Shown piece after piece: positions 1-37,646 of a DNA stretch of 37,646 nt. A program made the position numbers and the translations under genes. The stretch comes from Rhodospirillaceae bacterium (GTDB taxonomy: Bacteria > Pseudomonadota > Alphaproteobacteria > Azospirillales > Azospirillaceae). The notes under the pieces are model-generated. The model was not told where the DNA came from and made no database searches. It saw nothing but the letters and a program-made list of their open reading frames with translations. The stretch is from NCBI GenBank assembly GCA_029267445.1, contig JAJUIU010000035.1, forward strand, positions 1 to 37,646. The letters run 5' to 3'. Each line of letters begins with the position of its first letter. Position 1 is the stretch's first letter.

Positions 1-1756
1 CCTGTCGGCGCGGCTCGTAACGGTCATCGAGACCCTGCACGAGCCCATCATTGCCGTCGCTGAGGCGTTCGCAAACCTGACTCTGGCCGCAGCTAACGTC
101 CCAGGGCTCCTCGAGGGGGTCCTCCTGAGCTTCCTGGCCCTCCGCGCCATTCGCCCCATCGTGGGCATCCTGGAGGGCGCTAGGCGGGCTCTGGCGGTCT
201 TCGGCATCGGGGGCAAGGGGAAGGGCGCCGCTAAGGGCGGCGGGGGCCTTTTCGGTGGCCTCACTCGCAGTCTGGGCAGGCTTCGCCCGATGCTCACCCG
301 CATCGCCCCGATGCTGCTCCGTCTTGGCGGGATTATCGGCATCGTTGGCGGGACTCTGATCAGTGCATATCAGGAGTCGGATCGCCTCAGAGATGCGCTG
401 TCTCGACTGTGGCAGGCTGTCGTTGACGCCTTTGAGCCCGTGCGTCAGGCTCTGGAGCCTCTGAAGGAGGCTCTGAGCGAACTCCTCACCACCGTCATGG
501 AGTCCGTCCAGCAGGTTGGCGAGGCCCTTGGTATCGACATCGACATTAGTGGCATCGAGAGCTTTTCCCAGGCCACTGGCGATCTTCTGGCACTGCTGGT
601 CGACTACGCCATTCCTGGAGTAGCCGCCTTTGCTGAAGTGCTGGCAAATCTTATTGCTGGCACGATCATGAACTGGGTTATTCCTGCAATCCAGTCTCTG
701 TCTGCGATCATCTCCCAGTTCGCCAACTGGCTCTCCAATGTCTTCATCCCCGAGATGCAGAACGTGGGCGTCCAGATTGGCGTCGTCTGGGATTGGATTC
801 GCGATAAGGTCAGCACGGTCGTCAGTGCGCTCGTGCCGATTGTTGCGGCTGGCATGGCCGTTCTCCAGGGCGACTGGAGTAAGGCATGGGCGATTGTCCG
901 CAAGCTGGTCTCGTCGGCCTGGAATGCCATTAGGTCCACCGTCCGTGGGGGCATGGACGGCGCCAAGACTACTGTCAACAACGGCCTTGCGGCTATTGTG
1001 AAGTGGTTCCGGCAGAAGTGGAACGCGGCAAGGGCCGTTGTCGTCAATGTCGTTGCCCGGATTCGCAAGACCATCTCGAATGGCATTAGTGCGGCAGCAA
1101 ATGCTGTCTCCTCTTTCCTGTCTCGGATCGTCAAGACCTTCAGGAGTGCCTGGAGTCAGGCAGTAAGCGCCACGTCCGCTGGATGGGCGCGGATCGTCAC
1201 CACGATTGCCAAGTTCATTGGCAGGGCACTGAGCGTCATTAGGTCGCTCCCATCGCAGGCTGCGGGCATTGTTCGCAGCGGCGCGAGTTCCATGGTGTCG
1301 GCTGGCGCCTCGCTCATTTCGGGCTTGGTTAGCGGCATCAGGTCGGCGGCGTCCAGGGTGGCTTCGGCTGCCCGGAGCGTCGTCTCTAGCGCCATCACTG
1401 CGGCCCGCAAGGCTCTTCAGATCAATTCCCCCTCCAAGGTGTTCATCGGCATTGGTCGCTACACCGGACAGGGGTTCGTTGAGGGCCTTCTCTCTGAGGA
1501 GAGTGAGGTTGAGAAGGCTGGACGCAGGGTGGCTGAGGCTGCCGAGAGGGGCGTCAAGTCCCTTGGCGACCTGTCTGCCCATGTGGGAGTTGAGGGGTCC
1601 GTCAGTGGCAACCTCGGCTCCGGCGTGGGCGGTGGTGACACCAACATCATCATCAATGGCGCCAACACTGATGCCCCAGAAGAAACGGCTCGTGCCGTGA
1701 ATTGGAGTCTCCGCGTTGAAGAGCGTGGCGGAAAGTATAGGAGGCGTGGCCGGTGA
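1..1756 (+). CDS. Phage tail tape measure protein, C-terminal part (5' end outside window)
   Basis: The frame is open from position 2 of the window, so the gene starts upstream and the GTG at 161 is internal; 584 residues are visible. The tape measure protein sets tail length in long-tailed phages and lies inside the tail tube. The visible part is rich in Ala, Val and Ser with long hydrophobic helices (residues ~100-125 and ~250-290) and repeated Trp-containing amphipathic segments (WNAIRSTV, WFRQKWNAARAVV, FRSAWSQAV). Near the C-terminus is INSPSKVFIGIGRYTGQGF, a signature I know from many tape measure proteins. The stop overlaps the start of the next gene. Host lineage is inferred as actinobacterial from the whole module. 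G+C is much lower than in the right half of the window. Confidence 0.9.
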   Translation, partial: LSARLVTVIETLHEPIIAVAEAFANLTLAAANVPGLLEGVLLSFLALRAIRPIVGILEGARRALAVFGIGGKGKGAAKGGGGLFGGLTRSLGRLRPMLTRIAPMLLRLGGIIGIVGGTLISAYQESDRLRDALSRLWQAVVDAFEPVRQALEPLKEALSELLTTVMESVQQVGEALGIDIDISGIESFSQATGDLLALLVDYAIPGVAAFAEVLANLIAGTIMNWVIPAIQSLSAIISQFANWLSNVFIPEMQNVGVQIGVVWDWIRDKVSTVVSALVPIVAAGMAVLQGDWSKAWAIVRKLVSSAWNAIRSTVRGGMDGAKTTVNNGLAAIVKWFRQKWNAARAVVVNVVARIRKTISNGISAAANAVSSFLSRIVKTFRSAWSQAVSATSAGWARIVTTIAKFIGRALSVIRSLPSQAAGIVRSGASSMVSAGASLISGLVSGIRSAASRVASAARSVVSSAITAARKALQINSPSKVFIGIGRYTGQGFVEGLLSEESEVEKAGRRVAEAAERGVKSLGDLSAHVGVEGSVSGNLGSGVGGGDTNIIINGANTDAPEETARAVNWSLRVEERGGKYRRRGR

Positions 1757-2616
1757 CCGAATTGAGGATCGGTGAGTTCGATCTTGACGGCTACGTCTTC
1801 GGTGGCGCTGGACCGATTGTCGTCTCGGACTTTGACCCTGGCGACAGGAGCTTGGAGGTCCAGGACACTCGCGGCCATCGTGGCGGTCTGCTTATGGGGC
1901 GGGATTACGAGCTCGCCCCTGAGTGGACCTTCGAGATGTGGACCGACGGACATGACGGTCCTAGCGCCCTTGCGGCCATGCGGGAGCTTCGCAAGGCGTG
2001 GCAAGGGCCTATCGACACACCCGGCGCACTCTCTACCCTCCGGTTCAACCTGGACGGGCAGACGCGCCGGGTTCTTGGTAGGCCCCGCCGTGTGGCGGAT
2101 CTCGGCATCAAGGAGGCCATGCGGCAGGGGGTTGGCGGCATTCTCGCCACCTTCCAGCTCGCAGACGCCACAGTGTTCGGGGATGAGGGGCACTCGGTAA
2201 CGATCCCCATCGTCCCCGCATCTGGCGGTGGCCTCCAGGCTCCGCTCGTTGCGCCTCTGAGCACTAGTGCCACGGGCGCCTCTCGGGCCGGGTTTGTCGT
2301 CAATGATGGCACCTCCCCCAGTCCCGTCACTGCATTGATTCATGGGCCAATTACGGACCCGTGGATTCGCGGTGAGGGCTGGGAGGTGTCGCTGGGGTTG
2401 ACGCTCGCCTATGACCGCTACGTCACGCTGGACGCCCGCAACATGACGGTCCTCCTCGACGGCGGGGCGTCGGTGGCAGGCACGCTCTCGCGGCGCTCTC
2501 GACTTCCTGACATGCGACTTCCTGTTGGTCAGTCTGAGGTCACCTTCGGGGGCACGGACCCGACTGGGACTGCCTACTGCGAGATCTCCTGGCACGACGC
2601 CCAGTATTCGCTCTAA
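1753..2616 (+). CDS. Distal tail (Dit)-like minor tail protein
   Basis: A 287-residue protein directly after the tape measure gene, the usual place of the distal tail protein that joins the tail tube to the tip. The start is GTG, overlapping the tape measure stop (GTGA). A perfect AGGAGG at 1739-1744, 8 nt upstream, decides this start and suggests translational coupling. The first ~140 residues (IGEFDLDGYVFGG; YELAPEWTFEMWTDG; FNLDGQTRRVLGRPRRV; GILATFQLADATVFGDEG) resemble the N-terminal domain of actinophage minor tail proteins, and the C-terminal half looks beta-rich. No transmembrane segment or enzyme motif is seen. Assignment rests on position plus general family resemblance. Confidence 0.75.
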   Translation: MTELRIGEFDLDGYVFGGAGPIVVSDFDPGDRSLEVQDTRGHRGGLLMGRDYELAPEWTFEMWTDGHDGPSALAAMRELRKAWQGPIDTPGALSTLRFNLDGQTRRVLGRPRRVADLGIKEAMRQGVGGILATFQLADATVFGDEGHSVTIPIVPASGGGLQAPLVAPLSTSATGASRAGFVVNDGTSPSPVTALIHGPITDPWIRGEGWEVSLGLTLAYDRYVTLDARNMTVLLDGGASVAGTLSRRSRLPDMRLPVGQSEVTFGGTDPTGTAYCEISWHDAQYSL

Positions 2617-2637
2617 CGACGTAAGGATCATTCAAAT

Positions 2638-3603
2638 ATGGCATGGGACAGTGTTCCGTGGTTCGTCGCTGGTGCGAACCATTCGGTTGAGGTGGCCAGG
2701 CTTTTTGCCTATGCGGCAACTAGCGGCGCAGAGGGGGTTATCCTCCCTGACGACTTGAAGGTGAGAGCACTCAGCACCCCCGGTAGTCAGGTTCGCGCGG
2801 CTCCTGGTGGGGCTATTCTGCTTAACCGCTATGCGGGCGGCGGTCAGCAGTCCTACGTGGGGCGCAATCCCACACAGGACAATGTTGCCATCACCGCGAC
2901 CGGCTCGGCAGGGGGGCGCAGGGACCTTATTGTCGCTCGCGTAGCCGACCCGCAATACCCTGGCACCTCCGCCCCGACAGACCCGAATGACTTCCAGTAC
3001 ATTTACACGGAGGTCATTGAGGATGTCCCCGCTGGGATCACCAGGGCGCGGGACCTGAACCTGAACTACCCGGCGATCGAGCTGGCCCTGCTGGACATTC
3101 CGGCAAACACGGCCACCATTACGAACGCGATGATCACCGACCTGCGCAAAGTTGCTCTTCCGCGCAAGGATCGCACGCTTCTCGTGAAGAACTTCGCGGC
3201 AGGTGAAATCCACGACCTCGGCTCGTCCAACTTCCAGCAGTGGCCGAACGAGAATTTCGACCTGTTCATCCCCGAGTGGGCTACTCAGATGAACGTCATT
3301 GCTGACTGGGTGCAGGTGCGCGTATCTGCCGGTGACCGAGCGGGTGAGGTGTGGGTCCGGTTCCACGACGGCGAATCGTGGCCGTCGACCGCCCGCAACC
3401 GATGGGACCTCACTGGCGTCCCCAACACGTCCCGTATGAGCATCCGTTCGGCGGCACCGATGAGCGTCCCGGCAGCGTTCCGAGGACAGACCGTCCGCGT
3501 GAATCTCATGGGCCGCAACCTGACTGGCGGAAGCGGAAGTCTTCGCCTTGATGGCAGTTCGTCCGTGACTCTCGATGTCGAATTCCTCGAAAGGGCAGTC
3601 TGA
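2638..3603 (+). CDS. Phage minor tail / baseplate-like protein
   Basis: A 321-residue protein with a good ribosome binding site (AAGGA about 10 nt upstream) in the 21-nt gap after the distal-tail gene. The N-terminal segment (VPWFVAGANHSVEVARLFAYAAT ... GGAILLNRYAGGGQQSYVGRN) resembles the small minor tail proteins that sit between Dit and the Tal-like protein in actinophages. The C-terminal ~130 residues are Trp- and Arg-containing and beta-rich (WVQVRVSAGDRAGEVWVRFH), compatible with a receptor- or carbohydrate-binding jelly roll. No catalytic motif is visible. It is part of the same + strand tail operon, and the next gene begins 2 nt after its stop. Confidence 0.65.
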   Translation: MAWDSVPWFVAGANHSVEVARLFAYAATSGAEGVILPDDLKVRALSTPGSQVRAAPGGAILLNRYAGGGQQSYVGRNPTQDNVAITATGSAGGRRDLIVARVADPQYPGTSAPTDPNDFQYIYTEVIEDVPAGITRARDLNLNYPAIELALLDIPANTATITNAMITDLRKVALPRKDRTLLVKNFAAGEIHDLGSSNFQQWPNENFDLFIPEWATQMNVIADWVQVRVSAGDRAGEVWVRFHDGESWPSTARNRWDLTGVPNTSRMSIRSAAPMSVPAAFRGQTVRVNLMGRNLTGGSGSLRLDGSSSVTLDVEFLERAV

Positions 3604-3605
3604 CC

Positions 3606-4676
3606 ATGACATGGCGGTACATTGCACAGCGAATCCCGTCCGGTGAGTTTGTTGAGTGGGATGTACCCCTTCAGGATGTTTCCATCACCCAAACGCTTTC
3701 TGGGCCGGGTCGCCTTGAGGGGGTAATTCCCCTGGAGGTGGCCCGCATGAAGGGCTCGGATGGCGCCCCCCTCTTTGATGAGTGGGGTACTGCCATTTGG
3801 GCCGAAGCCTCTGGCGAGATCAGAGGCGGTGGCATCCTCGTCCAGTCGGACTTCAATGACTCTGGCGCATGGCAGTTGGACTGCATGGGCTTCTCTGGCT
3901 ATCCGCAGGGCATTCCCTGGGTTGACGGCCAGGAGAACTACGTGCGTGCCGATCCTGCTGACATTGTGCGTGACATCTGGAGTCACATTCAGTCCAAGCC
4001 CGGTGGGGATCTTGGCGTTGTCGTGGACGACACGACCACTCCTGTGAGAGTTGGCGAGCCTGACAGCGATGACAACTCAACCGAGGGGCCTTACAGGCTC
4101 AACTGGTGGGAGACGCACGATCTCGGCAGCGTCATTGACGATCTCGCCACCCTCGCCCCGTTCGACTATATGGAGGAGGACTTCTGGGATGGCGACACTC
4201 TCGCTCACCGGTTCAGAATCTTCTACCCCATGCGGGGTCGACGCAGGCACGATCTCCGCTTCGCCATTGGCGAGAACGTCGTGGCGGTGCCAGAGGTTGA
4301 CAGGGGTGGTGACGACTACGCCAGTGAAGTTCTGCTTCTTGGTGCGGGCGAGGGGCGAAAGCAGGTTAGGGCACATGTCAGTCGGCAGACTGGCAGGCTG
4401 CGCCGCGTAGCAGTGGTTCCCGCCAAGGACATCAAGAAGAAGAGCGTTGCGGCAGAAGAGGCGCGTCTTGAGCTTAGGGCGCGTCAGGGGCTTGAGTCCA
4501 TTGAGTCCTTTGCTGTCACCAATCACCCGCACGCTGAGCTGGGTTCATTCTCGGTAGGGGACGAGGTTCGCATTCAGGGCGAGACCGGATGGTTTGACCT
4601 TGACATGTGGGCGCGAATCCTGGAGATGACAATCGTCCCCGAGTCCGACACGGTAACATTGAAGGTGCAAACGTAA
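3606..4676 (+). CDS. Phage minor tail protein (Tal/Gp27-like)
   Basis: A 356-residue protein 2 nt after the previous stop, with AAAGGG upstream of the ATG. The N-terminus (MTWRYIAQRIPSGEFVEWD, then a segment ending LSGPGRLEGVIP) and the middle region (DIWSHIQSKPGGDLGV; WWETHDLGSVIDDLA) are typical of the tail-tip scaffold proteins of actinobacterial siphophages. These are thought to share the Gp27-like baseplate hub fold and to follow Dit in gene order. The C-terminus (GETGWFDLDMWARILEMTI) resembles the closing barrel of such proteins. No peptidase or muralytic domain is visible. The stop TAA overlaps the ATG of the fibre gene (TAATG), so the two are probably translated in a coupled way. Confidence 0.7.
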   Translation: MTWRYIAQRIPSGEFVEWDVPLQDVSITQTLSGPGRLEGVIPLEVARMKGSDGAPLFDEWGTAIWAEASGEIRGGGILVQSDFNDSGAWQLDCMGFSGYPQGIPWVDGQENYVRADPADIVRDIWSHIQSKPGGDLGVVVDDTTTPVRVGEPDSDDNSTEGPYRLNWWETHDLGSVIDDLATLAPFDYMEEDFWDGDTLAHRFRIFYPMRGRRRHDLRFAIGENVVAVPEVDRGGDDYASEVLLLGAGEGRKQVRAHVSRQTGRLRRVAVVPAKDIKKKSVAAEEARLELRARQGLESIESFAVTNHPHAELGSFSVGDEVRIQGETGWFDLDMWARILEMTIVPESDTVTLKVQT

Positions 4677-7600
4677 TGACCAATCGCCATGTCGGCCCCC
4701 GTCTTTCTGTGGAGCGGCTTGCTCGCGAGCTTGCTCGTACCGATCGCCGCCTGACGACCATTGAGACCGCCCCGCAACTGGCGCACTCCTCGGTTGACGT
4801 GGATGGCGTGGACTACACGGTGCCGGACACTGTTCGGATCGGCAAGGATGCGGCGGAAGCGGCGGAAAACGCCCGCCAGTTCGTCGAACGGCTCGACCAG
4901 GAGTTGGCCGACGCTCGCACGGCGCTCGAAGAGGCCGACGCCGCTCTGCAGGACATGCTTGCCGACATTGATGTCGACATGGAGGAGCACCAGTCCCGCA
5001 TCGACGAGTTGCGCAACGTCACCATCCCGTCGCTTGAGAGCGACCTCGCCTCGGCCCGACAGGAGTTGGAGCAGGCGGACGCGGAACTCGACGAGCGCCT
5101 CGACGCTGCGCAGCGAGACCTCGCTGATCACGAGGATCAAATCGCCAACCTGCGCGATGTAACGATCCCTGGCGTCGAGAGTGACCTCGCTGATCACGAG
5201 GATCAAATCGCCAACCTCCGCGACGTTACCGTCCCCGGCATTGCCGACGACCTCGCCACGGCCCGACAGGAGTTGGAGCAGGCCGACCAGGGGCTCGACG
5301 AGCGCCTCGACGTGTTCGGCGGTCGTGTCGACGCCGTCGAGACCACCGCTAGCGATGCGGCTGCTGCTGCATCATCGGCACAGTCCGCTGCCGACGCCGC
5401 GACGGCCCGTGCTGACGAAGCCCGCGAAACCGCCGAAGAGGCCCTGCGCGGGCAAGCGAACCTCATGGCGGACGGTATGGTGCAGCCGTCCGTCGCCCTC
5501 GCGGGCGGCGTCATCCGGTGGGCCGCGTACCAGGGAACCGACGAGGTCACGCTCTACCGCAACGGAACCCCCGTTGAGCGCGACGGCAGCGGCCCCATCT
5601 TTTCCCTTTCGACGGACCCCGGCGATGTCCTCACGGCAGACGGCCCCGTCGCGTTGTGGTCCGATGAGTTGCGCGCCGCGTTGCCGCCCCTGTCGTGGGC
5701 ATCGCGTGAGTTCGTAATCGGCGTCCCGGCCAACGCCTCCCCATACCAGTTTTTCGTGTATGCGCCGTTCTCGGCAGCCGATGTCACCGCAACACAGGAC
5801 GATGACCCGGAAGCTGCCGAGACGTTCAAGGTGCAGGCGGGGACCACTACGGTCCTGAGCGGCAAGGGCTCCGGTAAGTGGCAGTTCGTTTCCGACGAGC
5901 GCGTCCTCGTCGGGTGGCGTGGTTACGGCGGCAACCGCTCTGACGTTGCCCGTCCACCGCACCGCTACAACCTCGTCTACCGGGGCGGCGGTCAGGATCG
6001 TGTGGCCACTACGCCGGACGCCACTGCGACCGCCACGTCGGCAACGGGCGACGGGTACGGCACCAACGCCGTCCTCCTCGATTGGGGAGAGGGCAACAAG
6101 GGCTCCGTCTACCCGAGTGCGGACGGGTCCGGTAACGATATGGAGACCGGCGCTACGCCGGACACCATCTCCGACTTCTACGGCCTCCCGCACGCACTCA
6201 GCGACTACGCCCTCATGGCCGTAGAGCCGACCATCGTTCGCGTCGAGGGCTGGAACGGTGAGGAGTGGGTGCTCCGCAACGAGCACGACTTCTCGGCGGC
6301 TTCCTACGAGGCCCCGATGGGTTCTCAGGTCGGCAACCCCGGAGGCGGCGGCTCGAACTTCACCGTCGAAGGGCCGGACGGCACGGACGTTGAGCCCTCC
6401 TACTGGCGACTCCGGGGTACGGGCAAGTTCTACGCCCGGACGAACCGAGGGACGCGCGAGTACGCCCCGGTCGGCTTCAACGCAACCACCTACGTCCCCG
6501 GCACGGACCCGACGGGCGCAGCCGCGCTCCGTCAGGCCGTCCAGGCGGCGCAGGATGCTGCCGCAGCACAGGACCGCGCCGAGGAGGCGCACAGCCTCGC
6601 AGGCACCGCCGAGAGTAATGCACAGACCGCCATCGCGGCGGCAGGTGCAGCGCAAGAGGCGGCGGACTCCAAGCCACTTCTCCTGAAGGACACGTCCGGG
6701 CCGACCGGCACCGCCCCGGTTGGGTCCGTGTGGTGGCAGGTCGACAGCAATAGCCAAATCATCGGTCAATGGCAGCGCACCGAGTCTGGGTGGCAGGAGC
6801 GCGAGATCCGCTCCGAGGTCATCGCCAACCTCGATGTCGGTAAGCTGACCGCGACCGACGCCACCATTGCCGAGGCCGTGATTGAGAAGTTGTGGGCCGA
6901 GGTTATCCACGCCCGCAAGATCACGTCCGACATGCTTGTCGTGGGCAACTCCTCCAACCTCGTCGACAACCCTGGCCTCTCTGGCGGCAGCATGGACGGG
7001 TGGGAGGTCGTCAGCGGGGCGTGGACTGTCGTCAGCTCCGAGGTGCGTAACGTCCTCCGTACCACCATCTTTAACGGCGGTTTGATTCGGAACCTCCGAC
7101 GTTTCGATTGTGTCCCCGGCGACCAGTACCGGTTCGCGGCGTCCATCCGTGGCGCGGGGTCGGGGGACAAGATCGCACGGATTAGGTGGTACGACTCTGA
7201 CGGTGTGGACCTGGACGCCTCGACGGAGTTGTCCGCTCATGGTCACGGGTGGACCGACCGGTCCACGACGGCTACCGCCCCCGCTGGTGCCTTCTCCGGT
7301 CAGTTAGAGTTCGAGGTCGTCCGAACCGGAAGCACCAACTACGAAGTCATGTTCGCGACCCCGGAGATCCGGCCCATGACCGGCCCGGCGCTCATCGTCG
7401 ACGGTGCCGTGACGGCAGACAAGGTCGACGCTGAATCCGTCGCGGCAGCGGTCGGTACGTTCCTCGACTTGTCCGCCGAGCAGATCACGTCAGGCACCAT
7501 CGACACCGCCCGCCTCAATGCGCAAGAGGTCGCCTCTGCCGTCGGTACGTTTCTGGAGCTCACCACGGACCAGCTCGTCGCCGGTGATGCGACGATCGGT

Positions 7601-9427
7601 GAGGCCGTAATTGAAAAGCTGTGGGCGGACGTGATTCGCGCCCGCAAGATCACGTCGGATATGCTGGTCATCGGCGGAACGCGCCTCATTGATAACCCCA
7701 TCTTCGAGCCGGACGATTCTGGCTCTTGGGGTCCGGGCTGGCTGCATCCGTCTGAAGACTCTACCGCGCGCGGTACGGCGGAGTTTTACAAGCCGGACGA
7801 CTTGGACGCTAACGCCGTCCGGTTCATGTCCGATGGCGAAAACGGCATGCTCATTAACATGCCTAACACCCGCCGCGCTGCAGTTACGCCCGGACAAGAG
7901 GTCCGCGTCGCAGCCGACGTTAAGGTCCCGGACGGCCCCGGTGTTATCTTCGGGATCAATTTCCGCGACCGGGATGGCAACCTCGCCAACAACGGCTCGG
8001 CAATCACCGTCCCGTCGACCGGTAACGTGTGGGAGCGGTTCGAAGCTTCGTTCGTCGTTCCTGACGACGGATCGACCACGATGGAATTCGTCATCGCTGC
8101 GATCCTCGGCACCGGTTCCGCTACCGTTTCGATCTCCAACGTCGACATGCGACCGAAGACCGGCCCCGAGCTGATCGTGGACGGCGCCGTTGCGGCCCGC
8201 CACGTGAACGCCGAATCGGTCGCCGGTGCGGTCGGTACGTTCCTCGACTTGTCCGCTGACCAGATCACGTCGGGCACGATTAGCGCCGACCGCCTCAACG
8301 CGCAAGAGGTCGCCGCCCACGTCGGCGGCTTCCTGGAGATCACCACGGATCAGCTCATCGCTGGGTCAGCGATCATCTCCGACGCCGTTGCCGAAAAGCT
8401 CATCTCCGAGGTCGTCGAAGCCAAGACCATCACCGGTGCCACGATCCGCACTGCCCCGTCTGGCGCCCGTGCGGAGCTGAACGCTGCCGATGGGTTGACG
8501 CTTTACAACGACAACAACGATGCGGTCTTCTCGGCTGATTCAAACGGCGACCTGGAGATCGTTGGCAATCTCTCGCAGGTGAACGCTACGGGCCGCATGG
8601 TCACCGGCGCCGACCTGTTCGGTCCGGCCAGCACGTCACCAGGCATCCGTTTCGACGACGCCAGCGGCAACATGACGCAGCCGGGTGGGGTCGCGTACGG
8701 CGACTTCCGCAGCTTGGTTTACGACGGCGGCGGGGGTTCCAACTACGGCACGTTCCTGGTTTCGCCCGAAATCAGCACCGCGCCTGGTCGCCGCACGGTC
8801 GCAGCCGTGACCACTGGCGGCTTCGTCGTCAACTCCGTGCAGGGCACCGAAGAGGCCGGGATTAACATCTCGCCTGCTGGCGTCGGCTTGTACGGCGGTG
8901 GCTTCACGGTCGGCATCGGTGATGACGGGATCACGTTCAACGAAACGCCGCTGCAGGGGCCGCATTGGTACGGGACGCTCACGGTGGATCAGCCGTTGGG
9001 GACAGGCTGGTCGGCGGTGTCGTGGTACGACGGCGAATCCACCATCCACACCGACGGTGGCTTCAGTCGGAACGGTACATGGAACGAGCTTGTCGTCCCG
9101 ACGCGCGGTAGGTACCAGATCGTTTTCCATTGCGTGTTCCCGCCGCCCAACGCACACAACGACTCCAGTTCTGCCATGAACGGACGCGGCGGGTCGCGGC
9201 TCATGGTTAACGGGTCCGTCCGCGTCGCCGGACCATCGGCATTCCCCGTCATCGGCGGTTACTCGTTCAGCTCGCAGTTGATAACCACGGAGATTTTGAA
9301 CCCCGGCGACGTTATCAGCTTCGCCGCGATCCGTACCGTCGTGAATGACCCGAAGGTCTTTTCCGGCAACCCGTCCAACCCCGCGACGCAGGTTCGCATC
9401 GACTACCTCGGCCCCGTGTGGGACTGA
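4676..9427 (+). CDS. Large modular tail tip / tail fibre protein
   Basis: A 1,583-residue protein. The frame is open further upstream, but the ATG at 4676 overlaps the previous stop (TAATG) and has GAAGGTG in front, so it is chosen. The order is: residues ~1-260, a coiled coil with repeated QELEQAD/LDERLD heptads and a duplicated 22-residue unit; ~270-640, beta-rich domain(s); ~640-735, Ala-rich helices; ~735-1180, two copies of a module made of an IEKLWA-VI-ARKITSDML stalk, a jelly-roll-like domain (resembling carbohydrate-binding CBM_4_9) and a VDGAV...AVGTFLDLS linker; ~1180-1583, a C-terminal region ending in a beta-rich, C1q-like head. This layout suits host-surface binding at the tail tip. 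Codon use is richer in CGN and GTC than in the four genes before it, which suggests module exchange. Confidence 0.8.
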   Translation: MTNRHVGPRLSVERLARELARTDRRLTTIETAPQLAHSSVDVDGVDYTVPDTVRIGKDAAEAAENARQFVERLDQELADARTALEEADAALQDMLADIDVDMEEHQSRIDELRNVTIPSLESDLASARQELEQADAELDERLDAAQRDLADHEDQIANLRDVTIPGVESDLADHEDQIANLRDVTVPGIADDLATARQELEQADQGLDERLDVFGGRVDAVETTASDAAAAASSAQSAADAATARADEARETAEEALRGQANLMADGMVQPSVALAGGVIRWAAYQGTDEVTLYRNGTPVERDGSGPIFSLSTDPGDVLTADGPVALWSDELRAALPPLSWASREFVIGVPANASPYQFFVYAPFSAADVTATQDDDPEAAETFKVQAGTTTVLSGKGSGKWQFVSDERVLVGWRGYGGNRSDVARPPHRYNLVYRGGGQDRVATTPDATATATSATGDGYGTNAVLLDWGEGNKGSVYPSADGSGNDMETGATPDTISDFYGLPHALSDYALMAVEPTIVRVEGWNGEEWVLRNEHDFSAASYEAPMGSQVGNPGGGGSNFTVEGPDGTDVEPSYWRLRGTGKFYARTNRGTREYAPVGFNATTYVPGTDPTGAAALRQAVQAAQDAAAAQDRAEEAHSLAGTAESNAQTAIAAAGAAQEAADSKPLLLKDTSGPTGTAPVGSVWWQVDSNSQIIGQWQRTESGWQEREIRSEVIANLDVGKLTATDATIAEAVIEKLWAEVIHARKITSDMLVVGNSSNLVDNPGLSGGSMDGWEVVSGAWTVVSSEVRNVLRTTIFNGGLIRNLRRFDCVPGDQYRFAASIRGAGSGDKIARIRWYDSDGVDLDASTELSAHGHGWTDRSTTATAPAGAFSGQLEFEVVRTGSTNYEVMFATPEIRPMTGPALIVDGAVTADKVDAESVAAAVGTFLDLSAEQITSGTIDTARLNAQEVASAVGTFLELTTDQLVAGDATIGEAVIEKLWADVIRARKITSDMLVIGGTRLIDNPIFEPDDSGSWGPGWLHPSEDSTARGTAEFYKPDDLDANAVRFMSDGENGMLINMPNTRRAAVTPGQEVRVAADVKVPDGPGVIFGINFRDRDGNLANNGSAITVPSTGNVWERFEASFVVPDDGSTTMEFVIAAILGTGSATVSISNVDMRPKTGPELIVDGAVAARHVNAESVAGAVGTFLDLSADQITSGTISADRLNAQEVAAHVGGFLEITTDQLIAGSAIISDAVAEKLISEVVEAKTITGATIRTAPSGARAELNAADGLTLYNDNNDAVFSADSNGDLEIVGNLSQVNATGRMVTGADLFGPASTSPGIRFDDASGNMTQPGGVAYGDFRSLVYDGGGGSNYGTFLVSPEISTAPGRRTVAAVTTGGFVVNSVQGTEEAGINISPAGVGLYGGGFTVGIGDDGITFNETPLQGPHWYGTLTVDQPLGTGWSAVSWYDGESTIHTDGGFSRNGTWNELVVPTRGRYQIVFHCVFPPPNAHNDSSSAMNGRGGSRLMVNGSVRVAGPSAFPVIGGYSFSSQLITTEILNPGDVISFAAIRTVVNDPKVFSGNPSNPATQVRIDYLGPVWD
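5117..5217 (+). repeat. Direct repeat within the coiled-coil coding region (66-bp period)
   Basis: A 35-nt sequence at 5117-5151 recurs identically at 5183-5217, exactly 66 bp (22 codons) later. It encodes DLADHEDQIANL twice in the stalk of the fibre protein. In-frame duplication fits stalk-length variation by slippage or recombination. Confidence 0.85.
7448..8256 (+). repeat. 780-bp spaced direct repeat of fibre module linkers
   Basis: The 29-nt segment at 7448-7476 recurs exactly at 8228-8256, 780 bp (260 codons) on. The flanking sequence (IVDGAV, QITSGTI, LNAQEVA) is also similar between copies. It marks an internal duplication of a stalk plus jelly-roll module in the tail fibre gene. Confidence 0.8.
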
Positions 9428-9449
9428 CCCGACGTATGGAGTTTTACGA

Positions 9450-9593
9450 ATGACCGATCCGCAGCTCGACGTGAACGACATCATCACGGCGCTGACCGAC
9501 GAACTCGCCGCCACGCACCGTGCGTTGGCCGTCGAGAAGGCTCGCAGTGCCGCCCTCGCTCGCGAGATTGAGCGCCTTACCCAGTCCGAGTAA
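9450..9593 (+). CDS. Small phage protein of unknown function (47 aa)
   Basis: A 47-residue protein beginning MTDPQLDVNDIITALTDELA. It starts at the ATG 9450 with GGAG at 9438-9441, 8 nt upstream; a longer frame exists but the ribosome binding site fixes this start. Residues ~8-44 are a single charged amphipathic helix likely to form a coiled coil. Short helical proteins between the tail fibre and the lysis genes are common in actinophages and are usually unassigned. It has no transmembrane segment, so it is not an obvious holin. Expression is probably with the tail operon, just before the terminator at 9609. Confidence 0.7.
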   Translation: MTDPQLDVNDIITALTDELAATHRALAVEKARSAALAREIERLTQSE

Positions 9594-9605
9594 CTACCGC
9601 CACCG

Positions 9606-9642
9606 AAGGGGTCGCCTCGCCATCACGCGGGGCGACCCTTTT
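9606..9642 (+). terminator. Rho-independent terminator after the tail operon
   Basis: A perfect 8-bp stem GGGTCGCC (9609-9616) / GGCGACCC (9631-9638) with a 14-nt loop is followed by TTTT (9639-9642). The A and G bases before the stem can extend it into the T tract. It lies between the small protein gene and the amidase start. Confidence 0.8.
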
Positions 9643-9667
9643 GCGTGCCCACCGTCCCGAGGCGCCC

Positions 9668-10282
9668 ATGAAAATCAAGAACCAACTCGTCACCTCTCGC
9701 GCCAGGACATCCGGCGAGGGCAACCCCTGTACCTCTATCACCGTCCACGAGACGGGCAACACCGACCCCGGTGCCGACGCCCAGGCGCACGCCAACCTCC
9801 AGTCCAACGGCAACGTCCGTCAGGCGTCCTGGCACATCACCGTTGACGACAAGCAGGCCATCCGCTCCTTCCCTGACACTGTGAAGTGCTGGCACGCGGG
9901 CGACGCCACCGGCAAGGCGGCCCTGGACAGGCTTGCGAGCGGCCAGCGCAACGTCGCCATGGCCGGCACGCCCGAGGGCGCCCTGAACGCGGCGGCGCTG
10001 ACCACGGCGGCGGCGACCACCGCCCCGAAGCCGCAGCGTGAGGCGGCCCAGGGGTCGGCGGCGCGGCAGGCCCGCGCGGTGCCGGTGGACAAGAAGGGCG
10101 TGAAGGAGATCCAGACCCGGCTGGCCGCCGCCGGCTACAAGGTCGGCCGGCCCGACGGGCACCTGGGCAAGCGCACGGCGGCCGCGATCCGCGCCTATCA
10201 GAAGGCGAACGGCCTGCCGGTGGACGGCCGGGCCACACAGGCGCTGCTGGGGCATCTGCGCGGCGGGGCCGGCCGGGGCTGA
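9668..10282 (+). CDS. Chimeric ORF: truncated phage amidase joined to a peptidoglycan-binding protein
   Basis: A 204-residue frame from ATG 9668 (GAGG upstream) to 10282. Residues 1-~78 are the start of an N-acetylmuramoyl-L-alanine amidase (Amidase_2) as in actinophage endolysins. It contains NPCTSITVHETGNT, with the first zinc-ligand-type His, then AHANLQSNGN, ASWHITVDD and SFPDTVKCWHAGD. In that family CWHAGD is followed by a segment of the form GN..SIGIEICVN and the remaining catalytic residues; here these are absent. Instead an Ala-rich linker of different composition leads to a PG_binding_1 domain (residues ~140-200: VKEIQTRLAAAGYKVGRPDGHLGKRTAAAIRAYQ). The join is in frame. The amidase half cannot be a complete enzyme, and the right half probably lacks its own N-terminus. 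See the junction entry. Confidence 0.75.
   Translation: MKIKNQLVTSRARTSGEGNPCTSITVHETGNTDPGADAQAHANLQSNGNVRQASWHITVDDKQAIRSFPDTVKCWHAGDATGKAALDRLASGQRNVAMAGTPEGALNAAALTTAAATTAPKPQREAAQGSAARQARAVPVDKKGVKEIQTRLAAAGYKVGRPDGHLGKRTAAAIRAYQKANGLPVDGRATQALLGHLRGGAGRG
9895..9915. other. Junction between phage DNA and alphaproteobacterial chromosome
   Basis: Left of this point, codon use, gene content and G+C fit an actinophage. Right of it all genes are alphaproteobacterial with very high G+C. The break falls just after the codons for CWHAGD in the amidase. I see no att-like direct repeat, integrase, tRNA or insertion sequence end. The exact base cannot be fixed without alignment to intact relatives of both halves. 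Confidence 0.65.
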
Positions 10283-10300
10283 GCCGGGGAGAAGCCGGGA

Positions 10301-11194
10301 TCAGGCGGCGTCCACGCCGGCGGCCGAGTCCGTCAGCAGCCCGGCCGCCGCCCACCAGCCCGGACGTTCCACCCGGATGGCCGCCGCCGCCGCCTCCGCC
10401 GCCGCGCGATCCGCGAACAGGCCGAAGCAGGTGGCGCCGCTGCCGGACATGCGGGTGAACATACATCCGCGTGCGCCGGTCATGCGCGCCGTCACATCCC
10501 CGATGACGGGGGCGAGCCGGGCCGCAGGGTCGGCGAGGTCGTTGCGCCGCGCCGCGAGCAGCCGGGCGAGGTCGGCGGCGTCCACCGGCGCCCGCTCCAG
10601 CCGGCCGGCCGCACCGAAGGGACCCGTGCGGGCGGCGAAGACGTCCCTCGTCGGCTGCGCCACGCCGGGGTTGACCAGCAGCACCGCCACCGGCGGCAGG
10701 GCGGGTGCCGCCTCCACCCGGTCGCCGACCCCGCCGAAATCGGCGGTGCGGCCGAACAGGCAGACCGGCACGTCGGCCCCCAGCCGTGGCGCCACGCGGG
10801 CCGGTCGCGGATCGTCGGGGGCCAAATCCCAGAGCCGGGCCAGCGCCCGCAGGGCCGCCGCCGCGTCGGAGGAGCCGCCGCCGATGCCGCCCGCGACGGG
10901 CAGCCGCTTGGTCAGGCGCACGGCCACGTCCGGCGCCCGGCCAAGCTCGGCGGCCAGCATCCGGACGGCGCGGGTGACGAGGTTCCGCTCCGGATCCTCA
11001 GCCAGCAGGGGGGCTGCGAAGGGACCGTCGATCGTCAGGCAGAAGCGGTCGGCGGGGCGGACCTCCACGCTGTCGGCGAGGTCGGCGAAGGCGACAAGGC
11101 TGTCGAGCTCGTGGTAGCCGTCGGGCCGCCGGCCGAGGACATGCAGATAGAGGTTCAGCTTGGCGGGCGCGGCCGCCCGGATCGCACGGGACAT
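10301..11194 (-). CDS. ispE: 4-diphosphocytidyl-2-C-methyl-D-erythritol kinase
   Basis: A 297-residue GHMP-family kinase that phosphorylates the 2-hydroxyl of CDP-methylerythritol with ATP in the cytosolic MEP pathway to isoprenoid precursors. PAKLNLYLHVLGRRPDGYHEL at the N-terminus carries the conserved Lys (K12). The glycine-rich ATP loop PVAGGIGGGSSDAAAAL is at ~99-115, GADVPVCL carries the catalytic-type Asp (D141), and a C-terminal MSGSGATCFGLF motif is present. The start at 11194 is chosen because family homology begins there; an in-frame extension of 21 residues upstream runs into the TPR gene. It lies 16 nt after the TPR gene stop, so the two are likely co-transcribed. Length and motifs are normal for the family. 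Confidence 0.95.
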   Translation of the reverse strand: MSRAIRAAAPAKLNLYLHVLGRRPDGYHELDSLVAFADLADSVEVRPADRFCLTIDGPFAAPLLAEDPERNLVTRAVRMLAAELGRAPDVAVRLTKRLPVAGGIGGGSSDAAAALRALARLWDLAPDDPRPARVAPRLGADVPVCLFGRTADFGGVGDRVEAAPALPPVAVLLVNPGVAQPTRDVFAARTGPFGAAGRLERAPVDAADLARLLAARRNDLADPAARLAPVIGDVTARMTGARGCMFTRMSGSGATCFGLFADRAAAEAAAAAIRVERPGWWAAAGLLTDSAAGVDAA

Positions 11195-11210
11195 GCCGGC
11201 CCTGATAGCA

Positions 11211-13007
11211 TCAGGGTGCGGCGTTTGTCCCGCCCGACGCGGCCCCGGCGGCGACACCCGCCTGCGTACCGGAGGCGGCCGTCTTCGGCAGGGTCAGGCC
11301 CTGTTCAAGCTTCCGCTCCACGGTCTGGCGCATGGCGGGATCGTCGGCATGCTGGGCCGCGCGGCGCCACTGGAACCGCGCCTCCGTCATCCGCCCGGCG
11401 GCCCAGTAGGCGTCGCCCAGATGGTCGTTGATGACGGGGTCGAGGGGCCGCAGCTCCACCGCCCGTTCCAGATACCGGATCGCCGTGGCGTAGTCGCCCA
11501 GCCGGAAGGCGGCCCACCCCATGCTGTCGACGATGTGGCCGTCGTCCGGCCGCTGCTCCAGGGCGCGGGCGATCAGGTCCTTGCCCTCCTCCAGCCGCTC
11601 GCCCCGGTCGACCCAGCTGTATCCCAGATAGTTCAGCACATGCGGATTGTCGGGGTTGAGGGCGAGGGCCGCCTTCAGCGCCGCCTCCGCCTCCGGCCAG
11701 CGCTTGGCGCCGTCCAGCGCCATGGCGCGGGCGTAGTGCAGGACCCAGTGCGGCCGGACGGTGCCGCCGCCCACGCGGCCGAGCGCGGCGTCGTAGGCCG
11801 CGATGGCCTCGGCGTCGCGGCCGGCCATGCGGTGCATGTCGCCCAGCCGGGCCAGCGCGTCCGTCCGCTCCGGCCGCTCGGCCGCCATCGCCTCCAAGAG
11901 CTTGCGCGCCTCCTCCTGCCGGCCGAGGCGGCGGAGCGCGTCCGCCTCCCGCAGGCGCGGGGTCCAGGTGGCCGCGGGGCCGCCGGAGACGGAGCGGAAC
12001 ACGGCCAGGGCCTCCGCGTGCCGTTCCCGGCCCATCAGCGCCTCCCCGACCAGGAGCTGGGTCAGCGGCTGGTCCGGACGCAGATGCAGGGCGATGCGGC
12101 CATAAAGCAGGGCCATGTCCTGGGCCCCCTCCCCCTGCAGGGCGGCGGCGACGTCGAACAGCGCCTCCGCCAGCCCTTCCGCCGGGGTGTCGACCAGCGG
12201 CGGGCCGCCCGCCTTGGCGGTGTCGAGGCGGGCCAGCTCGTGCGTGGCCAGGAGATTGTCGGGGAAGTCGATCAGGAAGTCGCGGTAGAGGTCCCTGGCG
12301 GTCTCAAGCTCACCCTGGCGGCGCATGAAGTCGGCGGTGAGCTGCACCAGCCGCAGGGGCCGCGTGCCCTCCAGCGCCAGGGCGTAACGCTCGGCGGCGG
12401 CGTTCACGTCGCCCTTCATGTCGAGGATCAGGGCGGCCTGGAGATGGCCCAGGGCCTTGAAGCCGGACCCGCCGTCCAGGGCCTGGAGCGCCTCGAGCGC
12501 GGCGGCGGTGTCGCCCAGCGCGACCTTGGTCCAGGCCGTCAGCAGCGGGGTCACGTATTTGCCGAGGCCGTCCTTGGGCAGGGCGTCGAGCCGCGCCGCC
12601 GCGTCGGCCGCCCGGCCGCGGGCCAGATCCTCCGCCACCAGCAGGCTGGCGGCCAGGAAGCTGTCGGCCTGCTTCTCGCGCAGGCGGGCGGCGAGCTTGA
12701 CCGCCTCGGTCGTGTCGCCGTTGCCGAGATGCAGCAGGAAGGTCCGGCGCATCAGCGGCACGTTGTCGGGATCGTGGGCCAGGGCCGCCGTCAGGTGCGT
12801 GGCGGCGGAGGACCAGTCCCCACCCGCCTGGGCGGCCCGGCCGACGAGATAGCTTGCATAGGGGCTGCGCGGCCGTTCGGCCTTGACCTTCGCGGGCGTC
12901 TCGGCCAGCGCCGGACCCGCACCGGGGACGGCCATGGCGGCGAAGCCCACGCCCAGAAGTGCCGTGCCGAGGAACGCCGTGCGCCGCCGGAGAGTCAGGA
13001 AACCCAT
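11211..13007 (-). CDS. Secreted tetratricopeptide-repeat protein
   Basis: A 598-residue protein starting at 13007 with a clear signal peptide: basic MGFLTLRRR, a hydrophobic core TAFLGTALLGVGFAAMAV and a probable cleavage after ALA (ALAETP). The rest is almost entirely TPR-type helix pairs, for example AAQAGGDWSSAATHLTAALAHDPDN near the N-terminus, and DAEAIAAYDAALG, NYLGYSWVDRGE, IVDSMGWAAFRLGDYATAI and INDHLGDAYWAAGR in the C-terminal third. Such proteins act as periplasmic or outer-membrane-associated scaffolds; no enzyme domain is visible and the partner is unknown. The frame is open 224 codons upstream, but the signal peptide and the absence of coding character there favour this start. 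ispE follows in the same direction, 16 nt away. Confidence 0.85.
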   Translation of the reverse strand: MGFLTLRRRTAFLGTALLGVGFAAMAVPGAGPALAETPAKVKAERPRSPYASYLVGRAAQAGGDWSSAATHLTAALAHDPDNVPLMRRTFLLHLGNGDTTEAVKLAARLREKQADSFLAASLLVAEDLARGRAADAAARLDALPKDGLGKYVTPLLTAWTKVALGDTAAALEALQALDGGSGFKALGHLQAALILDMKGDVNAAAERYALALEGTRPLRLVQLTADFMRRQGELETARDLYRDFLIDFPDNLLATHELARLDTAKAGGPPLVDTPAEGLAEALFDVAAALQGEGAQDMALLYGRIALHLRPDQPLTQLLVGEALMGRERHAEALAVFRSVSGGPAATWTPRLREADALRRLGRQEEARKLLEAMAAERPERTDALARLGDMHRMAGRDAEAIAAYDAALGRVGGGTVRPHWVLHYARAMALDGAKRWPEAEAALKAALALNPDNPHVLNYLGYSWVDRGERLEEGKDLIARALEQRPDDGHIVDSMGWAAFRLGDYATAIRYLERAVELRPLDPVINDHLGDAYWAAGRMTEARFQWRRAAQHADDPAMRQTVERKLEQGLTLPKTAASGTQAGVAAGAASGGTNAAP

Positions 13008-13095
13008 GTCTCTGCCCGTTTCCCAAGGACCCGTCCGGGCCCGTTCGATCGTGGCCGCTTGCTGCGGCGCGGGACACAAGCGTACGCGCGGAAGG

Positions 13096-13124
13096 CTTAA
13101 ACGATCAATAATCCTACGTGACAA
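13096..13124 (-). promoter_or_regulatory. Possible sigma70-type promoter for the TPR-ispE operon
   Basis: On the - strand TTGTCA (13119-13124) is 17 nt from TTTAAG (13096-13101), about 90 nt before the TPR start. The match to consensus is 5/6 and 4/6. It lies in the 247-nt divergent region 13008-13254, where no gene or strong repeat is seen. Confidence 0.35.
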
Positions 13125-13254
13125 AGTGCGGAATCGCAGTGCGATTTCGGAGCACCGCGCCGTCGGCGTCGATTGGCGGCCACCCCTTCGCGCCCCTCTG
13201 GTCGGATTACCACAAAAGTTGTACTGTCTTTGGCGATACCACGGAAAGGACGAA

Positions 13255-14697
13255 ATGGAGGGGGCGATGCGGATGGGCAGGATCGCGGCGCTGCTTTGTG
13301 CCACCTTGCTGGTGGGGGCCTGTGCGGGTGATCGCCCCGCCAGTTGCGGTCGGATCGTGGCGCAGCCAGGACTGCCGTCCCTGATCGGAACCGGCCCGTC
13401 GGCGCCCGCCGCGAAGCTCAACCGCCTGATCCTGCTGCCGCCCGAGGACGGCCGCTCCATCCGGGAGGGCATGGCCAAGCGGCTCGCCGCACTTGATGCG
13501 GCCGATCTCAAGAAAGAGCGACCCGTCCGCATCCTGGCGCTGTCGACCGGCGGCGCCTGGGGCGCATACGGCGCCGGTGTGCTGAACGCCTGGCGCCAGC
13601 TCAATCCGGACGAGACCGGCATCGAGCTGGGCGGGGAGAAGACCTGGCGCCACTTCGACGTCGTCACGGGGTCGAGCACGGGGGCGCTGCTTGCGCCGCT
13701 GGTCTATCTCGGGCGCCCGTCGGACATGACCAGCCTGCGGAGCAATTATACCTCGATCAGCGACACGGATGTCTTCACCGAGCGGTCCATCCTGTCCCTG
13801 CTCTGGTCGGACGCGCTGTTCGACACGGCACCGTTGCGCAAGAGGCTCGGGAGAATCGTCACACCCGCGCTCATCGAGGCCGTCGCCGCCGAGTATCGCA
13901 GCTCCGGCCGCATACTGGCGGTCACCGCCGCGAACATGGATACGGGCGAGGCGGACGTGTTCGACCTTGGCGCCTACGCGGCGGACGACAGCATCCCGAT
14001 CGAGACGCGGGTGCGCGGCTTCATCGACCGGATCATGGCCGCCTCCGCGATCCCCATCGCCTTCGATCCGGTGTTCGTCGACGGCTGCATGTACACTGAT
14101 GGCGGCGTGCGCCAGCACTTGCTCGTGACCGCCGAGGTAGCGGCGGAGGTCGCGAAAGCTGCGGACCTGCTTAGCGAAAGCCCTCAAGACGAACGCACAG
14201 GACGCCCCACCGTGGAAGCGGGCCGTCTGCCGACGGACGGCTCCGTCCGCAAGGCGGAGCTTCACCTGATCGTCAACGGGGACATCCGGGTCACGGTGGC
14301 CGACACGCAACGCGGTCTGCTGAACATCAGCCGACGGACGTTCACTCTGATCACCGACGAGGGACTGCGCGCCGGCATCGAACGTCTGCGCCTGCTTGGG
14401 GACGATCTCGGCTGGAGCGTGAAGTACACGGACGCCTGGGACATCACACTGCCTCCGGGCCCCGCCAAAGAAGAATGCGAACCCGACATCGTGGACGGCA
14501 GAGTCCGGCCGATCAGCGATAACAAGGATATGTTCGACCCATGCTTCAATAAGAAGCTGTTCCAACTGGCCTTCGATAAGACCTGCGCCCGCAAGGCTGA
14601 TGTTTGGGAAGATCCCTACCAGTCCCCTGGACCGCTTTTCGTGGACAATGCCACCAGCCAATCCGTCCGGGGGAGCTGCGCCGCAAACGCGGACTGA
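13255..14697 (+). CDS. Patatin-like phospholipase, predicted lipoprotein
   Basis: A 480-residue serine acyl hydrolase. The N-terminus has a lipoprotein signal with lipobox LVGAC (Cys23), so it is probably lipid-anchored in the periplasm or outer membrane. Patatin motifs are all present: oxyanion loop STGGAWGAYGAGVLNAW (~98-113), nucleophile motif GSSTG (Ser141), and the catalytic Asp in TDGGVRQHL (D282). Likely activity is lipid acyl hydrolysis; substrate unknown. ATG 13255 has GGAAAGGA upstream; ATGs at 13267 and 13273 are alternatives, with GGAGGGG close by. Its 3' part is strikingly AT-richer than neighbours (26/60 G+C at 14521-14580), suggesting acquisition or relaxed selection. It is divergent from the TPR gene and convergent with the ETF-QO gene. 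Confidence 0.88.
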   Translation: MEGAMRMGRIAALLCATLLVGACAGDRPASCGRIVAQPGLPSLIGTGPSAPAAKLNRLILLPPEDGRSIREGMAKRLAALDAADLKKERPVRILALSTGGAWGAYGAGVLNAWRQLNPDETGIELGGEKTWRHFDVVTGSSTGALLAPLVYLGRPSDMTSLRSNYTSISDTDVFTERSILSLLWSDALFDTAPLRKRLGRIVTPALIEAVAAEYRSSGRILAVTAANMDTGEADVFDLGAYAADDSIPIETRVRGFIDRIMAASAIPIAFDPVFVDGCMYTDGGVRQHLLVTAEVAAEVAKAADLLSESPQDERTGRPTVEAGRLPTDGSVRKAELHLIVNGDIRVTVADTQRGLLNISRRTFTLITDEGLRAGIERLRLLGDDLGWSVKYTDAWDITLPPGPAKEECEPDIVDGRVRPISDNKDMFDPCFNKKLFQLAFDKTCARKADVWEDPYQSPGPLFVDNATSQSVRGSCAANAD

Positions 14698-14712
14698 TGC
14701 GCGGCAGGACGG

Positions 14713-14742
14713 ACGGCCCCGGACCAGCGCCCGGGGCCGTTT
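14713..14742 (+). terminator. Terminator between patatin and ETF-QO genes
   Basis: A perfect 9-bp stem CGGCCCCGG (14714-14722) / CCGGGGCCG (14731-14739) with an 8-nt loop is followed by TTT. It sits in the 47-nt gap between convergent genes and may serve both, although only the + side has a T tract. Confidence 0.75.
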
Positions 14743-14744
14743 CG

Positions 14745-16415
14745 TCACATGTTCGGGTAGTTCGGGCCGCCGCCGCCCTCCGGCACCGTCCAGACGATGT
14801 TCTGGAGCGGGTCCTTGATGTCGCACGTCTTGCAGTGGACGCAGTTCTGCGCGTTGATCACGAAGCGCGGGTTCTTCCCCTCGTCGTCGCGCACCACCTC
14901 GTAGACGCCGGCCGGGCAGTAGCGCTGCGCCGGCTCGTCATAGATCGGCAAGTTGTGCGCGACCGGGATCGAGGGGTCCTTCAGCTTCAGGTGGGCAGGC
15001 TGATCCTCCTCATGGTTCGTGTTCGAGATGAACACGGAGGAGAGCCGGTCGAAGCTGATGACGCCGTCGGGCTTCGGATAGGCGATCTTGGGCGCCTGGT
15101 CGGCCGGGACCAGGCTTTCGTGGTCGGCCTTCTTGTGGCGCAGCGTGTAGGGCAGCAGGAAGCCCAGGCCCAGCTGGTGCAGCCACATCTGGATGCCGCC
15201 GTGCAGGTTCCCGAGCGCCAGGCCCCACTTCAGGCCGGGCTTCACGTTGCGGACCTTGTGCAGGTCCTCATAGGCCCAGCTGGTCTTCCAGGCGGCCTCG
15301 TAGCTGTCGAGGGTGTCGCCCTTGCCGGCCTCGGCCGCACCTGACTTCAGCCGGGCGTAGGCAGCCTCGGCCGCCAGCATGCCGGTCTTCATGGCGTTGT
15401 GGGTGCCCTTGATGCGGGGCACGTTGACGAAGCCCGCCGAGCAGCCGATCAGGGCGCCGCCGGGGAAGGCCAGCTTCGGCACGGACTGCAGCCCGCCCTC
15501 GTTGATGGCGCGGGCCCCGTAGGACAGGCGCTTGCCGCCCTCCAGATATGTGCGGATCATCGGGTGCCGCTTGAAGCGCTGGAACTCCTCGAACGGGCTG
15601 AGGTGGGGGTTCCAGTAGTCCAGGTTCACGACGAAGCCGATGGACACCTGGTTGTCCTCCAGGTGGTACATCCAGGAACCGCCGGCGGTCTTGGCGTCCA
15701 GCGGCCAGCCCTGGGTGTGGACCACCAGGCCCTGTTTGTGCTTGGCGGGGTCGATCTGCCACAGCTCCTTGATGCCGATGCCGTACTTCTGGACGTCGCA
15801 GTCGCGGCGCAGGTCGTACCGATCCATCAGCTGCTTGGACAGGTTGCCGCGCACCCCCTCGGCGAAGAAGGTGTAGGTGCCGTGCAGCTCCATGCCCGGC
15901 GTGTAGCGGTCGGTCTGCTCCCCGGACTTGCCGATGCCCATGTCGCCGGTGGCGACACCCTTGACGCTGCCGTCCTCGTTGTAGACGACCTCGGCCGCGG
16001 CGAAGCCGGGATAGATCTCCACCCCCAGGGCTTCCGCCTGCTGGGCCAGCCAGCGGCAGAGGTTGCCCAGACTGATCGCGTAATTGCCGTCGTTGTGCAT
16101 CAGCGGCGGCAGCAGGAAGTTCGGGATCTTGAAGCCGCCGGTTTCCGACAGGACGTAGAAGCGGTCGTCGGTGACGGGGGTGTGGAGCGGGGCCCCCTTC
16201 TCCTTCCAGTCGGGGATCAGCTCGTTCAGCGCCTTGGGGTCCAGCACGTTGCCGGACAGGATGTGGGCGCCGACCTCCGACCCCTTCTCGATGACGCAGA
16301 CGCTGACGTCGTGGCCCTGCTCGGCCGACAGCTGTTTCAGCCGGATCGCGGCGGACAGACCGGCCGGGCCGGCGCCGACGATCACGACGTCGTACTGCAT
16401 CGATTCGCGTTCCAT
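14745..16415 (-). CDS. Electron transfer flavoprotein-ubiquinone oxidoreductase
   Basis: A 556-residue FAD and [4Fe-4S] protein that passes electrons from ETF (fed by acyl-CoA and amino acid dehydrogenases) to ubiquinone at the inner membrane. The N-terminal FAD-binding motif is DVVIVGAGPAGLSAA (~9-23). A C-terminal ferredoxin-like domain supplies Cys500, 525, 528 and 531 (YCPAGVYE; NCVHCKTCDIKDP). The middle region (GIGIKELWQIDP; GWPLDAKTAGGSWMYHL) is highly conserved in the family. The ATG at 16415 is preferred to an upstream TTG at 16427; GGGGACGG lies upstream. Length matches bacterial ETF-QO. It is divergent from the uracil-DNA glycosylase gene across a 102-nt region. Confidence 0.96.
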   Translation of the reverse strand: MERESMQYDVVIVGAGPAGLSAAIRLKQLSAEQGHDVSVCVIEKGSEVGAHILSGNVLDPKALNELIPDWKEKGAPLHTPVTDDRFYVLSETGGFKIPNFLLPPLMHNDGNYAISLGNLCRWLAQQAEALGVEIYPGFAAAEVVYNEDGSVKGVATGDMGIGKSGEQTDRYTPGMELHGTYTFFAEGVRGNLSKQLMDRYDLRRDCDVQKYGIGIKELWQIDPAKHKQGLVVHTQGWPLDAKTAGGSWMYHLEDNQVSIGFVVNLDYWNPHLSPFEEFQRFKRHPMIRTYLEGGKRLSYGARAINEGGLQSVPKLAFPGGALIGCSAGFVNVPRIKGTHNAMKTGMLAAEAAYARLKSGAAEAGKGDTLDSYEAAWKTSWAYEDLHKVRNVKPGLKWGLALGNLHGGIQMWLHQLGLGFLLPYTLRHKKADHESLVPADQAPKIAYPKPDGVISFDRLSSVFISNTNHEEDQPAHLKLKDPSIPVAHNLPIYDEPAQRYCPAGVYEVVRDDEGKNPRFVINAQNCVHCKTCDIKDPLQNIVWTVPEGGGGPNYPNM

Positions 16416-16517
16416 ATCCGTCCCCAAACCCCTAGATGCACCCGTTTTCGGGCGGCTTTTTCAACGAAACCCGCGAAGGCACATGTAGAAACATAGGAGC
16501 GGTGCTAGGGTCAAACC

Positions 16518-17345
16518 ATGAGTGAACTGGCGCAGAGTGTCGCGGCCCTCCGGTTCCTTTCGGAGATCGGGGCCGACGAGGCGGTGAACGACGATCCGAC
16601 GGACTGGACGGCCGTCGGCGCCCGCGCGCGCAGGCCGACCCCACCGCCGGCTGCCCCGGTCCAGCAGCCCGCGCGCGCACCGGCGCGTCCGGCCGGAAAC
16701 CTGGACGGGGCGCCGCTGGGCACGGCCGAATCCGCCCAGATGGCGCGGGCGGCGGCGGGTGCCGCGAAGACGCTGGACGAACTGAAGGCGGCGCTGGCGG
16801 CGTTCGAGGGCTGCGCGCTCAAGCACACGGCCACGAACCTCGTCTTCGCGGACGGGAACCCGCAGGCGCGCGTGATGCTGGTGGGCGAAGCGCCGGGCGA
16901 GCAGGAGGACCGGCAGGGCCTGCCATTCGTGGGACCGGCGGGCATGCTGCTGGACCGGATGCTGGCCTGCGTCGGCCTGGACCGGAAGGCGGAGGACCCC
17001 GCCAAGGCCGTCTACATCACCAACATGCTGCCCTGGCGCCCGCCCGGCAACCGCAGCCCGACGGACGGGGAGATCGCCGCCTGCCTGCCCTTCATGGAAC
17101 GGCACATCGAACTGATGAAGCCCGATCTGCTGGTGTTCCTGGGCGGGATCAGCGCCAAGTCCCTGCTGGCCCGTCCGGAGGGCATCACCCGGCTGCGCGG
17201 GCGGTGGTTCGAGTACAAGGCGCCGGGAATGGCGGCGGCGGTGCCGGCGATGCCGATGCTGCACCCGGCATACCTGCTGCGGAACCCGGTGGCGAAGCGG
17301 GAGGCATGGAAGGACTGGCTGGCGCTGAGCGAGCGATTGGGCTAG
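16518..17345 (+). CDS. Uracil-DNA glycosylase, family 4-like
   Basis: A 275-residue DNA repair enzyme that removes uracil from DNA. Motif 1 GEAPGEQED is at ~123-131 and motif 2 HPAYLLR has H249. Between them are [17 protein letters not shown] and [18 protein letters not shown], typical of the family 4/5 group. The first ~90 residues are low-complexity (Ala/Pro/Arg), as in alphaproteobacterial members. In the classical family the Fe-S cluster is bound partly by a CxxC before motif 1. Here only one Cys (C99, [10 protein letters not shown]) is seen at that site, so cluster binding is uncertain. The stop codon overlaps that of the convergent GxxExxY gene in a CTAG. Confidence 0.9.
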
Positions 17346-17734
17346 CGCACGATCCTGTGGATGCCGTCCTTGATCAGGGCGACATTGAAGTTGATCAGCA
17401 GCCCAAGGCGAATGCCCGTGAGCTTCAGGTATGTCATGAGCTGGGCCCTGTGGACCGGCAAGAGATGGTCGACGACCTTCAATTCCACCACGAGGACGTC
17501 GGCAACGACGAGATCCAGTCGCAGCCCGGTATCGATCATTTCGCCGTCATATCGAACCGGAACGGATTTCTGACGCTGGAATGGGATAGCACGCTTGCCG
17601 AGTTCATGAACGAGGCAGGCCTCGTAGACCGATTCAAGCAGGCCCGGACCCAACTCCCTGTGCACCTTGAAGGCGCTGTCGACGACCTCGCGGGCCGCGG
17701 CCTCGATTTCCGGGGATAACGAGCTTACCGCCAT
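17342..17734 (-). CDS. GxxExxY family protein (PD-(D/E)XK nuclease-like)
   Basis: A 130-residue protein with the family-defining motif in [11 protein letters not shown] (G31, E34, Y37). A PD-(D/E)XK-like core follows: D74 in LRLDLVV, then ELK (E84, K86), and a helix with [11 protein letters not shown] (Q98). The family is widespread but functionally unknown, and its fold class suggests a nuclease. The C-terminus [20 protein letters not shown] is also typical. The start at 17734 has AGGG upstream. Its stop overlaps the convergent glycosylase stop (CTAG). Upstream, 27 nt from its start codon, is a 165-bp palindromic element (17762-17926) and then the dioxygenase gene on the same strand. The gene appears intact. 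Confidence 0.88.
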
Positions 17735-17761
17735 GAAGTGAGCCCTGCCGTTCCATGGCTA

Positions 17762-17926
17762 TTTTCCACCACAAAGACACGAAGACACAAAGTCCTTCTG
17801 CTCGCCAAAGAGGTTCGGCGGTTCACTTTCTCGAGCCGGCGGAGCCGGCTCATTCGATGATGGGAAGAGCGCCGCTTGCGGGGCATCACCGCCCCCTTTG
17901 TGTCTTGGTGTCTTTGTGGTGGAAAA
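17762..17926. repeat. Palindromic element A with octamer-array arms
   Basis: The left arm 17762-17792 and right arm 17896-17926 are inverted copies (30 of 31 positions match). Each arm is built of an 8-bp unit, CACAAAGA/CACGAAGA, and begins TTTTCCAC. The middle holds a perfect hairpin, GAGCCGGC (17833-17840), loop GGA, GCCGGCTC (17844-17851). It fills most of the 232-nt gap between the GxxExxY and dioxygenase genes and could form a long stem-loop in RNA. Confidence 0.85.
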
Positions 17927-17966
17927 CCAAGTTCTCCAACGTGCTCCGGCCCCACAGGACCGTCGC

Positions 17967-18824
17967 TCAGAACCCCCGCGCCGGGAAGGACGGGGGGCGT
18001 TGGAGCCAGTTGTCGGCGGGGTAGCTGGCGGCGGCGTCGACGCAGTGGACTGCGTAGGCGTGGCGGGAGCGGTCGGAGGTGTTGGGGCCAGACAGGTGCG
18101 GCAACAGGCCGTGCAGGACGATGAGGGTTCCGGCCTTCGCCTCCAGCGGGACATAGCCGTTCTCCGGCGACACGGGCGGCCAGGGGGTGGGGTCCAGCAC
18201 GTCCATGCGCACACCGCCCCCGGGCCTGCGCACGAAGCGGGACTTCAGCCCCGCCCGGTGGCCGCCGGGCAGCGCCCACATGCAGCCATTGTCCACCGTC
18301 GCGTCCTGGAGCGCGAACCAGAGGCCGATGACGGTCGGCGGGTCGGAGTAGAGGAAGGTCGCGTCCTGGTGGCACACCACCTCGCCCCCGATGCGCGGCT
18401 GCTTAAAGATGTACATGGACTGCATCAGCAGCGGCCGCGCCATGCCGAGATCGGCCAGGAGATCGGCGAGGCGCGGATCGCGGGAGAAGCGGTCGAAGGC
18501 CGGGTCGCGGTCGTGCAGGGCGTGGCCGATCTTGTTGATGGAAAGGTCCAGCGGCTGGCGGAGCGACCCGTCGGGCGCAAACGCCCCCTCCTCGAAGAAG
18601 CAGCGCACCTGGTCGCCGGAGGTGAGGAACCAGTCGTCGCTCGTCTTCTCCTGGTTCACGGTGGAGAAGACGCTTGCTGCCTCCGCCGGGTCGAAGCCGG
18701 CCACGATGTCGCCCGCGCGACGGATGAGGGCGGCGCAGTCGGCCGGGCTCGCGAAATCCTCGATCACGAGGAAACCGTCCCGATCGAAGGCGGCGCGGCG
18801 GTGGGAGGCGGTGTCGAGGGGCAT
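17967..18824 (-). CDS. Phytanoyl-CoA dioxygenase family protein
   Basis: A 285-residue Fe(II)/2-oxoglutarate-dependent oxygenase-like protein. The metal triad is visible as HQD (H152, D154) and H243 in LPHLSGPNTSDRSRH; Arg252/254 is positioned to bind 2-oxoglutarate. The N-terminal RAAFDRDGFLVIEDF is the standard opening of the PhyH family. The substrate is not evident; relatives hydroxylate phytanoyl-CoA, ectoine or other small molecules. The start at 18824 has GGAAG upstream. The gene is bracketed by palindromic elements A and B, lies upstream of the GxxExxY gene on the same strand, and shows no sign of truncation. Confidence 0.87.
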   Translation of the reverse strand: MPLDTASHRRAAFDRDGFLVIEDFASPADCAALIRRAGDIVAGFDPAEAASVFSTVNQEKTSDDWFLTSGDQVRCFFEEGAFAPDGSLRQPLDLSINKIGHALHDRDPAFDRFSRDPRLADLLADLGMARPLLMQSMYIFKQPRIGGEVVCHQDATFLYSDPPTVIGLWFALQDATVDNGCMWALPGGHRAGLKSRFVRRPGGGVRMDVLDPTPWPPVSPENGYVPLEAKAGTLIVLHGLLPHLSGPNTSDRSRHAYAVHCVDAAASYPADNWLQRPPSFPARGF

Positions 18825-18873
18825 GGTCTTCCAGTGTCAACATGGGCAGGACGGCGCCTGCCCAAGGGCCGAT

Positions 18874-19054
18874 TTCAACACGAAGGCACGAAGACACAAA
18901 GGCACGAAGATGCCAAGGCGGCGGCGGCATGGGACCTTGGAGGCCCTATTGAGCCGGCCCGGGGCCGGCTCGGGCGAGCCATGCCGGAGAGCGCGTGCGT
19001 GGTCCCGAGCGCCAAATCCTTTGTGTCTTTGTGTCTTCATGCCTTCGTGTTGAA
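18874..19054. repeat. Palindromic element B with octamer-array arms
   Basis: The left arm 18874-18909 and right arm 19019-19054 are inverted copies (33 of 36 positions match). Each is an array of about four 8-bp units of form CACRAAGR preceded by TTCAA. The centre has a perfect hairpin, GAGCCGGCCC (18951-18960) and GGGCCGGCTC (18962-18971). It is clearly related to element A at 17762. It occupies most of the 304-nt gap between the dioxygenase gene and moaB. Confidence 0.85.
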
Positions 19055-19128
19055 GAGGCGGGGGCTTCCCACCGGCGCGCGGGTGGGGAATCATCCCGCC
19101 CGTGTTTCCGTCACGGATTGAGAGCCCC

Positions 19129-19674
19129 ATGGCCCGCATCGACGACACCCGCCCCTTCATCCCGGTGAACATCGCGGTCCTGACCGTGTCGGACACACGC
19201 GACCTGTCCACGGACAAGTCGGGCGACACGCTGGTGGAGCGGATCACGACGGACGGCCACACGGTCGTGGCGCGGGAGATCGTGAAGGACGATGTGGAGG
19301 CGATCGTCGCCAAGCTGCGCGGCTGGATCGCAGACCCGGCGGTGGACGTGGTGATCTCCACCGGCGGCACCGGCCTGACCGGGCGCGACGTGACGCCGGA
19401 GGCGTTCGACGCCGTGTTCGAGAAGCGGATCGACGGGTTCGGCGAGTTGTTCCGCCAGCTCAGCTACGAGAAAATCGGCACCAGCGCGCTGCAGAGCCGG
19501 TGCGTCGGCGGGCTGGCGGGCGGCACCTACCTGTTCGCCCTGCCCGGCAGCCCCGGCGCCTGCCGCGACGGCTGGGACCTGATCCTGAAATGGCAGCTCG
19601 ACAACCGGCACCGCCCCTGCAACCTGGTGGAGCTGATGCCCCGGCTGCTGGAGCATCAGAAGCCCAAGGCCTGA
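19129..19674 (+). CDS. moaB: Molybdenum cofactor biosynthesis protein B
   Basis: A 181-residue MoaB/MogA-family protein that binds molybdopterin and adenylylates it on the way to molybdenum cofactor. The key motif STGGTGLTGRD is at ~77-87, followed by VTPEAFDAVFEKRIDGFGELFR and the glycine-rich LPGSPGACRDGWDLIL near the C-terminus. The ATG at 19129 is preferred to an upstream GTG at 19102 because family homology (VNIAVLTVSDTR) begins soon after it; GAGAG precedes it. The 3' end overlaps the convergent glycosyltransferase gene by 19 nt. No other moa gene is in the window. Confidence is high for family, less for MoaB versus MogA role. Confidence 0.92.
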   Translation: MARIDDTRPFIPVNIAVLTVSDTRDLSTDKSGDTLVERITTDGHTVVAREIVKDDVEAIVAKLRGWIADPAVDVVISTGGTGLTGRDVTPEAFDAVFEKRIDGFGELFRQLSYEKIGTSALQSRCVGGLAGGTYLFALPGSPGACRDGWDLILKWQLDNRHRPCNLVELMPRLLEHQKPKA

Positions 19675-20240
19675 CCGCGCCGGCGGTAGGCGTCCGCGTC
19701 GTCCACGTCCCGCAGCGTGTCGGTGAAGCCGGGCTCGAGGCCCAGGGCGGCGATGCTGTCGGCCAGCGCGTGGGGCGTGGACCAGCGCACACCGGAGAGG
19801 GCGTTCAGGTCGCGCGGCGGGCGGCGGGTACCGATCAGCCAGTAGCCCCCATCCTCCGCCGGACCGAAGACGACGGCATGGCGACGCAGTTCGCGGAAGG
19901 CGCGGGCGATGGCGGCGGGGGTCACGCCCGGGATGTCGCCGCCGATCAGCACGGCGGGGCCGGGGGCCCGGGCCAGATGGCGAAGCATGCGCACGCCGAG
20001 GTCGCCCCCACCCTGGGGCACCGCGCGCCAATCCTTCGGCCAGCCGGACAGCGCGGGGTCGGGTGCGACCGCCAGCACACGGTCCCAGCGCGGATCGCGG
20101 CCCAGGACGCGCAGGGTGCGGGCCAGCGTGGCGCGGTAGAAGCGCAGCGCCTGCGCCTGCCCGATGCCGCGCGCCAGCCGCGTCTTCACCCGGCCCATGC
20201 GCGGCGCCTTCGCGAGCACGATCAGCGTCGGCCGGATCAT
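19656..20240 (-). CDS. TIGR04282-type glycosyltransferase (DUF2064)
   Basis: A 194-residue GT-A-like nucleotidyl/glycosyl transferase. The N-terminal LIVLAKAPRMGRVKTRLA is the nucleotide-binding signature of the DUF2064/CofC-like group. GGDIPGVTPAAIARAF and VFGPAEDGGYWLIGTRRP supply the metal-binding and substrate loops. Its ATG overlaps the stop of the next upstream gene (ATGA at 20237-20240), so the two are translationally coupled. The pair TIGR04282/TIGR04283 is annotated in databases as arsenosugar-biosynthesis glycosyltransferases, but no arsenic gene is in this window, so that role is unproven. The 3' end overlaps moaB by 19 nt. Confidence 0.85.
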   Translation of the reverse strand: MIRPTLIVLAKAPRMGRVKTRLARGIGQAQALRFYRATLARTLRVLGRDPRWDRVLAVAPDPALSGWPKDWRAVPQGGGDLGVRMLRHLARAPGPAVLIGGDIPGVTPAAIARAFRELRRHAVVFGPAEDGGYWLIGTRRPPRDLNALSGVRWSTPHALADSIAALGLEPGFTDTLRDVDDADAYRRRGQALGF

Positions 20241-20917
20241 CCGTAGACCCTGGCGATCAGGCGCGGCGGCACACCCAGGAACCACAGCGACAGACAGAAA
20301 AGGTTGCGGGCGGAGCGCAGCACCCATCCGTCGCGTTCCCAGCGGGCGGCGGAGGTGACCGCCGGCACGTCCAGCCCGACCAGCCGCGCCCGCCCCAGCC
20401 GGCGGACGATGTCCACATCCTCCATCAGCGGCAGCGGGCGGTAGCCGCCGACGGCGCGGTAGAGGTCGCGGTGGATCAGCAGGCCCTGGTCGCCATAGGG
20501 CAGCGCCAGGGTCCGGCAGCGCCAGGCGACCAGCGCCTCCCACCGGCGGGCGCGGGGATGGTCGGCGTCAAGCGCGAAGCGGAAATGCGCGGCCCGGACC
20601 CGGTTCGCCGGATCGGCGATGAAGCTGGCGACGGCGTCGGCCCAGCCCGGGTCCAGCCGGGTGTCGGCGTGCAGGAACAGGAGCCAGTCGCCCCCTGCCG
20701 CGCCGGCCCCGGCCGCGAGCTGCGGCCCCCGTCCGCGCGGCACCGTCACCAACCGGGCGCCGGCCGCCACCGCCAGGGCGGGCGTACCGTCGGTGGAGCC
20801 GCCGTCGCAGACCACGATCTCCAGCCCCCTCCGCCACGGCGCCAGGGACGCCAGCGTCGCCGGCAGGCCGGTGGCGGCGTTCAGGGTCGGGATCACGACG
20901 GACAGGCGGGGGATCAT
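20237..20917 (-). CDS. TIGR04283-type family 2 glycosyltransferase
   Basis: A 226-residue GT2 enzyme. LSVVIPTLNAATGLPATLASL begins the fold; EIVVCDGGSTDGT and LLFLHADTRLDPGW carry the nucleotide-sugar and DxD-type metal motifs. GDQGLLIHRDLYRAVGGYRPLPLMEDVDI is the acceptor-side ED motif region characteristic of TIGR04283. The last ~40 residues contain a hydrophobic helix (NLFCLSLWFLGV) that may sit at the membrane. It is the first gene of a coupled pair with the DUF2064 protein. The start at 20917 is the only good one, 163 nt from the divergent ParA-like gene. The product is unknown. Confidence 0.87.
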   Translation of the reverse strand: MIPRLSVVIPTLNAATGLPATLASLAPWRRGLEIVVCDGGSTDGTPALAVAAGARLVTVPRGRGPQLAAGAGAAGGDWLLFLHADTRLDPGWADAVASFIADPANRVRAAHFRFALDADHPRARRWEALVAWRCRTLALPYGDQGLLIHRDLYRAVGGYRPLPLMEDVDIVRRLGRARLVGLDVPAVTSAARWERDGWVLRSARNLFCLSLWFLGVPPRLIARVYG

Positions 20918-21080
20918 GGCCGACAGATGATCCGAACCGGCCCGTTCCGTAAAGCCCGCCTCCCACGCTTGTGAAATCGATCGGACAGAGGCGAAGCGAA
21001 AAATCGGCCTTCACGCCCCGCGCCATTGAAGGGATTACCGAAAACGGGTAACGATTCGCGGCCTAACGGAGAGAGGCCCG

Positions 21081-22067
21081 ATGTCCACAGCGACACGCCG
21101 CAAGGGGAAAGCCTTGCCGGCCCAGGCGTCGGGGCCGAAGGCTCTGGAGGCGACACTCCAGGCGGCCCCGCCGCAACGACACGAGTTCATTCCGCCGGCG
21201 CGCGGGCAGGAGAGCGAGACGATGACCCGGACCTTCATTTCGATGGCCAAGACGGGCGGCCAGGGCAAGACGCTGGTGGCGCAGATGCTGGTGCTGCAGC
21301 ACGAGCAGAAGGGCGTACCCGCCAAGCTGGCCGCCGCCGACAGCGACAACCTGAACCAGCGCTCCAAGTTCGGCCGCCTGTTCCCGGCGGTGAAGGAGCT
21401 GGGCGTCGGCGAGGACCTGACCAAGATCAAGACCTCCACCGACCCGAACCTAGCCATCAAGTACTGGGACGAGTTCGGCCGCACCCTGCTGGACGGCGGC
21501 TATGTGATCGACGTGGGCGCCAACGTGGCGTCCGAGCTGTTCGCCTGGGCCGAGGCGCGGAACGCCGGCGCCCTGCTGCGCCGCCGGAACACCGCCCCGC
21601 TGGACATGGTGGTCACCACCAAGGCCGAGAGCCAGGCGATCGAGGACGCGCGCGCCCTGATCCAGTACAGCTTCGACAAGAACGAATGGCTGCCGCTGGG
21701 CCGGCGCTACGTCGTGCTGAACGAGGTGGCGGGCAGCTTCGCCCCCTACGAGAACGACCCGGCCTTCAAGCGGCTGAAGGCGTTCCAGGGGATGGGTGTC
21801 GGCATCATCACCATGAAGCGCTGCGAGAGCGACATCTGGAACCTGCTGGAGAAGGAGTTCATCTCCGTCCGCGACGCGCTGAAGCTGACCGAGGTGGACC
21901 TCGAGAAGCGCTACGGCGTCGACGTCTGGACCGGCCATGGCGGCCTGACGGACCTGAAGGCCTGGGCGCAGGAGACGCTTTCGAACTTCGAGCGCGCGGG
22001 CCTGGTGCCGATGCAGCCGCAGTCCCGCCCGGTGATCGAGGCGGAAGCCGTGGGTGCGGGCTGCTGA
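21081..22067 (+). CDS. Orphan ParA/MinD-like P-loop ATPase
   Basis: A 328-residue protein with a deviant Walker A motif, KTGGQGKT, at ~57-64 (SMAKTGGQGKTLVAQML), as in the ParA/MinD/SRPBCC-type ATPases, and a hydrophobic strand with Asp (GGYVIDVGANVA) in the Walker B position. The N-terminal ~47 residues are disordered-looking and basic. ATG 21081 has GGAGAGAGG upstream; ATG 21222, just before the P-loop, has its own GGAGAGCGAG and is a real alternative. It resembles plasmid TraL-type or other cargo-positioning ATPases, but there is no ParB, parS-like repeat or transfer gene nearby. Function unknown. It is followed by a strong hairpin and repeats. Confidence 0.7.
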   Translation: MSTATRRKGKALPAQASGPKALEATLQAAPPQRHEFIPPARGQESETMTRTFISMAKTGGQGKTLVAQMLVLQHEQKGVPAKLAAADSDNLNQRSKFGRLFPAVKELGVGEDLTKIKTSTDPNLAIKYWDEFGRTLLDGGYVIDVGANVASELFAWAEARNAGALLRRRNTAPLDMVVTTKAESQAIEDARALIQYSFDKNEWLPLGRRYVVLNEVAGSFAPYENDPAFKRLKAFQGMGVGIITMKRCESDIWNLLEKEFISVRDALKLTEVDLEKRYGVDVWTGHGGLTDLKAWAQETLSNFERAGLVPMQPQSRPVIEAEAVGAGC

Positions 22068-22092
22068 TCCCTCGCACAGTCCCGACTTGCTG

Positions 22093-22125
22093 CCGGCCGC
22101 GCTCCCAGGGGGCGCGGCCGGTTCC
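22093..22125 (+). terminator. Hairpin terminator after the ParA-like gene
   Basis: A perfect 10-bp stem CCGGCCGCGC (22093-22102) / GCGCGGCCGG (22112-22121) with a 9-nt loop, followed by TTCCGTTT. It starts 26 nt after the stop codon. The T tract is interrupted, so efficiency is uncertain. Confidence 0.6.
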
Positions 22126-22154
22126 GTTTCGGGGTGCGGCCACACTGGAGAGGA

Positions 22155-22310
22155 ACCGTTACCCCTCCCCCCCCTCGCTTGCGCTCGGGACCCTCTCCCG
22201 CAAGGGGAGAGGGAAAGGTTGGTATTTCAGAGACTTCGCCCGTCCCTTCCTCCCCCTGTGGGGGAGGGAGGGGCCCGCCGCGCAGTGGTGGGAGGGAGAG
22301 GGGTTACGGT
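22155..22310. repeat. Intergenic inverted-repeat element with nested hairpins
   Basis: Outer arms at 22155-22166 and 22299-22310 are inverted copies (11/12). Inside are a hairpin CCCTCTCCC (22191-22199) / GGGAGAGGG (22205-22213) and another, CCTCCCCC (22249-22256) / GGGGGAGG (22260-22267). The 23-bp core at 22191-22213 is identical to 27627-27649. This is a dispersed REP-like element in the 377-nt gap between convergent genes. Confidence 0.75.
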
Positions 22311-22373
22311 GCTTCCAGGCAATCGCCGGCACTCAGTTCAAGGCCATCTGGATGGTCCGTACCCCCTCACCCT

Positions 22374-22393
22374 CCCGAGCCTGACGGCTCGGG
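22374..22393. repeat. Short hairpin in repeat-rich gap
   Basis: CCCGAGCC (22374-22381), loop TGAC, GGCTCGGG (22386-22393) is a perfect 8-bp stem. It is flanked by CCCTCACCCT and CCCTCCCTCTCCCC, so it looks like part of a second copy of the same element type. It ends about 50 nt before the response regulator stop and could also act as its terminator on the - strand. Confidence 0.6.
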
Positions 22394-22444
22394 TCCCTCC
22401 CTCTCCCCCTGGGAAAGGAGAGTCGCTGCAAAGGCGAATTACTT

Positions 22445-23043
22445 TCAGAGCCAGCCGTTGGCGCGGGCGATGCGGGCGGCTTCGACGCGGTTGGCGGCGT
22501 CGAGCTTCTGGGAGGCCTCGTGCAGGTAGTTGCGCACCGTGCCGGGCGAGAGGCCCAGCAGCTCCGCGATCTCCTTGTTGCTGCGCCCCTCCTCCGCCAG
22601 CCGCAGGAGCTGGCGCTCCCGGTCGTTCAGCGGGTCGGCGGCGTCCCAGGCCGCCTCCATCAGCTCGGGCGCCATGGCCCGGCCCCCGGCGGCGACCTTG
22701 CGCACGGCGGCGGCCAGCGTGTCGCTGGGCGTGTCCTTCAGCAGGTAGCCCCGCACCCCGGCCTCCAGCGCCCGGCGCAGATATCCTGGACGGCCGAAGG
22801 TGGTGACGATCAGGACGCGGGTCTTCGCCCCCTCCGCCTGGAGGGCCGCCGCCACGTCCAGCCCGGTCATCCCCGGCATCTCGATGTCGGCCACCAGCAG
22901 GTCCGGGCGGTGGGCGCGGACGAGGTCGAGGGCGGCGCGCCCATCGGCCGCGCGACCCACAACCTTGATGTCCCCCTCCAGCTCCAGCAGGGCCGAGAGC
23001 GCGCCCAGCACCATGGCCTGATCCTCGGCGACCACCACCTCGA

Positions 23044-23047
<4 letters not shown>
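22445..23047 (-). CDS. NarL/FixJ-family response regulator
   Basis: A 200-residue transcriptional regulator. The receiver domain begins MIEVVVAEDQ, has phospho-acceptor Asp54 in LLVADIEMPGMTG, Thr in VTTF and Lys in LLKDTPSD. The LuxR-type helix-turn-helix (~139-190) is LNDRERQLLRLAEEGRSNKEIAELLGLSPGTVRNYL. The ATG at 23047 overlaps the histidine kinase stop (ATGA, 23044-23047), so it is translationally coupled to the kinase. It closes an operon of ABC ATPase, permease, kinase and regulator. It probably controls the transporter operon itself, as is common for DesR/LiaR/YvfU-type regulators, but the signal is unknown. A frame open upstream of 23047 is not used. Confidence 0.93.
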
Positions 23048-24213
<1,166 letters not shown>

Positions 24214-24229
24214 CCTAGCAGCCCGCCCG

Positions 24230-24973
24230 TCACATGGCAGCGCGACGCTGCACGATGGCGAAAACCCCGGCCATGAGGACGCACCAGAGCGCCACCACGC
24301 CCAGATGGGTCGGTGTCGCGGGGCCGCGCTCGTAGCCGGCCACGGTGAGGGCGAGTTCGGCCAGATGGTACGAGGGCAGCAGGACCGCCGCCTGCCCCAT
24401 CCAGGCCGGCATCACATGCAGCGGGATCCAGAGCCCGCCGACGATGGAGAGCAGGAAGAACAGGACGTTGGCGATGGCGACGGCGCCCTGGCCCTTCAGG
24501 CTGTAGCCCAGCACGATGCCCATCAGGGCGAAGGGGAAGACGGAGCCCAGATGCACCGCCAGCATCAGCGCCCACGCCCCCGGCGCGAGGCGCACGCCGC
24601 CCGCGAAGACCGCCAGGGCATAGAGCACCAGCAGCAGGACGAAGGTCATGGACAGCGCCGTCGCCAGTTTGGCCGCCGGGTAGGCCCAGGCCGGCATGGG
24701 GAAGACGCGCTTCAGGGCCAGCAGCCCCTGCTCCCGCTCGAAGGCGACACCGGTGGCGAAGCCGAACAGGGCCGGGCCCAGGGCGGCGAAGACGCCGTAC
24801 GTGGCCATCAGATAGAGGCTGGCGCTGGCGTCCCGCGCCAGGGCGAGGCCGAACAGGGCGTAGAAGGCGGGTGGGAAGACCAGCGTGGGGACGACGTATT
24901 CCGGCGTGCGCAGGGCCTTCAGAAGCTCCGCACGGCTTTCCCGCGCGGCGATGGCAAGGGTGGCGGCGGTCAT
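24230..24973 (-). CDS. ABC-2 type transporter permease
   Basis: A 247-residue inner-membrane protein with about six transmembrane helices (YVVPTLVFPPAFYALFGLAL; YGVFAALGPALFGFATGVAF; SMTFVLLLVLYALAVFAGG; FPFALMGIVLGYSL; VAIANVLFFLLSIVGGLWIPL; GVVALWCVLMAGVFAIV). The segment ALKRVFPMPAWAYPAAKLATAL is the usual cytoplasmic coupling region of ABC-2 exporters. The ATG at 24973 overlaps the ATPase stop (ATGA, 24970-24973). With that ATPase it should form an exporter, probably of a drug or lipid-like molecule. The cargo cannot be read from the sequence. Confidence 0.92.
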   Translation of the reverse strand: MTAATLAIAARESRAELLKALRTPEYVVPTLVFPPAFYALFGLALARDASASLYLMATYGVFAALGPALFGFATGVAFEREQGLLALKRVFPMPAWAYPAAKLATALSMTFVLLLVLYALAVFAGGVRLAPGAWALMLAVHLGSVFPFALMGIVLGYSLKGQGAVAIANVLFFLLSIVGGLWIPLHVMPAWMGQAAVLLPSYHLAELALTVAGYERGPATPTHLGVVALWCVLMAGVFAIVQRRAAM

Positions 24974-25902
24974 GCGACGCTCCGTTCGGCTGGGGCTACG
25001 AGGGGATCGGCGGCTTGCGCGCCGGTGAGGCTGACGAACGCCTCCTCCAGGCTGGCGCCGGTCACGGTGAGGTCGGCGAGGTCTGGGTCGGCGCCCAGCA
25101 GGGCGCGCAATGTGCGCTCCGCCTCGGCGGTGGCGATCACGGCGTGGACGCCGGAGCGGGCCACCGACCGCACGTCCGGCATCGCCCGCAGCGTGGCGTC
25201 GGGAAGTGCCGTGCGGCACCGGATGGTGCGGGTCGCCACCATGGCTTTCACGCCCGCCGCCGTGTCGTCGGCCAGCACGCGGCCCCGGTCGATGACGACG
25301 ATGCGGTCGGCCAGCGCCTCCGCCTCCTCCAGGTGGTGGGTGGTCAGGATCACCCCGGCCCCGCCCGCGACCAGCGCCCGCACCGAGGCCCAGAGGGCGC
25401 GGCGCGCCTCCAGATCGAGGCCCACGGTGGGCTCGTCCAGCACCAGCAGGTCGGGCCGGCCGACCAGGGCGAGCGCGAACTGCACCCGCCGCTGCTGCCC
25501 GCCGGAGAGCGCCCGGCAGCGCCGGTCCTCAAGCCCTGTCAGCCCGGCCAGCCTGATCGCCTCGGCCACCGGAAGGGGCGATGGGTAGTATCCGGCGAAC
25601 AGGGCGACCTGTTCCCGCACGGTGAGCTGCGGCGGCAGGGTGGCGGACTGGAGCATGGCGCCCACCCGGCGGCGGGCGGCAAGGTCGCGCGGGTCGCGGC
25701 CGAACAGCCGCACCTCGCCGGCGTCCGGCAGCAGGCGGCCCAGCATCAGGCCCACGGCCGTGCTCTTGCCCGCCCCGTTCGGACCCAGGATGGCGGTCAC
25801 GCCTGCGCCGGCGACCTCCAGATCGAGGCCGTCCAGCGCCACGGTCCCGCCGTAGCGCTTGGCCGCCCGCCGCAGCGTCACCGCCGCCCCCTCCGCATCC
25901 AT
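24970..25902 (-). CDS. ABC transporter ATP-binding protein
   Basis: A 310-residue ATPase and first gene of the transporter/two-component operon. Walker A is GPNGAGKST (~40-48), the signature is LSGGQ (132-136), Walker B is LLVLDEPTVGLD (~152-163), and the switch His is in TTHHLEEAEALADRI. The C-terminal ~80 residues (ALPDATLRAMPDVRSVARSG; TGASLEEAFVSLTG) match the extra domain of CcmA/DrrA/NatA-type export ATPases. The ATG at 25902 is the family start. It is divergent from ftsE across a 179-nt region with a TGACA-GA-TGTCA palindrome. The order ATPase, permease, kinase, regulator matches what I recall of Bacillus yvfRSTU. Confidence 0.94.
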   Translation of the reverse strand: MDAEGAAVTLRRAAKRYGGTVALDGLDLEVAGAGVTAILGPNGAGKSTAVGLMLGRLLPDAGEVRLFGRDPRDLAARRRVGAMLQSATLPPQLTVREQVALFAGYYPSPLPVAEAIRLAGLTGLEDRRCRALSGGQQRRVQFALALVGRPDLLVLDEPTVGLDLEARRALWASVRALVAGGAGVILTTHHLEEAEALADRIVVIDRGRVLADDTAAGVKAMVATRTIRCRTALPDATLRAMPDVRSVARSGVHAVIATAEAERTLRALLGADPDLADLTVTGASLEEAFVSLTGAQAADPLVAPAERSVA

Positions 25903-25985
25903 CGCACCCTCCGCCGTCAGTTCGACGGGGACAGCATCGACCGGTGCGGGATGCCTGTGCAGTGCCGGGGGTCAGCCGGGCTAGG

Positions 25986-25997
25986 TGACAGATGTCA
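25986..25997. promoter_or_regulatory. TGACA-GA-TGTCA palindrome, possible operator
   Basis: A 5-bp inverted repeat with a 2-bp centre lies almost midway in the divergent region, about 84 nt from both the ABC ATPase start (25902) and the ftsE start (26082). The size suits a dimeric regulator such as the operon's own LuxR-type regulator. There is only one copy, so chance is possible. Confidence 0.35.
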
Positions 25998-26081
25998 TGC
26001 GGCACCAGATCGGTCTGTTTCCGGGGCGGCCGTCCCGATAGAATGGCGCCCTATGGAATTTCGCGAAGGAACTGGTGCGTC

Positions 26082-26834
26082 TTGGTCCGCTTCGAGAATG
26101 TGGGATTGCGGTACGGCAGCGGGCCCGAGGTCCTGCGCGACATCAGCTTCGCGCTGGAGCCGGGGACGTTCCACTTCCTGACCGGGCCCACGGGTGCGGG
26201 CAAATCCTCGCTGCTGAAGCTGCTGACCCTGTCGGAACGGCCGAGCCGGGGGCTGATCACCCTGTTCGGCCAGCCGATGAGCAAGACGCCCCGCGCCGAA
26301 TGGCCGGGGCTGCGCCGGCGCATCGGCGTGGTGTTCCAGGATTTCCGCCTGCTGGACCACATGACGGTGTTCGACAACGTGGCCCTGCCGCTCAGGATCG
26401 CGGGCTATCAGGAGAAGAAGGTGAAGGAGGGGGTGACCGACCTGATGAGCTGGGTCGGTCTGGCCGACAAGATGGGCGCCCTGCCGCCCACCCTGTCGGG
26501 CGGGCAGAAGCAGCTGGTCGCCATCGCCCGTGCCGTCATCACCAGCCCCAAGCTGATCGTGGCGGACGAGCCCACCGGCAACATCGACCGCGCCATGTCG
26601 ATGAAGATCATGCGGCTGTTCATCGAGCTGAACAAACTGGGCAGCACCGTCATCGTCGCCACCCACGACATGGTGCTGGTGGACAAGCTGCAGAAGCCGG
26701 TGCTGGAGATATTCGAGGGCAAGCTGGCCGAGGCGTCCTGGTGGATGAACCCGGACAGCCCCGACCGGCTGGGCACCCCGCGCGCCGACCATCCGCTGGA
26801 CGCGGCACCCCTGGACGATAATCCGTTCGCTTAG
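26082..26834 (+). CDS. ftsE: Cell division ATP-binding protein FtsE
   Basis: A 250-residue ABC ATPase of the FtsEX complex, which with FtsX couples ATP hydrolysis at the division site to peptidoglycan hydrolase activation. Starting at TTG 26082 (AAGGA at 26066-26070) gives VRFENVGLRYGSGPEVLRDI, the FtsE N-terminus; an ATG at 26043 is in frame but lacks a ribosome binding site. Walker A GPTGAGKSS (35-43), signature LSGGQKQLVAIARA (138-151) and Walker B VADEPTGNID (160-169) are intact. The Q-loop region VVFQDFRLLDHMTVFDNVALPLRI is characteristic of FtsE. The C-terminal tail (~225-250) is Asp/Pro-rich. No ftsX follows; the next gene is convergent 4 nt away. Confidence 0.87.
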   Translation: MVRFENVGLRYGSGPEVLRDISFALEPGTFHFLTGPTGAGKSSLLKLLTLSERPSRGLITLFGQPMSKTPRAEWPGLRRRIGVVFQDFRLLDHMTVFDNVALPLRIAGYQEKKVKEGVTDLMSWVGLADKMGALPPTLSGGQKQLVAIARAVITSPKLIVADEPTGNIDRAMSMKIMRLFIELNKLGSTVIVATHDMVLVDKLQKPVLEIFEGKLAEASWWMNPDSPDRLGTPRADHPLDAAPLDDNPFA

Positions 26835-26838
26835 GGCC

Positions 26839-27525
26839 CTATACGATCCGCGTCGTCAGGGTCCCCAGGCCCTGGATGTCGCAGACCAGCGTGTCGCCCC
26901 GCACGACCGGGCCGACGCCGGCCGGCGTGCCGGTCATGATCAGGTCGCCCGGCATCAGGACGAACAGCTTCGACAGGTGGGACACGATCTCCGGCACCGA
27001 CCAGATCATGTCCGACAGGTCGCCGCGCTGCTTCTCCACCCCGTTCACGGCGATGGTGATGGCCCCCTTGGACGGGTGCCCGACGGTCGCGGCGGGGTGC
27101 AGCGGCCCCATGGGCGCGCTGTGGTCGAAGCCCTTGCCCACCTCCCACGGGTGGCCCTTGCCCTTGGCGGCGGTCTGCAGGTCGCGCCGGGTCAGGTCGT
27201 TGCCGACCGCGTAGCCCCAGACGAGGTTCAGCGCCGCCTCCGGTGCCACGTCGCGGCCCCGGTGGCCGATGGCGACCACCAGTTCCACCTCGTGGTGCAG
27301 GTTGGATGTGCCGGGCGGATAGGGCACGTCGGCCCCGTCCGGCACCACCGCGTCGGCCGGCTTCATGAAGAAGAAGGGCGGCTCCCGCGTCGGATCGGCC
27401 CCCATCTCCTTCGCGTGGTCGGCGTAGTTGCGGCCGACGCAGTAGATCCGCCGCACCGGGAACCGGTCCGTCGACCCGGCGACGGCGAGGCTGGGGGCTT
27501 CGGGGGCGGGAACGACGAACGCCAT
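26839..27525 (-). CDS. Fumarylacetoacetate hydrolase family protein
   Basis: A 228-residue metal-dependent C-C bond hydrolase/isomerase-type enzyme. IYCVGRNYADHAKEMG (~28-42), FFFMKPADAVV, metal ligands E79 and E81 (HHEVELVVAIG) and D110 (GYAVGNDLTRRD), KGFDHSAPMGP, and the closing PGDLIMTGTPAGVGP are the family landmarks. It is closest in layout to fumarylpyruvate hydrolases and acylpyruvases of aromatic-acid degradation, but substrate cannot be fixed and no pathway partner is next to it. The ATG at 27525 with GGAGG upstream is chosen; a longer open frame through the repeat region is not coding. It is convergent with ftsE. Confidence 0.9.
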   Translation of the reverse strand: MAFVVPAPEAPSLAVAGSTDRFPVRRIYCVGRNYADHAKEMGADPTREPPFFFMKPADAVVPDGADVPYPPGTSNLHHEVELVVAIGHRGRDVAPEAALNLVWGYAVGNDLTRRDLQTAAKGKGHPWEVGKGFDHSAPMGPLHPAATVGHPSKGAITIAVNGVEKQRGDLSDMIWSVPEIVSHLSKLFVLMPGDLIMTGTPAGVGPVVRGDTLVCDIQGLGTLTTRIV

Positions 27526-27596
27526 GGGGGTCCTCCGGTATCGGGCGCGCCGCAGAAGAGCGCAAAGGCCGGGGCGGGGCAAGGGGGCGTTGCCCG

Positions 27597-27796
27597 ACCC
27601 CTCACCCGGCTCACTCGCGTTCGCCACCCTCTCCCGCAAGGGGAGAGGGTTTACCGGGGCCACGGTCGATCCTGCGGGCACATGCTTGCTGCAAGAGACG
27701 GCGGCGGCCCAAGTTCCCCCTCTTCCCTTTCGGGAGAGGGTCCCGAGCGACGCCTCTGGCAGACGCCGGAGGCGACTAGCGAGGGGGGTGAGGGGT
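27597..27796. repeat. 200-bp intergenic inverted-repeat element
   Basis: Outer arms ACCCCTCACCC (27597-27607) and GGGTGAGGGGT (27786-27796) are perfect inverted copies. Inside is a 23-bp hairpin core (27627-27649) identical to that at 22191-22213, and a second GGGAGAGGGTCCCGAG block near 27733. It fills most of the 324-nt gap between two divergent genes. No gene is seen in it. Confidence 0.75.
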
Positions 27797-27849
27797 GAGC
27801 CCAGGCCGTCGTTCTTGCTCTGTTCCCTTCAAGTGGGTATCGTCGCGGC

Positions 27850-28947
27850 ATGGTGGACGAGCTGCCGGATCGCGCGGTCAAGGGGCGTGGGGCCGTGTCG
27901 AACCGGGCGGGCCGGTTCGAGGCGCAGGCCCGTGTGGCCATCGACGACGGCTGGGCCCGCGCCCCGCTGCCGGGGGAGGACGACTGGGAGCCGCCGGCGC
28001 TGACCACCACCGTGCTGACCGACACGGCCCGCACCGTCATCGCCCGCAACGACAGCCCGGACATCCCCTTCGAGCAGTCGGTGAACCCCTACCGGGGGTG
28101 CGAGCATGGCTGCGTCTACTGCTTCGCCCGGCCGACCCATGCCTATCTGGGCCTGTCGCCCGGCATCGATTTCGAAACCAGGCTGTTCCGCAAGCCGGAG
28201 GCGGCGGCCCTGCTGGCGAAGGAGCTGCGGGCCAAGTCCTATGTCTGCCAGCCGCTGGCGATCGGGGCGAACACCGACCCCTACCAGCCGGTGGAGCGGA
28301 CGGAGGGGACGACGCGGTCGATCCTGGAGGTCTGCCGCGACTTCAACCAGCCGGTCTGCATCATCACCAAATCGGCCCTGGTGACCCGCGACCTGGACAT
28401 CCTGGCGCCGATGGCGGCCAAGGGCCTCGCCAAGGTCGCGGTGTCGGTGACCACGCTGGACCGCGACCTCGCCCGCCGGATGGAACCGCGCGCCAGCACG
28501 CCGCCGAAACGCCTCCGGGCGATCCGGGAGCTGACGCAGGCGGGCGTGCCCACCGCCGTGCTGGCGAGCCCGATGATCCCGGTGCTGAACGACCACGAGA
28601 TGGAGGCGATCCTGGAGGCGGCGCGGGACCACGGCGCCACGCGGGCCAGCTACATCCTGCTGCGCCTGCCGCTGGAAATCGCGGACCTGTTCCAGGAATG
28701 GCTGCGGGAACACGCGCCGAACCGGGCGGAGCGGGTGCTGAGCCTGATCCGGCAGAGCCGGGAGGGTGCGCTTTACAAATCCGAGTGGGGGACCCGGATG
28801 AAGGGCACCGGCCCCTATGCGGAGATGCTGCGCGCCCGGTTCAAGCTGGCGCTGGCCCGGCTGGGCATGAACGAGCGGCGCTGGGACCTGAACACCGGCC
28901 TGTTCAAGCCGCCGCCCGCCCCCGGCGACCAGCTCGCCCTGCTTTGA
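27850..28947 (+). CDS. PA0069-family radical SAM protein
   Basis: A 365-residue radical S-adenosylmethionine enzyme. The [4Fe-4S] triad CxxxCxxC is Cys84, 88 and 91 in PYRGCEHGCVYCFARPTHAY, with the Tyr/Phe pattern of the spore-photoproduct-lyase-like group. YVCQPLAIGANTDPYQPVE, CIITKSALVTRDLDIL, KVAVSVTTLDRDLARRMEPR and MIPVLNDHEMEAILEAA follow as the barrel strands. The C-terminus (YAEMLRARFKLALARLGMN) is the conserved tail of the PA0069 family. The reaction is unknown; relatives cleave C-C or act on nucleic acid. The ATG at 27850 is the natural start. The 3' end overlaps the convergent sterol desaturase gene by 44 nt. Confidence 0.9.
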   Translation: MVDELPDRAVKGRGAVSNRAGRFEAQARVAIDDGWARAPLPGEDDWEPPALTTTVLTDTARTVIARNDSPDIPFEQSVNPYRGCEHGCVYCFARPTHAYLGLSPGIDFETRLFRKPEAAALLAKELRAKSYVCQPLAIGANTDPYQPVERTEGTTRSILEVCRDFNQPVCIITKSALVTRDLDILAPMAAKGLAKVAVSVTTLDRDLARRMEPRASTPPKRLRAIRELTQAGVPTAVLASPMIPVLNDHEMEAILEAARDHGATRASYILLRLPLEIADLFQEWLREHAPNRAERVLSLIRQSREGALYKSEWGTRMKGTGPYAEMLRARFKLALARLGMNERRWDLNTGLFKPPPAPGDQLALL

Positions 28948-29911
28948 CGCGGCCCGCGCGCCAGACGGTCCAGGCGCGGGCGAAGGGGCGCAGCAGGCCG
29001 CCGCGCACCCCGCCGAAATCGCGGGATGGGGCGTCGTCCAGGCCGAGGCGGAAGCGCTCGCGGCCCCTGGGCACGTAGAGGCTGCCGAACATCCAGTCCC
29101 ACAGGGCGAACATCTGGCCGAAGTTCCGGTCCCAGTGGCGGGGCTCCCGGCTGTGATGGATCTGGTGCTGGGCCGGGCTGATCAGCACATGCTCCAGCAC
29201 CCGGCCGTAGCTGAGCCAGACATGGGAATGGCGCAGCCCCGCCCCGCCCAGGTGGAAGGCGGCGTAGACGGCGTTGGTGCCCATCGCCGTCCAGATGCCG
29301 ACGGGCCCGGCGAACAGCGCGAAGACGAGGCCCATCAACGGCCCGACCAGCAGGGCCTTCAGCATACGGCTGCACAGGTCGAAGACCGGATGCTTGCGGA
29401 AGATGGTGAGCGGCGACAGCACCTCCGCCGAGTGGTGGACCTTGTGGAATTCCCACAGCCAGGGGACCGTGTGGTGCAGACGGTGGACGACGTATGTGGC
29501 GAAGTCGCTGACCAGCGCCAACGCCAGGGTCAGCCCGGCGATGGACCAGAGGTCCCAGGCGAAGGACGGGTTCCAGCCCGTGGCACCGCTGACGGCCACG
29601 CTGGTCAGGTGGGCGAGCCAGCCGCCCGTGGCCACCGCCAGCATGGCGCTGAGCGGGGAGAGGACGAGGTTGATGGCCGTCAGCACCGCGTCGTCGCGGG
29701 TGGAGGGATGGCGCCAGATGCGGGCCGGGAACAGGAAGCGCAGGAAACCGCCGGGTTCCTCCCGCCGGTGCCAGACGGCCCAGCCGACCAGCGCCAGCGT
29801 CAGGAACGCGCCGACGAACAGCAACAGGTTCGGCAGATGTCCCAGGCCGATGCCGCCCAGCACCGCCTTGGTGTTGGCCGCCGCCGCGGCCCAGAGCGTG
29901 TCCGCCTCCAT
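28904..29911 (-). CDS. Sterol desaturase / fatty acid hydroxylase family protein
   Basis: A 335-residue integral membrane di-iron protein. The His clusters are HRLHH (143-147), HKVHH (156-160) and HQIHH (249-253), separated by hydrophobic helices (LPNLLLFVGAFLTLALVGWAV; LWSIAGLTLALALVSDFATY; GPLMGLVFALFAGPVGIW). The family hydroxylates or desaturates lipids such as sterols, carotenoids and fatty acids; substrate not evident here. The C-terminal ~50 residues are Arg-rich and overlap the convergent radical SAM gene. The ATG at 29911 is chosen as the family start. It lies 61 nt downstream of hemN on the same strand, so read-through transcription is possible. Confidence 0.88.
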   Translation of the reverse strand: MEADTLWAAAAANTKAVLGGIGLGHLPNLLLFVGAFLTLALVGWAVWHRREEPGGFLRFLFPARIWRHPSTRDDAVLTAINLVLSPLSAMLAVATGGWLAHLTSVAVSGATGWNPSFAWDLWSIAGLTLALALVSDFATYVVHRLHHTVPWLWEFHKVHHSAEVLSPLTIFRKHPVFDLCSRMLKALLVGPLMGLVFALFAGPVGIWTAMGTNAVYAAFHLGGAGLRHSHVWLSYGRVLEHVLISPAQHQIHHSREPRHWDRNFGQMFALWDWMFGSLYVPRGRERFRLGLDDAPSRDFGGVRGGLLRPFARAWTVWRAGRVKAGRAGRRGRAAA

Positions 29912-29972
29912 GGCCCGCCTCCCCGCATTCCGGATGCAGGGGAAACGGGCCCGGGGCGCGCTTGTTGCGGGA

Positions 29973-31325
29973 TCAGATGGCCTTGCTGTGGCGCAGCCCG
30001 GCGGGATCGAGATAGGCGTCGAACAGGGCGGCGACGCTGCGCACCAGGGCGTGGACATCGTCCCGCACCCGGATGCGGGTGCCGATCAGCTCGATCAGCC
30101 CGTCGGCCTCCATCTCCTCCAGCGCGTCCGGATCGGGCATGACCCGGGCGGGGTGGATGCCGTGGCGCAGGGCCACAGCCTCCACATCCACCTCGAAGTC
30201 GCACATCAGCCGCTCGATCAGGTCGGAGCGCAGCCGGTCCTCCGGCTGGATGGCGAAGCCGCGCCCGACGGCGAGGCCGTCCGCCTCCACCGCCTTCATA
30301 TATCCGGGCACCGGCACGATGTTGGCGATGAAGCCGTCCGGCAGCCGCCCGATGGCCGAAGCGCCGAGGCCGATCAGCGCGTCGGCGTCGTCGGTGGTGT
30401 AGCCCTGGAAGTTCCGGCGCAGGGTGCCGTTCGCGGCGGCCACGGCGATGGGGTCCGTCGGCTTGGCGAAATGGTCGAAGCCGATGCGGACATAGCCGTT
30501 GGCGAGCAGCGTGTCCTCGATGGCCAGGGTCTGGCGCACCCGCTCCTCCGCGTCGGGCAGGTCCGCCTCCGCGATGCGGGACTGGTGGCCCTTGAAGCCC
30601 GGCATGTGGGCGTAGCCGAAGACGCTGAAGCGGTCGGGATCGAAGGCGAGCGCGGTTTCCACCGTCTCGATGCAGCTTCGCACCGTCTGCTTCGGCAGGC
30701 CGTAGATCAGGTCCAGGTTCAGGCCCCGGATGCCGGCGCGGCGCAGCGAGCCCACGGCCGCGGCCGTCATCTCCGGCGTCTGGATGCGGTTGATGGCCTT
30801 CTGGACCTCCGGATCGAAGCTCTGAACGCCCAGGGATGCCCGCGTGACGCCGGAGACGGCCAGCGCGTCGGGCATGTCGTCCTTGAGCGTGCGGGGGTCG
30901 ATCTCCACCGCGATGTCGGCACTGGGCGAAAAGGCGAAGGCGTGGCGGAGCTCGCGCATCAGCGTGATGAAGGACGCCGCCGGCATCAGCGTGGGCGTGC
31001 CGCCGCCGAAATGCAGGTGGCTGACGGCCGGGCCGTCCGGCACCAGGGCGCCGACCGTTTTCGCCTCCTTCGTGAGGGCGGCGAGGTAGCGCAGCACCGG
31101 ATCGTCGTGCGGGACGATGGTGGTGTGGCAGCCGCAGTACCAGCACATGGACCGGCAGAAGGGCACATGGACGTAAAGCGACAGGTGGCTGGTGCCGCCC
31201 AGTTCCCCCAGCCAGCGGCGGTAGGCGTCGCCGCCGATATCGGCGGTGAAATGCGGGGAGCTGGGATAGCTGGTGTAGCGCGGCACGCGCTGGCTGCGGT
31301 ACTTCTCGACGAGATCGGGGCGCAT
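29973..31325 (-). CDS. hemN: Oxygen-independent coproporphyrinogen III oxidase
   Basis: A 450-residue radical SAM enzyme that decarboxylates two propionates of coproporphyrinogen III without oxygen in haem (and tetrapyrrole) synthesis. The cluster motif is Cys57, 61 and 64, plus Cys66, in [28 protein letters not shown] and [14 protein letters not shown] follow, and [17 protein letters not shown]-like sequence marks true HemN rather than the HemW group. [21 protein letters not shown] at 31325 is the family N-terminus; a frame open to 31379 adds 18 unlikely residues. An FNR-type box lies 66 nt upstream. Length is normal (~455). Confidence 0.95.
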
Positions 31326-31384
31326 TCCGGGACCGGCCTTTCCTGGCTTTTCCCGACTGTGCGTCGCCCGGCGAACCATGCGCC

Positions 31385-31398
31385 TTGATATGGGTCAA
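31385..31398. promoter_or_regulatory. FNR/FixK-type box between hemN and rnhB
   Basis: TTGAT (31385-31389), four bases, GTCAA (31394-31398) matches the FNR/Anr/FixK consensus TTGAT-N4-ATCAA with one mismatch. It is centred 66 nt upstream of the hemN start. hemN is a classical target of anaerobic activators of this family, which supports function. Confidence 0.65.
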
Positions 31399-31407
31399 CC
31401 CCGCCCG

Positions 31408-32029
31408 ATGCCCGACCTTTCCCACGAGCTTCGCCTCGGCCACGCGCCGGACTTCCCCGTGTGCGGGGTGGACGAGGCCGGGCGGGGTCCGCTGGCGGGG
31501 CCGGTGGTGGCGGCGGCGGTGATCCTGCCCTGCGGCCCGCTGCCGGACTGGTGCGCGAAACTGGACGACAGCAAGGTGCTGAAACCGACGGCCCGCGAAG
31601 CCCTGTTCGACCGCATCGTGGCGGAGTGCCCGCACGGCATCGGTGAGGCCAGCGTGGCGGAGATCGACGATCTCAACATCCTGCAGGCCACGTTCCTGGC
31701 CATGCGACGGGCGGTGGCGGCCCTGCCGGTGCGGCCGGCCTGCGCGCTGGTGGACGGTAACCGCCGCCCGCCGGGCCTTGACTGCCGGGCGGAGACGCTG
31801 GTGGACGGGGACGCGCTGAGCCTGTCGATCGGGGCCGCCTCCATCCTGGCGAAGGTGACGCGGGACCGGATCATGGCCGATCTCGCCCGGCGGCACCCCG
31901 GCTATGGCTGGGAACGGAACGCCGGTTACGGCACCGCCGAGCATATGGACGCGATCAACAGGTTGGGGGTCACGCCGCAGCACCGACGATCCTTTGCGCC
32001 GGTGTCGAAACAACTGTCGCTAAGCCTCT

Positions 32030-32031
<2 letters not shown>
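31408..32031 (+). CDS. rnhB: Ribonuclease HII
   Basis: A 207-residue enzyme that cuts the RNA strand of RNA/DNA hybrids and excises misincorporated ribonucleotides. The motif [20 protein letters not shown] has the first catalytic pair D22-E23; D116 lies in [11 protein letters not shown], and [17 protein letters not shown] and [10 protein letters not shown] are typical. ATG 31408 is chosen because earlier ATGs (31378, 31390) would place the FNR box inside the coding region and add non-homologous residues; no start has a strong ribosome binding site. It is divergent from hemN and followed 111 nt later by ccrM. Confidence 0.93.
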
Positions 32032-33249
<1,218 letters not shown>

Positions 33250-33257
33250 GGGTTTGT

Positions 33258-33360
33258 CACAAGGTCCTCATCCTTCGACAAGCTCAGGACGAGGACCTTG
33301 TGATGTGCTCCTGAGGATTTGGACAGGACCTCACCCTGAGCTTGTCGAAGGGCGAGGTCC
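33258..33360. repeat. Pair of inverted CCTTCGACAAGCTCAGG repeats
   Basis: Copy one is a hairpin with a perfect 12-bp stem, CACAAGGTCCTC (33258-33269) / GAGGACCTTGTG (33291-33302), and core CCTTCGACAAGCTCAGG (33272-33288). Copy two is inverted: GGACCTC (33326-33332) / GAGGTCC (33354-33360) with the reverse-complement core at 33335-33351. The core is a repeat often seen between genes of alphaproteobacteria. It lies in the 217-nt gap between ccrM and folB; the rest of that gap shows nothing clear. Confidence 0.8.
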
Positions 33361-33466
33361 GGTTGCTCAGCTCAGTCCCGTCCCGCTTCCGGCGCACCCC
33401 AGCCGCCCTGAAATGTCCGGCCGCTTGGGCTTGAGGCCCCGTGCTGCGGGTGCTAAATCGCCGCCC

Positions 33467-33895
33467 ATGACGACGACCACTGCAAAAAGCCTGTTCGCCC
33501 AGGTGACCTCGCCCGCCTCGCGCAGCCTGCCGGGGCGTGCGCTCGCCAAGGTGTTCGTCCGCGACCTGGTGCTGCCGGCCCTGGTCGGCATCTACGACCA
33601 TGAGCGCGCGGCCCCGCAGCGCGTGCGGGTGAACCTGGAACTCCAGGTGCTGGACCGCGTCGGCCCGAAGCGGGACGCGATCGACGACGTCGTCAGCTAT
33701 GAGGACGCGGTCAACAGCGTGAAGGCCGTGATCGGCGCCGGGCACGTGAACCTGCTGGAGACGCTGGCGGAGGACATCGCCGACAGCCTGCTGTCCGACC
33801 CGCGCATCCGCACCGCCACGGTGCGGCTGGAGAAGCTGGACGCCTTCGCCGAGTGCGGCGCCGTTGGCATCGAGATCGTGCGGACCCAGGCCTGA
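33467..33895 (+). CDS. folB: Dihydroneopterin aldolase
   Basis: A 142-residue protein of the DHNA aldolase/epimerase family, which converts 7,8-dihydroneopterin to 6-hydroxymethyl-dihydropterin in folate synthesis. LVGIYDHERAAPQRVRVNLEL (~39-59) holds the conserved Tyr and Glu46; the catalytic-type Lys123 is in VRLEKLDAFAEC; VVSYEDAVNSV and HVNLLETLAEDIAD are typical. About 25 residues precede the usual start of the domain (E. coli FolB is ~120 residues). The ATG at 33467 is the only good start; the upstream open frame runs through repeats. No other folate gene is adjacent. The next gene is convergent 23 nt away. Confidence 0.9.
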   Translation: MTTTTAKSLFAQVTSPASRSLPGRALAKVFVRDLVLPALVGIYDHERAAPQRVRVNLELQVLDRVGPKRDAIDDVVSYEDAVNSVKAVIGAGHVNLLETLAEDIADSLLSDPRIRTATVRLEKLDAFAECGAVGIEIVRTQA

Positions 33896-33918
33896 CGCCG
33901 GCGCCGGCGCGAGCCCCC

Positions 33919-35178
33919 TCACCCCAGTCCCGCCAGCACCTTCACCTGGAAGCCCGAAGCCTCCAGCGCGTCCACGACCTTGCGGGCGTGTTTGGCGCTG
34001 CGGCATTCGATGGTGAGGTCGATGTCGGTGGATTTCACCGTGGCCGTGGTGAACAGGCGCTGGTGCATGGCCTCGATGATGTTGCCGCCCGCCTCCCCCA
34101 CGCAGGAGGTGATGCGGCCCAGGCTGCCCGGCCGGTCGGGCACCACGATGCGCAGCGCCACGATCCGCCCCTCGCGCACCAGCTGGCGCATGATCACCTG
34201 GGCCAGCACGCGGCTGTCGATGTTGCCGCCGCAGAGCACGAGGCCGACCTTCTTCCCCCGGAACAGGTGCGGGTGGTTCAGCACGGCGGCGAGGCCGGCG
34301 GCGCCCGCACCCTCCGCCACCGTCTTCTCGATGTTGAGGAACAGGGCCACGGCCCGCTCCACCTCCGCGTCGGGGACGAGCACCACCTCGTCCACCAAGT
34401 CGCGCACGATGGCGAGGGTCTGGGCGCCCACGTTCTTGACCGCGATGCCCTCGGCGATGGTGTCGCCGCCCACCTCGATCGGCTGCCCGCGCAGGGCCTG
34501 CCACATGGCGGGATAGGCCTCCACCTCCACGCCGACGACCTTGATGGAGGGCTTCAGCGCCTTGGCCGCCGTGGCGATGCCGGCGATCAGACCGCCGCCG
34601 CCGATGGGGACCGCCAGCACCTCCAGCTCCGGGGCGGCCGCCAGCATCTCCAGCGCCACGGTGCCCTGGCCGGCGATCACATCGGCGTCGTCATAGGGGT
34701 GGACGAAGACCATCCCCTCCGCCGCTGCGAGCCGCTCCGCCTCCGCCTGCGCCTCCGTCAGGGTGGTGCCCTTCAGGACCACGCGGGCACCGTGGTTCTC
34801 CGTCAGCTCCACCTTGATGAAGGGGGTGCCCTCCGGCATCACGATGGTGGCCGGGATGCCGAGGCGCCCGGCATGGTAGGCGACACCCTGGGCGTGGTTG
34901 CCGGCCGACATGGCCACCACGCCGCGCGCCCGCTCTTCCGGCGTCAGCTTGCGCAGTTTGTTCAGAGCGCCGCGCTCCTTGAAGCTGGCGGTGAACTGGA
35001 GGTTCTCGAACTTCACCCAGATCTCCGCACCCGCGATGTCGGACAGGGTGCGCGACGGGATGCAGGGCGTGTCCACCAGATGGCCGGCCAGGGCGGCGGC
35101 CGCGTCCTGGATGTCGGCCAGGGTGACGGGGCGCACGGTAGTGAGGGAGGCCGTGTTCTTGGAAGCGGTCTCGGTCAT
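33919..35178 (-). CDS. ilvA: Threonine ammonia-lyase (ACT-domain form)
   Basis: A 419-residue PLP enzyme that deaminates threonine to 2-oxobutanoate for isoleucine synthesis or catabolism. The PLP-binding Lys67 is in [28 protein letters not shown] and the phosphate-binding [12 protein letters not shown] are intact. A single C-terminal ACT domain (~340-419: [18 protein letters not shown]) shows it is the shorter form (TIGR01127 type) rather than the ~510-residue biosynthetic IlvA with two ACT-like domains. The ATG at 35178 has GGAGGA upstream. The YchJ-family gene lies 28 nt upstream on the same strand. Confidence 0.93.
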
Positions 35179-35206
35179 GGGGTGGGCGGCTCCTCCGGCC
35201 GGGGTC

Positions 35207-35725
35207 TCACGCCCCGTGGCACTTCTTGTACTTCTTCCCCGATCCGCAGGGACAGGGATCGTTGCGGCCGACCTTCGGCTCCGTCCGGGGAGCCGCCAGC
35301 CTGACCGGCGGGCCCATGGTGCCGTCGAGGTAGAACCAGCGCCCGTCGCGCCGCACGAAGCGGCTGGTCTCGTGATGCTTGAACGGCTTGCCCTGCATCC
35401 GGTAGCCGGCGACGAACTCCACCATCCCCTCGGCATCCTCCGGCCCGCCCGCCTCGGTGGAGCGGATGGAGAGGCCGGTCCAGCTGCTCTCCTCCGCCCA
35501 CTTCCGCGCCTCCTCCGGGCTGAAATCCTCCTTCGCCTCCGGGGCCAGCGTGTCGGCGAGGTAGTCCATGGCGCCCACCACATAGGCCGTGTAGCGCGAC
35601 CGCATCAGCGCCTCCGCCGTGGGCGGCAGCGCCTCGCCGGCCACGAACGGCCCGCAGCAGGCGGAGAGCGAACGGCCGGACCCGCAGGGGCACGGATCGG
35701 CGGGGGCGATGGCGGTGGCGGGCAT
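35207..35725 (-). CDS. YchJ-family protein with two SEC-C zinc motifs
   Basis: A 172-residue protein with a Cys-rich SEC-C type motif at each end: [15 protein letters not shown] (~12-25) and [19 protein letters not shown] at the C-terminus. Between them is the NTF2-like YchJ middle domain ([23 protein letters not shown] ... WFYLDGTM). The SEC-C motif binds zinc and in SecA contacts SecB and ribosomes; the role of YchJ proteins is not known. The start at 35725 is the only reasonable one. It lies between the indolepyruvate oxidoreductase gene (76 nt upstream) and the threonine lyase gene (28 nt downstream), all on the - strand. Confidence 0.9.
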
Positions 35726-35801
35726 CGAAGTCCGTTAGACAGGATAATGGGGAGCGGCGCGCAGCCTTAGCACAGCGCCGCCCCCACCGCACCAGGGGGG
35801 A

Positions 35802-37646
35802 TCACTCCGCCGCCCGTGCCAGCGGGGATGGCGGGGTGTGGTAGCGGGACAGGAGCTGGGATTCCTCGGCCTTCGCGGCTTCCAGGTGGCGCTCCTTCAC
35901 GTGGCCGAAGCCGCGGATCTTCTCCGGGATGCTGGCGATGTCGACGGCCAGGGCGTGGTTGTCGGGGCCGAGCTTCGGCAGCAGGGCCTCCACCGTCGCG
36001 CGGTAGTCCTGGATCAGTTGGCGTTCCAGCTTGCGTTCCGGGTTGCGGCCGAAGGGGTCGAGGGCCGTGCCGCGCAGGCCCTTGAACTTCGCCAGCAGGC
36101 GGAAGGCGTGCAGCATCCAGGGGCCGAACGCCTCCTTCCTCAGGTGCCCGGTGTGCGGGTCGCGCTGGGCCGTGGCGGGCGGGGCGAGGTGGAAGCGGAG
36201 CTTGTAGTCCCCCTCGAACTGGCCCTGCACGGTCTTGAGGAAGCTGCCGTCGGTGTAGAGGCGGGCGACCTCGTACTCGTCCTTGTAGGCCATCAGCTTG
36301 AAGAGGTAGCGGACGACAGCCTCCGTCAGCTCGGTGCGGCCGGGAACGCGGGCCGCCTCCGCCGCGCGGACCTTGGCGATGAAGTCGGTGTAGAGGGCGG
36401 CGTAGCGGGCGTCCTGGTATGCGGTCAGGAAGTCGCGCCGGCGCTCGATCCGCTGGTCGAGCGTCTCCGACAGGCGGCGGTGGCCGTAGCCGTCCTTCTC
36501 CGTCCGGGGCGGGAAGGCGGCCTTCAGCACGGCGTCAAGGTCGTGGGCGGCGCGGCGGCCCCAGCGGAACGCCTCCGTGTTCATCTTCACGGCGGCACCG
36601 TTCATCTCGATCGCGCGCTCGATGGCGGCGGCCGACACGGGCACCAGCCCCTGCTGGAAGGCGTGGCCCAGCATGAAGAGGTTGGTCGCGATGCTGTCGC
36701 CGCACAGCGCGGTGGCGATCTTCGTGGCGTCGAGCGCGATGACGCGGTCCGCCCCGCCGCAGGCCTTCGCGATGGTGGCGGTGAGGCCTTCCGTCGGGAT
36801 CTTGGCGTCCGGGTTGGTGACGAAGGCGGCGGTCACCGTCTCCGCCGTGTTGATGACGGCGCGGGTGCGGCCGGCCGCCATCTTGGACAGGCTGTCGGCG
36901 TTGGCGGCCACGACGTTGTCGCAGGCCAGCACCACGTCCGCCCCGCCCGCCGCGATGCGGGTGGCGTGGATGGCGGCCGGGCTTTCCGCGATGCGCAGAT
37001 GGCTGGTGACGCTGCCGCCCTTCTGGGCGAGGCCGGCCATGTCGAGGGCGGTGAAGCCCCGCCCCTCCAGATGCGTGGCCATGCCGACGATGGCGCCGAT
37101 GGTGACCACGCCCGTGCCGCCGATGCCGGTGACGAGGATGTTCCACGGCCGGTCGAGGGTGGGGATCGCGGGCTCCGGCAGGGCCGGCCACGCCTCGGAC
37201 GCACCGGCTGCAGGCTTGGGCTTCTTGAGGGTGCCGCCCTCAACCGTCACGAAGCTGGGGCAGAAGCCCTTGAGGCAGGAGAAATCCTTGTTGCAGCTCG
37301 ACTGGTCGATCTGCCGCTTGCGGCCGAACTCCGTCTCCACCGGCGTGACGGACAGGCAGTTGGACTGGGTGGAGCAGTCGCCGCAGCCCTCGCAGACCAG
37401 CTCGTTGATGACCACGCGCTTCTGCGGGTCCGGCATCAGGCCGCGCTTGCGGCGGCGGCGCTTCTCGGCGGCGCAGGTCTGCTCGTAGATCAGGACGGTG
37501 ACGCCGGGCACGGCGCGCAGGTCGCGCTGCACGCTGTCCAGCTCGTCCCGGTGGTGGATCTTCGTGCCATGCGGCAGGCCCTGGCCGAGACCGTACTTCT
37601 GCGGGTCGTCGGAGACGACGACGATGCGCTCCACCCCCTCGGCCGC
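35802..37646 (-). CDS. Indolepyruvate:ferredoxin oxidoreductase, C-terminal half (N-terminus beyond window)
   Basis: The frame is open to the right edge, so this is the last ~614 residues of a larger protein, probably the ~1,150-residue fused IorAB-like enzyme. It decarboxylates aryl pyruvates and reduces ferredoxin. Visible are two Cys clusters for [4Fe-4S] centres (CEGCGDCSTQSNC and CNKDFSCLKGFC), then the gamma/pyruvate-oxidoreductase domain (WNILVTGIGGTGVVTIGAIVG, DMAGLAQKGGSVTSHLRIA), and a C-terminal DUF6537-type helical region. The thiamine-diphosphate core would lie beyond the window. A GTG near 37634 is internal (ERIVVVSDD), not a start. YchJ and the threonine lyase follow on the same strand. 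Confidence 0.92.
   Translation of the reverse strand, partial: AAEGVERIVVVSDDPQKYGLGQGLPHGTKIHHRDELDSVQRDLRAVPGVTVLIYEQTCAAEKRRRRKRGLMPDPQKRVVINELVCEGCGDCSTQSNCLSVTPVETEFGRKRQIDQSSCNKDFSCLKGFCPSFVTVEGGTLKKPKPAAGASEAWPALPEPAIPTLDRPWNILVTGIGGTGVVTIGAIVGMATHLEGRGFTALDMAGLAQKGGSVTSHLRIAESPAAIHATRIAAGGADVVLACDNVVAANADSLSKMAAGRTRAVINTAETVTAAFVTNPDAKIPTEGLTATIAKACGGADRVIALDATKIATALCGDSIATNLFMLGHAFQQGLVPVSAAAIERAIEMNGAAVKMNTEAFRWGRRAAHDLDAVLKAAFPPRTEKDGYGHRRLSETLDQRIERRRDFLTAYQDARYAALYTDFIAKVRAAEAARVPGRTELTEAVVRYLFKLMAYKDEYEVARLYTDGSFLKTVQGQFEGDYKLRFHLAPPATAQRDPHTGHLRKEAFGPWMLHAFRLLAKFKGLRGTALDPFGRNPERKLERQLIQDYRATVEALLPKLGPDNHALAVDIASIPEKIRGFGHVKERHLEAAKAEESQLLSRYHTPPSPLARAAE

Follow-up and report, generated by a model that had tools for sequence, protein, structure and literature searches.

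The GxxExxY gene examined here lies on the minus strand at positions 17342 to 17734 of the window (the whole stretch of DNA that was analyzed, 37,646 nt) and encodes a 130-amino-acid candidate PD-(D/E)XK nuclease that the protein tree places in clade I. The protein matched TIGR04256 (149.6 bits against a cut-off of 35; E = 4e-44; positions 3 to 116 of 116) and PF13366 (PDDEXK_3; 145.4 bits against a cut-off of 22; E = 1e-42) and, having passed the curated cut-offs over its full length, is a full member of the GxxExxY/PDDEXK_3 family. These were its sole matches in Pfam and NCBIfam at an E value of 0.001 or below, with no match to an HUH-tyrosine TnpA-REP enzyme or to a transposase, and a search of the PDB by sequence (E of 1 or below) returned no homologue. 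On the 3′ side is a family 4 uracil-DNA glycosylase gene (TIGR00758; plus strand, 16518 to 17345), the stop codon of which overlaps that of the GxxExxY gene. The other side holds, in order, element A, a PhyH-family gene (PF05721; minus strand, 17967 to 18824), element B, and a moaB-type gene (TIGR02667; plus strand, 19102 to 19674).

Elements A and B have arms of short units in inverted orientation, as the first-pass annotation had described. Element A, which begins 27 nt from the GxxExxY start codon (a distance that annotation also gave correctly), has a plus-strand left arm at 17762 to 17792 (inverted repeat I5; units CACAAAG, CACGAAG, and CACAAAG, separated by A) and a minus-strand right arm at 17896 to 17926 (units CACAAAG, CACCAAG, and CACAAAG); the arms are 31 nt long and 97% complementary and enclose an inner palindrome, GAGCCGGC-GGA-GCCGGCTC, at 17833 to 17851. 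Element B has 36-nt arms, 92% complementary, at 18874 to 18909 (plus strand; inverted repeat I3; units CACGAAG, CACGAAG, CACAAAG, and CACGAAG, with spacers G, A, and G) and at 19019 to 19054 (minus strand), around an inner palindrome, GAGCCGGC...GCCGGCTC, at 18951 to 18971. When the 4.23-Mb genome was searched for CACRAAGRCACRAAG with at most one mismatch, 21 matches were found (reversed-pattern control, 0), and these belonged to elements A and B, to hairpins at C131:76835-76927 and C134:5642-5705, and to a lone match on contig C44. The C131 and C134 elements are without the GAGCCGGC core; the GAGCCGGC/GCCGGCTC central hairpin once proposed as part of a common design is therefore present in A and B but is a local feature of these two and not a general one. 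A known RNA at 17300 to 19100 was rejected, the single Rfam match there (up to E = 1) being far below the gathering score.

In this family, a GxxExxY gene is usually bracketed by two inverted arrays in which a short unit recurs with a period of 8 to 10 nt. A complete copy consists of a gene of ~130 codons between inverted arms, each usually an array of 7-nt units, two to four in number, set apart by short spacers. In bracketed copies no more than about 260 nt separates the arms from the gene match, so that a second gene would have little room. At least two inward-facing clade I units were present on both sides at 73 of 110 GxxExxY loci and in 0 of 550 control windows; in these counts, as in those of the family, related genomes were taken to be independent of one another. 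In the genomes sampled, the expectation that these genes lie near arrays more often than random genes do was thus borne out. At 20 of the 110 loci neither flank had as many as two inward clade I units, and some of these loci belong to clade II or have other units. An inverted-repeat score of at least 30 was reached by 59/78, 25/30, and 18/30 loci in three sets, compared to 1/234, 0/90, and 0/90 of the respective controls, 5/134 ORF flanks, and 1/278 controls inside the window. The 78 scored loci come from a contig set of 80 (two lacked 80 nt of flank) that is biased toward the window's clade because it comprises the best 80 of at least 575 confirmed loci.

The gene copies below the cut-off (19/78, 5/30, and 12/30) include that of the window, which scored 18 with 200-nt flanks and 24 with 260-nt flanks; the other four GxxExxY genes of its genome scored 61, 33, 59, and 54 with 260-nt flanks. 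One GxxExxY copy, on C28, scored 17 with 200-nt flanks because its left arm lies farther out. No arm was found on the uracil-DNA glycosylase side of the window gene, and this copy is atypical in that its 3′ arm is absent, unlike the usual bracketed gene. The earlier picture of a gene beside an element thus captured the association but not the usual layout. Bases at corresponding left and right spacers agreed in only 29 of 48 comparisons (24 scorable of 37 elements), and the mismatches were of the G/T type in 9 cases and of the A/C type in 10. With so many mismatches, a strict requirement for hairpin pairing was rejected; perfect pairing of the arms is not the feature that is kept, and duplex sites seem likelier than a perfect stem.

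The unit differs with the protein clade, so CACRAAGR, which had been taken as the fixed unit, does not hold as such. The window's genome alone has five GxxExxY genes and five different words, each gene with its own unit. Across the protein tree, clade I goes with CRCNRAG units and clade II with GAT-ending units, with one exception in 115 labeled rows: clade I rows comprised 94 AG, 1 GAT, and 17 unlabeled, and clade II rows comprised 20 GAT, 0 AG, and 5 unlabeled. This was a quick tree built from few columns, covering 137 of 140 rows (L045 to L047, partial or remote, were omitted), 22 of them without a unit label. Within clade I, protein distance was also correlated with unit details (87 loci; Mantel r = 0.20, P = 5e-4), and correction for GC content left this unchanged.

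The same correspondence was seen across genomes. Among 45 genomes of genus g11, CACNAAG arrays followed the clade I gene (P = 6e-7) and not the clade II gene, and CACGGAT arrays followed the clade II gene (P = 0.002) and not the clade I gene; class was assigned from the tree for 13 of 33 above-cut-off matches and from end motifs for 18 and 2, and a subthreshold match in G274 was scored as no gene. The clade II coupling was the weaker of the two, and 14 of the 23 genomes without a clade II gene retain some arrays. In a Verrucomicrobiota sample, 27 of 144 genomes had at least three array matches, and 24 of these 27 carried the gene, compared to 45 of the 117 others (P = 2e-6). Array-rich genomes without a gene, which if numerous would have told against a link, were few: 3/27 in Verrucomicrobiota (at least three matches) and 1/8 in genus g11 (at least five matches). 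Those without a detected gene were G267 (23 clade I and 55 clade II matches), G179 (15), G115 (6), and G249 (3).

These data bear on the idea that the arms are simply hairpin terminators or insulators that gather at gene borders and that the gene merely occupies the same intergenic niche. Many elements do lie close after stop codons (as judged by eye, uncounted), and hairpins of this kind can serve as terminators. However, this explanation accounts neither for the match between unit and protein clade nor for the way each array class follows only its own gene class across genomes; random windows (1/234) and ORF flanks (5/134) rarely reach the score cut-off, and the spacers show that perfect pairing is not kept. 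We therefore give the idea very little credence, and terminators or insulators as the whole story were rejected because array class follows only its own protein clade.

Arrays also occur away from the gene. Two genomes contained as many as 86 and 268 half-arm matches, and all 52 of the dispersed elements retrieved from them were gene-less. In G257, CACCAAG, the unit that forms the arms of that genome's own gene, opened 31 of 35 retrieved dispersed elements. Of 12 loci searched, eight were inspected; at seven of these, one or more relatives lacked the element but retained the flanks. Junctions were not found, because intergenic flanks change too fast, and three comparisons yielded neither clean junctions nor a target-site duplication. 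At a fixed site between cobS and cobT, the elements of two genomes (G044 and G055) were only 78.4% identical between flanks that were 99.2% and 98.0% identical; in other near relatives, a different small pair of genes or a short remnant occupies this spot. The cobS-cobT site thus carries swapped cassettes. Such replacement is compatible with homing or gene drive. On that reading, an allele with no element, or with a different one, would be cut by the nuclease, and recombination would copy the element in at that fixed site; the arms would shield the occupied allele or control the gene, and the dispersed hairpins would be by-products. On the other hand, the same arms recur in dozens of gene-less copies elsewhere in intergenic DNA, neighbors were common to only 26 of 3,160 locus pairs (among the best 80 of at least 575 confirmed loci), and no common target sequence was seen in the flanks by eye. 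We consider homing unlikely as an account of the family.

The D74, E84-x-K86 core noted in the first-pass annotation corresponds to the D...(D/E)-x-K core of the PD-(D/E)XK superfamily. It did not vary in alignments of 18 and of 52 members, and neither did G29, G31, E34, Y37, and Q98 (the 52 being 51 of the 80 contig-set loci plus the window protein; L136, which contains a stop, L090, L108, and L155 were omitted). The genes are small and the family is little studied; it occurs in many bacterial groups and some archaea, with up to 12 matches per genome, and open-access literature under its name (GxxExxY TIGR04256/PDDEXK_3) described neither a function nor a connection to repeats. With the window protein as the query, 0 of 50,697 phage records and 7 of 72,556 plasmid records were matched, as were no families in PADLOC-DB or PHROGs, and a search of IMG/VR with alignment A2 returned three loci; a phage, plasmid, or defense gene was rejected on these results.

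The gene is under purifying selection in the few pairs tested (dN/dS, 0.12 to 0.28; 11 pairs of 7 genes). Along with the scarcity of the gene in phage and plasmid records and the persistence of the cobS-cobT clade II gene, which is kept, resident-like, through many species of genus g11, such constraint would suit a host function, with GxxExxY as a domesticated chromosomal factor (in structuring, repair, or regulation), the arrays as its binding sites, which would multiply in some other way, and the arms of the gene as a means of autoregulation. We regard this as quite improbable, however, given the patchy presence of the gene (69/144 Verrucomicrobiota genomes and 25/45 genomes of genus g11), the up to 12 matches and several units within one genome, and the presence or absence of elements between near relatives.

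Taken together, the gene, its arrays, and the scattered gene-less arrays point to a new kind of mobile element. It is probable, in our view, that the GxxExxY genes and their surrounding arrays belong to a single element family, consisting of either minimal mobile elements or their domesticated descendants, with a nuclease that reads its own arms. Besides the bracketing and the coupling of unit to clade, this view is favored by the presence or absence of elements between near relatives, the cassette swap at cobS-cobT, the few shared neighbors, the purifying selection, and the up to 12 family matches per genome. The copies below the score cut-off, the array-rich genomes with no detected gene, the weaker clade II coupling, the resident-like cobS-cobT gene, the scarcity in plasmids and viruses, and the failure to find clean junctions or a target-site duplication speak against it. 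We hypothesize that the protein, a PD-(D/E)XK nuclease by motif, most likely attaches to its own arms at their units, with clade-specific recognition, that it then joins the arms or acts on a hairpin or cruciform that they can form, and that it cuts at or near the element ends, after which host repair would move, copy, or replace the element. Gene-less hairpins like A and B, with common arms and differing interiors, would then be nonautonomous, MITE-like copies dependent on a matching nuclease in the genome. We are evenly divided over a bolder proposal: that these are minimal mobile elements, widespread across numerous bacterial phyla and also in archaea, with a ~130-amino-acid PD-(D/E)XK nuclease as the sole protein, termini made of word arrays, a code linking protein clade to word, and several protein-word pairs plus dozens to hundreds of gene-less hairpins per genome, and hence a second, independent invention of the REPtron arrangement. 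We are not aware of any PD-(D/E)XK nuclease that carries out transposition on its own; if a lone one drives dispersal here, the mechanism of DNA mobility would lie outside the transposase types known to us. The proposal, if true, would also give a large uncharacterized nuclease family both a function and a substrate, explain the abundant octamer-array palindromes of bacterial intergenic DNA, and provide a natural protein-to-word recognition code.

The likeness to REP/RAYT systems that had been suggested is apt as an analogy, with arrays in the place of REPs. In the REPtron (TnpA-REP/RAYT with REP/BIME), too, the gene for a small DNA-processing enzyme is bordered by palindromic repeats, and cognate repeats also occur genome-wide without the gene. 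In REPtrons, gene-less cognate repeats are many and mostly intergenic, the presence of the enzyme often coincides with an abundance of repeats, and tnpA-REP is mostly single copy (PMC8266576), whereas in the present family one genome can hold several genes whose units differ (five in that of the window). The enzymes are unrelated, being PD-(D/E)XK by sequence here and HUH-tyrosine in the REPtron, and short-unit arrays stand in contrast to single stem-loops with a GTAG tag; of 51 elements from G102 and G257, 7 had GTAG or CTAC in the 20 nt beyond their arms, and ~12 would be expected by chance. Insertion sequences and MITEs resemble the present elements in that a gene lies inside terminal inverted repeats and gene-less copies keep the ends and not the interior, but the product here matches no transposase family, target duplication was not found, and the ends here are tandem-unit arrays. 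PD-(D/E)XK homing endonucleases share the nuclease superfamily, and homing would fit the replacement of alleles at a fixed site; they differ in that here the gene is flanked by its own inverted arrays and has gene-less derivatives at many sites.

Inverted-repeat analysis of the window bore out the observation in the first-pass annotation that elements A (17762-17926) and B (18874-19054) have inverted arms built of 8-nt CACRAAGR units. The CACRAAGRCACRAAG word pair, with at most 1 mismatch, had 21 matches in the 4.23-Mb genome (reversed control, 0), and these make up A, B, 2 further hairpins on other contigs, and 1 lone match. The GAGCCGGC core that the annotation also noted is present in A and B but absent from the genome's other 2 gene-less elements. 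The adjacent GxxExxY gene (17342..17734, minus strand; 130 aa) belongs, by full-length profile match, to both TIGR04256 and PF13366, and its candidate PD-(D/E)XK-type core is conserved, with E34, D74, E84-x-K86, and Q98 invariant among 52 aligned members. The protein had no match among PHROG and PADLOC families, and the GxxExxY family profile matched no PDB chain at an E value of ≤1. The window copy departs from the usual pattern: at its 3' end it overlaps a uracil-DNA glycosylase gene and lacks an arm, and element A, on the 5' side, is the sole arm-bearing element beside the gene. Its inverted-repeat score (the match between the two flanks of a locus; cut-off, ≥30) was 18 with 200-nt flanks and 24 with 260-nt flanks. 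The other 4 GxxExxY genes of this genome scored 61, 33, 59, and 54 with 260-nt flanks (control, 1/278 window positions), and the copy on contig C28 fell below the cut-off at a flank length of 200 nt, as its left arm sits further out. By eye, the words at those 4 genes are each different (CACGGAGG, CACGGCG-like, CACGGACGG-like, and CACAGATGGA).

A gene between inverted arrays is the usual arrangement. In the relatives G053 and G048, the gene is flanked on both sides by inverted CACNAAG arrays, and inspection of the flanking DNA at 30 GxxExxY loci from relatives also revealed inverted arrays of CACGGATTT, CACAGATGAA, CACGGAGG, CACGGACAGG, and others. From a survey of the genomes of 84,980 species, we used the best 80 of at least 575 confirmed relatives of the window protein; these 80 loci span Pseudomonadota, Planctomycetota, Verrucomicrobiota, Acidobacteriota, Chloroflexota, Bacteroidota, Cyanobacteriota, archaea, and others, and a frequent form among them has TTNACCRCNRAGRCRCNRAG... 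at one side and its inverse at the other. When the two 200-nt flanks were scored without reference to any word, using random windows of the same loci as controls, scores of ≥30 were obtained for 59/78 loci of these best 80 of at least 575 (random windows, 1/234), for 25/30 loci of a Verrucomicrobiota set (0/90), and for 18/30 loci from relatives (0/90). A separate set of random windows gave 3/390, and the flanks of other ORFs gave 5/134.

The array word goes with the protein clade. A tree of 137 proteins, built by a quick method from few columns and drawing on the best 80 of at least 575 survey loci, contained two clades (SH-aLRT of 98 on either side), both found in the window's family and in Verrucomicrobiota. 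Clade II (25 rows) had 20 GAT-type words, no AG-type words, and 5 unlabeled rows; clade I (112 rows) had 94 AG-type words, 1 GAT-type word (L113), and 17 unlabeled rows, including the window copy. Within clade I, word distance (bases at positions 2, 4, and 5) grew with protein distance (Mantel r = 0.20, P = 5e-4, 87 loci), with the same result after GC correction; the effect is small and is not due to base composition. Among 110 loci (the best 80 of at least 575 from the species survey plus 30 from Verrucomicrobiota), ≥2 inward clade I units were found on both sides in 73, on one side in 17, and on neither in 20, compared with both sides in 0/550 and one side in 24/550 control windows. In six clade II copies (L028, L033, L035, L037, L039, and L050), the predicted nuclease start codon falls within the final arm unit (CACGG-ATG or CATGG-ATG), and arm and gene start therefore overlap.

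The same correspondence was seen across genomes. In g11, a genus represented by 45 genomes, 7 carry a clade I gene (the G254 copy, L308, has a stop codon), and ACCACNAAGRCACNAAG counts in those 7 were 86, 67, 27, 27, 27, 8, and 7; in the 38 without one, they were 0 in 31, 1 to 3 in six, and 23 in G267. Reversed-pattern controls for ACCACNAAGRCACNAAG and CACGGATNNCACGGAT gave 0 in 45/45 genomes. ACCACNAAGRCACNAAG arrays were associated with the clade I gene (P = 6e-7) and not the clade II gene (P = 0.41), whereas CACGGATNNCACGGAT arrays were associated with the clade II gene (P = 0.002) and not the clade I gene (P = 0.34); since related genomes are not independent, such P values overstate certainty, and the crossed pattern is the safer argument. 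In Verrucomicrobiota, 69/144 genomes had a GxxExxY gene above the cut-off, including 24/27 of those with ≥3 array matches and 45/117 of the others (P = 2e-6, likewise overstated), and 617/651 array matches fell in gene-bearing genomes. In a sample of relatives, the gene was above the cut-off in 6/7 array-bearing genomes versus 25/99 overall. One Acidobacteria genome had 268 half-arm matches (controls, 0 and 1). In G257, 31/35 fetched gene-less elements begin with CACCAAG, which is also the unit in this genome's gene-bearing copy; their interiors are by eye of several types, and the ends are therefore the shared part. Arrays also occur in four genomes with no detected GxxExxY gene (G267, 23 matches; G179, 15; G115, 6; G249, 3), possibly as orphans left by gene loss or because of assembly gaps. 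The Verrucomicrobiota genome G112 had 147 array matches, several of them clustered in tandem, and its reversed-pattern control was unusually high (30).

Elements appear to turn over. We inspected 30/45 loci of the g11 cobS-cobT gap (these gene names, and AbrB and PIN below, are presumed from our own reading of the sequence). Its content differs by genome: some genomes have a clade II element there, some a different gene pair, and some a short remnant that includes outer arm pieces. At L210, L212, L215, L218-L220, L233, and L234, the gap carries a module whose ends resemble AbrB and PIN, a gene pair that looks like a putative toxin-antitoxin module. We read the gap, which is occupied in many species by a clade II GxxExxY element, as a probable hotspot where small modules of selfish appearance turn over. 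G044 and G055 are 99.2% identical at the cobS end and 98.0% identical at the cobT start, but their elements are only 78.4% identical; the elements of G055 and G026 are 96.4% identical. Given near-identical flanks around a divergent element in G044 and G055, the cassette appears to have been swapped in place. Flanks of 12 G055 clade II elements were searched for in 8 near relatives, and 8/12 elements were inspected. For 7/8, at least one relative lacks the element but keeps the flank DNA (L389, 8 relatives; L382, 7; L388, 6; L380, 3; L386, 2; L384 and L387, 1 each), and at L384 a different sequence occupies the element-free site. At the eighth, L385, two relatives have a shorter element. Where G055 has a clade II element, two relatives have shorter hairpins of the same class (L421 and L422), which suggests size change in place. 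No target duplications were readable at the inspected G055 sites, and exact junctions likewise could not be read.

We infer a causal role for the nuclease as the most likely mechanism: the predicted enzyme would bind the repeat units arrayed in its own arms and cut at or near the element ends, possibly with an extruded cruciform as substrate. Host repair would then relocate, copy, or replace the element, and A, B, and other gene-less hairpins would be non-autonomous copies. What is kept seems to be the arrays and not a perfect stem, because only 29/48 comparisons of spacer bases between the two arms gave a match (24/37 elements scorable) and CACNAAG position 4 differs between units within one genome. 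By eye, the longer hairpins among the G102 elements (L236-L252) have unit spacers widening within the arm, from 1 to 2 to 2-3 nt, while spacers of the short ones stay at 1 nt. Alternatively, the nuclease may home at fixed sites, although few neighbors are shared among the best 80 of at least 575 survey loci (26/3160 pairs). It may also have a domesticated host role; pairwise dN/dS values of 0.12 to 0.28 (11 pairs of 7 g11 genes) suggest that the g11 genes are under purifying selection.

For element mobilization by the nuclease, the REP/RAYT likeness drawn in the first-pass annotation holds in part. The closest working parallel is the REPtron, in which a tnpA-REP gene is accompanied by REP palindromes that are also abundant throughout the genome (PMC8266576), but the enzyme and the GTAG-tagged stem-loop differ: the REPtron enzyme is of the HUH type, whereas the window protein has no HUH family match, and GTAG or CTAC lies near the arm ends in 7/51 elements (~12 expected). 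The accessible text on GTAG/CGTC palindromes describes tagged stem-loops and contains "nuclease" once, in a reference title (PMC3733652). Insertion sequences with MITEs share the ends and gene-less copies but differ in that no transposase was recognized and no target duplication was seen here. PDDEXK_3, PF13366, or TIGR04256 is reportedly mentioned in an algal genome study. Within the accessible portions of the open-access literature, no link between GxxExxY/PDDEXK_3 (PF13366, TIGR04256) and repeats was found, although an earlier description elsewhere is possible; the array words occurred only in papers unrelated by title, and one paper, in the part available, has GxxExxY as an incidental gene call adjoining a reverse transcriptase. 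PDDEXK_3 together with inverted repeats gave nothing in the open-access literature. An algal virus genome table, as far as accessible, lists a GxxExxY gene (PMC12085832), placing the family also outside prokaryotes.

The window contains other repeats. A second palindromic family (CCCTCTCCC...GGGAGAGGG, ACCCTCACC) lies at 22161-22222 and 27597-27749 and is also found in relatives' gaps (L286-L303) where G048 has CACNAAG elements. A 36-nt inverted repeat (33263-33360; 83% complementary) contains CTTCGACAAGCTCAGG and is possibly another dispersed palindrome, and diverged direct repeats of 66-257 nt (74-85% identical) lie at 4976-5312 and 6857-8405.
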